This document shows, piece by piece, positions 1-64,000 of a DNA stretch of 64,000 nucleotides. Numbering within the stretch: the first letter of the stretch is position 1; every line of letters begins with the position of its first letter. The position numbers were made by a program, and so were the translations under genes. The stretch is from Wenjunlia tyrosinilytica. GTDB taxonomy: Bacteria > Actinomycetota > Actinomycetes > Streptomycetales > Streptomycetaceae. The stretch lies in assembly GCF_014646055.1 (NCBI RefSeq), contig NZ_BMMS01000010.1, positions 77,674-141,673 of the forward strand, read 5' to 3'. A model generated the notes under the pieces. The model searched no databases, was not told the DNA's origin, and was given only the letters and a program-made list of their open reading frames with translations.

Positions 1-1232
1 ACCCTGGACGGGTCAAGGGAGACCACCTTCATCGCATATCTGAACCCCAGCTTCTTGCGGGCCAGCGCGGCAGCCGCACGGATCCTGACCAGCCGGTCGG
101 TGTGGTCGAAGAGCAACTCGGCCGGGTCATAGCCGGGCTTGCGGTGGATCTCCACCAGCCGGGCGAAGTCCGGGGCCCGTTTGTCCTCCAGCCAGTAGTA
201 GTAGGTGAACCAGGCATCAGCGGCGGCCATGGCCACCAGCTCACCCGCCCGCGGATGGTCGATCCCGTAGTCCTTCTTGCCGGTGTCGCCGAGCACCTCG
301 GCAACCCCGTCGATGCCTCGCAAGAGCTCGCAGACCCTGGGCACATCGGCCGGGTCACGCACGTAGAGATGGGCGATCTGATGGTCCGCGACAGCGAAGG
401 CCCTTGACGTCCATGGATCCAGATACTCCATACCGCCCTGGGTGTGGACCTGGAGCAGACCGGCGCGCCGCAGCTCGCGGTTGATGTCCACCGGCCGGGA
501 GACGGGGGTGATCCCGTACTCGCTCAGGACCACGGCGCGGGCCCCCACACGGTGGGCATCGTCGAGCAGGGGCGCCAGGGTCCGGTCCAGTTCCCGGGCG
601 GCCCTCACCGCTGCGCGGCTGTGCGGACCATGGCGTTGAAGGTCGTAGTCCAGGTGCGGCAGGTAGACCAGGCAGAGATCCGGCCGGTGCCGGCGGAAGA
701 CATGGCGGGCGGCCTCCACGATCCACTGGGAGGAGGCGATACCGGCCGCCGGCCCCCAGAAGCGGAACAGCGGGAAGTCGCCCAGGCGGTTGGTCAGTTC
801 GTCGTGCAAAGAGGGCGGGAAGGTGTAGCAGTCGGGTTCCTTGCGTCCGTCGGCGTAGTAGATGGGCCGGGGTGTGACCGTCCAGTCGACGTCCGCGCCC
901 ATGGCATACCACCAGCAGATGTTCGCCACCGAGTAGCCGGGGCGCCGGCGGCGAGCGGTCTCCCAGATCTTCTCGCCGCCGACCAGCTGGTTGTGCTGGC
1001 GCCAGAGCAGCACTTCGCCGAGTTCACGGAAATACCAGCCATTGCCCACCACGCCGTGCACGGACGGAGGTTCCCCGGTGAGAAGGGTGGACTGCACGGA
1101 GCAGGTCACGGCGGGCAGCACCGTGTCCAGACGGGCTCCGAAGCCTTGGTCGCGCAGAGCCCGCAGGCGGGGCATATGGGGGAGCAGGCGGGGAGTGAGC
1201 CCCACCGCGTTCACCACCAGCAGTCGCCTCAT
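1..1232 (-). CDS. eboF: EboF-like type I phosphodiesterase/nucleotide pyrophosphatase (3' end outside window)
   Basis: Alkaline-phosphatase-superfamily hydrolase, the last visible gene of the ebo operon. The ATG at 1232 overlaps the EboE stop as ATGA. About 410 codons lie in the window and the C-terminus runs off the left edge. The N-terminus MRRLLVVNAVGLTPRLL is followed by PAVTCSVQSTLLTGE, where Thr43 sits where this family has its nucleophile. LVYLPHLDYDLQRHGP and DHQIAHLY supply candidate Asp/His metal ligands, and VLSEYGITPV stands where relatives often have SDHG. Ebo genes are linked in other bacteria to moving a metabolite precursor to the periplasm. The substrate here is unknown. No signal peptide is obvious. 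Confidence 0.8.
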   Translation of the reverse strand, partial: MRRLLVVNAVGLTPRLLPHMPRLRALRDQGFGARLDTVLPAVTCSVQSTLLTGEPPSVHGVVGNGWYFRELGEVLLWRQHNQLVGGEKIWETARRRRPGYSVANICWWYAMGADVDWTVTPRPIYYADGRKEPDCYTFPPSLHDELTNRLGDFPLFRFWGPAAGIASSQWIVEAARHVFRRHRPDLCLVYLPHLDYDLQRHGPHSRAAVRAARELDRTLAPLLDDAHRVGARAVVLSEYGITPVSRPVDINRELRRAGLLQVHTQGGMEYLDPWTSRAFAVADHQIAHLYVRDPADVPRVCELLRGIDGVAEVLGDTGKKDYGIDHPRAGELVAMAAADAWFTYYYWLEDKRAPDFARLVEIHRKPGYDPAELLFDHTDRLVRIRAAAALARKKLGFRYAMKVVSLDPSR

Positions 1233-2389
1233 GACAGGACCTCCTTCAGCCCGAGAGCGGTGATCGCGTCACGGGTCCAGGCGAGTTCGGCCGCGACTCC
1301 CTCGACCAGCCCCGCGCATCCGGGTGCCTCCGGCAGCACGGGCCAGGAGTAGGTCTCCACCTCGATGTGATCGGTGAGCGCGGCATCACCGCCGAGCAGG
1401 ACTCCCAGGGTCTTGAGCAACTCGGGCCTGGTGGCGCGCAGTCCCGGCGGGGGATCGGTGTGCAGCGGCACATGGAAGTGGACACGCCAGGGACCGTCCC
1501 CGGGCAGGGCCCCGGCCAGAGCCTCGGGCAAATCGTCGGTCCCCAGGACCGTGTCCGTGTGGCGTTCCCTGGTCTGGTGGAGGAAGCGGCGCTCGTCGAA
1601 ACGCTCCAGCGCGGCACGGGCCAACCGGTCGCGGGGATTGTCCAGTTGCAGGGCGCAGGACGCCTGCGTCTTCACGATGGGGAGCCCGGCGGCGTGCAGG
1701 CGTGCGCAGGCCGCGGTGGGATCCTCGAACCCGACCGCCAGATGGCAGGCGTCGAGACAGACACCGAGCCGGTCCCGGTCCACGGTGGACAGCAGGGTGG
1801 CGGCCTGGGTGGTGTTCTCGATCAGGCAGCCGGGCTCGGGTTCGAATCCCACCCGCACCGCTCGCCCGGTCCGTGTCTCCACGGCCGCCAGCCTCTGCGC
1901 CATGGAGTCGAGATGGCGCCGGGCACGATCGGCCCGTGCGGAAGACCAGGGCTCGCGCCAGGCCAGCGGCAGGGTCGACACGCTGCCGCGGTCGGCGCCT
2001 TCCGGGAGCAGCGCCGCCAGGACCCGGGCGCAGTCGAGTGTGTAGTGCAGCCGGTCGGGCTCGGTCCAGTCCGGCCGGTAGACCGCCTTCTTGACCGAGG
2101 GGGCATGGAATCCCGCGTAGGGGAAGGCATTGAGGGTCACCACCTCCAGACCCCGGCGGTCGAGTTGGCGGCGCAGCACGGCCAGGGACCCGGGGGCGGC
2201 GGCCAGTCGCGCCGCGACGGGGCGGGCCAGCCACAGCCCGAGGCCGAGCCGGTCCCAGCCCAGACGGCGGCGGATGGGCTCGGCGTAGTCGGCCAGTTGG
2301 GCCAGCACCCCGTCGAGGCTCTCGGCGGGATGCACATTGGTGCAGTAGGCGAGATGGACGGCGGAGCCGTCGCGGTGCCGGAAGCGCAC
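1229..2389 (-). CDS. eboE: EboE, xylose-isomerase-like TIM-barrel protein of the ebo operon
   Basis: Protein of 386 residues, GTG start at 2389, beginning MRFRHRDGSAVHLAYCTNVHP. VRVGFEPEPGCLIEN and VCLDACHLAVGFED carry the Glu and Asp/His residues typical of xylose-isomerase-like barrels, and VHFHVPLHTDPPPG is a further conserved His cluster of EboE proteins. The gene starts 6 bp after the EboB stop and ends in an ATGA overlap with the phosphodiesterase gene. EboE is required for metabolite traffic in cyanobacterial scytonemin producers, but its reaction is not known. I infer a sugar or cyclitol ligand because a sugar isomerase and an inositol-phosphate-synthase-like gene share the operon. 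Confidence 0.88.
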   Translation of the reverse strand: MRFRHRDGSAVHLAYCTNVHPAESLDGVLAQLADYAEPIRRRLGWDRLGLGLWLARPVAARLAAAPGSLAVLRRQLDRRGLEVVTLNAFPYAGFHAPSVKKAVYRPDWTEPDRLHYTLDCARVLAALLPEGADRGSVSTLPLAWREPWSSARADRARRHLDSMAQRLAAVETRTGRAVRVGFEPEPGCLIENTTQAATLLSTVDRDRLGVCLDACHLAVGFEDPTAACARLHAAGLPIVKTQASCALQLDNPRDRLARAALERFDERRFLHQTRERHTDTVLGTDDLPEALAGALPGDGPWRVHFHVPLHTDPPPGLRATRPELLKTLGVLLGGDAALTDHIEVETYSWPVLPEAPGCAGLVEGVAAELAWTRDAITALGLKEVLS

Positions 2390-2395
2390 GGCGTC

Positions 2396-3277
2396 CTACT
2401 CCGCGCCGCGGCGGATCGAGTTGCCGGCGAACTCCGCCTCGGGCGCGGCCCGCACGGCGATCCCTGTGTCGACCAGGGGGGTGTCGCCCAGTTCCAGTCG
2501 GCCGCTCTGCCCATAGAACTCGACGGGGTTCTGCCAGAACACCCGGTCCACATCCTGCGGGGAGAAGCCCGACCCGGTCATCGCGTCCGCGGTCCGGCGG
2601 GTGCTCAGCGGGTCGCTGCGGCCCCAGTCGGCGGCGGAGTCGACCAGGATGCGCGAGGTGCCGAACCCGGTGAGGATCCGCACCATCCTTTCGGCGCTCA
2701 TCTTGGTCTGCGGATAGATGGAGAAGCCCATCCAGCAGCCGCTGTCGGCCACCATGCCGACGGTCACCTCATTGAGGTGGTCCACCACCACGCGGCCCGG
2801 ATCGATCCCGGATTCCCGGATCACATCGAGGCTGCGCCGCGTGCCGGCGGCCTTGTCCCGGTGCGGGGTGTGCACCAGGACAGGCAGATCGTGCTCGATC
2901 GCCAGACGCAGTTGCCGGGCGAAGGCCTTGTCCTCCTCGGGCGTCATGGCGTCGTAGCCGATCTCGCCGACCGCCACCACGGTGTCCTTGACCAGGTAGC
3001 GGGGCAGGAGGTCGAGAACCCCGGCGAGGCGTGGGTCGTTCGCCTCCTTGGGGTTGAGGGCGATGGCGCAGTGGTGCTGGATCCCGAACTGCGAGGCGCG
3101 GTGCCGCTCCCAGCCCAGCAGCCCGTCGAAGTAGTCGACGAACGTACCGACGCCGGTACGGGGCTGGCCCAGCCAGAACGAGGGCTCCACCAGGGCCCGC
3201 ACCCCCGCGGCGGCCATGGCCTCGTAGTCGTCGGTGGTTCTGGAGGTCATATGGATGTGCGGGTCGAAGATGCGCAT
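2396..3277 (-). CDS. eboB: EboB, TatD-family metal-dependent hydrolase
   Basis: Protein of 293 residues starting MRIFDPHIHMTSRTTDDYEA, with the HIH metal-binding motif of amidohydrolase/TatD barrels at residues 7-9. Further ligands are GEIGYD, PVLVHTPHRD, VVVDHLNE and ILVDSAADWGRSDPL. The length and motif order fit the TatD-like protein EboB. The ATG at 3277 lies inside the end of eboA (31-bp overlap) and has GGAGG about 10 nt upstream. TatD proteins include nucleases, but the ebo branch is thought to act on an unidentified small substrate. The location is predicted cytoplasmic. Confidence 0.88.
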   Translation of the reverse strand: MRIFDPHIHMTSRTTDDYEAMAAAGVRALVEPSFWLGQPRTGVGTFVDYFDGLLGWERHRASQFGIQHHCAIALNPKEANDPRLAGVLDLLPRYLVKDTVVAVGEIGYDAMTPEEDKAFARQLRLAIEHDLPVLVHTPHRDKAAGTRRSLDVIRESGIDPGRVVVDHLNEVTVGMVADSGCWMGFSIYPQTKMSAERMVRILTGFGTSRILVDSAADWGRSDPLSTRRTADAMTGSGFSPQDVDRVFWQNPVEFYGQSGRLELGDTPLVDTGIAVRAAPEAEFAGNSIRRGAE

Positions 3278-3945
3278 CGCGCTGGTTCCTCCAAGAGCTC
3301 GGGGTGGGCCGCCCGGATGAGCGAGCGGACGTCGGGCGGCACCTCGCGGCCCGCGGCCAGCCGTTCATGGGCGTAGTCGGCGAGCATGCGGGTGAGTTCG
3401 GCGTCGGCGCGCTCGTCCAGGCCGCGGACATCGGCGAGCGGGATACCGGTGAACACGCACTTCAGTACCGCCTGCCGGTAGGCATGGGCGCCGAGATGCC
3501 GGGCCGCGTAGTCGCCGAGGGCGGCGGTGATCAGCCGCGGGTCGTGGGTTCTGAGGGCGTCCTCAACGATCGGCAGCGCCATGGCCCCCAGGTCCCTGTG
3601 CTCATCGAGCGGATGGAGCGCCCTCAGCACCCCGCGCCGCTCCGAGGCGTCACCTTGGCGGTAGAGCCGGGTCAGGGCGGCGGCCAACGTGGATCGGCTC
3701 CATGGCAGCCCGCTCAGGAGCAGGGTCCGGACCGCGTCATCGGTGGTCCATCCCCGCGCCCACCCATGCCCGGGCAATGGGTCACGTCCGCAGCACCGGC
3801 CCACCAGGGGGAACACCTCGTCCACGAGGGCAGGGTCCACGAGGGCAGAGTCCTCGAGGAGCCGGGGCGCTGTCCCGTCCAGCCAGTTCCGTGCCCGAGC
3901 CGGAAGCCGCCCGGCCAGCTCGGTGAGCAGAGGGCTCGCCGTCAA
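3247..3945 (-). CDS. eboA: EboA domain protein
   Basis: Protein of 232 residues, alpha-helical, rich in Leu/Ala/Arg, beginning MTASPLLTELAGRLPARARNWL. Recognised as EboA from TDDAVRTLLLSGLPWSR, DPRLITAALGDYAARHLG and VLKCVFTGIPLADV together with its place directly before eboB. The start is TTG at 3945, overlapping the upstream stop as TTGA, so it probably depends on coupled re-initiation. Its last 31 bp overlap the eboB start. EboA has no assigned catalytic activity. I infer a scaffold or carrier role only from operon conservation. Confidence 0.82.
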   Translation of the reverse strand: MTASPLLTELAGRLPARARNWLDGTAPRLLEDSALVDPALVDEVFPLVGRCCGRDPLPGHGWARGWTTDDAVRTLLLSGLPWSRSTLAAALTRLYRQGDASERRGVLRALHPLDEHRDLGAMALPIVEDALRTHDPRLITAALGDYAARHLGAHAYRQAVLKCVFTGIPLADVRGLDERADAELTRMLADYAHERLAAGREVPPDVRSLIRAAHPELLEEPARCASSTRTSI

Positions 3946-4829
3946 GGCGCCACCCCCTGCCGCACCGGCCCCGTGGTCGGACGGGCCCCGGTGAGCGGGG
4001 ACGGGGATGCCGCTCGGAGGAACTCCAGCGATCGGCGGGCCACTTCGGGCGCCGCATGGCTGTGGCGCGGCAGCTCGACCGAGACCAGGCCCTGGTAGCC
4101 GCAGTCCGCCAGCGCGGAGAGCACGGGCGGGAAGACGATCTCGCCCTCACCGAACTCCAGGTGCTCATGCACGCCCCGGCGCATGTCCTCGATCTGCACA
4201 TTCACCAGCCGGGGCGCCGCACGCCGGACGCAGGCGTCCACCGGCTGCTCTTCGAGGCAGCGGCAGTGCCCGATATCGAGGGTGAGCCCCAATCGCTCCG
4301 GGAATCCCAGGCGGCGGCTCAACTCGTCGTACCGGTCGAGGGTGTCCACGAACATCCCCGGTTCGGGCTCGAAGCCGAGCACCACCTCTCTTGTCTGCGC
4401 CTCCTCGATCACCTCGGCGCAGCCGCGGACCAGCCGCTCCCATGCCTCTTCCTCGGGCAGGCCCGCCGGGCAGGCGCCGCTCCAGAACGAGACCGCCTCC
4501 GCGTTGACCTCGGAGGCGATCCGGACCGCGCGCAGGAGAAGGTCGACACGGCGGTCGGCGCCATCGAGGGACAGCAGGGTCGGACGGTGCTTGCGCCAGG
4601 GGTCCAAGAGGTAGCGCCCGCCCGTTTCCACGACGGTGCCGAGGCCCAACTCCTCGAGCCGGTTCGACAGGTGGGACAGACGGCGCGGCAGCGCGGTGTC
4701 GTAGGGATCGAGGTGGCGCCGGTCGAGGGTGAGGCCCACGCCGTCGTAGCCCAGGCCTGCCACGACGGCCAGGGCATCCTCCAGGGAGTGGTCGCCGAAA
4801 CCATTGGTGCCGTAGCCGAAACGGATCAT
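3942..4829 (-). CDS. Sugar phosphate isomerase/epimerase (AP endonuclease family 2 TIM barrel)
   Basis: Protein of 295 residues beginning MIRFGYGTNGFGDHSLEDAL. Barrel metal-site motifs are visible: AVSFWSG, VVLGFEPEPGMFVD (Glu), LGLTLDIGHCRC (Asp/His), NVQIEDMRRGVHEHLEFGEG (His, Glu) and LVSVELPRHSH. The ATG at 4829 overlaps the EboC stop (ATGA) and the stop overlaps the TTG of eboA. It resembles EboE in fold but not in detail, so the operon carries two xylose-isomerase-like barrels. Likely role: isomerisation or epimerisation of a sugar or cyclitol made with the inositol-phosphate-synthase-like enzyme. The substrate is unknown. Confidence 0.85.
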   Translation of the reverse strand: MIRFGYGTNGFGDHSLEDALAVVAGLGYDGVGLTLDRRHLDPYDTALPRRLSHLSNRLEELGLGTVVETGGRYLLDPWRKHRPTLLSLDGADRRVDLLLRAVRIASEVNAEAVSFWSGACPAGLPEEEAWERLVRGCAEVIEEAQTREVVLGFEPEPGMFVDTLDRYDELSRRLGFPERLGLTLDIGHCRCLEEQPVDACVRRAAPRLVNVQIEDMRRGVHEHLEFGEGEIVFPPVLSALADCGYQGLVSVELPRHSHAAPEVARRSLEFLRAASPSPLTGARPTTGPVRQGVAP

Positions 4830-5719
4830 GTGGGTGAGACCTTTCTGCCCAGCCACCGGGCCAGGGGAAGTGCGGCCGCGATGGGCAGCGCGGCAGGCAC
4901 CGAGCCCGCCGCAGCGGTGAGCGCCGCCTGAAGCGGCATCAGGCCGTGAATGCCGGCGGCCACCGCTCGCCTCACCTGCGGGGCCGAAGGGCTGCGCACG
5001 GCGGTCCACTGGGCTCTGCCGCAACTGCCCGCGTAGACCGCGGAGAACAGGGCGCAGGCGGCTCGGTCCCGGCGGCGGGAGCCATGCCTTCCTGCCACGG
5101 CCGCGGTGGCGGTGGTGGCCATGGCGCTCATCACGAGCGCCGCCCCGGGCACCGACCGGGGAGCGCCGCTCACTTCGTACCGGCTCAGCCCGGTCACCGA
5201 GGCCGTGTGCAGGCCAACGACCGCGGCGGCCGCGAGGGCCCGGCCCGTCCCGCCCGGCCCGGCGCCGGCGAGCACATCGAGGGCACGGGCCACCGCCATG
5301 GCGGCAGGACCGGCGGCCGTCTGCTTGAGCGCCAGGTCGTACCCCCACACCACACCGGCCAGCGGCACGGCCACGACCAGCCCCCGGCGCCCCCTCGCGG
5401 CGACGGCCAGAGCGAGCCCGGCGAGCGTCAGCCCGGAGGCGATGGCCAGCGCCGCCGCCGGGGAGACCAGCCCCGAAGGGATGGGCCGCTCCGGCCGCTC
5501 CACCGCGTCCACCTCGCGGTCGGCAAGGTCGTTGAGCGCCATCCCCGCCCAGTACAGGCAGACCGAGGAGGCCGCCGTTCCCAGGGTGGCGGCGGTCAGG
5601 GGGCGGCCCCCGGCGGCAGCCCCGGCCAGGACATCGCCGGGCACGGTCAGGGCGGCGGGCGCCCTGACCAGGCGGGCGATGTCAGGGAGCCGGGGGAGGG
5701 GCTGTTGCCGTGGGCTCAT
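4826..5719 (-). CDS. eboC: EboC, UbiA-family membrane prenyltransferase
   Basis: Integral membrane protein of 297 residues. ALNDLADREVDAVERPERPIP holds the first Asp-rich motif NDxxDxxxD of UbiA prenyltransferases, which binds prenyl diphosphate through Mg2+. The second motif region is weaker (VVWGYDLALKQT), as is common in EboC. Hydrophobic segments run through most of the chain. The ATG at 5719 overlaps the preceding stop (ATGA). UbiA enzymes attach an isoprenoid chain to an aromatic or sugar-like acceptor. Next to an inositol-phosphate-synthase-like enzyme and sugar isomerases, a prenylated cyclitol or sugar is a reasonable but untested product. Confidence 0.88.
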   Translation of the reverse strand: MSPRQQPLPRLPDIARLVRAPAALTVPGDVLAGAAAGGRPLTAATLGTAASSVCLYWAGMALNDLADREVDAVERPERPIPSGLVSPAAALAIASGLTLAGLALAVAARGRRGLVVAVPLAGVVWGYDLALKQTAAGPAAMAVARALDVLAGAGPGGTGRALAAAAVVGLHTASVTGLSRYEVSGAPRSVPGAALVMSAMATTATAAVAGRHGSRRRDRAACALFSAVYAGSCGRAQWTAVRSPSAPQVRRAVAAGIHGLMPLQAALTAAAGSVPAALPIAAALPLARWLGRKVSPT

Positions 5720-6864
5720 TGCGTCACCCGTGGCCCATTCGCCCACCGCACAAGCTGCGCATACTGCTGTTCGAGCGCATGTTCTCCGCCGGCCACCGGG
5801 TCCTTGAAGAAGAACGCCAGCTCGGGCACCGGACCATGGACCCCGCGACTGTGGGCCAGCGCCATCAACCGGGCCAGGTCCAGCACGAGGGGCGCGGCGA
5901 GCGAGGAGTCGCAGCCCTGCCAGGTGAACTGCATGGTCATCCGCGTCCCCAGGAACCCCTCGAAGGTGATGTGGTCCCACGCGGTCTTCCATTCGCCCAG
6001 GTCGGGGACATGGTGGATATGCACCCCGCCCTCCACCGGCTCGCCCAGGACTTCCGCGAGGACCCTGGCCTTTGAATCGACCTTGCCGGCGGCTCGCGCG
6101 GGATCGGCGAGGGCGGCGCCGTCCCCGCCGCCGAGGAGGTTTGTCCCCGACCAACTGCGCACCCTCAGCGCCCGGCGGGCGAACATCGGCGCGAGCACCG
6201 ACTTCACCAGGGTCTCGCCGGTCTTGCCGTCGCTTCCCGCGCAGGGCACGCCCCGCTCATGGGCGAGCTCCACCAGCGCGGGCAGGCGGGCTCCGCACGA
6301 GGGGGTGAAGTCCACATACGGGCAGCCGGCGAGGAAGGCCGCCATGGCATAGACGGAGCTGACCGGGAGTACGGGCTCGCCGGAGGCGAGGGCTCGACGC
6401 AGCGCCCGCACAGTGGAGTGCGCGGGATGGGCGGTGGGCGGCGGCTCGGTGGAGGAGACATTGACCACGACGACGCGCTCGAGATTCCCGCGCCGCTTGA
6501 ACTCCTCCAGATCGGCCACCACGGTCGCCACGGCCGCCGCTTGGTCCTCGGCCTCGGCCGTCACCCCCGGGCGGATCTCGGCGTCGGCCCGGACCAGGTC
6601 CTCGCGCACCAGATCGGCGAGCCCATGCGGTATGACGCCCGCTTCCATGAGCTGCTCGGCCCGCTTGGGCAGCGGGGTGCGCGCCACATCATGGCCGCCG
6701 AAGACCAGTTCGCCGAGGCCGGGCAGTGCCACCTCGCGAAAGTCGTCGTGCTCGCTCACACAGCCCGTCGGGGGAGCGGCCCCCGTTCCCACGGCCGCCG
6801 CGCCCACCACCGCTGTGGTCGCCACCGAGCCGCGCGCCCCCACCAGCCAGATTCCGGTGCGCAT
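5716..6864 (-). CDS. Inositol-3-phosphate synthase-like protein (divergent)
   Basis: Protein of 382 residues from ATG 6864 (AGGAGG 11 nt upstream). An ATG at 6903 would add 13 residues. The N-terminus GIWLVGARGSVATTAVVGAA is the Rossmann NAD-binding motif of myo-inositol-1-phosphate synthases. SSTEPPPTAH, YVDFTPSCGARLPALVELA and CAGSDGKTGETLVKSVLAPMF follow the family's order, but the last segment differs from the common GDDxKSQxGxT, so the substrate may not be glucose 6-phosphate. GTNLLGGGDG replaces the usual LNxGGNxD. It precedes eboC with an ATGA overlap. I infer that it fills the place of EboD (dehydroquinate-synthase-like) found in other ebo clusters. Confidence 0.8.
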   Translation of the reverse strand: MRTGIWLVGARGSVATTAVVGAAAVGTGAAPPTGCVSEHDDFREVALPGLGELVFGGHDVARTPLPKRAEQLMEAGVIPHGLADLVREDLVRADAEIRPGVTAEAEDQAAAVATVVADLEEFKRRGNLERVVVVNVSSTEPPPTAHPAHSTVRALRRALASGEPVLPVSSVYAMAAFLAGCPYVDFTPSCGARLPALVELAHERGVPCAGSDGKTGETLVKSVLAPMFARRALRVRSWSGTNLLGGGDGAALADPARAAGKVDSKARVLAEVLGEPVEGGVHIHHVPDLGEWKTAWDHITFEGFLGTRMTMQFTWQGCDSSLAAPLVLDLARLMALAHSRGVHGPVPELAFFFKDPVAGGEHALEQQYAQLVRWANGPRVTQ

Positions 6865-6908
6865 CGCCGCGCCTGCCTCCTGTGCGCCCAGGCTCGCGTC
6901 CATGGCCG

Positions 6909-7712
6909 TCAACTGATGCCGTCCGGGTAGGGGACCGACTGGAAGTCCGCGTCCAGGCGCCGCGCTCGCCGCGGAAGCCAACTGGTGGCGAGCTCCAGTA
7001 CCACTTTGCGTGGCAGCGGCGGGCTGACTGTCTGGCTATTGGGCTTCGCCACCGAGGCCAGCGCCCAGGCGAAGCCGTTCAGCGGTGCGAATGCCTCCCA
7101 GCGGTGCCGGTCTATGCCGAGGAGCATCATCGCCCGCATATAGGCGTGCCAGGTGTGGTAGCCGACAGGGGGCATGCCCGGCAGTGAGTTCATGGTGTGG
7201 ACGGGCGATCGGACGCTCTCCCGGCGGGGGTCGTAGAGCACCCCTTGGCCGAAGAAGGCGAACGCGGCCACAAGCCGTGGGTCATGGTGCCGGTACAGCT
7301 GGTCGAAGACGCCCAGTTGCATCCGTGAGACCACGGTCAGCGGTCCCTTGATCGGGGCCATGAACGAGGCATAGTTGCCCGGATAGCCCGGGGACTTGCT
7401 CATCGTGAGCCAGGTGGTGCGGAACTCCCGCTCGATGCTTCCGCCCACATGCCTGCCGATGGCCTTGTAGGCATCGAGCAGCTCGGGAGAGACCTTGTAG
7501 AGGGCGGCTTCGTCCAGTTGGTACCAGACCTCATTGGCCCGGCGATCACCCAGCATGCCCGGAACATCGGGCAGTTCGGGATCCTCATGCTCTCCATGAC
7601 GCCCGTGGTCCGCCGCCCAAGCCGGTGCGGCACCCACCGCCGCCAGCCCCGCGAGCACCGCCGCCGAGGCGGAGGCTCTCAGCACCTGCCGCCGATCGAG
7701 TTGGTTCGACAT
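6909..7712 (-). CDS. Tat-exported protein of unknown function at the head of the ebo operon
   Basis: Protein of 267 residues. The N-terminus MSNQLDRRQVLRASASAAV has a twin-arginine motif (DRRQVLR), then a hydrophobic stretch and an Ala-rich cleavage region ending in APAWAADHG, so folded export is predicted. The mature part is rich in Tyr, Trp, Met and His (VGYHTWHAYMRAMMLLGID) and I do not recognise a family. It starts 44 bp before the inositol-phosphate-synthase-like gene and is probably co-transcribed. A periplasmic partner at the head of an ebo operon would suit the proposed role of Ebo proteins in moving a precursor out of the cytoplasm. Its leader carries a four-tract G-rich repeat at the ribosome-binding site. 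Confidence 0.72.
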   Translation of the reverse strand: MSNQLDRRQVLRASASAAVLAGLAAVGAAPAWAADHGRHGEHEDPELPDVPGMLGDRRANEVWYQLDEAALYKVSPELLDAYKAIGRHVGGSIEREFRTTWLTMSKSPGYPGNYASFMAPIKGPLTVVSRMQLGVFDQLYRHHDPRLVAAFAFFGQGVLYDPRRESVRSPVHTMNSLPGMPPVGYHTWHAYMRAMMLLGIDRHRWEAFAPLNGFAWALASVAKPNSQTVSPPLPRKVVLELATSWLPRRARRLDADFQSVPYPDGIS

Positions 7713-7719
7713 CGTTGGT

Positions 7720-7747
7720 CCCCGTTTCCCCGTTTCCCCGTTTCCCC
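7720..7747 (-). repeat. Four GGGG tracts in the leader and ribosome-binding site of the Tat gene
   Basis: On the minus (mRNA) strand this reads four GGGG tracts separated by three identical AAAC loops. The last tract is 7 nt before the ATG at 7712 and is the only Shine-Dalgarno-like sequence there. This fits an RNA G-quadruplex motif and also an 8-bp slippage-prone tandem repeat. Either could set translation of the gene. Confidence 0.75.
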
Positions 7748-7839
7748 GTGTCCCTGCCGCCGCGGTCCCCGCGCCGATCGCGTGACGGCCGCGTTCACCA
7801 GTGCCAATGCCTTGGGTGTGATGACCCGGCAGCCGGGCG

Positions 7840-9042
7840 TCAGCCCCTCCCCAGCGCCTCCTCGACGTCGTACCGGTGGATCCAGGAGACGTCGTCCACC
7901 AGCGAGGCCAGCCCGGCGCCGTCCGGCGTTTCCGGACCCGGTCGGCGCAGGCGCAGCGATCCGCCTCCCCGTGCACCCAGTTGCACCCGTGTCGTATGGG
8001 GGCGGCGTATCGCTTCGTACCTGGCCAAGCCCTCGGCTGTCCCGCTCGGCTCGCGAAGCGCCGTCCTTGTACCCGTACCCGCCCTCGTCGCCGTGTCGAG
8101 GCAGTGGGCGAGGGCGGCGGCGTCCTCGATGGCCTGGCCGGCCCCCTGCCCGTGATGGGGGAGCATCGGGTGGGCGGCGTCTCCGAGCAGCGTGACGCGG
8201 CCACTGCCCCAGCGTTCGAGCGGCTCCCTGTCGTACAGGGCCCAGCGCCTGGTGTCCTCCACGGCGCTGACGATCTCCTTGACCGCCGGGTCCCAGTCGG
8301 CGAACGCCGCGGCCAGATCGCCCGCGTCGCCGGGAGCGCTCCATGACTCCAGCGTCCACTCACCGCCCGGGACGACCGCCACGAAGGCGAGGAACGCGCC
8401 CGCGCGGACGGGAGCGCACAGCAGGCGCGAGCTCGGGCCGACCCAGACGAGCACCCTGTCACGCGGCAGATCCGGCACCCGATGCGCGGGTACCAGGCCG
8501 CGGAAGGCACTGGTGGAGGAGAACACCGGTGACTCCGGCCCGGCGACGGCCTGCCGCACGACGGAGTGCACCCCGTCGGCACCCACCAGCACATCGGCCC
8601 GCGCCGTACCTCCGTCGGCGAACTCCAGCCGGACCCCGTCGCCCTCGTCCGCGAACCCGACGAGTGCGCGGCGCACATGCACACTTTCCACCGGGACCTG
8701 ATCGGCGAGAGCCCGGTGCAGGTCCGCGCGGTGGACCGTCCAGTAGGGGGCGCCGAACGCCTCCTCCCACCCGTCGCCCATCGGCTGCTCTATGAGGCCG
8801 CGGCCGCTGCTCCCGTCTCGGACCTCGAGCGCGGCCGGGCGGACAGCGGTCCTCCGGAGGCCGTCCGCCAACCCCCAGCGCGCGAGCAATCGGCTCCCGT
8901 TGGGAGCGAGGTGGAGCCCCGCGCCCACCTCGCCCAACCGCCGCGCCTGTTCGTACACATCCACGCGGAAGCCGCGTCGGATCAGCGCCACCGCTGCGGC
9001 GAGCCCTCCGATCCCGGCCCCCACGACCGCCACCCGCACCAT
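7840..9042 (-). CDS. FAD-dependent monooxygenase (aromatic hydroxylase type)
   Basis: Flavoprotein of 400 residues, ATG at 9042. Three class A flavin monooxygenase fingerprints are present in order: GxGxxG in VAVVGAGIGGLAAAVAL (residues 4-20), the DG motif in VLVGADGVHSVVRQAV, and the GD motif in VTLLGDAAHPMLPHHGQGAG. The family hydroxylates phenolic or similar substrates with NAD(P)H and O2, for example salicylate-hydroxylase-like enzymes. The substrate cannot be read from sequence. It ends 127 bp before the Tat gene on the same strand, so membership in the ebo operon is possible but not shown. The C-terminus ends in a short Arg/Gly-rich tail. Confidence 0.9.
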   Translation of the reverse strand: MVRVAVVGAGIGGLAAAVALIRRGFRVDVYEQARRLGEVGAGLHLAPNGSRLLARWGLADGLRRTAVRPAALEVRDGSSGRGLIEQPMGDGWEEAFGAPYWTVHRADLHRALADQVPVESVHVRRALVGFADEGDGVRLEFADGGTARADVLVGADGVHSVVRQAVAGPESPVFSSTSAFRGLVPAHRVPDLPRDRVLVWVGPSSRLLCAPVRAGAFLAFVAVVPGGEWTLESWSAPGDAGDLAAAFADWDPAVKEIVSAVEDTRRWALYDREPLERWGSGRVTLLGDAAHPMLPHHGQGAGQAIEDAAALAHCLDTATRAGTGTRTALREPSGTAEGLARYEAIRRPHTTRVQLGARGGGSLRLRRPGPETPDGAGLASLVDDVSWIHRYDVEEALGRG

Positions 9043-9235
9043 AGGTACCCCCGTCCCACGAACACTTCGAACGTAGGCGGCCTCACGTCCTGGGCACCTG
9101 GGCACCCGGTCCCGGTCGTGTCCCGAGGATGTCCCGGTGGTGCCCGGCTCGTGCGTGCACCGTGCGCCCACCCTGCGCGCGTCGTGCGGCGACCGTGCAC
9201 GGATCGTGCGGCGGCCTTGCGTGGCTCGTGCGCAC

Positions 9236-9336
9236 GTCGTGCTCGGGTCGGGATGGCCCGGCCGGGTCGGGATGGGCCGGGCCGGGCTGGGACGGGCCGG
9301 GCTGGGCTGGGCTGGGATGGGATGGGACGGGCCGGC
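9236..9336 (+). repeat. G-tract-rich degenerate tandem repeat (GGGCTGG/GGGATGG-like units)
   Basis: Roughly 100 bp of closely spaced GGG runs with short 2-4-nt gaps on the plus strand, built from variants of GGGCTGG, GGGATGG and GGGCCGG. It is non-coding in this reading and sits between the monooxygenase start and the next plus-strand gene. It matches a dense G-quadruplex-prone tract. Just before it (about 9150-9235) is a looser CGTGCG/CGTGCA-rich stretch. Confidence 0.7.
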
Positions 9337-9415
9337 GGACCTTGCCGAAGAACTCGCGGATGCCGGCCGCGAGCACCTCGGGGACCTCCAGGCGACGAAG
9401 TGGCCTGCGGGATCG
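9331..9415 (-). pseudogene. Possible remnant of an alpha/beta-hydrolase (epoxide-hydrolase type) C-terminus with a frameshift
   Basis: On the minus strand two frames read GHFVA and then EVPEVLAAGIREFFGKVRRP. This resembles the usual end of epoxide hydrolases/haloalkane dehalogenases (GGHFAALExPExLAxxIRxFF). The two parts are joined if one base is restored near 9391-9392. Nothing upstream is recognisable and downstream it runs into the G-tract repeat. The region 9043-9601 otherwise holds no gene I can support. The remnant is short, so chance similarity is possible. Confidence 0.35.
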
Positions 9416-9601
9416 CTGTACGACGCTGATCCGAGGGAGCTCGGCGACCGGGCCGCCCGCGCCGCCGCGGCCCTTGAATCCGGGGCCGCCGGACGCCCTT
9501 GAACCCGGCCGAGCGCCCGGCCCCGGCCGCCGTGCGCTCGGGCCCGGTCTCTCTTACTGTGACTTCGAAGGCGGAAACCCTTCCCTCGGAGGAGGCAGCC
9601 G

Positions 9602-9973
9602 ATGAACACCCAGGAATGGCCGGCCGACCACGTCGACGTCCACCTCAGCGGCTGCAGCCCGCAGGACGCGCAGACGGTGTTCGGCGCGCTGGAGACGGCG
9701 TTCCCCACCGCCCATGCGGCGGTGCACGGGCAGGCCGGCGGGGCGACGCGGAGGCAGACCGTGTGGATCGAGGACGTCGAGGTCCGCGTCCCCGCCGAGA
9801 ACGCGGGGCCCGTCGCCCTGTCGGGCACGGTCACGGCTGACCTGTTCGGCTGCGACCGGCCGGTCCGGATGGTCAGGGACGCGCTGGTGAGCTCGTTCGC
9901 CGTCGAGGACCTGGGCCTGGTCTCGGGCGACGGGGAAGTGGAGGCACGTATGCGCCTGGCCTCCTCCCGGTGA
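9602..9973 (+). CDS. Conserved hypothetical protein, 123 residues
   Basis: ATG at 9602 with GGAGG 6 nt upstream (GGAGGCAGCCG). The protein begins MNTQEWPADHVDVHLSGCSP. It is acidic, with no membrane segment or signal peptide. The alternating hydrophobic stretches (HVDVHLSG, VWIEDVEVRV, VALSGTVTADLFG) suggest a mostly beta fold. It looks like a standalone streptomycete protein, but I cannot name a family. Codon use is normal for the window. A GC-rich hairpin at 9995-10010 follows. Confidence 0.75.
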   Translation: MNTQEWPADHVDVHLSGCSPQDAQTVFGALETAFPTAHAAVHGQAGGATRRQTVWIEDVEVRVPAENAGPVALSGTVTADLFGCDRPVRMVRDALVSSFAVEDLGLVSGDGEVEARMRLASSR

Positions 9974-9994
9974 CCTCACGCGGCGTTCCCGCCC

Positions 9995-10010
9995 CGGCTC
10001 CGGGGAGCCG
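9995..10010 (+). terminator. Stem-loop after the 123-residue gene
   Basis: Perfect 7-bp arms CGGCTCC and GGAGCCG with a 2-nt loop, 22 bp after the stop and between two convergent genes. No T-run follows, as is common for Streptomyces terminators. The tight loop lowers confidence. Confidence 0.4.
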
Positions 10011-10020
10011 CGGCCCCGAG

Positions 10021-10113
10021 CCATGCCCTCGTCATGCCCTCGTCATACCTCGTCATGCCGTGCGATGCCGTGCGATGCCTCGTGATGCCACTCGCGGTGC
10101 CACTCGCGGTGCC
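10021..10113. repeat. Short nested tandem repeats between convergent genes
   Basis: Successive duplicated units: CATGCCCTCGT twice, TGCCGTGCGA twice, then GCCACTCGCGGT twice. They fill the space between the 123-residue gene and the 3' end of xthA. No coding potential is seen. Confidence 0.7.
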
Positions 10114-10126
10114 CCGCGCCACGCGG

Positions 10127-10927
10127 TCAGACGTCGTAGGTGACGGTCACGGGAGCATGGTCCGACCAGCGCAGATCGTAGGTCGCCGCGCGCTCGACCA
10201 CCGCGGACGTCGCACGGGCGGCCAATGCGGGTGTGGAGACCTGGTAGTCGATGCGCCACCCGCTGTCATTGTCGAAGGCCTTGCCGCGGTAGGACCACCA
10301 CGAGTACGGGCCCGGCCCCTCGGGGTGGAGGCCGCGGACCACGTCCACGTACCCGGCCTCGTCGAAGACGCTGGAGAGCCAGGCGCGCTCCTCGGGCAGG
10401 AACCCGGAGTTCCTGGTGTTGGCCCTCCAGTTCTTCAGGTCCGCCTCGCGGTGCGCGATGTTCCAGTCGCCGCAGACCACGGCCTCGCGTCCCTGCGCGG
10501 CGCAGCGCTGCCGCAACTGGACGAGGTACAGGAAGAACTCCTTGCAGAACCGCTCCTTCTCGCTCTGGCGCTCGGTGCCGACCTCGCCGGAGGGCAGGTA
10601 GAGGCTGGCCACGGTCAGTCCGGGAAGGTCGGCCTCGACATAGCGGCCCGACGCGTCGAACTCGTCCGAGCCCCACCCGACGCGCATGGCCTCGGGCGCC
10701 TGGCGGGTGTAGAGGGCGACACCGGCGCGGCCCTTGGCGGCGGCCGGGGCGTGGACGGTGTGCCAGCCCTCGGGTTCGCGGACCTCGGCGGGAAGCCGGT
10801 CGGGCTCGGCCCGCACTTCCTGGAGGCACACGATGTCGGCGGCGGTGCCCTCGAGCCAGGCGGTGAAGCCTTTCCTGGCGGCGGCGCGCAGGCCGTTCAC
10901 GTTCACGGTCGTCACGGTCGTCGGCAT
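10127..10927 (-). CDS. xthA: Exodeoxyribonuclease III (AP endonuclease)
   Basis: Protein of 266 residues, full length for the family. Motifs in order: TVNVNGLRAA (residues 8-17), ADIVCLQEVRAE with the metal-binding Glu, SLYLPSGE, VVCGDWNIAHREADLKNW with the catalytic Asp/Asn, GWRIDYQV and the C-terminal WSDHAPV with the catalytic Asp-His. It cleaves abasic sites and trims 3' ends in base-excision repair. The ATG is at 10927. It is divergent from a GNAT gene about 70 bp away, so the two promoters share that interval. Confidence 0.95.
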   Translation of the reverse strand: MPTTVTTVNVNGLRAAARKGFTAWLEGTAADIVCLQEVRAEPDRLPAEVREPEGWHTVHAPAAAKGRAGVALYTRQAPEAMRVGWGSDEFDASGRYVEADLPGLTVASLYLPSGEVGTERQSEKERFCKEFFLYLVQLRQRCAAQGREAVVCGDWNIAHREADLKNWRANTRNSGFLPEERAWLSSVFDEAGYVDVVRGLHPEGPGPYSWWSYRGKAFDNDSGWRIDYQVSTPALAARATSAVVERAATYDLRWSDHAPVTVTYDV

Positions 10928-11000
10928 CCGCCAGACGATACCGGTGCCGCTTCCCCGCCCTGACCAGGGGCGGGTTTCGTGCGTTTGTACGATGGTGCAC

Positions 11001-11471
11001 GTGCGGATCGAGATTGTGCGCTATGACCACCCGGACGCCGTGGCCCTCACGGCGCTGGTGCAGCGGGAGTACGAGGAGCGGTACGGCGGCGGGGACGCGA
11101 CTTCCATGGAGGTCGGCCAGTTCGCTCCGCCGCGGGGGCTGTTCCTCGTCGGGTACGCGGACGGGGCGGCCGTGGCCATGGGCGGCTGGCGGGCGCAGGT
11201 GAGGTCGCCGGAGGGATACAGCGACGGCGACGCCGAGGTGAAGCGCATGTATGTGTCGCCGGACGCGCGCGGCAGGGGGCATGCCCGGCGGATCCTCGCG
11301 GCCCTGGAGGACAGCGCCCGCTCGGCCGGCCGTGAGCGGATGGTGCTGGAGACCGGTCTCAAGCAGCCGGAGGCGATCAGCCTGTACCGCTCGTGCGGGT
11401 ACACGGACGTGTCGAAGTTCGGCCTGTACCGGGACGAACCGCTGAGCGTGTGCCTGGGCAAGGCGCTGTAG
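11001..11471 (+). CDS. GNAT-family N-acetyltransferase
   Basis: About 156 residues from GTG 11001 (MRIEIVRYDHPDAVAL). ATG 10992 and GTG 10995 are in-frame alternatives. I prefer 11001 because TACGAT at 10988-10993 looks like a -10 hexamer 7 nt before it, which would give a leaderless message. The GNAT acetyl-CoA motif is AEVKRMYVSPDARGRGHARRIL (residues about 77-98), followed by MVLETGLKQPEAISLYRSCGYT. The acceptor is unknown. It is a complete single-domain protein, divergent from xthA. Confidence 0.88.
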   Translation: MRIEIVRYDHPDAVALTALVQREYEERYGGGDATSMEVGQFAPPRGLFLVGYADGAAVAMGGWRAQVRSPEGYSDGDAEVKRMYVSPDARGRGHARRILAALEDSARSAGRERMVLETGLKQPEAISLYRSCGYTDVSKFGLYRDEPLSVCLGKAL

Positions 11472-11495
11472 CGGCCCCACGTCGAGGCAGCCGGA

Positions 11496-11524
11496 TTGCG
11501 GCCCTGCCGTCGGGCCGTTAGCGT
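11496..11524 (+). promoter_or_regulatory. Promoter of the double GNAT gene, giving a very short leader
   Basis: TTGCGG (11496-11501), a 17-bp spacer, then TAGCGT (11519-11524). The ATG at 11534 is only 9 nt after the -10, so the transcript would be leaderless or nearly so. No Shine-Dalgarno sequence is present. Confidence 0.5.
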
Positions 11525-11533
11525 CCTTCGACC

Positions 11534-12538
11534 ATGGCACTGGAGTTGTCGCCCCTGGCGGCCGATCGCATACCGGAAGCGGCTGGTCTGGTGGACCAGT
11601 GGTACGGCCGGGCCCGGCGGGCCCTGCCGTACCTCTCCGCGCGGGAGACGGGTCTTCCGAGCGGATTGGAACTGGTCCAGAGGCGGCTGTCGGAGAGCGG
11701 GTGCGTGTCGGCCGTCGCGTACGAGCGCGGGGCGATGGCGGGGTTCCTGGTCGCGGCCGCGCAGGACTTGAAACCGCACGAGCACGCCGCGCTGCACGCC
11801 CATCCCCGCTCGGCCGTGGTCGGTCTCGGCGGCTTCGCGGCGTCGGCCGGACGTGAGGCGGAGGTGCTCCACGAGCTGTATGTGCGCGTCGCCGCCCGGC
11901 TCGTCGCCGAGCGGCGGCTCACCCACTATGTGTGGATGCCCGCGGACGACGCGGTGGCCATGGCCTGGTTCCGGCTGGGCTTCGGCCTCGAGTGGGTGCA
12001 CGGCCTGATGCCGGTCAAGGCGCGGGGGCGCCAGCCGCGCGAGGTCGGACGCCTGACCATCCGCCGCGCGGGCCCCTCGGACGGGGCCCCGATCGGGCGC
12101 ATGGCGGTGGAGACGGCTCGCGGCTACCGGCAGTCCGCGGCCTTCGCTCCGCAGCCGGACGAGGCGCTGACCGCGCTGCGCGGTCACTACACCGGGGCGC
12201 TGGCGGACCCGCGCAGCGCGGCCTGGATCGCCGTGCGGGGCGGTGAGGAGGTAGGCATGGTGGTGCTGACGCCGGCCGCGCCCTGGCCGCTGGTGCCCCC
12301 GGCCTCGGTGGAGTTGGCGGAGGCGTTCGTGGCCCCGTCGGCACGCGGTGAGGGTGTGAGCCGGGTGCTGCTGGCGACGGCGCTGGCCTGGGCGTACGAC
12401 AACGGCTACCGGTATGTCTCGGCCCGCTGGCGCAGCGGCTCACCGGGTTCCGCGGGCCACTGGCCTCGAATCGGGTTCAAACCCGTCGGCCATGGGCTGG
12501 TGCGGGTGCTGGATCCACGGCTCCAGGGCGCCCGCTAG
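11534..12538 (+). CDS. Tandem-GNAT N-acetyltransferase
   Basis: Protein of 334 residues. The N-terminal half (about 1-165) is a degenerate GNAT fold containing LHELYVRVAARLVAER and MAWFRLGFGLEWVHGLMPV. The C-terminal half (about 170-334) has VELAEAFVAPSARGEGVSRVLL, matching motif A of the acetyl-CoA site, and a closing HWPRIGFKPVGHGLVRVLD. In such double-GNAT proteins only one half usually binds acetyl-CoA, here most likely the second. The substrate is unknown. The ATG at 11534 has no SD and is preceded by TTGCGG-N17-TAGCGT. Confidence 0.85.
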   Translation: MALELSPLAADRIPEAAGLVDQWYGRARRALPYLSARETGLPSGLELVQRRLSESGCVSAVAYERGAMAGFLVAAAQDLKPHEHAALHAHPRSAVVGLGGFAASAGREAEVLHELYVRVAARLVAERRLTHYVWMPADDAVAMAWFRLGFGLEWVHGLMPVKARGRQPREVGRLTIRRAGPSDGAPIGRMAVETARGYRQSAAFAPQPDEALTALRGHYTGALADPRSAAWIAVRGGEEVGMVVLTPAAPWPLVPPASVELAEAFVAPSARGEGVSRVLLATALAWAYDNGYRYVSARWRSGSPGSAGHWPRIGFKPVGHGLVRVLDPRLQGAR

Positions 12539-12598
12539 GCGGGACGGGAGTCGGGCCTCCTTGCCAGGCGGGTCACGGGCGGGGCAGGGTGTGGCCCC

Positions 12599-13780
12599 AT
12601 GCCGAAGGAACGCGAGGACCGCCCCCACGACCTGGTGCTGTTCGGCGCGACGGGGTTCACGGGAGAGCTGACCGCCGAGTATCTGGCACGCAACGCTCCA
12701 CCGGGGTGCCGCTGGGCGCTCGCCGGGCGCAGCGTCGCGAAGCTGGAGGCCCTGCGGGAGCGCCTGGCGCGGCTGAACCCCGACTGCGCCGAACTCCCGC
12801 TGCTGCGCGCGGACGTCACCGACGAGGAGTCGGTGCGCGCCGTCGCGAGGCAAGCGCGAGTGGTGGCGACGACCGTCGGCCCCTATGTGCGCTACGGCGA
12901 GCCGCTGGTGGCGGCGTGCGCCGAGGCGGGCACCGACTACGTGGACCTGTGCGGGGAGCCGGAGTTCGTCGACACGATGTATCCGCGCCACCATGCGCGG
13001 GCGGTGGAGTCGGGGGCGCGGCTGGTGCACGCCTGCGGGTTCGACTCGGTCCCGTACGACCTGGGTGTGCTGTACACGGTGGGGTTGCTGCCCCAGGGGG
13101 TGCCGGTGAGGGTGCGGGGATTCGTCCGGGCGGGCGGGACCTTCTCCGGAGGAACGTTTCACTCGGCGGTGGGCGTCATGTCGCGCAGGAGACAGGCCGA
13201 GCGAGCCGCCGTGGAACGCCGCCGGGTGGAGCCCACTCCTCGAGGGCGCCGCGCCCGGGCCGAGCGGGGTCGGCCGCACCGGGCGCACGCGCTCGGCATG
13301 TGGGCGGTGCCGCTGCCCACGCTCGACCCGCTGATCGTCAAGCGGTCGGCGGCGGCTCTGGAACAGTACGGGCCCGACTTCGTGTACCGGCACTTCGCCG
13401 CGGTCAGGCACCTGCCCATGGCGGTGGGGGGAGTGGCCGGTGTGGGCGCGGTGTTCGCTCTCGCCAAGGTACCGCCGCTGCGTCGATGGCTCCTGAACCG
13501 CCGCAAGCCGGGGCAGGGGCCGTCGGCCGAGCGGAGGGACAGGGCGTGGTTCACGGTGCGCTTCGTCGCCGAGGCGGGTGGGCGGCAGGTGGTCACCGAG
13601 GTGTCCGGCGGGGACCCCGGGTACGGGGAGACGGCGAAGATGCTGGCGCAGTCGGCGCTGTGCCTGGCGTTCGACGAACTGCCGGACACGGCGGGACAGG
13701 TGACCACGGCGGTCGCGATGGGTGAGGCGCTGATCGGGCGGCTTTCGGGCGCCGGGATCGTCTTCCGAGTGGTGAGGTAG
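12599..13780 (+). CDS. Saccharopine-dehydrogenase-like NAD(P)-binding oxidoreductase
   Basis: Protein of 393 residues. DLVLFGATGFTGELTAEYL (residues about 11-29) is a Rossmann GxTGFTG motif, followed by WALAGRSVAKLEAL and ADVTDEESVRAVARQARVVA. VGPYVRYGEPLVAACAEAGTDYVDLCGEPEFV is characteristic of the trans-acting enoyl reductase/saccharopine-dehydrogenase-like family seen in actinomycetes. The middle (about 200-225) is an Arg-rich insertion. Members act on lipids in mycobacteria, but the function here is open. No SD is evident before the ATG, so it may be leaderless. The next gene starts 11 bp after the stop, so they may share a transcript. Confidence 0.85.
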   Translation: MPKEREDRPHDLVLFGATGFTGELTAEYLARNAPPGCRWALAGRSVAKLEALRERLARLNPDCAELPLLRADVTDEESVRAVARQARVVATTVGPYVRYGEPLVAACAEAGTDYVDLCGEPEFVDTMYPRHHARAVESGARLVHACGFDSVPYDLGVLYTVGLLPQGVPVRVRGFVRAGGTFSGGTFHSAVGVMSRRRQAERAAVERRRVEPTPRGRRARAERGRPHRAHALGMWAVPLPTLDPLIVKRSAAALEQYGPDFVYRHFAAVRHLPMAVGGVAGVGAVFALAKVPPLRRWLLNRRKPGQGPSAERRDRAWFTVRFVAEAGGRQVVTEVSGGDPGYGETAKMLAQSALCLAFDELPDTAGQVTTAVAMGEALIGRLSGAGIVFRVVR

Positions 13781-13791
13781 GGGATCCGGCG

Positions 13792-14295
13792 ATGGGTGGC
13801 TGGTGGTGGCTCGCGGCGGTCGTGGTGGTGATCGCCTTCGTCGCGGCGGTGTCGGACGGGACGCTGAGACAGGGGTCGCGCCGGCGTGGTGCGGCCGGGG
13901 GCCGCCCGCCGGGACGGCCCTCCGGAGGGCCGAGGCCGCCGAGGGCCCCGAAGCGGCCGACGGGCAGACCGTCGGGGAAGCCGTCCGGGGGAAAGCCGCG
14001 CGCGGGTGAGATCTGGTGGGCCGACGTCCCCTTCGAGGACGGACCGGGCTCGAAGGACCGGCCGTGCCTGGTCGTCTCGGTCAACGGGGGCAGCGCCGTG
14101 GTCGCCAAGATCACCAGCCAGGACCGCTCGGGCAGCCCGGGCGCGGTCGAACTGCCCGCCGGGTCGGTCGGCGACTCCAAGGGCCGCCGGAGCTGGCTGG
14201 AGACGGACGAACTGAGGGAACTGCGCCTGTCGGCGTTCCGACGCAGAGTCGGCCCGGTCCCGGCGAGTCTGTGGAAGAAGCCCGGCGGGCGGTAG
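13792..14295 (+). CDS. Membrane-tethered PemK/MazF-like protein
   Basis: Protein of 167 residues. Residues 1-22 (MGGWWWLAAVVVVIAFVAAV) are a single membrane anchor. About 25-70 is a Gly/Pro/Arg/Lys-rich linker, and about 70-167 is a PemK/MazF fold starting RAGEIWWADVPFEDG, with KDRPCLVVSVNG, VAKITSQD and LETDELRELRLSAFRRRVG. MazF/PemK toxins are RNA endonucleases. The GxxWxxxxP and RP(C/V)LV elements that form the active face are kept. No antitoxin-like gene lies beside it; the neighbour 11 bp upstream is an oxidoreductase. Whether it cuts RNA or is a domesticated membrane protein is unknown. Confidence 0.82.
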   Translation: MGGWWWLAAVVVVIAFVAAVSDGTLRQGSRRRGAAGGRPPGRPSGGPRPPRAPKRPTGRPSGKPSGGKPRAGEIWWADVPFEDGPGSKDRPCLVVSVNGGSAVVAKITSQDRSGSPGAVELPAGSVGDSKGRRSWLETDELRELRLSAFRRRVGPVPASLWKKPGGR

Positions 14296-14497
14296 ACGCG
14301 AGGGTTCCGCGCCGGCGGGCGGGGGAGCCGCGCCCTGCCGGTCACCGCGATCGCTTCCTCGGCCGACGCACGCGGTGCGCGTTTGCGGGCGTGCGGGCGG
14401 GGTCGTTTACTGAAACCGGGGCCTTCCGTGTCCAGGCGGTCGAGTGGGCCGCAGGGGGCTGGCCGCGCGGACTCCCGGTGGGAAGGAGCGTGGACCG

Positions 14498-15343
14498 ATG
14501 TGCCGGTGGCTCGCCTACTCGGGGACGCCCGTCCTGCTCGAGCAGCTCATCTACAGACCCCAGCACTCGCTCATCGACCAGAGCCTTCACTCGCGGCTCG
14601 GCGTCGAGACCACCAACGGTGACGGCTTCGGCGTCGGCTGGTACGCGGACTCCGAGACCGGCCCCTCCGTCTTCCGCGACGTCGGCCCGGCCTGGAACAA
14701 CCGCAATCTGCGCGAGCTGTCCCGCAATCTGCGCTCCAGGATGTTCTTCGCCCACATCCGGGCCTCGACCGGCACGGCCGTCCAGGAGACCAACTGCCAT
14801 CCCTTCCGGCACGGCCGGTGGCTGTGGATGCACAACGGCGCGGTCGTGGACTTCCACCGCTTCCGGCGGGAGCTGGTCCTCAGGATCGACCCGTCGCTGT
14901 TCAACGCGGTCGAGGGCACGACCGACTCCGAGGTCCTGTTCTTCCTCGCCCTCACCCTCGGCCTGGAGGAGGACCCGCCGGGAGCCGTCGAGCGCATGGT
15001 GGGCCTGGTCGAGACGATCGGGCGCGCCAACGGGGTCGAGAACCCTGTCCAGATGACGGTCGCCACGGGAGACGGCGAGATGCTGTGGGGGTTCCGGTAC
15101 TCCAGCGAGCACCGGTCCCGCTCGCTGTTCTACAGCACCGATGTGGACACCCTGCGCGCCCTGTACCCGGACAACCCCGTCCTGGCGATGGTCTCGGAGG
15201 AGACCCGGCTGATCGTCTCCGAGCCCCTAGGCGACCTGCCGGGCGCCTGGAACGAGGTGCCGGAGTCCAGTTACGGCATCGTCGGTCCCGGCCGCGACGA
15301 GCTGTGCCCCTTCCGCCCGCAGGCCGCACCGCGGGCCGCGTAG
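14498..15343 (+). CDS. Class II glutamine amidotransferase (YafJ/EgtC-like)
   Basis: Protein of 281 residues starting MCRWLAYSGTPVLLEQ. Cys2 becomes the N-terminal nucleophile after Met removal, as in Ntn-type amidotransferases. TNGDGFGVGWYAD, MFFAHIRASTGTAVQETNCHPF and WLWMHNGAVVDFHRF are the glutamine-binding and oxyanion motifs. It lacks a second synthase domain, so it either supplies ammonia to a partner or acts as a gamma-glutamyl hydrolase like EgtC of ergothioneine synthesis. No other egt genes are nearby, which argues for the general YafJ type. GGAAGGAG lies upstream of the ATG. Confidence 0.9.
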   Translation: MCRWLAYSGTPVLLEQLIYRPQHSLIDQSLHSRLGVETTNGDGFGVGWYADSETGPSVFRDVGPAWNNRNLRELSRNLRSRMFFAHIRASTGTAVQETNCHPFRHGRWLWMHNGAVVDFHRFRRELVLRIDPSLFNAVEGTTDSEVLFFLALTLGLEEDPPGAVERMVGLVETIGRANGVENPVQMTVATGDGEMLWGFRYSSEHRSRSLFYSTDVDTLRALYPDNPVLAMVSEETRLIVSEPLGDLPGAWNEVPESSYGIVGPGRDELCPFRPQAAPRAA

Positions 15344-15480
15344 GCGCGCGGGCCGCTCAGGCGGGCAGGCAGCGCGGGCGCGCAGGCGCGCGGGCCGCTC
15401 GTGAGTTGCGATCCTCGGCGCCCCGCAGGGAGGCAGGCACGCAGGCACGCAGGCGCGTGGGCGCGCGGGCCGCGCAGCTG
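15342..15480. repeat. GC-rich direct repeats after the amidotransferase gene
   Basis: The 17-mer AGGCGCGCGGGCCGCTC occurs at 15342-15358 (starting inside the stop codon) and again at 15384-15400. The 8-mer GCAGGCAC is then duplicated near 15433-15450. No gene is seen. Confidence 0.65.
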
Positions 15481-15497
15481 ACGCAGAACGCGTAGGG

Positions 15498-15503
15498 CAC
15501 AAT
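15498..15503 (+). promoter_or_regulatory. -10 element giving a leaderless message
   Basis: CACAAT ends 6 nt before the GTG at 15510. No Shine-Dalgarno sequence is present, consistent with transcription starting at the start codon. No clear -35 is seen. Confidence 0.4.
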
Positions 15504-15509
15504 GCGCCT

Positions 15510-16358
15510 GTGGAGCCGTCCTTCGCCCGAAGTGTCTGGCGGGTGCTCGAAACCGTGCACGCCGTCACCTATTTCGCCCCCGAGAGCCTCGAGGCGAACC
15601 GTGCGCTGGGGCTGCGCGGGTACTGGATGGGCTACTTCGCCGGCCGCTCGGCGCCCCTGGGCGAGGCGTCACCCGCGGTCGTGTCGGCCGCGTTCTTCAA
15701 CTTCCGCCCCTCGATGGTCCGCCGGGCCCTGCCCGACGCCTGGTCGTACGCCTCCCCGGCCGCCGTCCTCGACGCCCGTACGGCCGCGGCATCGGCGGCA
15801 CTTCGGCGGATCGCCCCCGCGGCGGGGGCCGTCGCCGCCGAGGCGCTGACCCTGCTGCGCCCCGTGGTGGAGGCGGCGGACGGCGGCGGCCGCCCGCTCT
15901 TCGGAGCAAACCGGGATCTGCCCGAACCCTCCGACCCCGTCGGCGCGTTGTGGCAGGCGGCGACGACACTGCGCGAGCACCGGGGCGACGGACATGTCGC
16001 CCTGCTCGTGGCGGAGGGCCTGGACGGGTGCGAGGCGCATGTGCTGTTCGCCGCCGCCGAGGGCGTCCCGGTCGAGGTGCTGCGGGACAACCGGGGCTGG
16101 TCGCCGCAGGAGTGGAAGGCGGCCGCCGACCGTCTGGCGAGCCGTGGACTGCTGACCGGCACAGGTGAGCCCACCTCCGCCGGCCGGGCCCTCCGGGAGC
16201 GGGTGGAGTCCCGCACCGACGAACTGGCCCTCGTCCCCTACCGGGTACTCGGCGACGGCGAGTGCCTGCTCGACCTCGTCGCGCGGCCCGCCCGCGAGGT
16301 GGCGCGATCGGGGCAGATCCCCTTTCCCAACCCCATGGGTCTGCGTCCTCCCAACTGA
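15510..16358 (+). CDS. SCO6745-family protein (MarR-like fold, function unknown)
   Basis: Protein of 282 residues, GTG start, probably leaderless. ARSVWRVLETVHAVTYFAPES, GYWMGYFAGRSAPLGEASPAVV and FFNFRPSMVRRALPDAW identify the SCO6745 family common in streptomycetes. The C-terminal half has a winged-helix-like stretch: WSPQEWKAAADRLASRGLLT then EPTSAGRALRERVESRTDEL. DNA binding is therefore possible but not established. It stands alone, with nothing co-directional close by. Confidence 0.8.
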   Translation: MEPSFARSVWRVLETVHAVTYFAPESLEANRALGLRGYWMGYFAGRSAPLGEASPAVVSAAFFNFRPSMVRRALPDAWSYASPAAVLDARTAAASAALRRIAPAAGAVAAEALTLLRPVVEAADGGGRPLFGANRDLPEPSDPVGALWQAATTLREHRGDGHVALLVAEGLDGCEAHVLFAAAEGVPVEVLRDNRGWSPQEWKAAADRLASRGLLTGTGEPTSAGRALRERVESRTDELALVPYRVLGDGECLLDLVARPAREVARSGQIPFPNPMGLRPPN

Positions 16359-16844
16359 CCGCTCATTCAGCCGAACTGACGGTCCGCCGTCCGGGAAGTA
16401 CCGGTTCGTTCCGGGAGTTCCCGTGCCGATGTCGTGTGCCCTTCACGCGGGCATTGACGCCGCCTTCGAAGGGTGATGTGCTCCGCGAGTTCACGGTGCG
16501 GGCGTTCGACGCCGAGGGCAAGAGTTCTTCGGCCCGTGCCCCGGCGGCTCGTCGCACCCGTACACGTCCACGCTGTACGCCCCCTGAACACCGCGGCACT
16601 GCCGGGGATGACCTCGCGCGAGTGAGGCGGCCGGACCGTGCCGCCCGGCCCGGCCGGTTCCGTTTCCATCCCGCCATTCCCCGTGCGCATCGGGTTGTCC
16701 CACAAACGAGGGACCTCGGGCCACCGCGGAACCGAACGGCTGCGTACGTCGTGTCCCACCACACAGACACGCCTCGCCGACTCCGGCACCGGTGGACGGC
16801 CGAACCACTAACCTCGTGCTGTCCGTAGCCCGACAGGAGACCTC
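16359..16844. other. Intergenic, no supported gene
   Basis: The antisense frames here lack normal codon bias and I see no family motif. TAACCT at 16809-16814 may be a -10 element for the small gene that follows. Confidence 0.5.
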
Positions 16845-17066
16845 TTGACCACCGCAGCAACCGCCCCGAGCCTCGCCTCCCGATGCCGCAGATGCCCCAC
16901 GACCGGCGGCTCCGTCCAGGCAACCGTGCCCGGCAGCGCACCGGTGTGGCGTGCCGACGCGCTGGCCGACCGACTGAGCGGCGAGAGCGGGATCGCGCAC
17001 CACAACCACTACGATCCTCAGCTCGACGCGTTCGTGATCGTCCGTCACGACGACCGGCCCTCCTGA
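16845..17066 (+). CDS. Small hypothetical protein, 73 residues
   Basis: TTG start with AGGAGA 4 nt upstream. The frame has strong third-position GC bias through its length and ends in TGA. The N-terminal part has two Cys pairs (SRCRRCPTTGG), a CxxC knuckle. The C-terminal part, SGIAHHNHYDPQLDAFVIVR, is rich in His and Asp and could bind metal. No family is recognised. A possible -10 (TAACCT) lies 30 bp before the start. The codon bias, not similarity, is the main support. Confidence 0.55.
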   Translation: MTTAATAPSLASRCRRCPTTGGSVQATVPGSAPVWRADALADRLSGESGIAHHNHYDPQLDAFVIVRHDDRPS

Positions 17067-17238
17067 ACGACCTGAACGACGCCACGCCCGGCGCGGCCCC
17101 GCCCGGGGCCCGCCGTCCGGAACACGCTCACGGATCACCCCTTTGGCGGGTGTTTGCGACATGGACTCGCCGTTCCTTATCCGCTGGGATGGGGTCCGGT
17201 CCCGCGTCGGCGTGGGCCGGACAACGGGAGGTGCTGGG

Positions 17239-17733
17239 ATGCGTCGCCTGATCATCAGCATGACCACGACAGTCCTGACCGCGTTCGCCGGCGTCGCCGC
17301 CGGGGTCGGGCCCGTCGGCGCGGCTCCGTCCGACAAGCCGCAAGTGCTCGCCGACTGGACCCGGACCGGCGCGGGGAGCTTCAACGCCTGGAACTCCGCC
17401 CGGCAGAACCAGGGCGCATGGGCCGCCTACGGATTCGACTGGTCCACCGACTACTGCACCAGCTCGCCGGACAATCCCCTCGGCTTCCGCTTCCGGCTCC
17501 CCTGCGCACGTCATGACTTCGGCTACCGCAACTACAAGGCGGCGGGGACGTTCGGCGCCAACAAGGACCGGATCGACAGCGCGTTCTACGAGGACCTCAA
17601 ACGCGTCTGCGCCAAATTACGGCTCGGGGCGAGCCGCACCGCCTGCAACAGCACCGCGTGGACCTACTACCAGGCGGTCAGGGTGTTCGGCATCACCGAC
17701 GACGGCAGCCGTCCGCACACGGCAGCGCACTGA
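17239..17733 (+). CDS. Secreted phospholipase A2 (prokaryotic type)
   Basis: Preprotein of 164 residues: a Sec signal peptide (MRRLIISMTTTVLTAFAGVAAG, cleaved near GAAPSDKP) and a mature enzyme of about 125-135 residues. It closely follows the Streptomyces violaceoruber PLA2 pattern: DKPQVLADWT, AWAAYGFDWSTDYCT, CARHDFGYRNYKAAGTFGANK and DSAFYEDLKRVC. The His-Asp pair in CARHDFGYRN is the catalytic dyad and the four Cys fit two disulfides. It releases the sn-2 fatty acid of phospholipids in a Ca2+-dependent reaction outside the cell. The SD GGGAGGTG lies about 8 nt before the ATG. Confidence 0.93.
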   Translation: MRRLIISMTTTVLTAFAGVAAGVGPVGAAPSDKPQVLADWTRTGAGSFNAWNSARQNQGAWAAYGFDWSTDYCTSSPDNPLGFRFRLPCARHDFGYRNYKAAGTFGANKDRIDSAFYEDLKRVCAKLRLGASRTACNSTAWTYYQAVRVFGITDDGSRPHTAAH

Positions 17734-17893
17734 GGTCACCGAGGTGGCCCCGGGCGACTTCGTGATCCTCAACTGACGGGCGGTGTGCGGGCAGTGCCGG
17801 GCCCGCCGCCGTGGCCGCCCGTGGTTGAAGACGCGCCTCGGGCTCCCCCTGCTGGACGTGCTCGGGCGCGGCGGCGCCTGCGAGTCCTCCTGG

Positions 17894-17921
17894 TTGTCGA
17901 CACCGCGGAGTCGGGGATACT
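17894..17921 (+). promoter_or_regulatory. Promoter of the TIGR03086 gene
   Basis: TTGTCG (17894-17899), a 16-bp spacer and GATACT (17916-17921), followed within 20 bp by GAGGAGG and the ATG at 17941. Confidence 0.5.
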
Positions 17922-17940
17922 GGGAGTGAGGAGGCCGACG

Positions 17941-18528
17941 ATGAACGCTGCCGACGATCCCGTGGCCCAGCTCTCCCGCGCCCTCGACCAGACGGCCGCC
18001 GTCGTCGACGGTGTCCGCGAGGCCCAGACGACCCAGCCCACACCCTGCCGGTCGTGGAACGTGGGTGAGCTGCTCGACCACCTCGTCCACGACCTCGACC
18101 AGTTCACCGTGGCCGCCAGGGGCGAGAGTCCCGACTGGTCGCTGTCCGCGCCCCCGGCGGGACCGGACTGGGCCGGCCTCTTCCGTGAACGGGCGGGCCG
18201 GCTCATCGAGGCGTGGCGGCAGACGGGGGACCTGTCGGGCACCGTCACCCTGCCCGGACTCGGGGAGGTGCCCGCCAGATTCCCGGTCGACCAGCAGATC
18301 GCCGAGTTCGCCGTCCACGGCTGGGACCTCGCCACGGCCACCGGGCAGAACCCGCCGCTCGATCCCGAGATCGCCGAGACCTCGCTGCAGTGGATGCACG
18401 GCGCGCTTCGGCCGGAGTTCCGCGGCACCGAGGAGGAGGGCAGGGCGTTCGGTCCGCAGGCGCCCGCCCCCGACGACGCCCCGCCCTACGACCGCCTGGC
18501 CGCGTTCGCGGGGCGCCGCCCCCGGTAG
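17941..18528 (+). CDS. TIGR03086-family metal-binding protein (DinB/MDMPI superfamily)
   Basis: Protein of 195 residues. LSRALDQTAAVVDGVREAQ, PCRSWNVGELLDHLVHDLDQF and FPVDQQIAEFAVHGWDLATATGQ match the mycothiol-dependent maleylpyruvate-isomerase N-terminal/DinB helical bundle. His residues in LLDHLVHD and AVHGWDLA form the expected metal site. Members use or sense mycothiol in actinomycetes, but this subfamily has no fixed reaction. The SD GAGGAGG is 7 nt before the ATG. It is convergent with the secreted-protein gene downstream. Confidence 0.85.
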   Translation: MNAADDPVAQLSRALDQTAAVVDGVREAQTTQPTPCRSWNVGELLDHLVHDLDQFTVAARGESPDWSLSAPPAGPDWAGLFRERAGRLIEAWRQTGDLSGTVTLPGLGEVPARFPVDQQIAEFAVHGWDLATATGQNPPLDPEIAETSLQWMHGALRPEFRGTEEEGRAFGPQAPAPDDAPPYDRLAAFAGRRPR

Positions 18529-18601
18529 GGCGCGGCTCCCGGTGGGGCGCGGCCCCCGGGAGGATGACGCGCCCGGTAGGACGACGCCCCGCTCCGCTCG
18601 G

Positions 18602-19837
<1,236 letters not shown>

Positions 19838-19847
<10 letters not shown>

Positions 19848-20455
19848 TCGTGTCTGCCCTTGCTGATCTTCATATTCAGGCCGGACAGTTTGAAGGTGCC
19901 CGCGTTCGTGGCCCAGGCGACCTGGCGCAGATTCGTGATACCGACAGTGTCGGCCTGCTGGGCGAACAGGTCCTGCATGCCCTGGGCGCCGTCGGGTCCC
20001 TTGTCGAGGGTGGACGCGTCGCGGCCGATCTCGATGGAGTTGAACTCCGCGTTCCCCGACAGCTGGGTGGCGTCGACGAACAGGTCCTTGGCGGTGACCG
20101 CCTCGCTCCCGGTACCGGCCCTGAGCTTCAGCGATATGTCACCGATCACCGGCAGCGTGGTGACCACCGACTGGCACAGGTCTTTGAGCCGCGCGTCCTT
20201 GATGGCGGTGACCGCCACCGGCAGAAGGTCCTCGCGGGCATTGGCGTCCACGCTGCCGTACTGGGCGAAGCCGGTGCCGTCGAGGCGGTCGGCGGAGACC
20301 TTGAACTGCTGGCCCGAGACGGCGAACGAGGCCGCCAGCGCCCCATTGGCCAGCGCCACGGCCAGGGCCGCCGTGGCCGCGAAGCCCGGAACGGCCAGCG
20401 CGGCGAATCGAAGCCAGTTCACCCGACCGGTCGCCGGGTCCTGGGCATCATTCAT
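19838..20455 (-). CDS. DUF6230 membrane-anchored extracellular protein
   Basis: Protein of 205 residues. An N-terminal TM segment (LRFAALAVPGFAATAALAVALA, about 14-36) is followed by an extracytoplasmic domain with FAVSGQQFKVSADRLDGTGF, VTAIKDARLKDLCQSVV and VAWATNAGTFKLSGLNMKIS. A Cys near the middle and one next to the C-terminus (GRHECF) could pair. This is the standard DUF6230 architecture. The ATG at 20455 has GGGAGGA about 8 nt upstream. It is first in a three-gene operon with DUF6114 and the secreted protein. Confidence 0.83.
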
Positions 20456-21033
20456 GGGCAGTCCTCCCGGTCCGTCGTACACGTTTACGGGCACGCTCAC
20501 GCCGACCTCCTGCGAACCGGCGGAGCGGGCACGCGGTCGAGCCGTCGCGGCGACGCCGGCATGCTCCGGCCGACGGCGCGACGAAGGTGTGCTCGTGGTC
20601 CACAAGGAAACGGCGAAACGCCTGGAACTCCCGGCCGGCGCCATGGCCGCCCAACCACTCCTACCGGCCGGTAGCCATGATGCGTCAGCTGATGTGCCGT
20701 CACAAGATGTCTGCCCATGATTTCTCCCAACGGTGGTCCATGCCCCCTCGAGGGTGGTGTTTCCGGTCGAACCGGCCGGGCTTGCAGTGATCCACAAGCA
20801 CTTGCCCGCCCCATGGGCCGGGGGTGGCCGCTTCCCGCCTCCGGCGATCATGTACGACGGCGGACGTGGGCGCCCATATCGACCACGCCTGTCGCGAACA
20901 GGCGAAAGGAGACAATCGGCCACCGGACCGCAACGCGCCGTGACGAGATGTGTGCGGTCGATGTGCGCCGGTTGGGGTCTTTGGAGAAGACTCGCGTCCG
21001 GTATCTGCAACCTCCAACGAAGGAGTGTTCGGA
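20456..21033. other. Divergent intergenic region without a supported gene
   Basis: A 578-bp space between the DUF6230 and SSI genes, so both promoters should be here. The stretch at 20670-20740 has lower GC than its surroundings. A ribosome-binding site (AAGGAG) lies at the right end for the SSI gene. The open frames here lack codon bias. Confidence 0.5.
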
Positions 21034-21465
21034 ATGCGGTACATAGCCGCGAGGATCGGCCTGGGCGCGGCCTTGGTCATGAGCTGCTTGACGGTCGCGG
21101 GAAGCACCGCGAGCGCCGCCCCCGAAGGAACCGATTCCCTGTACGCCCCCTCGGCACTGGTGCTGACCATCGGCAAGGGTGAGACGGCGGCCGACTCGAC
21201 GGTGCAGCGCGCGGTCGTGCTGCGCTGCACCCCCACGGCCGGCGGCGACCACCCGGCCGCCGAACAGGCGTGCGCCGAACTGCGCGCCGCCAACGGTGAC
21301 TTCAACGCCCTGGGGGCGGGCAACTCGCCGCGGATCTGTCCGAAGATCTGGGACCCCGTGGTGGTCACCGCCCAGGGTGTCTGGCAGGGCAAGCGGGTCG
21401 ACTACGAGGAGACCTTCGGCAACTCGTGCATGGCCGGGGACCGGGGCCACGTCTTCGAGTTCTGA
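21034..21465 (+). CDS. SSI-family secreted protease inhibitor with Lys at P1
   Basis: Preprotein of 143 residues: signal peptide ([20 protein letters not shown], cleaved near ASAAPEGT) and a mature inhibitor of about 113 residues. [55 protein letters not shown] and FGNSCMAG match the Streptomyces subtilisin inhibitor fold with its two disulfides. In the reactive loop CPKIWDP, Lys stands where SSI itself has Met (CPMVYDP). Lys at P1 is typical of members that also inhibit trypsin-like proteases. The SD AAGGAG precedes the ATG, and a strong terminator lies 24 bp after the stop. Confidence 0.93.
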
Positions 21466-21489
21466 GGCCGCCTCCTCGGGCACGGCAGG

Positions 21490-21519
21490 GGCCCCGCACC
21501 CGGGCGGGTGTGCGGGGCC
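21490..21519 (+). terminator. Terminator of the SSI gene
   Basis: Perfect 10-bp arms GGCCCCGCAC and GTGCGGGGCC with a 10-nt loop, 24 bp after the SSI stop. Confidence 0.8.
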
Positions 21520-21596
21520 TCCCGCGGATGCGGTGCGTGCGTACCCTGTCCACGTGGGCGTCGGCCCAACAGGAGTGCGAGCCCGAGGAGTGGACG

Positions 21597-22079
21597 ATGC
21601 AGGCGCGGCCGTTGGCGGTCTTCGATCTGGACGGCACGCTCGCCGACACCAGGCACCGGCTGCACCACCTGGAACGCAGGCCCCGGGACTGGAACGCCTT
21701 CTTCGCCGCGGCCGAGCACGACGCCCCGCTCGCGGAAGGGGTGGCGCTCGCCCTGGCCAGTGCCGAGGAGTGCGAGATCCAGTATGTGACGGGTCGGCCG
21801 GAGCGGTGCCGCCGTGACACCGAGGCCTGGCTCGCGCGGCACGGCCTGCCGCGGGGGAGGGTCTGGATGCGCCGCAACGACGACCGCCGCCCGGCGCGGG
21901 TGACCAAGCCGGAGCTGCTGCGGGCACTGGCCCGCAGCCGCGCCGTCCGCCTGGTCGCCGACGACGACGAACTGGTCTGCGACGCCTACGAGCGGGCGGG
22001 CTTCACGGTCGTGAGGGCCCGCTGGATGGACGAGTCCGACGCGCTGAAGGACGCCCAGGAGCGCGAAGGGCGCACCTGA
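21597..22079 (+). CDS. HAD-superfamily phosphatase (polynucleotide-kinase-phosphatase-like)
   Basis: Protein of 160 residues. LAVFDLDGTLADTRHRLHH (residues about 6-24) is HAD motif I with the nucleophilic Asp and DGT. IQYVTGRPERCRRDTEAWL is motif II (Thr-Gly-Arg), as in PNK 3'-phosphatase-like HADs, TKPELLRAL holds the motif III Lys and VRLVADDDELVCDAY the motif IV acids. The fold is complete with no cap domain, so a polymer end or small phosphoester could be the substrate. GAGGAG lies 6 nt before the ATG. It is convergent with the uridine-kinase-like gene. Confidence 0.85.
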   Translation: MQARPLAVFDLDGTLADTRHRLHHLERRPRDWNAFFAAAEHDAPLAEGVALALASAEECEIQYVTGRPERCRRDTEAWLARHGLPRGRVWMRRNDDRRPARVTKPELLRALARSRAVRLVADDDELVCDAYERAGFTVVRARWMDESDALKDAQEREGRT

Positions 22080-22165
22080 CGGGCTCCGGGGCGGGCCTGG
22101 CGGACCCCTCGGCGGGCGCGGCGCCCGGGCTCGGGCTCGGGGCGGGCTCGGCGGTTGGGGGACGG

Positions 22166-22801
22166 TCAGCCGTCCCTGTCCACCAGCGCCGGGTGACGGG
22201 GGTCGTCGACTCGGACGACCACGTCGGCCTCGTCCGCCGGGGCGGCCTCCGCCTCGTACCGTTCGAAGGCGGGCAGCGTCCACCGCTGGTCGGGGGCGGT
22301 GCGCCGGGCCAGGGCGCCCGCCGACAGGGACAGATGGACGGTCAGCTCGAACGGAAGCCACCGGCCGAGCAGCAGGGTCCCGTCGAGGATCAGCACCCCG
22401 CCCTCGGGCACCGCGAGGTAGGACGCCCTCGTCGCCCGGTCGGCGGCGGCGTCCCACAGCGACGGAAGGACCCGTCCGGTGCCGCCGTCGGCGTCGAGCG
22501 GATCGAGCACCTCGCGCCGCAGGCCGCCTTCGTCGAGCCAGTCCTCGTAGAAGGCGTGGGCGTCCTCGCGTCCGTGCTCCAGGCGCACCGAGGCCGGGCG
22601 GAGGAAGTCCCGCGCCCGCACCCGGACGACGGGGCGTCCGCGCAGACGCAAGGGATCCACCAGCGCGTCGGCGAGATCCTCCGGGAGCGCCGCCGCCGCG
22701 CCGTCGACCGCCATCCGCAGCCACGGCTTGCCCTCCAGCGCCGCCACGCGGTCGGCGACCTCCTCGACCAGCAACTCGGGTGAGATCGGACGCACTCGCA
22801 T
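22166..22801 (-). CDS. Uridine-kinase-like protein lacking a canonical P-loop
   Basis: Protein of 211 residues. WLRMAVDGAAAALPEDLADAL occupies the place of the P-loop of uridine kinases, but the GxxxxGK(S/T) residues are missing. RARDFLRPASVRLEHGREDAHAFYEDWLDEGGLR and GGVLILDGTLLLGRWLPFELTVHLS follow the family order, including the Asp of the second strand. It is annotated as uridine kinase in related genomes, but without the P-loop Lys, phosphate transfer is doubtful. It may be a nucleotide-binding regulator. Divergent from the ATP-grasp fusion gene. Confidence 0.75.
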   Translation of the reverse strand: MRVRPISPELLVEEVADRVAALEGKPWLRMAVDGAAAALPEDLADALVDPLRLRGRPVVRVRARDFLRPASVRLEHGREDAHAFYEDWLDEGGLRREVLDPLDADGGTGRVLPSLWDAAADRATRASYLAVPEGGVLILDGTLLLGRWLPFELTVHLSLSAGALARRTAPDQRWTLPAFERYEAEAAPADEADVVVRVDDPRHPALVDRDG

Positions 22802-23032
22802 ACCCCATTGTGGGCACGCGGGAGGTCCACGGCATGGGCCGCCCCGCGCGGCCGGTGCCTGTTTGGCGTTCGCCCAACGCCGGCGGCGTCCAAAGGCGGT
22901 CCGGGCGTGTCACGACATGGTTGGCTTCTCCTCGGCCCCGCTCGAGGCGACCAGCTGTGAGCACCACCCCGGCGGTACTTCGGCGGCGCGGCCCACCAAC
23001 TTCGTTCCCCCCTCGACCCCTTGGGAGAGTCG
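22802..23032. promoter_or_regulatory. Divergent promoter region of the ATP-grasp fusion locus
   Basis: A 231-bp space. At 22864-22881 there is an inverted repeat, GGCGTT and AACGCC around CGCCC, preceded by TTG. It could be an operator for the PAS-LuxR regulator downstream. GGGAGAG lies just before the ATG at 23033. Confidence 0.3.
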
Positions 23033-26000
23033 ATGAGCTCCGTCCTGCTCGTGCACGCGGTCGGCGGTCCGCCCCTGGAGTACTCGCTGCCCAAGGTGGC
23101 GGCTCACGCCGAGGTCCACCTCCTCGCCCTGGCGCCGCCGCCGGAGGCCAGCAAGGACGTCTGGCTGCCGTGCTGCGCCTCGGTGACACAGGTGCCGCCG
23201 CCGCAGAGCGGGACCGAACTGGTCGAGACGATCACCGGGCTCGCCGGGGCCGTGCGCGCGGACGCGGTGCTCACGCTCTCGGAGTTCGCCGTCGTCGCGG
23301 TGGCGCGGGCCTGCCGGGCGCTGGGCCTGGCCGGAGCCGGAACCTCGGTGGAGGCCGCGCGGGACAAACGGGCCATGCGGGCGATCTGGCGTGACGCCGC
23401 AGTCCCGGTGCCCGCCTTCGCCGAGGTCCGCGACGAGGACGAGGTGCGCGAGGCGTTCTCGAGGCTGAACCCGCCGCTCCTGCTGAAGTCGGCCTGGAGC
23501 GCGGGCTCGACGGCCCATGTGACGGTCACGACGCCGCGGGAGGCGCGGTCCGCGTGGCGGCGGGCGACCGCCGTGACGCGCGAGTCCGCACGCGACGGCT
23601 ACGGCGAGCTGCACACCGAAGGGGCCTGCGGCGACTTCCTCCTGGAGGAGATCGTCACCGGTACCACCGACGGCTGGTACGACGGATCGGGCTGGGGCGA
23701 CTACGTCAGCGTCGAGGGCATCGTGGCGGACGGCGCCTACCAGCCGCTGTGCGTCAGCGGACGCCTGCCCACCGTCCCCCCGTTCACCGAGCGCGCCAGT
23801 GTCACCCCCGCCGATCTGCCGGACGACCTCCAGCGCCGGGTCGAGGAGGTCTCCCGCGCCGCCGTGGACGCCCTCGGACTGGACACCTGCGCCACGCACA
23901 CCGAGGTCAAGCTCGGTGCCGAAGGCCGGATGTGGGTGATCGAGACCGCGGCGCGCTTCGGCGGCGTCATGACCCTGCGCCAGGCGGAGGAGGTCTTCGG
24001 TCTCGACATGATCGGCATGCTGGTGCGCCAGCTCCTCGGCGAACCCGTCGACTACCCCGAGGCAATGCTGGTGCGGGGCCAGGGCGCAGCCGCCTCGCTG
24101 GTCGTCCTCCCGGTCGACTCCGAGGGCCGGCCGTGGACCGAGCAGCCGCGGTGGGACTTCTCCGCGGTCGACTGGGGGGCGCTGCTCGCCCCCGGCAGCC
24201 GGATCGAGGCCGTGCGCGAGCTCTCGATGCCCGACGGCACGCCCACGCTCGCCTACGACCCGGCCGAGGGCGGCCGGACCAGGGCGGCCGTGTGCTTCCT
24301 CACCGGTGACGACGCCGCCACCGTGCTCGCCGACTGCCACCGTGTCGTCGACGCCCTCCCGTCGGCCCTGACCGAGGGCTGCGGCGAGGCCCCCGCCGGA
24401 CCTTCACGTGCCGTGCCCGCCGCGGGACCGGGAGGTGGCGGCATCCTCGACCTGCCCCGGTTCGAACGGCTCTGCGGGCTCCTCGCCGGACACCCCTACG
24501 TCAAGGTCGTCGTCGACCGCCACCGCGGTGACTGGCACATCCTCGACAGCGCCATTCATGCCTTCCACGCGCACTACATCGCCTCCGAGATCCTCGGCAT
24601 GAGCCTCGAAGAGCTCTACGAGGGCCTCGACGGCTTCAACCACAGCGTCTACCAGGACCCCGGACGCCGCTTCCTGCTCGGCGTGATCTCCCTGCACCAC
24701 CGCTGCGAGGGCCCGCTCCCGGAGCGGTTCATGGTGCTGGAGACGGTGGAGGCCGACACGATGGGCGCGGAGCTGCTCAGCGAGTTCCACGCGTTCGTCC
24801 GGCGGCGCCTGGACGACTCGCTGCCGCTGTACGTCAAGCCCGCCAACCACGGGCAGGAGGCCTCGCTCGACGACATCCCGGAGGCGGTGATCCCGCGGGT
24901 ACGCGGCCATGAGCTGTTCGCGGCCGCCGACTTCGTCCCGCTCAACCCCGGCGAGGCACGCGGACGGCTGCGCTGGTTCCCCACGGCGCAGGACTACCGC
25001 GCCGCCCGCGACGCCAACGCTCTGGCCTGGTACGACATCGTTGCCATGCCCGTCGTCCCCGACGACATCCCGCGGGTGACCGGCCTGGTCAACGCCTGCC
25101 CCACGACGCCCCTTTCGCACACCAATGTCCTCGCGGCGGGCTGGGGCATACCCAACGCCGTCGTCCGCGACATCGCCGATCGCGTGGAGCGCGGCGGCCT
25201 GGACAACGCCTGGGTGCGCTATCGGGTCTCCACCGACGGCGCCGTCCTCGCCGCGGTCGAGGAGCCCGACGACGTGACCGAGCCGCACTGGCACAGCGAA
25301 CCCGTGCGCATCGGCACCCCCCGCGTCGAGCGGCTGTCCATCGTCCCGATCTGCGCCCTGCGCTCCGGCGACCGGCACGGCTACGGCACCAAGGCCGCCA
25401 ACCTCGGCGAGCTCCACCACGTGCTGCGCACCGGGTCCCCGCGCCTGACCGGCTACTACCGCGTGCCCCGCCCGCCCCGCGCCAACCTGCTGGGACACCT
25501 CGCCGACCGGCTGGGGGCGCCCAGGGGCGCCGACCTGGCCGACCGCGCCGCCGAGTTCCTGGCCGAGCACGTCAGCGCGCCCGAGGGCATCGCGGTGCCG
25601 TTCGAGTTCCAGCAGCGCTTCCTGGCCTCCTCGCCCGAGCTCCAGCAGCGGATCGGCATGCTGAAGATGGCCCTCGAACTCGACGCCTTCGCCACGGTCG
25701 ACGGGCTGTGCGCCCAACTCGAGCACCTGGTGCGCACCACACCCCTGCCCGACGGTATGGTCCGCCGGCTCCACGACCAGCTCGTGCGTCACCTGGCCGG
25801 CTCCGACGCGCTGGTCGTCCGCTCCTCCTCCAACGCCGAGGACCTGCCCGGCTTCTCCGCCGCCGGGGTCTACGACTCCGTCTCCCGCGTCAGCGATCTG
25901 ACCGGGCTCGTCGACGCCGTCCGCAATGTGTGGGCGTCCCTGTTCTCCGCGCGCAGCGTCCGCCTGCGCCACCAGGCGGGTATCCCGCTCGACGACACCT

Positions 26001-26389
26001 ACATGGGAGTGATCGTGCAGCACCGCCACGACGCCTCACTCGGCGGCGTCATGGTCACCTGCAACCCCACCCAGCGCGCCGACTTCCGCAATGTGTGCGT
26101 CAACTGCGTCGACGGGTCGGCCGAGGCCGTCGTCGAAGGCGCGACCCTGCCGATGCAGTACCTCTACAACACGGTGGAGGGCGGCGGCCGCACGGTGTCC
26201 CTCGGCGCCGCCGACGAGGACCTCGGTCCCGAGGCCAGGCAGCGGCTCGCCGAGCTGGCGCTCGCCGGAAGGCTTCTGCAGGGGCACTTCAGCGAGGACC
26301 TGACGTTCGCCCACCCGCTGGACATCGAGTGGCTGACGGACCCCTCGGGGCGGATGCACATGCTCCAGGTCCGCACCTACACCGCCTGA
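23033..26389 (+). CDS. ATP-grasp / swivel-His / PPDK-ATP-binding multidomain enzyme
   Basis: Protein of 1118 residues. Residues 1 to about 420 are an ATP-grasp ligase: TSVEAARDKRAMRAIW, PLLLKSAWSAGSTAHV and THTEVKLGAEGRMWVIETAA followed by RFGG (about 289-312), close to L-amino-acid ligases. About 470-640 is a region I cannot place (HILDSAIHAFHAHYIASEIL). About 680-715 holds CPTTPLSHTNVLAAGWGIPN, with His696 where PEP-utilising enzymes carry phosphohistidine. About 782-1118 is a PPDK/PEP-synthase ATP-binding domain: GYGTKAANLGELH, VVRSSSNAEDLPGFSA (about 928-943) and DIEWLTDPSGRMHMLQVR. The PEP-binding barrel is absent, as in rifampin phosphotransferase. I infer a two-step ATP-driven ligation and phosphorylation. 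The product is unknown. Confidence 0.85.
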   Translation: MSSVLLVHAVGGPPLEYSLPKVAAHAEVHLLALAPPPEASKDVWLPCCASVTQVPPPQSGTELVETITGLAGAVRADAVLTLSEFAVVAVARACRALGLAGAGTSVEAARDKRAMRAIWRDAAVPVPAFAEVRDEDEVREAFSRLNPPLLLKSAWSAGSTAHVTVTTPREARSAWRRATAVTRESARDGYGELHTEGACGDFLLEEIVTGTTDGWYDGSGWGDYVSVEGIVADGAYQPLCVSGRLPTVPPFTERASVTPADLPDDLQRRVEEVSRAAVDALGLDTCATHTEVKLGAEGRMWVIETAARFGGVMTLRQAEEVFGLDMIGMLVRQLLGEPVDYPEAMLVRGQGAAASLVVLPVDSEGRPWTEQPRWDFSAVDWGALLAPGSRIEAVRELSMPDGTPTLAYDPAEGGRTRAAVCFLTGDDAATVLADCHRVVDALPSALTEGCGEAPAGPSRAVPAAGPGGGGILDLPRFERLCGLLAGHPYVKVVVDRHRGDWHILDSAIHAFHAHYIASEILGMSLEELYEGLDGFNHSVYQDPGRRFLLGVISLHHRCEGPLPERFMVLETVEADTMGAELLSEFHAFVRRRLDDSLPLYVKPANHGQEASLDDIPEAVIPRVRGHELFAAADFVPLNPGEARGRLRWFPTAQDYRAARDANALAWYDIVAMPVVPDDIPRVTGLVNACPTTPLSHTNVLAAGWGIPNAVVRDIADRVERGGLDNAWVRYRVSTDGAVLAAVEEPDDVTEPHWHSEPVRIGTPRVERLSIVPICALRSGDRHGYGTKAANLGELHHVLRTGSPRLTGYYRVPRPPRANLLGHLADRLGAPRGADLADRAAEFLAEHVSAPEGIAVPFEFQQRFLASSPELQQRIGMLKMALELDAFATVDGLCAQLEHLVRTTPLPDGMVRRLHDQLVRHLAGSDALVVRSSSNAEDLPGFSAAGVYDSVSRVSDLTGLVDAVRNVWASLFSARSVRLRHQAGIPLDDTYMGVIVQHRHDASLGGVMVTCNPTQRADFRNVCVNCVDGSAEAVVEGATLPMQYLYNTVEGGGRTVSLGAADEDLGPEARQRLAELALAGRLLQGHFSEDLTFAHPLDIEWLTDPSGRMHMLQVRTYTA

Positions 26390-26402
26390 GAGGCCGACCC
26401 CC

Positions 26403-27794
26403 GTGCTCTCCTCCCCCTTCCCCTCCCGCGGAACCCGTTTGCCCGCGCTGCCCCCGGCCGCGCGGCGGGTCGTCCGGCTCAACAATGGCTTCCAGCTCTC
26501 GTTCAACCTCCTGTGGTGGATGCCGGTCTTCTACGACTACCAGCGCCACAGCGGCCTGACGGACGGCCAGATCTTCGGCATCCAGAGCATCTACTACCTC
26601 GCTTTCTGCTTTCTCGAGGTCCCCACGGGCCTGATCGCCGACCGCATCGGACCCCGGCGCTGCATGCACCTGGGCGCGGGCGTCATGGCCGCCGCCAATG
26701 TGCTCCCGGCGGTCCGCGCCGACTGCACCGGCTTCCTGCTGCACTTCCTCGCCCTGGCCGCCGCCCGGTCACTGGTCTCCGGCGCGGGAAGCGCGTACCT
26801 CTACGAGTGCCTGGACGCGCACGGAGCCAAGGACCGCTACGCCCAGGCGGAAGGCACCGCCCGTGCCCTCGGCCTCGCAGCCAAGATCGTCTGCTGGCCG
26901 TTCGTCGGCCTGGTGATGCGCCTGGACCACGCGGCGCCCTACTGGCTCACGGCGGTCAGCGCGAGCGCCTCGCTGGCGTGCGTGCTCGCCCTGCCCGCCC
27001 TGCCGCACCACCGGCCGGGCGGGGACGCGGCGCCGAGCGGTGGGCGGCCGGGTCCGCTCACCTCGCTGCGCAACGCCCTGTCCGTCCTGCGGGGCTCTCG
27101 GGTGCTCGGCCCGCTCATGGTCCAGGGCGTCGCCGTCTTCACCCTCGCCCGCATCTGCCAGGTCAACCTCTTCCAGCCGCTCCTGCTCGACAAGCAGATC
27201 CCCGTGGTGGACCACGGCGCCCTGCTGTCCGCCATGACGCTCGCCGAGGCGGTCGGAGCCTCACGTCCGGGGCTGATCCGGCGCAGGATGAGCGACTCCG
27301 GGGCCGTCTTCGTCCTCAGCCTGGTCATGGCCGGATCGCTGGGCGCCACCGTCCTCGCGGACGGCAGGACCACCGTTGTCCTGCTGTGCCTGTTCGCGGT
27401 GGCGGGCGGACTGGCGTACCCGGTGCAGCGCCATCTGATCAACGACGCCATCCCGTCGATCCCCTACCGGGCGACACTGCTGTCGCTGGAGTCCATCATC
27501 GACCGCGGAGTCTGCGCGCTGGTGGCCCTTGCGGTCGGTGCCTACCTCGCCGACGACCGGCTCCATACCCTGCTCGTCCAGTCGGCCGTCGGCACCTGCG
27601 TGCTCCTCGCCGCGGTCGGTGTCCTCCTGCGACTCCTGCGGCGCCCCGGCCTGCAAGCGGCCGGGACGGACGCCGGGGAAGTCTCCCGGGAAGCCCTTCA
27701 GGAAGCCCCTCGGGAGGTCCTTCAGGAGGCGCCGCCGGCCGTGTCGGTGAGTGCCGGTGGCCAGACGGCCGGATCGAGCAGTCCCAGGGCGTAG
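26403..27794 (+). CDS. MFS transporter paired with the ATP-grasp fusion
   Basis: Membrane protein of 463 residues with about 12 hydrophobic segments. Residues 25-60 include RRVVRLNNGFQLSFNLLWWM, and GIQSIYYLAFCFLEVPTGLIADRIGPRRC is the MFS motif A loop between TM2 and TM3. The GTG start is 13 bp after the fusion gene's stop, so the two are one operon, and export of the fusion enzyme's product (or of a drug) is the natural guess. The C-terminal 30 residues are soluble and repetitive (EALQEAPREVLQEAPP) and are encoded in the zone that overlaps the convergent regulator gene by 73 bp. Confidence 0.85.
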   Translation: MLSSPFPSRGTRLPALPPAARRVVRLNNGFQLSFNLLWWMPVFYDYQRHSGLTDGQIFGIQSIYYLAFCFLEVPTGLIADRIGPRRCMHLGAGVMAAANVLPAVRADCTGFLLHFLALAAARSLVSGAGSAYLYECLDAHGAKDRYAQAEGTARALGLAAKIVCWPFVGLVMRLDHAAPYWLTAVSASASLACVLALPALPHHRPGGDAAPSGGRPGPLTSLRNALSVLRGSRVLGPLMVQGVAVFTLARICQVNLFQPLLLDKQIPVVDHGALLSAMTLAEAVGASRPGLIRRRMSDSGAVFVLSLVMAGSLGATVLADGRTTVVLLCLFAVAGGLAYPVQRHLINDAIPSIPYRATLLSLESIIDRGVCALVALAVGAYLADDRLHTLLVQSAVGTCVLLAAVGVLLRLLRRPGLQAAGTDAGEVSREALQEAPREVLQEAPPAVSVSAGGQTAGSSSPRA

Positions 27795-29104
27795 GCCCGA
27801 GCCACCACCGCCGTCCGGGAGGGAGCTTCCAGCACGGTCCTCAGCCGCCGGAGGTGGTAGTCGAGCGCCTGGCGGGACAGGCCGAGGGCCGCCCCTATGC
27901 CGGTGTTGGCGTCCCCCCGGGCCAGGCGCAGCAGGACCTGTTCCTGAATCGGAGTCAGCTCCACCTCCTCGCGGTGCTCCACCCCGAGGGCGCTCGCGAG
28001 TGTCAGGAGCCGGTCCGGGCGGCCCTGCGCCCGGGCCACGGCCAGATCGGCGCGGACCATGCGCCGCCCGCCGCTGCCGGTGCGGCACTTCAGACGCACA
28101 CGGCGGCGCTGTGTCCGGCCCTCGACGAGGGTCCGCCAGGCGCGGAGCGCCCGCTCGGCGTCGCGGTCGGGGACGAGGTGGTCGCGGACATGGCTGCCCT
28201 CGAGCGCCCCCACGGTGGTGGAGAGAAGGTCGGCGGCGCCCGGGCTGGCCCGCTCGATACGGCCCTGGAGGGAGAAGGTGATCGAGGCGACGCCCGAGCG
28301 GTCGCGCAGCGCGTGCAGGTCCTCGTCGGCCGCGGCCTTCTCGTCGAGCGCGTGGAGGTAGTCGGTCACATCGACGTAGATCCCGCCCACGCAGGGCCCG
28401 TTGGCCGTGTCGAGCGGGAACCGGTGGCCGAGCGCGCGTCCCGCGGTGCCGTCGGGGCGGACGAAGGACAGGGCGTGCCGGATGGGGCGTCCGCTCTCCA
28501 GGACCTCCTGGTCCAGGAGACGGAAGCGGGGCACGTCCGCGTCGGGCTCGACCTGGTCGATGGTGCGGCCGATGATCGAGGCGGGATCGCAGCGGTACAG
28601 GTGGGCGTAGGCGGCGTTGACCCACAGATACCGCCCCGAGGCGTCCCGTACGAAGGCGGCGGCGGGCACATAGGCGGCGAAGGCGTCGTACCGCTCCCGC
28701 TCGTGGACTCCGAGCGTCACATCGACCGCGGCCCCCGCCACCCCTCGGACGCGGCCGGACTCGTCGTGGCGAGGGCCGACCACCGCGTCCAGCAGGCGGC
28801 CGCCGCTCCTCGCCTGCCAGCGCACGATCTCCCCGCCGAGGGCCCGGTCGTGCGGGGCGCGGTCGTCGGCCGGGGGACCCGAGCGCCGCTCCAGCCTGGT
28901 CTCCGCGCGGCCCTCCGGGTGCCGGTGAGCCCGCCTCGGCCCGGAGCCGGCAGCGGCTTCCCGGTGGGTGAGCACCCGGGAACCGGTCCCGAGGGCGTCG
29001 AGGGCGGATCCGCCGCCGTGCGAGGTGATCCGCCGGTCCGGGTCGGTCTCCCACCAGGCGATGGGCAACCGCTCGAACAGCCGCACCCACGACTCGTCCT
29101 CCAC
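27722..29104 (-). CDS. PAS-domain LuxR-type transcriptional regulator
   Basis: Protein of 460 residues, GTG start with GGAAGGAG upstream. The N-terminal 130 residues are PAS-like (LFERLPIAWWETDPDRRITS). About 140-260 is a clear PAS domain (PAAAFVRDASGRYLWVNAAYAHLY, IGRTIDQVEPD). About 265-370 is a third PAS-like unit (SITFSLQGRIERASPGAADLL). The C-terminus (about 385-440) is a LuxR-type HTH: LTPIQEQVLLRLARGDANTG then LGLSRQALDYHLRRLRTVL. It has no receiver domain, so a bound ligand rather than a kinase probably controls it. It is convergent with the MFS gene and likely regulates that operon. Confidence 0.85.
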   Translation of the reverse strand: MEDESWVRLFERLPIAWWETDPDRRITSHGGGSALDALGTGSRVLTHREAAAGSGPRRAHRHPEGRAETRLERRSGPPADDRAPHDRALGGEIVRWQARSGGRLLDAVVGPRHDESGRVRGVAGAAVDVTLGVHERERYDAFAAYVPAAAFVRDASGRYLWVNAAYAHLYRCDPASIIGRTIDQVEPDADVPRFRLLDQEVLESGRPIRHALSFVRPDGTAGRALGHRFPLDTANGPCVGGIYVDVTDYLHALDEKAAADEDLHALRDRSGVASITFSLQGRIERASPGAADLLSTTVGALEGSHVRDHLVPDRDAERALRAWRTLVEGRTQRRRVRLKCRTGSGGRRMVRADLAVARAQGRPDRLLTLASALGVEHREEVELTPIQEQVLLRLARGDANTGIGAALGLSRQALDYHLRRLRTVLEAPSRTAVVARAYALGLLDPAVWPPALTDTAGGAS

Positions 29105-29113
29105 CCGGCGCTC

Positions 29114-29142
29114 CTTCCGTTCGACACACGGTCAAACGGAAG
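29114..29142 (-). promoter_or_regulatory. Inverted repeat covering the ribosome-binding site of the PAS-LuxR gene
   Basis: Arms CTTCCGTT (29114-29121) and AACGGAAG (29135-29142) with a 13-nt spacer. On the mRNA the 3' arm includes the first part of the GGAAGGAG Shine-Dalgarno sequence. It could be a translation-blocking hairpin or a protein operator. Confidence 0.45.
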
Positions 29143-29268
29143 CTCGCACACCGTGGCTCGGGAGGCGGTGACGGCAGATGTGATCAAGCCACGCCGATCC
29201 GGGCCCGGACGGCTCGGGCCCGGATGCCTGCCGCGGCCGACGGCGCCGGGGCGACGTGGCCCGGTTGC

Positions 29269-30525
29269 TCAGTGGGCGACGCTGTCGGACCTGGGGCCGA
29301 GCTCGTCCTCCCCGGTGCCGGGCGGGTCCGGGCGATCACCCGCGGTCTGCGCTCTCGATGCTTCCAGCCTGCCCCCTCCCTGGGCACCCCCGGATGCCTC
29401 CGGCACCACGGCCACGGGCCGCCACCACGGTTCGAGCGCGGGCAGGTTGGCCGGTTCGAACGGCACACCGGGCTTCGGCACCACGACGTCCACGCCCGCT
29501 CGGTGCGCCGCGGCCACCGTCCGCTCGGCGGGCTCCTCCCACGGATGCGGCGCGAGGTTGAACGTCCCCCAGTGGATGGGCAGCAGGGCCCCGTGCGATG
29601 TGCCCCCGGACAGGTCGATGTGCGTGCGTACGCCGTCCTCCGGGAGCATGTGGATGTCGGGCCAGAACTCGCTGTAGGCGCCGATCTGCACCATGGACGC
29701 GTCGAACGGGCCGTGCTCGGCACCGATCTTGGCGAATCCGGGGAAGTATCCGGTGTCACCGCTGTGGAAGACGCGGTGCTCCGGTCCGGCGACGACCCAG
29801 GACGCCCACAGGGTGTACTTGCTGTTGCGCAGGCCGCGGCCGCAGAAGTGGCGGGCGGGGGTGGCGGTGAGGGTCAGTCCCGCAGCCTGCGCCGACTCGT
29901 CCCAGTCCAGCTCGATGACGCGGTCGGCCGGAACCTTCCAGTGCTCCAGATGCGCCCCCACGCCCAGCGGCACCGCGAAGACCGCGGGCGAGTCGATGAG
30001 CGCGCGCACCGTCGGCATGTCCAGGTGGTCGTAGTGGTCGTGCGAGATCACGACCACATCCACATCGCCGAGCTCGGACAGCGGGATCGGGACGGGGTGG
30101 AGCCGCTTGGGCCCCGCGAACGCGAAGGGCGAGCATCGGGCACCCCACACCGGATCGAACAGCACTCGGGCGCCGTCGATCTCCGCCAGCACCGAGGCAT
30201 GCCCCATCCACGTCAGCCGCAGCCCGCTGGAGGGCGGCTCGGCCAGCTCCCCGGCGGTCAGCGAGTGCACCGGAACAGGCGAGGCCGGTGACCGCCGCGC
30301 ACGGTCGGCCGAGCGCAGGCTGCTGCGCACGAAGCCGCTGGTGGAGCCCGGCAGCATCATCCGGGTGGGCAGCGGATTGCGGAACGCTCCGTCAACGAAG
30401 TTCGGGGAGCGGTGGATCCGCTCCAGCCGCTCACCCGTGGGCAGGGCTCCGAAAGCGGGCAGCTTCGGCAGCCTGCTGCCGAGGGAGCCGTCGGCTCGGG
30501 CGGGCCGACTGTTCGATGCGGGCAC
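29269..30525 (-). CDS. Metallo-beta-lactamase-fold hydrolase (NAPE-PLD/UlaG-like)
   Basis: Protein of 418 residues, GTG start at 30525 with GAGGAGG about 6 nt upstream. LRLTWMGHASVLAEIDGARVLFDPVWG, then DVVVISHDHYDHLDMPTV with the HxHxDH zinc motif, ARHFCGRG, HRVFHSGDTGYFPGF, GTSHGALLPIHWGTFNL and HPWEEPAERTV give all metal ligands of the N-acyl-phosphatidylethanolamine phospholipase D-like branch. The first about 90 residues carry RNPLPTRMMLPGSTSGFVRS, also seen in that branch. It may act on membrane lipid head groups. The last about 45 residues are disordered and acidic. Confidence 0.9.
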   Translation of the reverse strand: MPASNSRPARADGSLGSRLPKLPAFGALPTGERLERIHRSPNFVDGAFRNPLPTRMMLPGSTSGFVRSSLRSADRARRSPASPVPVHSLTAGELAEPPSSGLRLTWMGHASVLAEIDGARVLFDPVWGARCSPFAFAGPKRLHPVPIPLSELGDVDVVVISHDHYDHLDMPTVRALIDSPAVFAVPLGVGAHLEHWKVPADRVIELDWDESAQAAGLTLTATPARHFCGRGLRNSKYTLWASWVVAGPEHRVFHSGDTGYFPGFAKIGAEHGPFDASMVQIGAYSEFWPDIHMLPEDGVRTHIDLSGGTSHGALLPIHWGTFNLAPHPWEEPAERTVAAAHRAGVDVVVPKPGVPFEPANLPALEPWWRPVAVVPEASGGAQGGGRLEASRAQTAGDRPDPPGTGEDELGPRSDSVAH

Positions 30526-30715
30526 AGCACCTCCTCGCGCGGAAGACGACCTTCCTGAGCCCGAGCGTACTGGGCCCGGCCGACATCCACCCCCGCGAGT
30601 GAGCCGATCTTGCCCGGGCTCCCCGAGCCGCGGGATTGCGGCAGGTGGGGCGGGAGGCGCGCCGCGTACGATCCGCGGGACAGGGTGCGGGGAACGCGTC
30701 GGGAAGAGGGACACG

Positions 30716-31453
30716 GTGCCGGGGACGGTGGATCCAGTGGACGCGGCACTGCGTGAAGCCGCCGCGGTGGGCCCCTTCTTCGCCCTCTGTCCCGAGGGGC
30801 GGCCGTTCGACCAGGGCCGGCTTCCGCTCGCACATGTGTACAGCGCCCCCGAGGGGCCGCTGGTGGCGAGGATCGACGCCGTGGCCGCGGCCCTGCGGAC
30901 CGGCGACAGGCGGGTGGCCGCCTCCATCGCCTTCCAGGGGCTGGCCGCACGCCTGTGGTCCGTCGCCCTCGGCGCGGCCGTCCTCGGGGAGCGGCTGCCG
31001 GACCTCGGCCCCGAGCGCCTGCGGTGGAATCCGGCCCGTACCGCCCCGGACGACCTCTGGCTGCCCACGCCCCGGCAGGCGGCCCGCGACGACGGGGACC
31101 TCCCGGCCGCGCTGCGCTCCGCGGTCCTCCACGGCCACCTGCTCCCCCTGCACCGGGCGACGATCGCGGTGTGCTCGGTCTCGAGCCGTGTCCTGTGGGG
31201 CAACGCGGCCTCCGCGCTCGTGGGCTCCCTGCGGGTCCTGCACGGCTGGTGCCGGACGGCGGGCCGCCCACGGGCCGCGGACAGGGCCCTGTCGCTGTGC
31301 CGGTCAGTCCTGGACGACCCCCTGATGCGGGAGACCGGGACGCTGCACGAGGACGCCGGTGCCCCCGCGTTCGTCCGGCGCGGTTGCTGCCTGTACTACC
31401 GCGTTCCCGGCGGCGGTCTGTGCGGGGACTGCGTCCTCGCGCACTGCCGCTGA
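30716..31453 (+). CDS. FhuF-like (2Fe-2S) iron reductase
   Basis: Protein of 245 residues from GTG 30716 (GGGAAGAGGG upstream). The C-terminal motif RRGCCLYYRVPGGGLCGDCV is CC-x10-C-x2-C, the iron-sulfur ligand set of FhuF-type ferric-siderophore reductases. LAARLWSVALGAAVLGERLPDL and VLWGNAASALVGSLRVL match the helical body of the family. It reduces ferric iron from siderophores in the cytoplasm. It is divergent from the metallo-hydrolase, and the next gene is the siderophore-interacting reductase, so two iron-release enzymes stand together. No iron box is visible in front of this gene. Confidence 0.88.
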   Translation: MPGTVDPVDAALREAAAVGPFFALCPEGRPFDQGRLPLAHVYSAPEGPLVARIDAVAAALRTGDRRVAASIAFQGLAARLWSVALGAAVLGERLPDLGPERLRWNPARTAPDDLWLPTPRQAARDDGDLPAALRSAVLHGHLLPLHRATIAVCSVSSRVLWGNAASALVGSLRVLHGWCRTAGRPRAADRALSLCRSVLDDPLMRETGTLHEDAGAPAFVRRGCCLYYRVPGGGLCGDCVLAHCR

Positions 31454-31559
31454 CCGGCCCGGGGGCGGACCGTGGGGTGCCCGGACCCGTCCGCGGGAGC
31501 ACGAGACCGGGCGCGGCCCGCGGGAGCCGGGGCGGGACTCCCTCGGCGGCGCGCGGAGC

Positions 31560-31660
31560 GCGGGATCAAGAGGAGCGCGGGATCACGGGAGCCGCGGGAT
31601 CATGGGGACGGCGGGATCACGGGGGCCGTGGGATCAAGGGGCCGCGGGATCACGAGGAGG
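31560..31660. repeat. Six tandem 17-bp repeats at the 3' end of the siderophore-interacting gene
   Basis: Units follow GCGGGATCACGGGGGCC with variants at the middle and end. Five units are 17 bp and one is 16 bp. The last copy contains the stop codon of the minus-strand gene that ends at 31650. There are no unique spacers, so it is not a CRISPR array. Confidence 0.85.
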
Positions 31661-32603
31661 AGCCCGCCTCCTCCTCGCTGACGCCGCGGTTCCACTCCGC
31701 CTTGGACGCCTGCCAGCCGTCCTCGTCGACACCGCGCCGCCAGTAGCCGGAGACCGACAGCCGCGCGGGGGCGATGCCCCGCTCCATGCGCAGGAGGCGG
31801 CGCAGTTCCCTGACGAAGTCCGCCTCGCCGTGCACGAACGCCTGCACATCGCCGGAGGGGAACTCCAGGGCCCGTACGGCCTCCACCAGGGCGGCGCCAA
31901 CCGGGCGTTCGCCCCGGTGCACCCATACGACCTCGGCCTCACCGGGCGTCTCCAGCTTCAGTTCCTCCTCGGGTCCCGCGACCTCGAGGAAGACCCGGGC
32001 CGGGGCCCCGGACGGCAGTCGTTCGAGGGAGGCCGCGACGGCGGGCAGCGCGCTCTCGTCGCCCACGAGCAGATGCCAGTCGGCCCCCGCGTCGGGGGCG
32101 TACCCGCCGCCGGGCCCGAGGAAGAGCAGTTCGTCGCCCGGCTTGGCACGGGCGGCCCAGGGGCCGGCCAGCCCTTCGTCGCCGTGGTGCACGAAGTCGA
32201 CCGCCAGCTCCGGCACCGACGCGTCGAAGGAGCGGACGGTGTAGGTGCGGGTGACCGGCCACTGCTCGCGCGGCAGGTCCCGGCGCACGGCCTCCATGTC
32301 CATCGGCCGCGGGTACTCCACGCCGGGCCGGGGGAAGAGCAGCTTGATGTAGTGGTCGGTGTACTGCCCGGCCGTGAACTCCGCAAGTCCCGGTCCGCCG
32401 ACGACGACGCGGATCATGTGCGGGCTCAGCCGCTCGGTGCGCAGGACCGTACCCCGGTGCAGTTGACGCCTCCCGCGCTCCGGCCGTCCCTGCCCGCCCC
32501 GCGCGTCCTGCCCGCCCTGACCGCTCTGTGCGTCCTGCCCGTCCTGTGCGTCCTGCCCGCGCCGCCGGTTCGGCGTGTCCTGCCGGCCCTGTGGGTCTGC
32601 CAT
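31650..32603 (-). CDS. Siderophore-interacting FAD-dependent ferric reductase (SIP family)
   Basis: Protein of 317 residues from ATG 32603 (GAGGGG 7 nt upstream; the ATG at 32609 is too close to it). Residues 1-45 are a low-complexity tail with repeated GQDAQDGQDAQSGQ. From about 50: GTVLRTERLSPHMIRVVVGGP, then PVTRTYTVRSFDA (the RxYTxR FAD-binding motif), FVHHGDEGLAGPWAARAKPGDEL, HLLVGDESALPAVAASLERL and FVHGEADFVRELRRLL. All are SIP hallmarks. It reduces ferric siderophores using NAD(P)H. An iron box lies 52 bp upstream, so repression by an IdeR/DmdR regulator in iron-replete cells is expected. Confidence 0.94.
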   Translation of the reverse strand: MADPQGRQDTPNRRRGQDAQDGQDAQSGQGGQDARGGQGRPERGRRQLHRGTVLRTERLSPHMIRVVVGGPGLAEFTAGQYTDHYIKLLFPRPGVEYPRPMDMEAVRRDLPREQWPVTRTYTVRSFDASVPELAVDFVHHGDEGLAGPWAARAKPGDELLFLGPGGGYAPDAGADWHLLVGDESALPAVAASLERLPSGAPARVFLEVAGPEEELKLETPGEAEVVWVHRGERPVGAALVEAVRALEFPSGDVQAFVHGEADFVRELRRLLRMERGIAPARLSVSGYWRRGVDEDGWQASKAEWNRGVSEEEAGSSS

Positions 32604-32654
32604 CGCCATTCCCCTCGTGGGTGCCCTGCCCGGACCCTCGGCCCGAGCATCAAC

Positions 32655-32673
32655 TTAGGTAAGGCTAACTTAA
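32655..32673. promoter_or_regulatory. Iron box (IdeR/DmdR operator)
   Basis: TTAGGTAAGGCTAACTTAA matches the actinomycete iron-box consensus TTAGGTTAGGCTAACCTAA at 17 of 19 positions. It lies upstream of the siderophore-interacting gene. Confidence 0.9.
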
Positions 32674-32764
32674 TGGTCGGGGGGTCCGGGAGACCGGCTC
32701 CATCGTTGCTGCCCGGCGGCGTGGCGGTCGCCGCCGGGAAGGTCCCCCGCGGGTGCGGTCACCG

Positions 32765-32770
32765 TACAAT
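32765..32770 (+). promoter_or_regulatory. -10 element of a leaderless DUF4429 message
   Basis: TACAAT ends 6 nt before the ATG at 32777. No SD is present, so transcription probably starts at the A of the start codon. Confidence 0.55.
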
Positions 32771-32776
32771 CCGCCC

Positions 32777-33712
32777 ATGGCAGAGGTCACTTCACGCGAA
32801 GGCACCTGGACGTTCGACGGTGACACCATCCGGATCGTGCCGGGAAGCGACCGCGCCATCCACAAGCTGCGCAAGACCCTCGGGGAGGTCGCCGTGCCGC
32901 TGGCGGCCGTGGCCGGCCTCGCCCATGAGGCGGGCCGCAAGGCCGGGCGGCTCAAGCTCAGGCTGCGCGACGGCGCCGACCCGTTCACCCAGGCCGTGGG
33001 CGGCAGGCTCCCCGGGGACGCCGACCCCTACCGCATGACCGTCGCCACCGACCGTACCGGCGCCGCCGAGTACTTCGTGGACGAGGTGCGCAACGCGCTC
33101 CTGCTCGAGCAGGTCCCGGAGGGCGCGAGCGACCGGTACCTCATGCCCGGCCCGGGCGTGCCCATATCGGCGTCGGCGGCGGACGGCGCGGCGGCGTTCG
33201 ACGGGGAGTACGTGCGCCTGCAGTGGAACTGGCTGACCGAGGAGAGCAAGCGCTCGGCCGGACCGCGGCAGATCGCGCTCAAGGACATCAGCGGCGTGGA
33301 GTGGCATCCGTCGATCGGACTCGACGGCGGCCACCTCCGCTTCCGCGTCAATGACTCCGCCGGCACCCCGCAGAAGACCAAGTACGACCCCAACTCCCTG
33401 GTGCTGTGGGGCACCAAGAAGGAGACCAGCGGTACGGCGCTGCTCGCCGCCGCGGTCGTCGCCCGCATTCCGCACCCGTTCGCCGTGGCGGATGCCGTGC
33501 CGTCCGCGACCGCGCCGCCGGCTCTCGCGCAGGCGCCGACCGCGGCCGCGGGTGAGATCCCCACCGACGCCGTGCCGCCGGGCGCTGCCGATCCGGACGA
33601 CGCCGACGCCCTCCTGCGCCGCCTGCGCGAACTCGGCGGACTCCATCGCGACGGAGTCCTCACCGACGAGGAGTTCACCGCCGCCAAGCAGGCGATCCTG
33701 CGCCGCCTGTGA
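32777..33712 (+). CDS. DUF4429 protein with C-terminal SHOCT domain
   Basis: Protein of 311 residues. Two DUF4429 units: about 1-110 (TSREGTWTFDGDTIRIVPG then GEVAVPLAAVAGLAHE) and about 130-230 (AAFDGEYVRLQWNWLTEESK, IALKDISGVEWHPSI). An Ala/Pro-rich linker leads to a SHOCT motif at about 280-311 (DALLRRLRELGGLHRDGVLTDEEF). DUF4429 resembles PH/bPH-type beta domains and SHOCT is an oligomerisation or recruitment motif. The role is unknown. It is expressed from an apparently leaderless promoter. The stop lies in a triplicated 18-bp repeat. Confidence 0.88.
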   Translation: MAEVTSREGTWTFDGDTIRIVPGSDRAIHKLRKTLGEVAVPLAAVAGLAHEAGRKAGRLKLRLRDGADPFTQAVGGRLPGDADPYRMTVATDRTGAAEYFVDEVRNALLLEQVPEGASDRYLMPGPGVPISASAADGAAAFDGEYVRLQWNWLTEESKRSAGPRQIALKDISGVEWHPSIGLDGGHLRFRVNDSAGTPQKTKYDPNSLVLWGTKKETSGTALLAAAVVARIPHPFAVADAVPSATAPPALAQAPTAAAGEIPTDAVPPGAADPDDADALLRRLRELGGLHRDGVLTDEEFTAAKQAILRRL

Positions 33713-33756
33713 GCCCCCGACCGCCTGTGAGCCCCCGACCGCCTGTGAGCCCCGGC
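33703..33756 (+). repeat. Three tandem 18-bp copies containing the DUF4429 stop codon
   Basis: CCGCCTGTGAGCCCCCGA at 33703 and 33721, and a third copy differing in the last bases at 33739. Each copy carries the in-frame TGA, so expansion does not change the protein. Confidence 0.85.
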
Positions 33757-33853
33757 AGGCCGTCGTCCGGAGCCCGGCCGGGGAACTGAACGGCGTCCCT
33801 CGCCTGCCTCGCCGGCCTCGGCGTTCCCTTGCGTTTCCTCGTGGAAGGCGCCC

Positions 33854-34330
33854 TCACTCGCCGCCATGTCCTGCGTGCGGGTCGTCGCCGTGGGGCCGAG
33901 AGCGTTCCGGCCGCCACGACGGGGAGCCCGCGTCCTCGGCGCCGGACGTCCCCCGCTCGTCCAGCAGCGCCACCAGGCGTTTGGGCGCGACCGCCCGGTA
34001 GCTGTCCTCGACCCAGTCGCACAGCACGGCGAGCGGCGGGCAGCCCTCGCCGAACGGCACGGTCACCCAGCCCGACCTGCCCAGACCGTACCCGGCGGGC
34101 GCGGCACCGGGAACGGTGAGCGCGTGGGCGTGGGCCTCCTCGTCGCCCTGGAGTTTGACGGTGAAGCCCGGCCGGTGGCCGCTGTCCTGCGCACCGAGGA
34201 AGACGAACACCTTCTTGTTCACCTTGGCGACGGACTCGCCCCAGGGGAACTCCTCCTGCGCCTGCGGCAGTCCGAGAGCGAACGCGCGGACCGCCTCCCG
34301 TACTTCCAGCGGATCCGACGACCTGGCCAT
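33854..34330 (-). CDS. MmcQ/YjbR-family DNA-binding-like protein
   Basis: Protein of 158 residues from ATG 34330 (GGAGG 6 nt upstream). EVREAVRAFALGLPQAQEEFPWGES, VAKVNKKVFVFLG, FTVKLQGDEEAHAHAL, GYGLGRSGWVTVPF and LCDWVEDSYRAVAPKRLV are the CyaY-like/YjbR fold motifs. Family members bind DNA in some cases, but no general function is agreed. The C-terminal 30 residues are an extra hydrophilic tail with His and Arg (SWRPERSRPHGDDPHAG). Confidence 0.86.
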   Translation of the reverse strand: MARSSDPLEVREAVRAFALGLPQAQEEFPWGESVAKVNKKVFVFLGAQDSGHRPGFTVKLQGDEEAHAHALTVPGAAPAGYGLGRSGWVTVPFGEGCPPLAVLCDWVEDSYRAVAPKRLVALLDERGTSGAEDAGSPSWRPERSRPHGDDPHAGHGGE

Positions 34331-34578
34331 GGCGACCTCCAAGCTGCGCATCTCCCGTCCGCCCCCTGCCGGCGGTCCCACGCTACCGAGCGCGTCCGCC
34401 TCGTGCCGAAGGCGCCCGGCCGACGGGGCCGCCCTCCACCGTCCCGGCCGCTGTTCGACCGGCCGACTACCGTCGCCCTCCGACCCGCCGACTACGGTTG
34501 CCCCCTGACACATCCCGTGAGGCGGAGCGCCCCGCGCCCTCCGGGACGACGCATCGAGGGAAGGCATGGGACCCGACC

Positions 34579-35064
34579 ATGGCCAAGGCACCCCGGCTCG
34601 GAGAGCGGCTCCCCGATTTCAACCTCCCCGGAGGACGGTTGATCGAGGGCACGTTCGCACGACGGGACTACACGCTGTCCGGCTCGCGCGGACGCCCGGT
34701 CGTCCTCGCCTTCTACCCGGGCGACAACACCACTGTGTGCACCAAGCAGCTGTGCTCGTACATGTCGGGGTTCGAGCGGTTCACCGAGCTGGGGGCCGAG
34801 GTGTGGGGGATCAGCCCTCAAGGTGTCGACAGCCACGAGGAGTTCGCGCGACGGCACGGGCTGAGCTTCCCCCTGCTCGCGGACGAGGACCGCTCAGTCG
34901 CCCGTGCCTTCGCGGTGGCGGCGCCGGGCACAGGGCTGCGCCGCGCCGTGTTCGTCGTGAGCCCCGCCGGGGAGCTGCACTGGAAGCATGTGGCACTGCT
35001 CGGCGTCACCTTCCAGTCGGTGGACACCATCGCCGAGCAGCTGGGCGCCCTCACGGCCAACTGA
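34579..35064 (+). CDS. Peroxiredoxin, BCP/PrxQ type
   Basis: Protein of 161 residues. APRLGERLPDFNLPGG, VVLAFYPGDNTTVCTKQLCSYM and GVDSHEEFARRHGLSFPLLADED are AhpC/TSA motifs. The peroxidatic Cys in TTVCTKQLC is followed five residues later by the resolving Cys, as in atypical 2-Cys BCP/PrxQ enzymes, which reduce peroxides with thioredoxin. FVVSPAGELHWKH continues the fold. SD support for the ATG at 34579 is weak (GAGGGAAGG about 15 nt upstream), so an upstream in-frame start cannot be excluded. Confidence 0.9.
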   Translation: MAKAPRLGERLPDFNLPGGRLIEGTFARRDYTLSGSRGRPVVLAFYPGDNTTVCTKQLCSYMSGFERFTELGAEVWGISPQGVDSHEEFARRHGLSFPLLADEDRSVARAFAVAAPGTGLRRAVFVVSPAGELHWKHVALLGVTFQSVDTIAEQLGALTAN

Positions 35065-35394
35065 CGTCCGCCCGCGGCTTCTCCCCGGCTTCCCCGGTCC
35101 TTCACGACTGCCGGTACAGCCGCCCGGCCTCTTCGGGGAGCAGGCGTTCGGTCACTTTCGGCGGCGGGGCCCGGAGGTCCGCCGACACGGGTGCCGAGCG
35201 CTCCCGCAGGCTTCCGTCGTCACCGACCCCGGGCCGGTGCCGGGGCGCCCGCCACCTCCTCGGGGTGAGCGCCTCCGGGTCCAGTGACCATCCGCTTCGG
35301 ACCGGCCCGGGGACCCCGTCGTCACGAGGCCTCCGGCGAGGCGACCGGGTCCGGCTCGCCGACCGCGGTCTCGGCCTCAGCCGCGGTCTCGGCC
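35065..35394. other. Intergenic, no supported gene
   Basis: No frame has normal codon bias. From about 35360 a GCGGTCTCGGCCTCAGCC-like degenerate repeat begins and continues to about 35470, forming the low-complexity 3' end of the next gene. Confidence 0.5.
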
Positions 35395-36846
35395 TCAGCC
35401 GCGATCTCGGCCAGCCGCGGTCTCGGCCTCAGACGCGATCTCGGCCGAAGTCCCGGCCGCAGTCTCAGTCCAGGCCTCGGCCGCGGCCTCCGATGCGGCG
35501 CGCAGCTCGTCGAGCCGATCCTCCGTCAGGTCGTAGCGGGCCAGCAGGGGCAGACTGAGTGCCACGAGAGCGGCGGGAAGCGCGCCGAAACCGACCACGA
35601 CACCGCCCGGCGCCGAATCCGGCTGCGCCACACGGTGGTCGGCGTCCGAGGACACGAACCCCGAGATCGACAGCGCCAGTCCGAACAGCCCCGGGCCCAC
35701 GGCCAGGCCAAGGGTCTCCCCGGCGGTCCACAACCCGGTGAACACCCCCGCGCGCCTGCGGCCGCTGAGGAAGGCGTCGGCCGCCACCGCGTCGCCCAGC
35801 ATGGCCAGCGGCAGCATCTGCATCCCCGCGTAGCCGACGCCCGCCAGCGCCATGAACGCGTACACCGCCCAGGCGGGCAGCCCGCGGGCCGTCGAAGTCC
35901 CCGCGGCCGCGACCAGGAAGCACAGGGATGCGGCGAACGCGGCCGCGCGTTTGCCGAGCCTGCGCCCGAGCGCCAGCCACAGGGGCATGGCCGCGAGCGA
36001 GGGCACGATCAGGCAGGCGAACAGCGCGGTGATGGCCTTCGGGCGGTCCAGCACATAGGTCGCGAAGTACTGGGCGCCCGCCAGCATGAGGCCGGCGGCC
36101 GCCGCCTGGACGACGTAGAAGCCGAGAAGCCAGGCGAACGGGCGGTTGCCGCGGGCCGCCCGCAACTGCGCCGCCAGCGAGGGCTCGCTGACGGCGCGCA
36201 GCACACTCGGCGCGCCCGAGGTGGCGAAGAACGCCGCCAGGGTGCCCGCGCACAGCAGCACCCCGATCACCGCACCCATCAGCCGGTAGCCGCCGAGCGT
36301 CCCCCGCTCGTCGCCGGAAGCGCCCGCGAGCACCGGGGCCAGCGCACCGGCCAGCAGGATCGCCCCGCCGAGGAAGGCCACCCGCCAGGACATGATCCTG
36401 GCCCGCTCGTCGTGGTCGGTCGTCAGTTCCGCGGGCAGGGCGACATAGGGCACCTGGAAGCACGCGAAGCCGGTGGCGGTGAGAAGGAAGAGCACCGCGA
36501 CGTAGGCGGCGGCCCAGCCGCGCTCGAGCGGTGGCCCCGCGAACATCGCCGCGAAGGAGACCGGCATGGCGACGGCGCCGAGCAGCATCCAGGGGCGCCG
36601 CGGGCCCCAGCGGTGCACGGTCCGGTCCGACAGGCTGCCCACACAGGGGTTGATCAGCACGTCCCAGGCCTTGGGCAGGAAGACCAGCGCCCCGGCCACT
36701 CCCGCGGCCACCCCGAGGACATCGGTCAGGTAGTAGAGCAGCAGCAGACCGGGGACGGTCGCGAAGGTGCCGGTGCCGAACGATCCGAGACCGTAGCCGA
36801 TACGCACGCGTGCGCTCAGCGGACCGTGTGTACCAAGATCGGACAT
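35395..36846 (-). CDS. GPH-family (MelB-like) MFS sugar/cation symporter
   Basis: Protein of 483 residues with about 12 membrane segments. RIGYGLGSFGTGTFATVPGL, LLYYLTDVLGVAAGVAGAL, KAWDVLINPCVGSLSDRT and RRPWMLLGAVAMP are the N-terminal signature of glycoside-pentoside-hexuronide symporters (D in WDVxxxPxxGxxSD). GFACFQVPYVALPAELT is also typical. The C-terminal about 45 residues are a repetitive Ala/Glu/Ser tail (EAAAEAWTETAAGTSAEIAS) made from the DNA repeat at 35360-35470. ATG at 36846. The substrate is unknown, and no sugar-utilisation genes are adjacent. Confidence 0.88.
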   Translation of the reverse strand: MSDLGTHGPLSARVRIGYGLGSFGTGTFATVPGLLLLYYLTDVLGVAAGVAGALVFLPKAWDVLINPCVGSLSDRTVHRWGPRRPWMLLGAVAMPVSFAAMFAGPPLERGWAAAYVAVLFLLTATGFACFQVPYVALPAELTTDHDERARIMSWRVAFLGGAILLAGALAPVLAGASGDERGTLGGYRLMGAVIGVLLCAGTLAAFFATSGAPSVLRAVSEPSLAAQLRAARGNRPFAWLLGFYVVQAAAAGLMLAGAQYFATYVLDRPKAITALFACLIVPSLAAMPLWLALGRRLGKRAAAFAASLCFLVAAAGTSTARGLPAWAVYAFMALAGVGYAGMQMLPLAMLGDAVAADAFLSGRRRAGVFTGLWTAGETLGLAVGPGLFGLALSISGFVSSDADHRVAQPDSAPGGVVVGFGALPAALVALSLPLLARYDLTEDRLDELRAASEAAAEAWTETAAGTSAEIASEAETAAGRDRG

Positions 36847-37029
36847 GCGCGCGAATGTAGGGGCGGCGACTAGGGCCGCACCAGGCTCGGACATGAATAT
36901 CGTGCGAACGGCCACCCGGCCCGCCGTCCCCGGGCGTCGAGGACCCCGTCGGAGTGATGACGGCGCCGGATGGCACGCCGTATCGCGTCGCGCTGGTATT
37001 CGCGGACCGCGAGTGGGCAGGCGAAGGGT

Positions 37030-38583
37030 ATGGCTGTTACCGCGACCGAGACGGAGCGCAAGTACGAGACCTCCGCAGACGGCTCCCTTCCGGACCTCGG
37101 CACGGCTCCCGCAGTGGCGGGCGTCGAGCCCGCCGACACCGAGGAACTCGACGCCGTCTACTACGACACGCCGGACCTTCGCCTGCTGTCCCGCAGGATC
37201 ACCCTGCGGCGCAGGCAGGGCGGTCACGACGAGGGATGGCATCTGAAGCTCCCGGCCGGGCCGGACAGCAGGCGCGAGGTGCGGCTGCCGCTCGACGCGG
37301 GCGGCCCCTCGCAGGTGCCGCAGGAGCCGGCCGACCTGGTGCGTGCGGTGACCCGCGGCCGGGAACTCGTTCCCGTCGCGCATCTGCGGACCCGGCGCAC
37401 CCGTCAGGTGCTGCGTGACGCCGAGGGCAACGCCCTGGCGGAGGTCGCCGACGACCGGGTCACCGCCCAGGTGCTCGGATCGCGGCGCCGTGCGGGCGAC
37501 GAGGCTCCCGGCCAGTGGACCGAGATCACCTCCTGGCACGAGGTCGAGGTCGAACTGGAAACGGGCGGCCCGGACCTGCTCGAGGCCGTCGAGCAGATCC
37601 TCATCGCTGCGGGCCTGCGCCGCTCCGGCAGCGGATCCAAGCTCGCCCGGGTGCTCGCCGAGGAGCCCTCCACGGTGGGACCGCGCCCCCAGCAGAGCCT
37701 GCGGACCGCGGGCGGAGCGGTCCTGGCGCGGGTGTCCGGGCAGGCCGACGCCATCCTCGCCTGGGACCCGGCGGTCCGGCTCGACGAACCCGACTCCGTC
37801 CACCAGATGCGTGTCGCGACCCGTCGCCTGCGCAGTGCCCTGAAGACCTATCGCAAGATCCTCGACCGCCGGGCCACCGACCCGGTGGAGGCCGAGCTGA
37901 AGTGGCTCGCCGAGGTGCTGGGCAGGGCCCGTGACAGCGAGGTGCTCGGGCAGCGGCTGTCCGCCGAGATCGACCGGCTGCCGGTCGAGGTGGTGCTGGG
38001 ACCGGTCGAGGCGAGGATCACCGCCCGGACGGCGTCCGAGTACCGCGACGCCCACCGCGCGGCCCTCGAAGCGCTCTCGGGGGACCGCTATTTCGCCCTG
38101 CTCGACGCCCTCGACCGGCTGCTCGCCGACCCCCCGCTCCTCCCGGCCGCCGAACAGCGGGCGGACAGGGCGCTCGACAAGGCCGCCCGGCGCGAACACC
38201 GCCGACTGGCCGGCCGGGTGGAAGCGGCGCTGGAGGCGGAGCCCGGCCAGGACAGGGACGCCGCCCTGCACTCGGCCCGCAAGGCGGCCAAGCGTGCCCG
38301 CTACGCGGGTGAGACCGCCCAGCCGGTCCTCGGCGGGCGCGCCAAGCGCTTCACCAAGCGGATGAAGAAGGTCCAGCAGCTACTCGGCATCCACCAGGAC
38401 GCCGTGGTGACCCGGTCCGAGCTGCGCACGCTGGGCATCCGGGCGCACGGCGCGGGCGAGAACGCCTTCACCTACGGCCTGCTGTGGCGGGAGCAGACCG
38501 CCGCCGCCGACGACGTCGAACGCCGCCTGCCCGAGCTGTGGCGGCGGGTCGGCAGGCCGAAGTACGCGCGGCTGCGCCGCTGA
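37030..38583 (+). CDS. CYTH-CHAD domain protein
   Basis: Protein of 517 residues. N-terminal CYTH domain (about 1-200): ETERKYE is the ExExK triphosphate-binding motif, with YYDTPDLRLLSRRITLRRR, WHLKLPAG and WHEVEVELETGG. C-terminal CHAD domain (about 225-515): DSVHQMRVATRRLRSALKTYR, ALHSARKAAKRARYAGE and LLGIHQDAVVTRSEL hold the conserved His and basic residues. CYTH hydrolyses triphosphates (tripolyphosphate, ThTP), and CHAD binds polyphosphate. The fusion suggests a role in inorganic polyphosphate metabolism. The ATG at 37030 has GAAGGG just upstream. Confidence 0.93.
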   Translation: MAVTATETERKYETSADGSLPDLGTAPAVAGVEPADTEELDAVYYDTPDLRLLSRRITLRRRQGGHDEGWHLKLPAGPDSRREVRLPLDAGGPSQVPQEPADLVRAVTRGRELVPVAHLRTRRTRQVLRDAEGNALAEVADDRVTAQVLGSRRRAGDEAPGQWTEITSWHEVEVELETGGPDLLEAVEQILIAAGLRRSGSGSKLARVLAEEPSTVGPRPQQSLRTAGGAVLARVSGQADAILAWDPAVRLDEPDSVHQMRVATRRLRSALKTYRKILDRRATDPVEAELKWLAEVLGRARDSEVLGQRLSAEIDRLPVEVVLGPVEARITARTASEYRDAHRAALEALSGDRYFALLDALDRLLADPPLLPAAEQRADRALDKAARREHRRLAGRVEAALEAEPGQDRDAALHSARKAAKRARYAGETAQPVLGGRAKRFTKRMKKVQQLLGIHQDAVVTRSELRTLGIRAHGAGENAFTYGLLWREQTAAADDVERRLPELWRRVGRPKYARLRR

Positions 38584-38611
38584 CGGACGGCCGCCCCCGT
38601 CGGCCGCCGCG

Positions 38612-40231
38612 TCAGCCGTTCGGCACGGCCTGGGGGAAGCGGAAGAGACGGTCGGGATCGTAGGCGCTCTTGACCTGGGACAGACGCGCGGCGTTCGCGC
38701 CGTAGTACGCCTTCTTCCAGTCGGTCAGCTTGGGGTCGATGTAGTTCTGGTACGCCTGGCCGCTGGCGTGCGGGCGCATCGCCGTGTGGAGGCCGTTCAG
38801 CCACGCGCGGCTGCGGGCGATTCCGGCCGCCGAGGTGCTGCCGGGCCAGTTGGCGATGTACTGCGCCAGGAAGAGCGCGTCGCGGTGGACGAACGCGGTG
38901 TCCCGCGGCTTGACGCGGTTGGTGGCGCCGCCGAGCGCGTCGAAGGCGATGCTGCCGCTGCCTCCGCGCGGGGCTATGCGCGCGTACCGCTCCACCTGGG
39001 CCAGCAGCGCCTTGATGCCCGCGGAGGACAGGGCACGGGTGTAGAAGTCGGAACGGGCGGCGTAGGAGGCACGGGTGGTGCGCCCGCTCGGGTTCTGCCC
39101 GGGGAGGGTGCCCGGCAGATGGCACTGGGCGAGCGACCAGCCCGAGCAGCCCGCCATGACGAGCATCGTGTCGAGGTGTGAGCGGGTGCGCACGACCGAG
39201 GAGGTGGGCTGCGCGCCGACCGCCGTGACCAGCCGGTCCAGATGGTCGCGCAGGCCCGACTGGCCGCCGAGGTAGTTGGCGCCGACGCCCACCCGGGGGG
39301 TGCCCGCCGTACCGGTCAGATGGAGGTTGGCCCACAGGGCGTCCGAGGCGGTGGGAGCCCACTTCTGCCAGGCCCGGATCACCGCGGCGGCCTTCGACCA
39401 GGGCCAGGACAAGAACGCGTAGGAGCAGTCGGGGGCGGCGTGCGTGCGCAGACGCAGCTCGGTGACGACGCCGAAGTTGCCCCCGCCGCCTCCGCGCAGG
39501 GCCCAGAACAGGTCGGAGTGGTGTTCGGCGTCCACCTCGAGGATCCGGCCGTCAGCGGTGACGATCTCCGCTCCGGTGAGGTTGTCGCAGGTCAGACCGT
39601 AGGCACGGCTGGTGACGCCGACGCCGCCACCGAGCGTGAGACCGGCGACGCCCACGGTCGGGCAGGAGCCCGCGGGAACGGTGCGCCCGGATCCGTTCAG
39701 CGTGCCGTACACATCGATCAGGCGGGCGCCCGCGCCGATGGAGGCGACCGCGCCGGAGGTGACCTTCTTCATGGCGCTGACGTCCACCACCAGCCCGGTG
39801 CCGGAGGACCAGCCGGCGTAGCTGTGGCCTCCGGCGCGAATCGCCACGGGAACGCCGAACCTCCTGGCGAAGGCCAGGCTGGTGACGACGTCCCTGGGAT
39901 GCGAGGGGTAGGCGACACCGCTCGGCCTGGTGCCGTCGAACTGGGGCTGGAAGAGGCGGTGCGCCGAGGTGTACCGGCGGTCGCCCGGGCGGACGAGCAG
40001 GCCGTCGAGGTCGCGTTGGAACGCGGTCCAGTCGGACGGCTTGGGGCCCGCCGAGGTCGAGCGGACGGAGGACGCGGTGGCCGTGGCCCGTGCCGGGCCG
40101 CAGCTCGTCAGCCACGCGGCGGCGGCCACGCCGGCCCCGGCCCGCAGCAGGTCCCGTCTGCCGGTGCCGGAGCGGGAGAAGCCGGGCGCGGTACTCGTGT
40201 CCGGACGACGCGGCGCGGTGTGCTCGGGCAT
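38612..40231 (-). CDS. Tat-exported BBE-type FAD-dependent oxidoreductase, probable lipoprotein
   Basis: Protein of 539 residues. The N-terminus has a twin-arginine signal (TGRRDLLRAGAGVAAAAWLT) ending in LTSCG, a lipobox-like site, so a Tat lipoprotein is likely. The FAD_binding_4 domain has VAIRAGGHSYAGWSSGTGLV, where His in GGHSY is the usual 8alpha-histidyl-FAD site, and YGLTCDNLTGAEIV, with Cys at the 6-S-cysteinyl position, so bicovalent flavin is predicted as in berberine-bridge/glucooligosaccharide oxidases. The C-terminal BBE motif is YQNYIDPKLTDWKKAYYGAN. GAGGAGGGG precedes the ATG. The substrate is unknown. Confidence 0.9.
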   Translation of the reverse strand: MPEHTAPRRPDTSTAPGFSRSGTGRRDLLRAGAGVAAAAWLTSCGPARATATASSVRSTSAGPKPSDWTAFQRDLDGLLVRPGDRRYTSAHRLFQPQFDGTRPSGVAYPSHPRDVVTSLAFARRFGVPVAIRAGGHSYAGWSSGTGLVVDVSAMKKVTSGAVASIGAGARLIDVYGTLNGSGRTVPAGSCPTVGVAGLTLGGGVGVTSRAYGLTCDNLTGAEIVTADGRILEVDAEHHSDLFWALRGGGGGNFGVVTELRLRTHAAPDCSYAFLSWPWSKAAAVIRAWQKWAPTASDALWANLHLTGTAGTPRVGVGANYLGGQSGLRDHLDRLVTAVGAQPTSSVVRTRSHLDTMLVMAGCSGWSLAQCHLPGTLPGQNPSGRTTRASYAARSDFYTRALSSAGIKALLAQVERYARIAPRGGSGSIAFDALGGATNRVKPRDTAFVHRDALFLAQYIANWPGSTSAAGIARSRAWLNGLHTAMRPHASGQAYQNYIDPKLTDWKKAYYGANAARLSQVKSAYDPDRLFRFPQAVPNG

Positions 40232-40559
40232 GGTGGGGTCCCCTCCTCGGAATGTGCCGCCGCCCGCTCTCCCCAGCGGGCGACGGCGATGTCGCTGCGC
40301 GTCCGCTCCGTTCACCGGGTGCTCCCTCGCCCGCATCGGACCTCGCACACTGGTGGACGCCCGACCAGGGAGGTTGGTTGTCCTCGCCACCCGGGCGCTT
40401 CGCCGCCGCCGCGCGTGAGCGGGGCGTCCGGCCGGGCGGGTGACCTACGCCCGCCGGTGGGCCTTACCGCCGGCGATGCGGGGTATGGGGTCATGGGGAC
40501 GACTACGACCGGAACACGGCGGTGAAGGACCGCGTCAGGCAGGGGCAGGTGAGGACCTC
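40232..40559. other. Divergent regulatory interval between the BBE oxidase and GAF-ANTAR genes
   Basis: 328 bp with no supported gene. It holds the SD of the oxidase (GAGGAGGGG) at the left and, at 40461-40486, GCCT-N16-GGGTAT, which fits the Streptomyces SigB-type pattern GNNT-N14-16-GGGTAY ahead of the regulator. Confidence 0.4.
40461..40486 (+). promoter_or_regulatory. Candidate SigB-type stress promoter for the GAF-ANTAR gene
   Basis: GCCT (40461-40464), 16 bp, then GGGTAT (40481-40486), matching GNNT-N14-16-GGGTAY. A short motif, so chance matches are possible. Confidence 0.35.
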
Positions 40560-41345
40560 GTGGAAGGTGAGCGGTCGTCCGTGGAACTGGCACGGATGTT
40601 CGCCGATCTGGCGGCAGCCCTGCAGTCCCAGGAAGAGATGGGTCGCACCCTCGGGGAGGTCGTGCGCATCGCCCGGACGACGGTCGGCTGCCAACACGCC
40701 GGGGTGACCCTTCGGCGCCCCGACGGCACCGTCGAGAGCGCGGCGGCGACCGGCGAAGTCGTCCGTGCCTGCGATCAGGCCCAGATCGAGACGGGAGAGG
40801 GCCCCGGTCTCGACGCCATCGACCGCGGTCCCGTACTGCGGGTGCACGACATGGCCGCCGAGGACCGCTGGCCCAAGTTCGCTCCCCGCGCCAGGGATCT
40901 GGGTGTGGGCAGCATGCTCGCCTGCCGGCTGACCGCCCACCGGGGGATCAAGGCGTCGCTGAATCTCTATGCCGCCCGCCCGGCCGCCTTCGACGAGAGC
41001 GCCGTCCAGCTCGCCGAGATCTTCGCCGCCCATGCCTCGATCGCGCTGACCAACGCACGTCTGCAGGAGACCCTGGAGTCGGCCCTGCGCTCACGGCAGA
41101 CCATCGGGGAGGCCACGGGCCTGGTGATGGGCCGCTACCGCCTGGGCGCCACCCAGGCCTTCGACGTCCTCGTCCGCGCCTCCCAGCACCGCAATGTGAA
41201 ACTGCGCGACATCGCCGACGAAGTCCTCCGCGACGGCCCCGGCGCCCTGCGCCGGGGCGGCGGCCGGTCCACCCGCCACGGCGGTGCGAGGGAGGACGGG
41301 GCGAGGGAGGACGGGGCGAGGCCGGCCGCGCAGGACGGGGAGTAG
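40560..41345 (+). CDS. GAF-ANTAR domain regulator
   Basis: Protein of 261 residues, GTG 40560 chosen for GAGG 6 nt upstream. The GAF domain at about 15-160 includes IARTTVGCQHAGVTLRR, TGEGPGLDAIDRGPVLRVHDM and ACRLTAHRGIKASLNLY. The ANTAR domain at about 165-225 includes ALRSRQTIGEATGLVMGRYRLGATQAFDVL and NVKLRDIADEVL, a two-helix RNA-binding antiterminator fold. Such proteins sense a small ligand or redox state and act on nascent RNA. The C-terminal tail repeats GARED, from a duplicated 15-bp DNA unit. Confidence 0.92.
   Translation: MEGERSSVELARMFADLAAALQSQEEMGRTLGEVVRIARTTVGCQHAGVTLRRPDGTVESAAATGEVVRACDQAQIETGEGPGLDAIDRGPVLRVHDMAAEDRWPKFAPRARDLGVGSMLACRLTAHRGIKASLNLYAARPAAFDESAVQLAEIFAAHASIALTNARLQETLESALRSRQTIGEATGLVMGRYRLGATQAFDVLVRASQHRNVKLRDIADEVLRDGPGALRRGGGRSTRHGGAREDGAREDGARPAAQDGE
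41286..41315 (+). repeat. Duplicated 15-bp unit in the ANTAR gene tail
   Basis: GCGAGGGAGGACGGG occurs twice in tandem and in frame, encoding the GARED/GAREDGAR tail. Confidence 0.8.
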
Positions 41346-41372
41346 CCGGACCCACGGTGGCTCACCGGCCGA

Positions 41373-41428
41373 ATCCCGCCGGGCTGATCCCGCCGGGCTG
41401 ATCCCGTCGGGCTGATCCTGCCGGTCGG
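41373..41428. repeat. Four tandem 14-bp repeats
   Basis: ATCCCGCCGGGCTG twice, then ATCCCGTCGGGCTG and a degenerate fourth copy. They lie between the ANTAR stop and the end of the frameshifted gene. Confidence 0.8.
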
Positions 41429-41468
41429 AACCCCTCGGTCGGATCCTGGCGGCCGTCGGCGGGCCCCG

Positions 41469-41980
41469 CTACCGGTACTCGACCGGCCTCGGCCGGACCC
41501 CCATCGCGACCAGGAGGACGGCGACGTCAGCAGGACCGCGGGCAGCGCGGGCCAGCCGCTCAAGGAGGAGCGGGCATCGGCCGTGCGGCTGGTCGGGATC
41601 GCCGACTGCTCGGCCCCCAGGGCGTCCAGGTGGATCGCGAAGTCGTCGTGGTCGAAGGCCAGACGGCCCCGGGGCACCTCGGTGAGAAGTTCCGCGGCGG
41701 CGTCCAGGCGTCCGGCCGCCACCAGATCGCGCAGCCGCTGGTCGTCGCGCTGCGTCGTGACGTCCGGCACGCAGAGCGCGGCCAGGAGGACGGCGGCCCA
41801 GGAGCCCTGGGCGATCAGCCGGGTGACCGGGGTCCGCAGCGGCCGACGGGAACCCTCGGCCTCACGGCGGCGCCCGGACCCGGTGGGCGGGTCCGGCGCG
41901 GGGCCGCCGGACCGCTCCGGATCGGCGCCGGCGCCGACGGGCGTGGTGGCCGCGACCGAAGCCTCCTGGGACAGCGTCAT
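41469..41980 (-). pseudogene. Frameshifted small membrane-protein gene
   Basis: The start MTLSQEASVAATTP at 41980 reads well through a TM segment (LIAQGSWAAVLLAALCVPDV), a charged linker (LRDLVAAGRLDAAAELLTEV) and into LSGWPALPAVLL. The frame then leaves codon bias and runs on through repeats into the ANTAR gene. In the next frame the sequence continues naturally as VAVLLVAMGVRPRPVEYR and a TAG at 41469-41471. One missing base near 41525 explains both, giving a two-TM protein of about 170 residues. It could be a true mutation or an assembly error. No family is recognised. Confidence 0.6.
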
Positions 41981-42046
41981 ACGACGACGCCAGGGACTCC
42001 GAGAGGCCGCCGGGTGGCGGCCCGGTGGCCTGGAGGTGACCGGGTG

Positions 42047-42463
42047 TCAGGAGTCTGCTACGGGGACGGGGGCGATGCCCACGATCGGGCAGCGCGGCCC
42101 CGTGGCCCGCATCAGCCTCAGGTCCGCCGTGACCAGCGCAACCCCGAGGCGCTCGGCCACGGCGACGTAGGCCGCGTCGTCGGGGGTCAGGTTGTCCTTC
42201 AACTCCCACACGCGCTCCAGCAGCGGCGCCAGCGCCATCGACCGCAGGGTGAGCGAGGGCAGCCGCCCCGCGATCTCGTGCACCCGGTCCGCGCTCACCT
42301 GCCCCGCGAGGTACATCCCGCGAAGGGACTGCATCACTTCGATGAGCAGGTGCTCGGGCGCGGCCCACTCGCTGTCGCGGGCGAGTTCGGCGCGGGCGGC
42401 CTTTCCCCTGGGGCCGTCGTCCGCCAGCGCCAGTACCAGGGCCGAGGCATCGACGACGATCAC
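42047..42463 (-). CDS. PIN-domain protein (VapC-like), no partner antitoxin visible
   Basis: Protein of 138 residues from GTG 42463 (GGAGGT 7 nt upstream). A longer in-frame GTG at 42517 exists. MIVVDASALVLALADDG carries the first metal-binding Asp, LLIEVMQSLRGMYLAG a conserved Glu, and LTPDDAAYVAVAERLGVALVTADLRLMR the other two Asp residues, so the PIN nuclease site is complete. VapC toxins cut tRNA or rRNA and normally follow a vapB gene. Here only about 150 bp separate it from the upstream cupin stop, and no VapB-like frame is seen. Confidence 0.88.
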   Translation of the reverse strand: MIVVDASALVLALADDGPRGKAARAELARDSEWAAPEHLLIEVMQSLRGMYLAGQVSADRVHEIAGRLPSLTLRSMALAPLLERVWELKDNLTPDDAAYVAVAERLGVALVTADLRLMRATGPRCPIVGIAPVPVADS

Positions 42464-42621
42464 CGGGGGGACCTCCAGCGTGGCGGCTCTGCCTGCGCGG
42501 TCGCGCAGTACGGCCACCCTAGATCCCCGGCCGGGGAAGATCGGCTGCCCGGGCGAACCAGCCGCCCGGCCACCTCACGTGTCCGGACGGACCACCTGGC
42601 CGGAGGGTTGTCCCACCCGGT

Positions 42622-43215
42622 TCACACCCGGGGGCCGGACCCCTCGACCGGGGCGGCGCCGACCGCGCTCAGCCGCTCGGGCGCCCCGCGGTGCCTGAGC
42701 GGAGTGAGCTGCTCGATGCCGTACCGCTCGCGCAGCGCGGCGATCGCGTCGTGGTCGACGGCCCCGCCCGAGTCGAGGATCTCCAGCAGTTCCTCGAAGT
42801 ACCGCTCGTGGTCGGGCGGCGGAGAGGCCTGGAAGAACATCTTGGCCGGCTCGTCGGTGTGGTTGGCGAACGCGTGCGGGCAGCCCGGCGGCACGAGGAT
42901 CATGGTCCCCGCCTTCGCCCGCACATACCGCTCGCCCGACGCCGACTCCCACTGCCTCCAGTCGTCGGTCGTGCGGACCCGCGGCTCGAAGGCCATCACG
43001 TCCAACTCGCCCTCGATGATGTAGAACAGCTCCTCACCGCGTGCGTGCGTGTGCGCGCCGACATCGAATCCGGGTGCGACCACCACCTCGAAGCTGGACG
43101 CGGCGAGGGAGTGCGTTCCGGTGACCTTGAAGGTCACCTGCTGCGCCCGGGTGCGGATCGTCCGGCCGTGTCCCTCGGGGATCACGAGGCCATCGGTGGG
43201 GTGGAGATAGGTCAT
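42622..43215 (-). CDS. Cupin protein of the THN/flaviolin cluster
   Basis: Protein of 197 residues. FEVVVAPGFDVGAHTHARGEELFYIIEGELDV is cupin motif 1 with His, His and Glu ligands, and GTMILVPPGCPHAFANHTD is motif 2 with the third His. It is the third gene of the rppA-CYP158-cupin set seen in Streptomyces coelicolor (SCO1206-1208), where the cupin is a monooxygenase-like enzyme that oxidises tetrahydroxynaphthalene to flaviolin. It lies 30 bp after the P450 stop, so it is co-transcribed. The tail from about 165 (LTPLRHRGAPERLSAVGAAP) is extra. Confidence 0.88.
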   Translation of the reverse strand: MTYLHPTDGLVIPEGHGRTIRTRAQQVTFKVTGTHSLAASSFEVVVAPGFDVGAHTHARGEELFYIIEGELDVMAFEPRVRTTDDWRQWESASGERYVRAKAGTMILVPPGCPHAFANHTDEPAKMFFQASPPPDHERYFEELLEILDSGGAVDHDAIAALRERYGIEQLTPLRHRGAPERLSAVGAAPVEGSGPRV

Positions 43216-43245
43216 CGGACTTCCTGTCCTCGTCTCGGGGGCCGG

Positions 43246-44460
43246 CTACCAGGTGACCGGCAGCGACACCGGGCCGCGGATCAGCGCGCCGCGCTGCCAG
43301 CGGATCTCCTCCTCCGGCACCGCCAGGCGCAGCCCCGGCAGCCGCTCCCACAGGGTGGAGACGACGACCTCCGACTCCATGCGGGCGAGCATGGCGCCGG
43401 GGCAGTAGTGCGGGCCGTGGCCGAAGGAGACATGGGGGTTGTAGGACCGGTCGAAGTCCAGGGTGTGCGGGTCGGGGAACACCTCGGGATCGCGGTTGGC
43501 GGCGAGGTAGGACACATAGACGGCGTCGCCCTCGGGGATCCGCACGCCGCCGACCTCCACCTCCTCCATGGCGATACGGGACAGGCCGACGGCGTTGCGG
43601 TGGGGGATGTAGCGCAGGAGCTCGTCGACGGCCTGGGGCACCAGCTCCGGCTCCGTGCGCAGCCGGTCCAGGTGCCGGGGGTGGGTGAGCAGGGCGTAGA
43701 CCATGTTGGCGCTGTTGTTGGGGACCGCGTGCGACCCGCCGACCTGGAGGAGCACGGCGAGCCCGACCGCTTCGGCGAGGGTGAGTTCGTCGCGGTCGAC
43801 GGCCGCCCTGAGCACTCCCGCCACATCCTCGCGGGGGTCCTCGGCGCGGATGTCCAGCAGGGTGGAGAAGTAGGTGCCCAGTTCCGCGTTGGCGCGTTCG
43901 CTGGCCTCACGGCCGTGCGCCGCGGAGATCAGGGTGCGCGACCACTCGGCCACCTGGTCGCGGTCGCACGAGGGCACCCCCATCAGCTCGCACATCATGG
44001 CGACGGGGAAAGGGATGTTGAGGCTCTGCATGAGATCCGCCGGAGGTCCCTGGCGCTCCATCTCGTCCAGCAGGCCGTCGATGAACTCCTGGGCGCTCGA
44101 GCGCAGTCGGGCCATGGCCTTCGCGGTGAAGGCCCTGGCCACGACCTTGCGCAGGCGGGTGTGCTCGGGCGGGTCGGCGAACCCCACGGCGTCCGCCATC
44201 GGGACGAAGTGCGGTGCCAGCCTGGTGATGGGCCTGCCGATGACGGCCTTGCGGCTGAACCTCGGGTCGGACGTGACGAACTTGACGTCGTCGTAGCGGG
44301 TCACGAGCCAGGCGTAGCCCTCGCCGTTGGGCAGCTGGATGCGGGAGACCGGTTCCTCCCGCAGCAGCCTGTCCAGCAGCGGGTCGAAGTCCAGGCCCCT
44401 GAGGTCTTCCACTGCCCAGAAGTGCACCGGGGGCAGCGCCGTGGTGGTCTCGGTCGTCAT
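43246..44460 (-). CDS. Cytochrome P450, CYP158 family (flaviolin-coupling type)
   Basis: Protein of 404 residues from ATG 44460, the same length as CYP158A2 and aligning with its N-terminus (PPVHFWAVEDLRGLDFDPLL). An in-frame ATG at 44472 is an alternative. LLQVGGSHAVPNNSANMVY covers the I helix, where the common AGxxT is replaced as in CYP158. ELLRYIPHRNAVGLSRIA carries ExxR, and HVSFGHGPHYCPGAMLARME is the haem loop with the Cys ligand. CYP158 enzymes couple flaviolin units into dark pigment polymers. It lies between rppA and the cupin gene on the same strand. Confidence 0.93.
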   Translation of the reverse strand: MTTETTTALPPVHFWAVEDLRGLDFDPLLDRLLREEPVSRIQLPNGEGYAWLVTRYDDVKFVTSDPRFSRKAVIGRPITRLAPHFVPMADAVGFADPPEHTRLRKVVARAFTAKAMARLRSSAQEFIDGLLDEMERQGPPADLMQSLNIPFPVAMMCELMGVPSCDRDQVAEWSRTLISAAHGREASERANAELGTYFSTLLDIRAEDPREDVAGVLRAAVDRDELTLAEAVGLAVLLQVGGSHAVPNNSANMVYALLTHPRHLDRLRTEPELVPQAVDELLRYIPHRNAVGLSRIAMEEVEVGGVRIPEGDAVYVSYLAANRDPEVFPDPHTLDFDRSYNPHVSFGHGPHYCPGAMLARMESEVVVSTLWERLPGLRLAVPEEEIRWQRGALIRGPVSLPVTW

Positions 44461-44614
44461 CGAACGGGTCATCTCCAAATGCCGCGAGGAGTTGATGAGG
44501 GACAGGACGCAGTCCGACAAGGGCCGGTCCGTGAAGAAGGAGTCCGTGAAGGGAGAGTCTGCGAGGGGGGAGTGGGCGGCCTGGGCGGGGCCACCGAGAA
44601 GGTAATGGGGGAGG

Positions 44615-45748
44615 TCAGATCACCGGGCTCATGGACAGATCGCCGGCGGTCCCGGTCTCCTGGAGCGAGTCGAGTTCGTCGAGGGCCTCGGCCTCGGCCG
44701 GGTCCGTGACCCAGGTGCCGAGCGCGATCTCGGCGGTGATGCCCGGGCCGAATCCTGCGATCATGCCCTGGGCGCGGTCGGCGGTGCCGCCCTCGTCGAA
44801 GAGGCGGCCGACGGCGTCGAGGACGACGGCGCTGGCGATGTTGCCGTACTCGGTGAGGGTGGCCCGGCTGAAGCGGAACGCCTCGGGCTCCACGTTCAGG
44901 AAGCGGCACAGGTCGTCCAGGATGCGCGGGCCGCCGGCGTGGATGATGTAGAAGTCCAGCGTGGAGGCGTCCCAGCCGTGCTGGCCGGCGAGGGTGTGCA
45001 GGGCCGGTGCCAGCGGTTCCATGGTGGTGGGGACGCGCTTGTCCAGAAGGAAGTGGAAACCGGTCTCGCGGACGCTGTAGGCGATCCAGTCCTCGGTGTC
45101 GGGCACCAGATGGCAGCCGTTGCGCACGAGTTGGATGCCGGTTCCGCCGACGCCGCGCACCACGGCCGCGGCCACGGCGTCGCCGAACAGTCCGTTGGAC
45201 AGCAGTGATCCGACTCCGAGGTCGGTCGGCTGGTAGCACAGCGAGCAGAACTCGCAGGCGACGATCAGCACATTGGCCTCGGGGTAGGCCGTGCAGAAGT
45301 CATGGGCACGGTTGATGGCCGCGCCGCCCGCGGCGCAGCCGAGTTGGGAGATGGGCATCTGCCGAGTGTCGCTGCGAAATCCCATCGTGTTGATCAGCCA
45401 CGCGGTCATGGACGGCATCATGAAGCCCGTGCAGGAGACGTAGATGATCAGGTCGATGTCGTGGGCTTCCAGTGAGGCGTTGTCCAGGGCACGGCTGACG
45501 ACTTCCGGCACACGTGCCTTGGCCTCCGACTCGTAGCGCTCGTTGCGCGCCTGGAAGCCGGGGTGGAGGAGCGTCTGCTCGATGGGCTGGACGATGTGCC
45601 GCTTGCGGACGCCGGTGTTCTCGATGAGCTTCAGGGCGAGGGCGAGTTGGGGATGTCCGGCGTGCACCGAGCGCGCCAGGTCCAGGGTCTGCTCCGCCGT
45701 GATGATGTGTTCCGGCACAGCGATCGCCGGTCTGCACAAGGTTGCCAT
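44615..45748 (-). CDS. rppA: Type III polyketide synthase, 1,3,6,8-tetrahydroxynaphthalene synthase
   Basis: Protein of 377 residues from ATG 45748 (MATLCRPAIAVPEHIIT). The catalytic triad is visible: Cys in ISQLGCAAGGAAINRAHDF, His in DFYIIHAGGPRILDDL and Asn in LTEYGNIASAVVLDA. IIYVSCTGFMMPSMTAWL and GFGPGITAEIALG are also RppA-like. The enzyme condenses five malonyl-CoA units to 1,3,6,8-tetrahydroxynaphthalene, which becomes flaviolin and pigment. It is first in the cluster, and a 154-bp gap precedes the P450. The leader at 45749-45880 is AT-rich for this genome and holds a duplicated ATAATCC. Confidence 0.95.
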   Translation of the reverse strand: MATLCRPAIAVPEHIITAEQTLDLARSVHAGHPQLALALKLIENTGVRKRHIVQPIEQTLLHPGFQARNERYESEAKARVPEVVSRALDNASLEAHDIDLIIYVSCTGFMMPSMTAWLINTMGFRSDTRQMPISQLGCAAGGAAINRAHDFCTAYPEANVLIVACEFCSLCYQPTDLGVGSLLSNGLFGDAVAAAVVRGVGGTGIQLVRNGCHLVPDTEDWIAYSVRETGFHFLLDKRVPTTMEPLAPALHTLAGQHGWDASTLDFYIIHAGGPRILDDLCRFLNVEPEAFRFSRATLTEYGNIASAVVLDAVGRLFDEGGTADRAQGMIAGFGPGITAEIALGTWVTDPAEAEALDELDSLQETGTAGDLSMSPVI

Positions 45749-45841
45749 GAGGTTCCATCGCAATCGCTAAGGCCTCCAGGCGGCCGTACCGCCCGTGCGG
45801 GCCGGAGCGCTGGTCGCGCCCCGCTGGAAGGTTCCCCTAGT

Positions 45842-45875
45842 GCTGACATATTGACCGATAATCCTCATAATCCGC
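45842..45875 (-). promoter_or_regulatory. AT-rich promoter/operator region of rppA
   Basis: A short AT-rich stretch upstream of rppA. ATAATCC is repeated at 45858-45864 and 45867-45873 (GGATTAT twice on the rppA strand), a possible regulator-binding direct repeat. The rest of 45749-46012 shows no gene. Confidence 0.35.
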
Positions 45876-46012
45876 ACGGAAGGAGTATGAGGCGTCGCTC
45901 TCCGTGGCCGGCGGTGCCCCGGGCGCGGCCCCGGCGGGGCGGGCGGCCCACGGACTGCGCGGTGGGTGGGCATCCGCCGAAGCCCGGCGGGGGTGGGCTC
46001 AGGGGAGTGGAC

Positions 46013-47032
46013 TCAGGGGGCTTCGGGGGAGCGCTTGGCGCGGCTGGGCTGGACCCGCTTGGGCTCGCCCTCCATCTTCGGGTGGTCCGGCGGATAGGGC
46101 AGGTCGCCCAGGCCGTGCTCGCGCTCGTCACGCGCGGCCAGCTCCAGCGCGCTGTCGAGGCGGAAGGCGTGGTCGTCCATGTCCGCGTGCACATCACCGA
46201 CGTCGGCGAAGCGCACCGGCATGGTGGCCAGGTCGAAGTCGCGCGGCCGGGCGTCGTCGAGCTCCTCCCACAGCAGGGGCGCCGAGACCGGGGCATGACC
46301 GAAGGGGCGGACGGAGTACGCGCTGGCGATGGTGCGGTCACGGGCCGTCTGGTTGTAGTCCACGAAGATCTTCCGGCCGCGCTCCTCCTTCCACCAGGAG
46401 GTGGTGATCCGCTCCGGGTCCCTGCGCTCCAGCTCACGGGCGACGGCGATCGCCGCCCGGCGCACCTGGGTGAACGTCCACTCGGGCTCGATCGGGACGA
46501 ACACGTGCAGGCCCCGACCGCCCGAGGTCTTCGGCCAGCCCCGCAGGCCGAGCCCGTCCAGGACCTCGTGCAACTGGTGGGCCGCCCGCACCGCGTCCTC
46601 GTAGTCCGTGCCCGGCTGGGGATCGAGGTCGATGCGCAGCTCGTCGGGCCGGTCCACGTCGTCGCGCCGGACCGGCCACGGGTGGAAGGTCAGGCAGCCG
46701 AGGTTCGCGGCCCACAGCACGGCGGCGGGCTCCGTCGGGCAGATCTCGTCGGCGGACCGCCCGCTGGGAAAGGAGATGTGGCCGGTCGGAATCCACGCGG
46801 GCAGGTTCTTCGGCGCCCTCTTCTGGAAGAACGACTCGCCCTCCACCCCGTCCGGGTAGCGCTCCAGCGTCGTCGGGCGGTCCCTGAGCGCGCGCACGAT
46901 CCCGTCCCCGACGGCCAGGTAGTACCGGGCCACGTCGAGCTTGGTGAAGCCACGTTCCGGGAAGTACACCTTGTCGGGGTTGGACAGCCGTACCGTCCGC
47001 TCTCCCGCCTTCAGCTCCAGCGCCTGTCCCAT
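46013..47032 (-). CDS. NHEJ DNA polymerase (LigD polymerase/primase domain, stand-alone)
   Basis: Protein of 339 residues. LSNPDKVYFPERGFTKLDVARYY, FFQKRAPKNLPAWI, DELRIDLDPQPGTDYEDAV (catalytic Asp pair), WPKTSGGRGLHVFVPI and IFVDYNQTARDRTIASAYSVRP are the LigD-Pol (AEP superfamily) motifs. It fills gaps and adds nucleotides at double-strand breaks during non-homologous end joining. The ligase and 3'-phosphoesterase modules of full LigD are absent, and the ligase is encoded by the divergent neighbour. No ku gene is in the window. ATG at 47032. Confidence 0.94.
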   Translation of the reverse strand: MGQALELKAGERTVRLSNPDKVYFPERGFTKLDVARYYLAVGDGIVRALRDRPTTLERYPDGVEGESFFQKRAPKNLPAWIPTGHISFPSGRSADEICPTEPAAVLWAANLGCLTFHPWPVRRDDVDRPDELRIDLDPQPGTDYEDAVRAAHQLHEVLDGLGLRGWPKTSGGRGLHVFVPIEPEWTFTQVRRAAIAVARELERRDPERITTSWWKEERGRKIFVDYNQTARDRTIASAYSVRPFGHAPVSAPLLWEELDDARPRDFDLATMPVRFADVGDVHADMDDHAFRLDSALELAARDEREHGLGDLPYPPDHPKMEGEPKRVQPSRAKRSPEAP

Positions 47033-47094
47033 GCGGCCACGGTAAGCCGGGACAGGGCCGGGCGCCCGTCGGCGGGACCCGCCGGGGCATCCCC

Positions 47095-47129
47095 CGGCAT
47101 CCCCCGCCGTGGCTCGCCGGGGGATGCCG
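47095..47129. promoter_or_regulatory. 12-bp perfect inverted repeat between the NHEJ genes
   Basis: Arms CGGCATCCCCCG (47095-47106) and CGGGGGATGCCG (47118-47129) with an 11-nt spacer, midway between the divergent starts. GGCATCCCCC is also repeated directly at 47086. A shared operator is the likely reading, and a cruciform is possible. Confidence 0.5.
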
Positions 47130-47159
47130 CCCCGACGAGCGCGCGGGACGCCCCGGACG

Positions 47160-47165
47160 CACAAT
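47160..47165 (+). promoter_or_regulatory. -10 element of a leaderless ligase message
   Basis: CACAAT ends 7 nt before the GTG at 47173. No SD sequence precedes the start. Confidence 0.4.
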
Positions 47166-47172
47166 CGAGGCT

Positions 47173-48261
47173 GTGGACCTTCCGGTCATGCCGCCCGTGA
47201 AGCCGATGCTCGCCAAGTCCGCCGCGCGCATCCCGCCCGGCATGAGCTACGAGGCCAAATGGGACGGCTTCCGGGCCATCGTCTTCCGCGACGGCGACGA
47301 GATCGAGATCGGCAGCCGCTCCGAGAAGCCCCTGACCCGCTACTTCCCCGAGGTCGTCGAGGCCCTGCTGGAGAACCTGCCCGAGCGGTGCGTGCTCGAC
47401 GGCGAGATCGTGATCGCCCGCGGTGGACGCCTGGACTTCGACGCCCTGCTGGAGCGCATCCACCCCGCGGACTCACGGGTGCGGATGCTCGCCGGGACCA
47501 CCCCGGCCGGCTTCGTGGCGTTCGACCTGCTGGCGCTCGGTGACGCCCCGCTGCTGGACGCCCCCCTGCGTGAGCGCCGAAGCGCCCTGGCCGACGCCCT
47601 CGCCGACGCCGCCGACCCGGTCTTCGTGGCCCCGGCCACCGAGGACACCGGGCTCGCCCAGGAGTGGTTCCGGCGCTACGAGGGCGCCGGTCTCGACGGG
47701 GTTGTCGCCAAGCCGCTCGACCTGCCCTACCGGCCGGGCGAGCGGGTCATGGTCAAGGTCAAGCACGAGCGCACGGCCGACTGCGTGGTGGCCGGGCTGC
47801 GCCACCACAAGAGCGGGCCGGTCGTCGGCTCCCTGCTGCTCGGCCTGTACGACGACAGCGGCACCTTGCAGCACGTCGGGGTCTGCGCCTCGTTCCCCAT
47901 GCGGCGGCGGGCCGAGCTCATGGAGGAACTGGAGCCGCTGACCATGGCGTCGGTCGACGGCCATCCCTGGGCCGCGTGGGCCGACGAGGAGGCGCATGTG
48001 TCGAGCCGGATGCCCGGGGCGCCGAGCCGGTGGTCGGGCAAGAAGGACCTGTCATGGGTGCCCCTGCGCCCCGAGCGGGTGGTCGAGGTGGCCTACGACC
48101 ATATGCAGGGGGACCGGTTCCGGCACACCGCGCAGTTCCGGCGCTGGCGCCCGGACCGGGATCCGCGAAGCTGCACCTACGCCCAGCTGGAGGAGCCGGT
48201 GAACTACGACCTCTCCGAGATCCTCGTCCACCCCTCGAAGGGACCGGGGGGAAGCCGGTGA
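47173..48261 (+). CDS. ligC: ATP-dependent DNA ligase, LigC type
   Basis: Protein of 362 residues, GTG start, probably leaderless. VKPMLAKSAARIPPGMSYEAK then WDGFRAIVF is ligase motif I with the adenylated Lys in EAKWDGFR. VLDGEIVIARGGRLDFDAL (motif III), GLDGVVAKPLDLPYRPG (motif IV) and MVKVKHERTADCVV (motif V) follow, then an OB-fold C-terminus ending ILVHPSKG. LigC ligases seal nicks in backup NHEJ or base-excision repair in actinomycetes. It is divergent from the LigD-Pol gene, a standard actinobacterial pairing. Confidence 0.93.
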   Translation: MDLPVMPPVKPMLAKSAARIPPGMSYEAKWDGFRAIVFRDGDEIEIGSRSEKPLTRYFPEVVEALLENLPERCVLDGEIVIARGGRLDFDALLERIHPADSRVRMLAGTTPAGFVAFDLLALGDAPLLDAPLRERRSALADALADAADPVFVAPATEDTGLAQEWFRRYEGAGLDGVVAKPLDLPYRPGERVMVKVKHERTADCVVAGLRHHKSGPVVGSLLLGLYDDSGTLQHVGVCASFPMRRRAELMEELEPLTMASVDGHPWAAWADEEAHVSSRMPGAPSRWSGKKDLSWVPLRPERVVEVAYDHMQGDRFRHTAQFRRWRPDRDPRSCTYAQLEEPVNYDLSEILVHPSKGPGGSR

Positions 48262-48372
48262 CGCGCGACGACGCGCGCCGCACTGCGGGGAGCCGTACGG
48301 GCACGGTGATTTCAGGACACCGCCGAAGCGGCGCCGGACGGGGGTCGGGCGCCGCCTCGGCTCATCGCGGCA

Positions 48373-49362
48373 TCAGCCGCGGTACGCGCTCCAGGAGTTG
48401 CTCATGCGCGTGACCTGGCCCGGGGTGAACTGGGTCATGCACGAGTCGTACGAGTAGTCCATGAAGTTCTTGATCGGGTCCAGGCCGGCGGCCGGGCAGG
48501 TGTTGCGGCCGGTCGGGCAGCCGGACGCGGGGCTCTTCTCGGCCGGGGTGTCGGAGACGTAGTCGTTCGTCGACGAGCACCCGCCCTGGAAGGTGTGGTA
48601 CAGCCCCATCCAGTGGCCGACCTCGTGGGTGGCGGTGTCGCCCTCGTTGTAGTTGGTGGCCGAGCCGCCGGGCAGGGAGGAGTCGAGGATGACGACGCCG
48701 TCCATCTTCGGGTCGTCCGCGTACCAGTCCGGGAACGTGGCCCAGCCGAGCAGTCCGCCGCCGAGCTTGGCGGAGTAGAGGTTGAGCGCGTTGGCGCCGC
48801 CCTTGCGCAGCGCGTTCTTCATCGCCGCTTCCTCGCTGGTGCCGTCGGTGAGGCCGTTGTACCAGGAGGATTTGTCCGTGTAGTCGGTGCCGACGAGCGA
48901 GAACTTGAACGGTGTGGCCGTGTTGCCGCTGCCCTGCCCGCCGAACGCGGCGTTGAGCACCGAGATCTGCCTGTTGATCTGGGACGCGGTCAGCTTGCCG
49001 GCGCTGCCGCTGTGGATGACGTGGAAGTAGACGGGGACGGTGGTGGCGGCCAGGGCCGTCCGCTTCGAGCCCTGGCGCTTCGCGAGCCGTGCCTCGAGGC
49101 GCGCGTTCATCGTCGCGGCCTGGGACGCGGTGAGCTCGTCGGCCTCGTGCGTGCGGGAGTTCGCTCCCGCACGTCTGCGGGCTGCCGCGTCCTGAGCGCG
49201 GTCCTCGGCGCACAGCTTGGAGCCGGACGCCTTCACCTTCGCGGTGTGGGCGGCGCTCACCGGCGTTCCGGACAGCGGGACCAGGGCGAGGGTTCCGGCC
49301 AGGAAGGCCACCGAGAGGAAACGGTTGCGCGAACGCGGGGTCGGTGCGGGGGAGCGTGGCAT
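48373..49362 (-). CDS. Secreted zinc metalloprotease, M43 (pappalysin) family
   Basis: Preproprotein of 329 residues. The signal peptide is basic then hydrophobic ([20 protein letters not shown], cleaved near VSAAHT). A propeptide-like segment follows to about 110. The catalytic domain carries [20 protein letters not shown], the HExxHxxGxxH zinc motif, and [19 protein letters not shown], the Met-turn. The Cys pairs around [21 protein letters not shown] are typical of M43B. It is predicted to degrade proteins outside the cell. AAGGAG precedes the ATG. TTGATC/GATCAA inverted repeats lie upstream. Confidence 0.94.
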
Positions 49363-49786
49363 CAGCTCTCCTTGTGAGGAAGGTGGCGGGAGGCCGCTCC
49401 TCACCGCCGCCCAGAAGCTATGCGCCTATGACTGTTTTTGATCAGATGGGATCAAGTCCTATAGATCCTGGGAGCAAATCGGACTGATCCGGGAAAGTTG
49501 GCAGTGTTCGTCACTGGCTGAAACCTTTCGCGGTAACACCACTGCCATCTGAAGCGGTCATGACACGAGGAGTTGGGATGGTTCGCCCCCGTCGTCCGTA
49601 GCGCCGTGTGACACGGGTGAAACACGGCCCCGATGGCTGGAAATCGCCGTTGAGGCCTTTGCGTCGAGGCGGACGGCGTGAGCGACCGTGCCCGGGACGG
49701 TCCAACTCACCTGTGAATTGCGGGGTTATGCTGCACATCGGTAGCAGGCCGCTGCGGCGGCGCAGCCAACGGGGGAGGACGGCGCG
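49363..49786. other. Divergent regulatory region of the metalloprotease and DUF574 genes
   Basis: 424 bp without a supported gene, with a lower-GC core at 49420-49510. It contains a perfect inverted repeat TTGATC-N6-GATCAA at 49438-49455, which may overlap the protease promoter. TTGCGG (49718-49723) and TAGCAG (49742-49747) with an 18-bp spacer may drive the DUF574 gene. Confidence 0.45.
49438..49455 (-). promoter_or_regulatory. Inverted repeat upstream of the M43 protease gene
   Basis: TTGATC (49438-49443) and GATCAA (49450-49455) with a 6-bp spacer. On the protease strand the first half could also act as a -35 with CATAGG further on. Confidence 0.4.
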
Positions 49787-50581
49787 ATGGCAGTGGACGA
49801 GGCATTCATGGGGACAGACCTTCAGGTCGAAAAGCCCCACCCGGCGAGAATTTACGACTACTGGCTCGGCGGCAAGGACAACTACGCCCCGGATCGCGCG
49901 GCCGCCGAGCACGCGATCAAGACTTCTCCCGACATTCCGACCGCCGCCCGCGAGAACCGGGGCTTTCTGCAGCGCGCGGTGCGCATGTGCGCGGGCGCGG
50001 GAATCCGGCAGTTCATCGATGTCGGTGCCGGGCTGCCCACCCAGGGCAATGTCCATGAGATCGCGCAGGGAGTCGCCCCGGAATCACGGGTCGTCTATGT
50101 GGACAACGACCCCATCGTGCTCGCCCACGGCCGCGCACTCCTCGCGGACAACCGCTCCACCACGGTCATCACCGCGGACATACGCGATCCCAAGCGCCTG
50201 CTCGACGAGCCGACCCTGCTCCAACTCATCGACTACACCGAGCCGGTGGCGGTCCTGCTCGTGGCCGTCCTGCACTTCGTGGACGACTTCCAGGCGGCGG
50301 CCGCCGTCGAGGCCGTCCGTGAACGCATCGCGCCGGGCAGCTATGTGGTGCTCTCCCACAGCACGCACGAGGGCTATCCGGAGAAGGCCGCCGAAGTCGC
50401 CAAGACCTGGAAGGACACCAACTCCGGGATAAGGCTGCGCGGCCACGCCGATGTCGAGGCGTTCTTCGAGGGGCTCGACCTGCTCGACCCCGGTGTCGTC
50501 CATGTGCCCATGTGGCGCCCCGAGGGCCCCACCGACCATGCCACCCGGTGGATGTACGCGGGAGTCGGCCGCAAGCCGTAG
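49787..50581 (+). CDS. SAM-dependent methyltransferase, DUF574 (PF04672) family
   Basis: Protein of 264 residues. VEKPHPARIYDYWLGGKDNYAPDRAAAEHA (residues about 15-45) is the diagnostic N-terminal motif. IRQFIDVGAGLPTQGNVHEIAQ is the SAM-binding Gly-rich loop, VVYVDNDPIVLAHGRALL the acidic loop, and VAVLLVAVLHFVDD motif III. Streptomycetes carry many copies of this family and the acceptors are mostly unknown. ATG 49787 with GGGGGAGGA upstream; ATG 49808 is a possible alternative. The next gene starts 201 bp downstream, and the gap is filled by short CCGCCGTGCC-like repeats. Confidence 0.9.
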   Translation: MAVDEAFMGTDLQVEKPHPARIYDYWLGGKDNYAPDRAAAEHAIKTSPDIPTAARENRGFLQRAVRMCAGAGIRQFIDVGAGLPTQGNVHEIAQGVAPESRVVYVDNDPIVLAHGRALLADNRSTTVITADIRDPKRLLDEPTLLQLIDYTEPVAVLLVAVLHFVDDFQAAAAVEAVRERIAPGSYVVLSHSTHEGYPEKAAEVAKTWKDTNSGIRLRGHADVEAFFEGLDLLDPGVVHVPMWRPEGPTDHATRWMYAGVGRKP

Positions 50582-50782
50582 CCCGACCGCCGCCCACGTC
50601 GCCGAGGAGACCGCCGTGCCGACCGCCGTGCCCGCCGTGCCCGCCGTGGAGGTCCCGCGGTGCGACCGCCCGGGCCGCCCGAATCCGGCCACGCTTCTGT
50701 GCCGCCCGGGCCACCTCCGCCGCTCCGGCGACCTCCGCCGCTCCGGCCGACTCGGCCTCGTGGCACCGGAGGTGGGCGCCCG

Positions 50783-51592
50783 ATGACCGTTCACCACCTC
50801 GACTGCGCCACCATGTGCCCGCTCGGCGGCAGCCGCATGGTCGCCCACTGCCTCCTCGTCGAGGGCGCTCGCGGCCTCGTCCTCGTGGACACCGGATTCG
50901 GCACGGCCGACATCGCCGACCCGAGCCGGCTGGGCAGGCTCTTCCACGTCACGACCAGGCCCCTGCTCGACCCTCGGCAGACGGCGCTCAGCCAGGTGCG
51001 CGCGCTCGGCCGCGATCCGGCGGACGTGCGCGACATCGTCGTCACCCACCTCGACCTCGACCACGCCGGAGGGCTCGCCGACTTCCCCGGCGCGCGGGTG
51101 CACCTCCTCGCCGCGGAGCACCGCGCCGCCCATCGGCGCGCCACCGTCCTGGAACGCAAGCGGTACCTGCCGGCGCAGTGGGCGCACGGCCCGCGCTGGG
51201 AACTCCACGAGCCCACGGGCCAGTGGATGGGGGCGCCCGCGGCGCCCGTGCTCGACGACCCGGAGGTCCTGCTCGTGCCCCTGGCCGGGCACACCCGCGG
51301 CCACAGCGGGGTGGCCGTGCGGCGCGAGGACGGCGGCTGGCTGCTCCACTGCGGCGACTCCTACTTCTTCCACGGGCAGACCGATCCCGAACGGCCGCAC
51401 TGCCCGAAGCCGCTCGCCCTCGCCGACCGCCTGCTCGCCGTGGACAACCGGGCCAGGGTGGCCGGCCGGGCCCGCCTGAGGGAACTGCGCAGAACCCGTT
51501 CCGACCAGGTCACCCTCTTCTGCGCCCACGATCCCCATGAGTTCGCGGCGTTGAGCTCGCCGGGCGCCCCGGAATTCCGGGAACCCCTTTAG
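50783..51592 (+). CDS. MBL-fold metallo-hydrolase
   Basis: Protein of 269 residues. The SD GGAGGTGGG lies before the ATG at 50783. AHCLLVEGARGLVLVDTGFGTAD, then DIVVTHLDLDHAGGLADF with the HxxxDH zinc motif (first His of the usual HxHxDH is followed by LDLDH), LLVPLAGHTRGHSGVAV and GWLLHCGDSYFFHG give the metal ligands. The layout is that of quorum-quenching lactonase or glyoxalase II-like enzymes. TLFCAHDPHEF holds a last His. No lactone substrate can be assigned. Confidence 0.9.
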   Translation: MTVHHLDCATMCPLGGSRMVAHCLLVEGARGLVLVDTGFGTADIADPSRLGRLFHVTTRPLLDPRQTALSQVRALGRDPADVRDIVVTHLDLDHAGGLADFPGARVHLLAAEHRAAHRRATVLERKRYLPAQWAHGPRWELHEPTGQWMGAPAAPVLDDPEVLLVPLAGHTRGHSGVAVRREDGGWLLHCGDSYFFHGQTDPERPHCPKPLALADRLLAVDNRARVAGRARLRELRRTRSDQVTLFCAHDPHEFAALSSPGAPEFREPL

Positions 51593-53310
<1,718 letters not shown>

Positions 53311-53368
53311 CCGACGCCACCACGGACGCGGCGGCGTCCCCACGACCCGGCGCACCGGGCGACCGATC

Positions 53369-53395
53369 GGCCCCGCGGACACCATCCGCGGGGCC
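53369..53395 (+). terminator. Terminator of the Rpf-M23 gene
   Basis: Perfect 11-bp arms GGCCCCGCGGA and TCCGCGGGGCC with a 5-nt loop, 58 bp after the stop. Confidence 0.8.
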
Positions 53396-53529
53396 GTCGC
53401 CGTGTGCGCGGCCGCACGTCCCGAGTGGTGTGCGCCGGGCTTCCGGCACACAGTGGTCCTGTGCATCGTCCCCCGGCGGTGCGCGGAGCCACGCGCACCT
53501 CGGACGGATACGGAGTCGGGTGATCATCG

Positions 53530-54309
53530 TTGAGGAAGAGAATCCGGGCCGCCCAGGGCACTCCGTGCTGGGTCAGCCTTCTCACCGGGGATCTGGAGGC
53601 CGCCAAGAAGTTCTACGGTGGGCTGCTGGGCTGGCGGTACCGGCTCGCCTCCCAGCAGCCGGGCCCCTATGTCCTGGCGATATCGGACGGAGTGCCCGTG
53701 GCGGGCCTGGCGGCCACTGCCCACCAGATGGGCTTCCCTGTCTCCTGGACCTCCTACTTCGCCGCCGACGACGCCAATGAGATCGCGCAGAGAATCCGTG
53801 AGCGCGGCGGCACCGTGGCCGTCGGCCCGGTCGAGTTCGGCAATGGCCGAGTGGCCTGGGCGGCGGACCCGGCGGGTGCCGTGTTCGGCGTCTGGGAGGG
53901 CGAGATCGACCCCGTCTGGCGGATCGAGCGCCGTGCCGGAGCACCGGCATGGCTGGAACTGCGGACCGGAGACGCGTTCGCCGCCGCCATCTTCTACGGG
54001 GACGCCTTCGGCTGGGACACCGGGGACCCGCGCTACGAGATCCGGTACGAGCACGACCGCGTGATCCTGCGCATCGAGGGCCGCACCGTCGCCGGCCTGT
54101 TCGGCGGGGCGGTCGAGGACGCGCCCGATCCGAGGATCCGTCCGCGCTGGCAGGTCTACTTCTGCGTCGGAGACGTCGACGCCGCCACCCGCCTGGCCGC
54201 GGAGCTGGGCGGGACGGTCGTCTCCGAGCCGAACGACTCCCCGTTCGGCCGCGTGGCCACCGTGCGCGACCCCGAGGGCGGCCTGTTCTCCCTCGCCTCC
54301 TCGCAGTAG
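53530..54309 (+). CDS. VOC-superfamily protein with two glyoxalase-like modules
   Basis: Protein of 259 residues. The TTG at 53530 is the only usable start, since an in-frame TGA lies 9 nt before it. Module 1 (about 8-120): TPCWVSLLTGDLEAAKKFYGGLLGW then VAWAADPAGAVFGVWEG. Module 2 (about 130-259): AGAPAWLELRTGDAFAAAIFYGDAFGW then VATVRDPEGGLFSLASSQ. Such double-module proteins are common in Streptomyces and are often annotated as hydroxylase-like. The reaction is unknown. Confidence 0.88.
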   Translation: MRKRIRAAQGTPCWVSLLTGDLEAAKKFYGGLLGWRYRLASQQPGPYVLAISDGVPVAGLAATAHQMGFPVSWTSYFAADDANEIAQRIRERGGTVAVGPVEFGNGRVAWAADPAGAVFGVWEGEIDPVWRIERRAGAPAWLELRTGDAFAAAIFYGDAFGWDTGDPRYEIRYEHDRVILRIEGRTVAGLFGGAVEDAPDPRIRPRWQVYFCVGDVDAATRLAAELGGTVVSEPNDSPFGRVATVRDPEGGLFSLASSQ

Positions 54310-54500
54310 CGCCGTTCGGGGGACGGGCTGCGCGGGCCCGCGGGAGCCGTCCGGGGGCGGACTCCGAGGCGGATCGAGGGGCGCGTCGCGGGGTGGATCG
54401 CGCCCGGTGGCGGCCTCGCGCTCCCGGGCACACAGTGGAGGAGGACGAGACGCCCGGAGCAGGCGGCCGGGGCAGGCAACTCTCCTCGAGGAGGGACTCG

Positions 54501-54572
54501 ATGGCGCCGACGTTCATACCCGTCGGTCCCGCGTCAGGGGCGGCGTCGCGGACGGGACCGCACCGGCGGTGA
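54501..54572 (+). CDS. Possible 23-residue leader peptide
   Basis: ATG at 54501 with GAGGAGGGA 6 nt upstream, reading MAPTFIPVGPASGAASRTGP and HRR, then TGA. Its stop overlaps the GTG of the next gene as GTGA, so it may couple translation of that gene. Too short to judge by codon bias. Confidence 0.35.
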   Translation: MAPTFIPVGPASGAASRTGPHRR

Positions 54573-55033
54573 ACGCACCGCGACCACGGTGTCCGCAGGA
54601 GGTTCCGCCAGGCCAGGTCGCACGGCTCCTGGTGGCCGACCCTCCGGTGTGGGACCTGCCGCCCGGTGACGCGGCGGGGCCCAGGGCCGTGCGCTGCGTC
54701 CGCGACCAGCTCGATGTCTGGGGCCTGGCCTCGGCGGCGCCCCGAGTGGGCCGGGTGGCCGAGGGTGTGGCCGCGGCGGTGGCGGGCGGAGGGTGGTGCC
54801 GGCTCAGCCTCGATCTGGCGGTCCTCTCCGACGGCAGCGAGGTCGTCCGTCTGGAGATATACGCGACGGACGGCAACACCGCCTCGATGCTCTCGGCCGA
54901 CGCCCTGGACGGGCTGGAGAGCGAGTCCAACGGCTGGAACGCCTTCCGTCACCCGTCCGGCGTCCTGGTCTGGGCCCATGTGCCCACCCTTGCCTTAGGC
55001 CCCCTCCCGAGGACCTTCTGGCCGGCGGACTGA
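54569..55033 (+). CDS. Hypothetical protein, weakly HATPase-like
   Basis: Protein of 154 residues from GTG 54569. VWDLPPGDAAGPRAVRCVRDQLDVWGLAS recalls the N-terminal part of anti-sigma-factor-type histidine-kinase-like ATPases (WxLPxD...ARxxVRxxLxxWGL). The ATP-binding N-box (N-A-V-R-H) expected next is missing: VGRVAEGVAAAVAGGGWCRL stands there. The rest, VVRLEIYATDGNTASMLSAD and ALDGLESESNGWNAF, looks like an acidic beta-rich domain. It may be a degenerate relative. Its start overlaps the stop of a putative leader peptide. Confidence 0.6.
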   Translation: MNAPRPRCPQEVPPGQVARLLVADPPVWDLPPGDAAGPRAVRCVRDQLDVWGLASAAPRVGRVAEGVAAAVAGGGWCRLSLDLAVLSDGSEVVRLEIYATDGNTASMLSADALDGLESESNGWNAFRHPSGVLVWAHVPTLALGPLPRTFWPAD

Positions 55034-55090
55034 CCCCGGCCGTCTCGGCCCGTCCGGCCCCCGACGGTCCCGGCACGTCCGGTGTCGCCC

Positions 55091-55134
55091 GGCCACCGTC
55101 CCGTTCAGCAGCGGCCACCGTCCCGTTCAGCAGG
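55091..55134. repeat. Tandem duplication of 22 bp
   Basis: GGCCACCGTCCCGTTCAGCAG followed by C (55091-55112) and then G (55113-55134): two copies differing only in the last base. Non-coding. The gap 55034-55284 shows no gene. Confidence 0.9.
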
Positions 55135-55284
55135 ACGCCGCACCCCGACCGGGGCCAGGACCACCGGCCCCAGGAGATCGCCGCGGCCGACCTCACGCGA
55201 GGCAACGGCGTCGTGGGCTCCCGGAGGCGTCCGACAACTCCTCCTCGTTCGCCCGCCGTTGTTCGCCCCGCGCGGCCTGCCGCG

Positions 55285-55527
55285 CTACTGGAGGTAGGAC
55301 TCCACCTCGTCGACGGGGCGGGGCCGCTCGGGCCGGGCGGCCTCCCCGAACTCGGCGCTGGCCCGACGGCGGCGCAGCAGGTCCCAGCACTGGTCCAGCT
55401 GTCCCTCGATCTCCCGCAGCCGCAGGCGCCCGGCGTCGCCGAGGCCCTTGCCGGGGGCGCGGGAGCGCAGTTCGTGCTCCTCCGCGACCAGTTCGTCGAT
55501 GCGGCCGATGATGTCGTTGTCCGCCAT
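55285..55527 (-). CDS. DUF2630 small helical protein
   Basis: Protein of 80 residues. MADNDIIGRIDELVAEEHEL and LRLREIEGQLDQCWDLLRRR are the two amphipathic helices that define DUF2630, followed by a Pro/Glu tail. The pattern of charged heptads suggests a coiled coil. The SD GGGAGGAAG precedes the ATG at 55527. It stands alone on the minus strand. The function is unknown. Confidence 0.88.
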   Translation of the reverse strand: MADNDIIGRIDELVAEEHELRSRAPGKGLGDAGRLRLREIEGQLDQCWDLLRRRRASAEFGEAARPERPRPVDEVESYLQ

Positions 55528-55767
55528 GCTTCCTCCCGGTGGCGGCGAACGGCCGGCGATCCGCGGTCTCGGGCTTGGCCGTCGATCACCGGATTGCTCT
55601 CCTCACCCTAGACCCCGGGCTCGCACCGCGCGCATGAACGCCCACCCCGTGGGAGGGTGGAATGACAGGGCGGGGCGAGGCTGCGGACGTGCCTGGAACG
55701 TCCGGGACCGCCGGCGCGGCGGCACCCGTCGACGGGGAAGAGACGGGGAGGACGAGGGAGGCTCGAC

Positions 55768-56205
55768 ATGGGACGGCGATCCCTGGCAAGGCAGCTGCCG
55801 ATGAGACTCGCGACGGGCGGTTTCATCCTCAACTCCGGCCTGACGAAACGGGACGCGGACGAGGAGACCGCTCAGCAGCTCCATCGGTTCGCCACCACCA
55901 CCTATCCCTTCCTTGGCAAGCTGGAGCCGAGCCGGTTCGTCCGGCTGCTCTCGGCGGGCGAGATCGCCGTCGGCACCCTCCTGCTGGTGCCCTTCGTCCC
56001 GGCCGCGGTGGCGGGTGCGGCGCTCACCGGGTTCTCCGCCGGCCTGGTGGGCCTCTACCTGCGGACTCCGGGCATGCGCCAGGAGGGAAGCCTGCGCCCC
56101 ACCGAGCCGGGGATCGTGCTCGCCAAGGACGTCTGGATGTTCGGAATCGGCCTGTCGCTGGTGATCGACGGGGCGGCGCAGGCCTGTAGGAGGTCGTCCT
56201 CATGA
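55768..56205 (+). CDS. DoxX-like small membrane protein
   Basis: Protein of 145 residues. MRLATGGFILNSGLTKRDAD then a soluble stretch (QQLHRFATTTYPFLGKLEPSR) and three hydrophobic segments (AGEIAVGTLLLVPFVPAAVAG, FSAGLVGLYLRT, VWMFGIGLSLVIDG). The order resembles DoxX-like integral membrane proteins of unknown function. GAGGCTCGAC lies ahead of the ATG. The stop overlaps the next ATG (ATGA), so it forms a two-gene operon with the zinc-finger protein. Confidence 0.75.
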   Translation: MGRRSLARQLPMRLATGGFILNSGLTKRDADEETAQQLHRFATTTYPFLGKLEPSRFVRLLSAGEIAVGTLLLVPFVPAAVAGAALTGFSAGLVGLYLRTPGMRQEGSLRPTEPGIVLAKDVWMFGIGLSLVIDGAAQACRRSSS

Positions 56206-56465
56206 ACACGTGGAGGGACCCGCATCTGGCCATGGTCAAGCCCGTTGTGCCGCGCACTCCGCAGGGCTGCGAGGAGTGCCTGCTCATGGGCTCCCCATGG
56301 GTGCATCTGCGTCTGTGCCTGACCTGCGGCCATGTGGGCTGCTGCGACTCCTCGCCCAACAAGCACGCCAGGGCACACGCTTCGTACGAGGAGCACCCGA
56401 TCGTGCGGTCGTTCGAGCCGGACGAGGACTGGCGCTGGTGCTACGTGGACAACACGCTGGTGTGA
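56202..56465 (+). CDS. UBP-type zinc finger protein
   Basis: Protein of 87 residues. PRTPQGCEECLLMGSPWVHL, RLCLTCGHVGCCDSSPNKHA and HASYEEHPIVRSFEPDEDW contain the CxxC...CxxC...C...H...H...H set of ZnF-UBP (PF02148). Bacterial forms of this ubiquitin-binding fold are stand-alone and their partner is unknown. The ATG at 56202 overlaps the stop of the DoxX-like gene. Confidence 0.92.
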   Translation: MNTWRDPHLAMVKPVVPRTPQGCEECLLMGSPWVHLRLCLTCGHVGCCDSSPNKHARAHASYEEHPIVRSFEPDEDWRWCYVDNTLV

Positions 56466-56621
56466 CACGGCTGGGGTGCGGCACGTCGAGTGCTCCCCAG
56501 GGCACAGAGGGCGCACGTGGGTGGAGACTCGGTGTGACTTGACCCGTTCAAGGGAGTTCTGGGCCGGGGTGACCCATACGCTGGGGCCCGAATGATCACC
56601 ACCGAGCTCAGAGGAGTCCTC

Positions 56622-58052
56622 GTGACCCCACCCCACCAGCAGCCCACCGGACGCCCCGCCCCCGACCGGCGAGGCGGGCTCGTAGCGGCAGGCCTTCCCA
56701 TCGCGGTCGTGGCGCTTCTCGCCGCCGCCGCCGGCCCGGCGACGGCCGGCACGGTCGGCTCCTCGGGTGCCGGGGACCCGTACTTCGTCCTGGCTGGCAA
56801 CGGCGGATACAACGTCCACCACTACGATCTGACGCTCGGATACGACCCGAAGAGCCGCCACCTCGATGGACGGGCCGTCGTCACCGCCCGGGCCACCCAG
56901 CGGCTGACCCGTTTCGACCTCGACCTCAAGGGCCTGAAGGTCGCGCGCGTCACCGTCGACGGCGTCAAGGCCGCCTTCCGGCGCGACGGCCAGGAACTCG
57001 TGATCACCCCGAGGACCGCCGTGCGCAAGGACAAGGAATTCCGCACCACCGTCACCTACGCGGGCACTCCCAAGCCGGTAACCGACCCGGACGGCTCCCT
57101 GGACGGCTGGATCCCGACCGACGACGGCGCGTTCGTCGCGGGGGAGCCGCAGGGCGCCATGACGTGGTTCCCCGCCAACAACCACCCCAAGGACAAGGCG
57201 TCGTACGACTTCGCCGTCACCGTTCCGGACGGCACCACCGCCGTCGCCAACGGAGTCCTGCGCGGGAAGAAGACCTCCCACGGCCGCACCACCTTCCGCT
57301 GGCGGCAGTCCGAGCCGATGGCCGCGTACCTCGCCACCGCCACCGTGGGCAGGTTCAAGGTCGAGCAGTACACCGCCCCGGGCGGCCTGAAGGTCTACAA
57401 CGCCGTCGACCCGCGCGAGGCGTCGGCCTCGGCTCCCGTGCTGAAGAAGCTGCCGTCGGTCCTCGCCTGGGAGAGCAAGGTCTTCGGGCCCTACCCCTTC
57501 CACGGCGCCGGAGCCGTCGTGGACCGCGCCCCGCAGGCCGGGTACGCGCTGGAGACCCAGGCCCGCCCGCTGTACGACCGGGCGCCCGACCTGAGCACCC
57601 TGGTCCACGAGAGCGCGCACCAGTGGTTCGGGGACTCCGTCTCGCTGACCACCTGGAAGGACATCTGGCTCAACGAGGGCTTCGCCACCTACGCCGAGTG
57701 GCTCTACGACGAGCAGCACGGCGGCCGGAGCGCGCAGAAGGCGTTCGACGCCCTGTACGCCAGCGCAGCCGACAGCGACCTGTGGGCGTTCCCGCCCGCC
57801 AACCCCGGCAGTGGAGCGCGCATCTTCGACACGCCCGTGTACGCCCGCGGCGCCATGGCCCTGCACAAGCTGCGCAAGGCGGTCGGGGACAGGACGTTCT
57901 TCAGGATCCTGCGCACCTGGGCGGGCGACCACCGCGACGGGCACGGCACCACCGCGCAGTTCATCCGCCTCTCCGAGCGGCGCTCCGGCAAGGACCTCGA
58001 CAAGCTGTTCCACACCTGGATCGGCACCAAGGGCAAGCCCTCCCAGCCGTAG
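56622..58052 (+). CDS. Secreted M1-family metallopeptidase
   Basis: Protein of 476 residues from GTG 56622, chosen for AGAGGAG 5 nt upstream; ATG 56592 would be a leaderless alternative. Signal peptide about 25-44 (AGLPIAVVALLAAAAGPATA). The N-terminal beta domain has NVHHYDLTLGYDPKSRHLDG. The active site is LVHESAHQWFGDSVSLTTWK then DIWLNEGFATYAEW, the HExxH-x18-E zinc motif. AGYALETQARPLY occupies the GxMEN position with only the Glu kept. The C-terminal ARM-like domain seen in larger M1 enzymes is absent. An aminopeptidase role outside the cell is likely. Confidence 0.93.
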   Translation: MTPPHQQPTGRPAPDRRGGLVAAGLPIAVVALLAAAAGPATAGTVGSSGAGDPYFVLAGNGGYNVHHYDLTLGYDPKSRHLDGRAVVTARATQRLTRFDLDLKGLKVARVTVDGVKAAFRRDGQELVITPRTAVRKDKEFRTTVTYAGTPKPVTDPDGSLDGWIPTDDGAFVAGEPQGAMTWFPANNHPKDKASYDFAVTVPDGTTAVANGVLRGKKTSHGRTTFRWRQSEPMAAYLATATVGRFKVEQYTAPGGLKVYNAVDPREASASAPVLKKLPSVLAWESKVFGPYPFHGAGAVVDRAPQAGYALETQARPLYDRAPDLSTLVHESAHQWFGDSVSLTTWKDIWLNEGFATYAEWLYDEQHGGRSAQKAFDALYASAADSDLWAFPPANPGSGARIFDTPVYARGAMALHKLRKAVGDRTFFRILRTWAGDHRDGHGTTAQFIRLSERRSGKDLDKLFHTWIGTKGKPSQP

Positions 58053-58803
58053 GCGGTCCCGGACGTTTCCCGGCGCGGCTCCCCTCACCCCTTCCCGGCC
58101 GCTTCTTCCCGGCCGCCCCGGGCGTCAGGGCGCGGCGGCGCAGGCCCGGGGGCCGCGCCGGCTCGTCCGGCCCGGCGGGTGCGCCGGTGCGCACCCACCG
58201 GAGCAGGACCACGCTGACCACGGCGGCGAAGGCGCACCACGTGGAGATGAACTCGAGCCGCCACAGCGCCGCGCAGCCGGCGGCCCCGGCGGCCGTCAGC
58301 ACCCCCAGCAGCCGGAGCACCCGGTCACCGCTGAGCAGCAGCGCCCCCACCGTGGCGACGAGGTATCCGGCCATCAGCGGGCAGACGTGGGGCAGGCCGA
58401 TCCCGTAGCCGAGGGTGTGGCCGCGGACATGGGCCGTGACGGGCCTGGTCGCCACGTAGTACGTCAGGACCCCGGCGGTGGCCAGCCCGGTCACCACCAG
58501 CGGGACCAGGCGCCGCCGCGCCGCGGCGGAGGCGGCGAGAAGGACGGCGAGCGGCACCAGCGCGGGAAGGAGGGGCAGGGCTATGACCGCCCAGGCCGTC
58601 CTGGCCACCTGAGCCGTCCCGGCCGCGACTTCGCCCTCCTCGCCGCGCCACACCACGGATTCGATCAGCTGATGGGCGCCGAGCAGCAGGGGCAGGCTCG
58701 CCATCGGCAGGTCCCGCGCCCGGCGGACGCCGGCCAGGCAGGCCACACCGATCGCCGATACGGCCCCGCCCGCCGCAAGATCGGCCGTCTCGCTCCAGCA
58801 CAC
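57961..58803 (-). CDS. DUF6629-like polytopic membrane protein
   Basis: Protein of 280 residues from GTG 58803. The start CWSETADLAAGGAVSAIGVAC and LPLLLGAHQLIESVVWRGEE, then TAWAVIALPLLPALVPLAVLL, VVTGLATAGVLTYYVATRPVT and PLMAGYLVATVGALLLS give 6-7 hydrophobic segments, typical of DUF6629. The last about 60 residues are basic and non-hydrophobic, and the final 92 bp overlap the 3' end of the convergent M1 gene. The true functional end is probably near residue 220, and the tail may be read-through. Confidence 0.8.
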   Translation of the reverse strand: MCWSETADLAAGGAVSAIGVACLAGVRRARDLPMASLPLLLGAHQLIESVVWRGEEGEVAAGTAQVARTAWAVIALPLLPALVPLAVLLAASAAARRRLVPLVVTGLATAGVLTYYVATRPVTAHVRGHTLGYGIGLPHVCPLMAGYLVATVGALLLSGDRVLRLLGVLTAAGAAGCAALWRLEFISTWCAFAAVVSVVLLRWVRTGAPAGPDEPARPPGLRRRALTPGAAGKKRPGRGEGSRAGKRPGPPTAGRACPWCRSRCGTACRGPCRSAARRGG

Positions 58804-58930
58804 ATGATCACACGTTCCCCTCCGACACAGCGCGAACCATCCGACGCGTTGAGTACCGGTGGAGCGCGGAAGGGGAACGGAAGGGGAAATCCGGCGCGCC
58901 GATCGGGGCCGGGTGGAGCATGCTGTCGGT

Positions 58931-61423
58931 ATGGCGCGCGGAAGCCGAGGGCCAACGACGTCCGGGACCGGCACCGCCACGGAGTTCGACCGGGTGCTCG
59001 CCGAAGGCCTCCTGAGGGCCGTGCGGGCGGTCGAGGGCTACGGCGGAGGCGTCTACCTGCGCTCGGGCAATCGCCGTTCGCTGGTGCTGGCCCTGGTCGC
59101 GGGGGTGCCGCGCTCCCTGCTGCGGGCCTGGTGGCGCATCCCCGTCTCGGGCGCCGTGCCCGCGGCCGAGGCCTACCGCACGGGGCGCAGCATCTACCTC
59201 GCCGACGCGGGGGAGACCATGCGCCGGTTCCCGCAGATGTCCGTGGGGCTGCCCTATCCGTTCGCCTCCCTCTACATCCCCGTACGGGACGGGGGCGAGA
59301 TCGTGGGGGTGCTCGTCGTGCTCAGGGCCGCGTCCCACTGGACCGGCCTGACCGCCGCCGAGCGCCGCCGCCTGCGTGGCGCCGCCAATCGCGTCGGCTA
59401 CGGCCTCACCACGCTCTCCCGCGAGGGCCGGGCGGTCGACTACGACGCGGACCCGGTGGCCATCCGCATGCCGGCCGGCGCCGCGGCCCAGGTCCGGGTG
59501 GGGATGTTCGACTGGGACATGGCGGGCGGCGGGATCAGCGCCGACGACGAGGCGTGCGCCATCTTCGGAGTGGACCCCTCGGCCTTCACCGGATCGCTGC
59601 GGCAGCTGGCCTCCCGGGTGCTCCCCGACGACGCCAACGAGATCAGGGCCGTGGTGCGGGAGGCCCACGAGCAGGGGCGGGTGCTCGCCCGAAGACTCCG
59701 GCTCGCCGCTCCCGACGGCACCGTCAGGCCCGTCGAGGTGTGGGGGCAGGTCCCCGACCGCGCCGAGGGCGAGCCGAGGCACCTGGTGGGCGCCGTCCTC
59801 GACCTCGGATCCGGGATCCTCGCCGCGGAGGCGGCCGAGCGGCTGCCGGACGGGATCTTCTCCCTCGACGGGGACGGCAGGCTCACCTACGCCAACCACG
59901 GCCTGGAGGTCCTGTTGCGCGTCGACCGCGAGGAACTGCTCGGGCGGTACCCGTGGGAGGTCCTGCCATGGCTGTCCGACCCCGCCTACGAGGACCGCTA
60001 CCGGGCCGCGATGCTGTCACAGGAACCGACCTCGTTCATGGTCTGCCACCCGCGGGGGGAGTGGCTCGCCTTCGTCCTCTACCCGGACGTGCACGGCCTC
60101 ACCGGCAGGGTCGTGCCCACCGGACCGCCCAAGGACGAGGCCCGGGCCCACGCCGCCGACCCGTCGATGTTCGAGGCCCCGGGCGCCCCCGCGGTGACGG
60201 TGGCGCGGGCCGGAGCGCTCTACCACGTCGTGCAGATGGCGAGTGTGCTCACCGAGGCCGTCACCGTCCGCGAGGTGTGCGCGGTCGTGGCGGACCAGCT
60301 CCTTCCCGCCTTCGGCGGCCAGGAGGTGGCGCTGTACCTCATCAGCGACCGGCGGATGCACCTGGCCTGGCAGTCCGGCTACCCGGAGGGGTTCCTCGAC
60401 CGGTTCGAGGGGGTGCCGCTGGACGCGCGGCTGCCCGGAGTGGACGCCCTCACCTCCGGAGTGCCCATCTTCTTCGAGTCCGAGCGGCACCTGCTGTCCG
60501 CCTACCCCGGCATACCGCTGGACCGGATGCGCTCCTGGGCGTTCCTCCCCCTGATCGCCTCCAGCCACCCCGTCGGCTCGTGCATCCTCGGCTTCGACAC
60601 CCCGCACTCGTTCACCACCGACGAACGCGCCGCGCTCACCGCCCTCGGCGGCCTGGTCGCTCAGGCCGTGGAGCGCGCCCGCCTCTACGACGCCGAGTTC
60701 ACCCTCGCCCGCGGCCTCCAGCACGCCCTGCTGCCGCACCGGCTGCCCACCATCACCGGAGTGGAGACAGCGGCCCGCTACGTGCCCGGCACCCAGGGCA
60801 TGGAGATCGGCGGCGACTGGTACGACGTCATCCAGACCAGCCGCGGGGTGGCCGTGGTCGTCGGCGACGTCGAAGGGCACAACGTGGCGGCGGCCGCCAC
60901 CATGGGCCAGCTGCGCAGCGCCGCCCACGCCTTCGCCGCCAGCGGCGCCGCCCCCGAGGACGTGGTCCGCCGCACCAATGACCACCTCGTCGACCTCGAC
61001 GCCGGGCTGATGGCCAGCTGCGTCTACGTCGAGCTCGACCCGGGCTCCGGGCGCGCGCAGATCGTCCGGGCGGGCCACCCGCCGCCGCTGCTGCGCCACC
61101 CCCACGGCCCGGCCGATGTCCTCGAGATCGCCGGTGGCACCCTGCTCGGCGTGGACCGGCAGGCGAGCTTCCCCGTGACCAAGCTGGACCTGTCGGCCGG
61201 ATCCGTGCTGGCCATGTACACCGACGGCCTCGTCGAGCAGGCGGGGCAGGACATCGAGGAGGGGATCGAGCTGCTGCGCTCCTCCTTCGCGCACCTGCCC
61301 GCGATGGACCTGGAGTCCACGGCCGAACGCCTGGTCCAGTCCGCCCGGCGCTCCACCGACCGGCCGGACGACGCCGCGTTGCTGCTGACCGCCTACGTGG
61401 GCACGGGCGAGGGCAGCGGCTGA
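58931..61423 (+). CDS. GAF-PAS-PAS-GAF-SpoIIE (PP2C) phosphatase
   Basis: Protein of 830 residues. About 15-170: GAF-like (YGGGVYLRSGNRRSLVLALV). About 190-290: PAS (VGMFDWDMAGGGISADDEAC). About 300-400: PAS (DGIFSLDGDGRLTYANHGLE). About 425-590: GAF (LYHVVQMASVLTEAVTVREV). About 595-825: SpoIIE/PP2C with GLQHALLPHRLPTITGVETA, MEIGGDWYDVIQTSRGVAVV, VGDVEGHNVAAAATMGQLR and VLAMYTDGLVEQAGQ, where the metal-binding Asp residues are kept. These enzymes dephosphorylate anti-sigma antagonists or similar proteins in response to a sensed signal. The ATG at 58931 has GGTGGAG at a distance. The 3' end overlaps the next gene by 31 bp. Confidence 0.92.
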   Translation: MARGSRGPTTSGTGTATEFDRVLAEGLLRAVRAVEGYGGGVYLRSGNRRSLVLALVAGVPRSLLRAWWRIPVSGAVPAAEAYRTGRSIYLADAGETMRRFPQMSVGLPYPFASLYIPVRDGGEIVGVLVVLRAASHWTGLTAAERRRLRGAANRVGYGLTTLSREGRAVDYDADPVAIRMPAGAAAQVRVGMFDWDMAGGGISADDEACAIFGVDPSAFTGSLRQLASRVLPDDANEIRAVVREAHEQGRVLARRLRLAAPDGTVRPVEVWGQVPDRAEGEPRHLVGAVLDLGSGILAAEAAERLPDGIFSLDGDGRLTYANHGLEVLLRVDREELLGRYPWEVLPWLSDPAYEDRYRAAMLSQEPTSFMVCHPRGEWLAFVLYPDVHGLTGRVVPTGPPKDEARAHAADPSMFEAPGAPAVTVARAGALYHVVQMASVLTEAVTVREVCAVVADQLLPAFGGQEVALYLISDRRMHLAWQSGYPEGFLDRFEGVPLDARLPGVDALTSGVPIFFESERHLLSAYPGIPLDRMRSWAFLPLIASSHPVGSCILGFDTPHSFTTDERAALTALGGLVAQAVERARLYDAEFTLARGLQHALLPHRLPTITGVETAARYVPGTQGMEIGGDWYDVIQTSRGVAVVVGDVEGHNVAAAATMGQLRSAAHAFAASGAAPEDVVRRTNDHLVDLDAGLMASCVYVELDPGSGRAQIVRAGHPPPLLRHPHGPADVLEIAGGTLLGVDRQASFPVTKLDLSAGSVLAMYTDGLVEQAGQDIEEGIELLRSSFAHLPAMDLESTAERLVQSARRSTDRPDDAALLLTAYVGTGEGSG

Positions 61424-62679
61424 GGCGGGCGCGGCCCGTCGTACAGGCCGCTCGGCCGCATCCTCAAAGGCCGCTCCCCGTACTCCTCCAGTGTGTGCGC
61501 GATCCAGCCCGCGGTCCTGGCCACCGCGAACACGGTCTCGCCCGCCTCGGCCGGCATGCCCGCCGAGACCGACAGCACGGCGAGCGCCAGGTCCGCATTG
61601 GCGTGCAGCGGTACATGGCGGGCGGTCGTCTCCACCACCGAGCGGGCGGCCTCCAGCGCGGGTGCCGCCGAGGGCACCTGCTCCAGCAGGGCGAACAGGG
61701 TCCGAGCGCGTGGATCCTCGCCCGGGTACAGCCGGTGGCCGAGCCCCGGGACCCGGCGCCCGGTCCGCAGATGGTCCGAGACCACCGCCACCGCGCTGCC
61801 GCGCTCCAGAACCTCCGTCAGCATCCTGTGCGCCAGCCCGCTCGCCCCGCCGTGCAGGGGCCCGTCGAACGCGCCGAGCCCCGCGGACACCGCCGCGTAG
61901 GGATTGGCCCGCGCCGACGCCGCGACCCGCACGGCCAGCGTCGAGGCCGCCAGGTCGTGGTCGATCAGCAGGACGAGGGCCGCCGCCAGGCAGCGGGTCC
62001 ACTGCTCGCCCGCGGCCAGCGGTGTCAGCCGGGACCACAGCCGCCGGGCGACCGCGGCGGGGGCGGTGCCGTCCGCTTCCGGCTCGGCGCCGAGGACCGG
62101 GAGTGCCTCCACCAGCGTGGCGATCAGCCCTCGCGCTCCGGCGACGACCGTCCGCGGGCTCAGGTCGAAGCGGAGCGGATCGGTGGCCGCTGCGGCGACG
62201 GCCGCCGCCCGCAGGCGGTCGATGAGCCCGCTGTAGTCCGGGAGGGCATCGACGGCCCCGCGGGCGGCGGCGAGTGCCTCGCGGGGGGCGGTGAACCGCA
62301 CATCCGCCCGCATGCGCCCAGTCCACAGCCACTCGGCCACGTCCTCGTAGGCGTGGTTGTCCGCCAGGGCGCAGGCGTCCACGCCCCGGTAGTAGTACCG
62401 GTCCTCCTCGATGAGGGTGATGCCGGTGCGGACCGCCGAGGCGGCTCCCACCGCGGGCGCTCCGGCCCCTTCCCCGTCCGCGGGCCTGCCCCGGCGGGAG
62501 CGCCGCACCAGCGCGTCGACCTCCGCCTCGTCGAAGGTGCTGCCGCGCCCGCCGGGAGTCCGGCCGCGGTTGAGCATCCCGCGGCTGACATACGCGTACA
62601 CGGTCTCCGGTTTGACCCCGAGCCGTTCCGCCGCCTCGCGCGTGGTCAGCCGGCGCCCGCCCGCTCCCTGATCCGCCAT
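61393..62679 (-). CDS. HTH-citrate synthase fusion
   Basis: Protein of 428 residues. Residues about 8-55 (LTTREAAERLGVKPETVYAYVSRGML then RTPGGRGSTF) are a MerR/excisionase-like DNA-binding HTH. About 85-425 is a citrate synthase fold: DRYYYRGVDACALADN, AFDGPLHGGASGLAHRML (active-site His), VPGLGHRLYPGEDPRA (second His) and HANADLALAVLSVSAG (the Asp position). It is a type II-like small-subunit enzyme or a sensor derived from one. It is divergent from a second citrate synthase across a palindromic interval, so autoregulation by citrate/oxaloacetate-type ligands is a natural hypothesis. Confidence 0.92.
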   Translation of the reverse strand: MADQGAGGRRLTTREAAERLGVKPETVYAYVSRGMLNRGRTPGGRGSTFDEAEVDALVRRSRRGRPADGEGAGAPAVGAASAVRTGITLIEEDRYYYRGVDACALADNHAYEDVAEWLWTGRMRADVRFTAPREALAAARGAVDALPDYSGLIDRLRAAAVAAAATDPLRFDLSPRTVVAGARGLIATLVEALPVLGAEPEADGTAPAAVARRLWSRLTPLAAGEQWTRCLAAALVLLIDHDLAASTLAVRVAASARANPYAAVSAGLGAFDGPLHGGASGLAHRMLTEVLERGSAVAVVSDHLRTGRRVPGLGHRLYPGEDPRARTLFALLEQVPSAAPALEAARSVVETTARHVPLHANADLALAVLSVSAGMPAEAGETVFAVARTAGWIAHTLEEYGERPLRMRPSGLYDGPRPPQPLPSPVPT

Positions 62680-62722
62680 GAGCCCATCTCACCCCATCGG
62701 CGTGCTCGTCCGCCCGCTCACA

Positions 62723-62773
62723 TTGATTCAATCAATATTGACAAGAGTCCAGTCAACCATAGAGATTCGAATC
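62723..62773. promoter_or_regulatory. AT-rich operator region between the two citrate synthase genes
   Basis: Three palindromic elements in a low-GC island: TTGATT-C-AATCAA (62723-62735), TTGAC-N9-GTCAA (62738-62756) and GATTCGAATC (62764-62773). TTGACA at 62738-62743 may be the -35 of the plus-strand gene. This is a likely target of the HTH-citrate synthase fusion. Confidence 0.6.
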
Positions 62774-62791
62774 AACGTCAAGGAGGAGACC

Positions 62792-63958
62792 ATGCCGAGC
62801 ACCATCACCCAGCCGGACGACGCGGTGGACGTACCGCACGGCCTCAAGGGCGTCATCGTCACCGAGACCTCGCTCGGGGACGTGCGCGGCCGAGAGGGCT
62901 TCTACCACTACCGCCAGTACTCGGCGGTCGAACTGGCGAGCAGCCGCACATTCGAGGATGTCTGGCACCTGATGTTCGACGGGGTCCTGCCCGACGCGGC
63001 GCGGAGGGCGGCGTTCACGGAGCGCACCGCCGCCCTGCGCCGTCTGCCGCCGGACGTCGCCGAGGCACTGCCCGCCATCGCGCGGGCCGGCCGGGCGTCC
63101 GGTCCGCTCGAGGGCCTGCGCACGGCGCTGTCCCTCCTGGGCGCCCGAGCCGGATTCCGGCCGCTGTACGACCTCGACGCCGAGCAGCGGCGCACCGACG
63201 CCCTCAGCGCCTGCGCGGCGGTGCCCACCCTGCTCTGCGCCCTGCACCGGCTGGGCCGCGGACTCGAACCGGTCGCGCCGCGCGACGACCTGCCCCACGC
63301 CGCCAACTACCTGTACATGCTGACCGGCGAGGAGCCGGACCCCGCCAGGGCGCGGGCGGTCGAGCGCTACTTGGTCTCCACCGTTGACCACGGCTTCAAC
63401 GCGTCAACGTTCACCGCCCGGGTGATCGCCTCGACCGGTGCGGACCTCGCCGCCTGCCTGGTCGGCGCGATCGGTGCGCTGTCGGGACCCCTGCACGGGG
63501 GAGCGCCCAGTCGCGCCCTGGACACCCTCGACGCCATCGGCACCCCCGAGCGCATCGACCCGTGGATCCGGGAACGGGTGCTCGCGGGCGAGCGCATCAT
63601 GGGCTTCGGGCATCCCGTCTACCGCACCGAGGACCCCCGTTCACGGATGCTGCGTGAGATCGCCCGGGGTTTCGGCGGTCCGCTGGTGGACCTCGCGGCG
63701 CAGGTGGAGGAGCGGGTGGAGAAGATCCTCGCCGAGCTCAAGCCCGGCCGCGAACTGCACACCAATGTCGAGTTCTACGCCGGTGTGGTGATGGAGCAGT
63801 GCGGGCTGCCCCGCGAGATGTTCACCCCGACGTTCGCCGCCGCCCGCGTCGTCGGGTGGAGCGCCAACATCCTCGAACAGGCCGCCGACAGCAAGATCAT
63901 CCGGCCGTCGGCGCGCTATGTCGGGCCGCCTCCCGCGCAGCCGGTGCCGACGCCGTGA
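62792..63958 (+). CDS. Citrate synthase (or 2-methylcitrate synthase) family protein
   Basis: Protein of 388 residues, SD AAGGAGGAG 4 nt before the ATG. HGLKGVIVTETSLGDVRGRE starts the fold. ALSGPLHGGAPSRALDTLDA and IMGFGHPVYRTEDPRSRML hold the two active-site His residues. LHTNVEFYAGVVMEQCGLP has Glu where most citrate synthases have the catalytic Asp. ARVVGWSANILEQ and IIRPSARYVGP complete it. It condenses acetyl-CoA (or propionyl-CoA) with oxaloacetate, if active. A hairpin follows at 63966. Confidence 0.93.
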   Translation: MPSTITQPDDAVDVPHGLKGVIVTETSLGDVRGREGFYHYRQYSAVELASSRTFEDVWHLMFDGVLPDAARRAAFTERTAALRRLPPDVAEALPAIARAGRASGPLEGLRTALSLLGARAGFRPLYDLDAEQRRTDALSACAAVPTLLCALHRLGRGLEPVAPRDDLPHAANYLYMLTGEEPDPARARAVERYLVSTVDHGFNASTFTARVIASTGADLAACLVGAIGALSGPLHGGAPSRALDTLDAIGTPERIDPWIRERVLAGERIMGFGHPVYRTEDPRSRMLREIARGFGGPLVDLAAQVEERVEKILAELKPGRELHTNVEFYAGVVMEQCGLPREMFTPTFAAARVVGWSANILEQAADSKIIRPSARYVGPPPAQPVPTP

Positions 63959-63965
63959 CGCAGGA

Positions 63966-63982
63966 GCCCCCGGCAAGGGGGC
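63966..63982 (+). terminator. Candidate terminator after the citrate synthase gene
   Basis: Perfect 6-bp arms GCCCCC and GGGGGC with a 5-nt loop, 7 bp after the stop. The sequence ends shortly after. Confidence 0.55.
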
Positions 63983-64000
63983 CGGCCGGGCCCATGGGCC

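Follow-up and report, generated by a model that had tools for sequence, protein, structure and literature searches.

Actinobacteria have their own version of the ebo cluster, in which a myo-inositol-phosphate-synthase-type cyclase (hereafter INO) regularly stands in for the unrelated EboD. Of the ebo clusters examined in Actinobacteria, 50 in all, INO is present in 46, EboD in one and neither in three; among 80 named non-actinobacterial loci, the best 80 of 583 from a scan whose lead by EboD-type EboE makes the set lean toward the EboD type, 73 carry EboD and none carries INO, and the two enzymes do not occur together in any of the 130 loci. These figures are counts of clusters rather than of independent events, because the core tree presented below allows a single swap. 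The initial annotation had read this replacement from one locus, to be given up if most actinomycete ebo operons also carried a true EboD or if INO were not conserved beside eboC; the replacement is borne out across the clusters, and the single EboD-bearing actinobacterial cluster lacks INO. We therefore consider it probable that the locus described here represents an old, INO-type (actinobacterial) ebo variant, in which EboD was replaced by an unrelated NAD-dependent cyclase. A search of the open-licence literature returned no published account of INO replacing EboD, which proves no absence of one.

The locus lies on the minus strand at positions 1 to 7712 of a 64,000-nt window of Wenjunlia tyrosinilytica DNA, to which all coordinates refer, and domain and family models recovered there all of the ebo genes that had been named together. 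INO (5716..6864; PF07994, E 4.5e-49; PF01658, 1.3e-31) starts at an ATG at 6864, with an alternative in-frame ATG possible at 6903, and occupies EboD's place before eboC. It is followed by an EboC homologue of the SCO3242-family UbiA prenyltransferases (4826..5719; NF045897, 358.4 bits, cut-off 260), a second TIM barrel that is xylose-isomerase-like and has a sugar 3-epimerase fold (3942..4829; PF01261, 2.1e-38), EboA with a TTG start (3247..3945; EboA domain model NF035938, 168.5 bits, cut-off 50), the TatD-like metal-dependent hydrolase EboB (2396..3277; PF01026, 1.3e-14), the TIM barrel EboE (1229..2389; NF035939, 434.6 bits, cut-off 250) and the phosphodiesterase-superfamily protein EboF (1..1232; PF01663, 1.5e-62), which is truncated by the window edge and ends outside it near G000:C10:77515 (complete gene L026:7818-9206, 463 codons). 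On the full-length EboA subfamily model NF035937 the window EboA reaches 78.6 bits, below the cut-off of 320. As in the ebo ABCDEF type (Yurchenko et al. 2016, PMC5133447), homologues of EboA, B, C, E and F thus share one operon; unlike in that type, as its available text describes it, the EboD cyclase is missing, the order is INO-C-TIM-A-B-E-F, in which the second TIM barrel separates eboC from eboA, and the core proteins belong to a separate lineage.

All four previously reported 4-base overlaps (1229-1232, 3942-3945, 4826-4829 and 5716-5719) are in place, and a further one of 31 bases, absent from the earlier description, joins EboB and EboA (3247-3277). Such overlaps indicate translational coupling and nothing beyond, and do not support the fixed stoichiometry that had been read from them. 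Directly upstream of INO, the gene for a Tat-type protein of unknown fold (6909..7712, minus strand) is visible together with its twin-arginine start, as annotated; its description as exported fares less well, as it reaches the cut-off of neither Tat model (13.7 bits). Its homologues are confined to two of 296 class genomes, W. tyrosinilytica and G352, in each case directly upstream of INO, and we reject it as a core part of the operon and regard it as a rare accessory; its fold model (pLDDT 36.7) was discarded. Farther upstream, an FAD monooxygenase (7840..9042, minus strand; PF01494, 1.1e-25) is a neighbour outside the conserved operon, with best scores at other ebo loci of 156 bits (L056) and 110 bits (L146) versus a self-score of 917.

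Gene presence was scored with our own profiles (cut-offs of 300 bits for INO and 150 bits each for EboD and the second TIM barrel), with the EboA parts of three TIM-EboA fusions entered manually, and the 50 actinobacterial clusters are what remains of 60 fetched EboE loci after exclusion of 10 with a solitary EboE-like gene. In the class sample of 296 genomes, 80 have EboE, at 92 places altogether; 48 of the 80 were assessed by neighbourhood and 31 by INO position, with G537 left out and second EboE places in G409, G468, G500 and G507 left out of the counts. All of the 31 further genomes have an ebo-level INO: in 28 it shares a contig with EboE at a distance of 2.6-4.3 kb, in two a contig break cuts it off from the remaining cluster genes, which lie on the partner contig, and in one (G549) a broken INO is in place with an intact lone copy elsewhere. 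The 50 clusters and 31 further genomes together rule out a chance neighbourhood. INO is conserved in 46 of the 50 clusters, and a possible eboC start codon overlaps the INO stop by 4 bases in 39 of 44 scorable cases (41 of 43 for eboC and the second TIM barrel).

The exclusion of EboD extends beyond the clusters. PF01761 and EboD-profile searches found no EboD at the locus or elsewhere in the W. tyrosinilytica genome, whose sole PF01761 match, on contig C3, reaches 155 bits on the EboD profile versus 594-655 for true EboD; across 44 INO-type genomes the same profile likewise detected no EboD, with a best score of 183 bits against that range. The INO profile, in turn, gave no ebo-level match in the genomes behind 30 of the named non-actinobacterial loci (best 289 versus 520-637 bits) or in 301 Chloroflexota genomes, with a single match of 310 bits. 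In 396 genomes, 17 ebo-level INO matches were obtained, all inside ebo clusters, a result that shows that no further one appeared, as the same 17 are also rows of the profile. One non-actinobacterial cluster (L069, from a MAG) counts against our preferred explanation, with neither EboD nor INO found in its genome. Two actinobacterial genomes whose clusters have neither enzyme and which have no second cluster, G279 and G419, both encode, outside the cluster, an INO of a second kind that has a TIM homologue adjacent or about 3 kb away, an arrangement found in 0 of 52 INO-type genomes (Fisher p 0.0007). This argument comprises two genomes, the first of which prompted it, and includes one scan that scored only 4 candidates per genome.

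The division also runs deep in the shared proteins. A tree of EboB, EboF and EboE (76 rows, with 28 of the 80 named loci used and L045 and L154 excluded) separates 45 INO-type rows plus two with neither enzyme from 27 EboD-type rows plus two with neither (SH-aLRT 100), in a quick tree with SH-aLRT as its sole support measure, in which 38 rows have an odd composition and one row, L043, is long. L031, the single actinobacterium of the EboD type, groups there with rows from Thermomicrobiota, Chloroflexota and Rhodothermota. The active-site motifs of EboB, EboC and EboF are the same in both types, and EboB and EboF, over cut-off in one operon, are each detected in both types by one profile. EboB residues H7, H9, E105, H136, H139, H167 and D217 do not vary across 46 rows of the INO type and 69 of the EboD type, and the EboC motif NDxxDxxxD with its two following arginines is retained in 44 of 44 INO-type and 68 of 69 EboD-type rows, the odd row being gapped. 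The assignment of EboC itself stands at the level of homology; the window protein belongs to a separate subfamily, passing NF045897 and failing the EboC equivalog NF035940 (138.8 bits, cut-off 250), and searches of it against the PDB gave just weak local matches.

INO passes PF07994 (168.1 bits, cut-off 25) and PF01658 (109.4 bits, cut-off 27), and its best PDB match is Ino1 of Archaeoglobus fulgidus (1u1i; E 3.9e-69, 236.9 bits versus 49.6 for 6k96), an archaeal-type myo-inositol-1-phosphate synthase (MIPS) with which it has full-length homology and catalytic residues in common. The earlier label 'divergent' is accordingly apt with respect to the actinobacterial mycothiol-type INO1, on whose model TIGR03450 the ebo enzyme reaches 39 bits, below the cut-off of 638, and inapt with respect to archaeal Ino1; a genuine mycothiol-type INO1 of the same genome lies on contig C8. 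Eight lysines, aspartates and asparagine that we take to be the MIPS catalytic residues are all kept in 46 of 46 ebo-linked INO proteins, a conservation that does not support a dead enzyme, and three of this presumed set, N255, K278 and K367, are altered in some PDB rows of the alignment. For a fungal MIPS, Lys391, Lys395 and Lys508 are named in the available text of PMC11348189 and would presumably map onto INO. Unlike A. fulgidus Ino1, the window enzyme sits in an ebo operon and carries a nucleotide-loop signature of R11 and S13, which is present in 46 of 46 ebo copies; among 18 other INO copies R11 occurs in none, seven being gapped there, and S13 in one. In the INO tree, 23 ebo sequences form a single clade against the 18 others (SH-aLRT 100).

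Plain MIPS residues, together with an intact INO that can stand alone in G549, would also suit an enzyme that feeds the general myo-inositol pool (phosphatidylinositol, mycothiol) and sits in the ebo operon for regulation, with no direct role in its product. We consider this improbable in view of the mutual exclusivity of INO and EboD, the place of INO next to eboC with a possible 4-base overlap in 39 of 44 cases, the separate ebo clade, and the confinement of the 17 ebo-level matches, themselves the profile rows, to ebo clusters. As the organism's own mycothiol-type INO1 should supply inositol phosphate, a dedicated INO implies that the isomer or the substrate is a different one, or that there is channelling. 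Indeed, the apparent redundancy of a second plain inositol-phosphate synthase, the loop signature peculiar to the ebo enzymes and the inclusion in the family of 6k96, a five-membered-cyclitol-phosphate synthase, all speak for an INO that uses another sugar phosphate and yields EboD's cyclitol instead of inositol. One candidate is then sedoheptulose 7-phosphate, which has been proposed as the EboD substrate, and the name of 6k96 suggests another, a hexose phosphate from which a five-membered ring would be formed. The far better match to A. fulgidus Ino1 than to 6k96 and the retention of all eight MIPS residues nevertheless make such a reaction unlikely, if still a serious contender.

The second TIM barrel accompanies INO, being found at the 150-bit cut-off in 43 of 46 INO clusters and in none of the 80 named non-actinobacterial loci; it is missing from L144, L153 and L154, and thus not always needed in place. 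Its fold model (pLDDT 93.4) best matches the L-xylulose-5-phosphate 3-epimerase UlaE, and the fold search against the PDB returned sugar 3-epimerases with no sharper substrate. In L043, L149 and L169 it is fused to EboA, its neighbour in the window operon. Such TIM-EboA hybrids in Actinobacteria are mentioned without data in PMC5133447, in the main text of which the word 'inositol' is absent.

Returning to INO as an inositol-phosphate-forming replacement for EboD, we know of no activity for any actinobacterial ebo enzyme and propose a pathway whose steps are given in order of falling confidence. INO would form an inositol phosphate by ring closure of glucose 6-phosphate, the second TIM barrel would alter the stereochemistry of the cyclitol or of its keto form, EboC might, by analogy, attach a prenyl group to it, and EboB, EboE and EboF could process a product that may act, anchored in the membrane, as a carrier or lipid by which metabolites leave the cytoplasm. 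A carrier or export role has been proposed in Nostoc, where scytonemin synthesis requires ebo (PMC6282210, available text), and the predicted chemistry of a cyclitol prenylated by EboC and then exported, as initially suggested, fits by analogy. For the tested EboC-type enzymes, Ubi-297 and its relatives from Flavobacteria/Algoriphagus, the available text of PMC9235831 gives quinoline derivatives such as 8-HQA as the preferred substrates for farnesylation, a preference that gives no pointer to cyclitols. The EboD swap itself hints at an ebo product with a ring made from a sugar at its core.

A similar gene pair in Streptomyces coelicolor, presumably with SCO3237-SCO3241 as the remaining ebo genes and SCO3245 as the monooxygenase, bears on whether ebo-type genes instead belong to a lipopeptide pathway. 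As with eboC and INO in the window, a UbiA-type transferase (SCO3242, 'putative transferase', after which NF045897 is named) is numbered next to a myo-inositol phosphate synthase (SCO3243); unlike the window locus, the two are filed under the lipopeptide CDA, and both were unchanged like other CDA genes in one transcriptome (PMC3610822). An NRPS adenylation domain also lies upstream in L030. Used as a single query, however, this domain matched nothing in the window or in the 9 kb at the start of L026, around the window's left edge, and among 45 ebo-related loci it was found in L030, its source, alone, while the genomes with INO-type clusters span 26 genus codes, making a lipopeptide role very improbable.

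Ebo clusters are found across many phyla and also in the plastids of algae (PMC5133447, available text). An enzyme from a different family that stands in for EboD and has the same product class, a cyclitol from a sugar phosphate, would lend independent support to a cyclitol. We put forward tentatively, and with more doubt than conviction, that two unrelated NAD-dependent sugar-phosphate cyclases are interchangeable as the first enzyme of a single conserved membrane pathway, that the ebo product in all phyla may be a prenylated cyclitol, that Actinobacteria may make an undescribed prenyl-inositol (phosphate) lipid via a dedicated inositol epimerase, and that the S. coelicolor 'CDA' block may be the same pathway. 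The INO-type ebo cluster would open the first step to assay, with a known substrate and with Streptomyces as a tractable host, and so make the question of the ebo product testable.

The ebo locus of Wenjunlia tyrosinilytica occupies the minus strand of window positions 1-7712 and opens with a Tat-type protein (6909-7712), followed in transcription order by the myo-inositol-phosphate-synthase-like protein INO (5716-6864), an EboC-like UbiA protein (4826-5719) that passes the SCO3242-family model and scores below the EboC model, a TIM barrel distinct from EboE (TIM, 3942-4829), EboA (3247-3945), whose EboA domain passes its curated model, EboB (2396-3277), EboE (1229-2389), which passes a curated model, and lastly EboF, which extends to 1232 and is cut by the window edge. 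The gene overlaps claimed in the initial annotation are indeed present, and eboA and eboB share an additional 31-base overlap. Elsewhere in the genome assembly (8.49 Mb in 172 contigs), the sole DHQ-synthase-family match is at AroB level and a mycothiol INO1 of typical kind is found separately from the ebo INO. The Tat-type protein is rare: besides the window copy we observe L030:15241-16023, both directly upstream of an ebo INO, with an NRPS adenylation domain further upstream at L030.

EboE searches gave matches in 19 of 396 genomes at phylum level and in 80 of 296 at class level, and of the 60 actinobacterial neighborhoods fetched, 50 are ebo clusters and in the other 10 the EboE-like gene is solitary. 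As the initial annotation had proposed, INO takes EboD's place in the actinobacterial clusters: of the 50, 46 carry INO, one carries EboD and three have neither. The comparison set of 80 named loci from one scan (Bacteroidota, Cyanobacteria, Chloroflexota, Acidobacteriota and others) contains EboD in 73 cases and neither INO nor TIM in any. Seven loci lack a scored EboD. In L102 the contig end truncates EboD to a fragment; L071 and L124 are short contigs (3.6 and 6.9 kb) that hold few ebo genes; for L054 and L094, EboD lies at another place in the genome; L125 (Lewinella) lacks EboD and features an INO of a second kind; and neither EboD nor INO was detected for L069, a metagenome-assembled genome. 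INO and EboD co-occur in none of the 130 loci, and the EboD profile yielded nothing above 183 bits over 44 INO-type genomes, including G318, which is 82% complete. All 31 further genomes encode INO: it lies near EboE in 28, and in two the pair is split by contig ends. In the remaining one, G549, the ebo cluster retains just a fragment of INO, while another contig carries an intact ebo-level copy with no other ebo genes (L186, L187).

The solitary EboE-like genes (L155, L168, L174-L181; several actinobacterial families) score 284-316 bits with the EboE profile, and no further ebo gene was scored in the sequence retrieved around them; G522 and G633 each combine one with a full or partial ebo cluster. 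Genome G128 harbors two clusters, L029 with INO and L028 without, the latter with an FAD/amine-oxidase-like gene upstream of eboC.

Among solved structures, INO is closest to A. fulgidus Ino1 (E 3.9e-69); a five-membered-cyclitol-phosphate synthase is a much weaker match (3e-12). Eight presumed catalytic residues are conserved without exception in the 46 ebo-linked INO proteins and in 18 other copies, and INO therefore does not look degenerate. N255, K278 and K367 are apparently changed in some aligned PDB rows. The ebo INO proteins further share a private nucleotide-binding-loop signature, R11 and S13 (46/46); R11 occurs in none of the 18 non-ebo copies, seven of which are gapped there. For fungal myo-inositol-phosphate synthase, three catalytic lysines are named in PMC11348189.

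In a joined EboB, EboF and EboE tree (76 rows), INO-type and EboD-type rows split with SH-aLRT 100, and ebo INO forms a single clade (23 rows); the cluster counts thus perhaps reflect one old, inherited event. The sole EboD-type actinobacterial cluster, L031 (genome G381), groups outside the actinobacterial lineage, with Thermomicrobiota, Chloroflexota and Rhodothermota rows, lacks both EboA and TIM, and comes from a genome with no INO at E 1e-20; it was probably acquired whole. Key residues of EboB, EboC and EboF are identical in both types, so that the remaining ebo machinery looks unchanged. In EboF of both types (e.g. L026:7818-9206), SEYG replaces the ADHG of the aligned phosphonoacetate hydrolase and an invariant glutamine, Q201, its histidine; the usual two-metal site seems altered across the family.

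TIM is found in 43 of the 46 INO clusters and is fused to EboA in L043, L149 and L169. Its structure model (pLDDT 93.4) lies nearest to sugar-phosphate and ketose 3-epimerases, and its profile matches include IolI and IolE. The second kind of INO (315-325 bits) occurs in 7 of 396 genomes, with a TIM homolog nearby in all seven loci; it is present in both actinobacterial genomes whose sole ebo cluster lacks INO and EboD, versus none of 52 INO-type genomes. One of these seven second-kind loci, the actinobacterial L126, and Lewinella L183 (INO at 289 bits) share a gene order: INO, a gene with nothing over cut-off, a methyltransferase, a GFO/IDH/MocA dehydrogenase, a second such no-match gene (weakly MBL-like in L183), YcaO, TIM, a family-4 glycosyltransferase and a PIG-L deacetylase. 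The top NCBIfam match of the L126 dehydrogenase, below cut-off, is inositol 2-dehydrogenase. The neighboring enzymes may act on inositol, which lends some support to an inositol-like TIM substrate, and the block perhaps encodes a mycothiol-like pathway that is based on inositol and involves a YcaO enzyme; a literature search for such a pathway found nothing. At L128, unlike at L126 and L183, tRNA-modification genes adjoin INO and TIM; at L127, L129-L132 and L182 just these two were scored.

The INO-type cluster is a real, apparently old variant, of which we found no earlier description in the literature searched. PMC5133447 presents EboD as a sugar-phosphate cyclase with sedoheptulose 7-phosphate as its proposed substrate, and reports clusters lacking EboD from Leeuwenhoekiella and from two Planctomycetes, along with an eboG variant and actinobacterial TIM-EboA hybrids; a figure of PMC9235831 depicts Saccharomonospora ebo neighborhoods, and the word 'inositol' is absent from the main text of either paper. 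PMC3610822 lists SCO3242 and SCO3243 under CDA.

Gene composition, INO/EboD exclusion, close gene coupling and residues are all observed; an ebo mechanism with INO is plausible. Its main difficulty is the second inositol-phosphate synthase in the same cell, and another isomer, another substrate or channeling must therefore be assumed. We propose that INO would form an inositol phosphate whose stereochemistry TIM would alter, that EboC would prenylate the resulting product, and that EboB, EboE and EboF would finish it; following the argument for Nostoc in PMC6282210 that ebo serves in moving metabolites over the membrane, the final product would aid metabolite passage across it.
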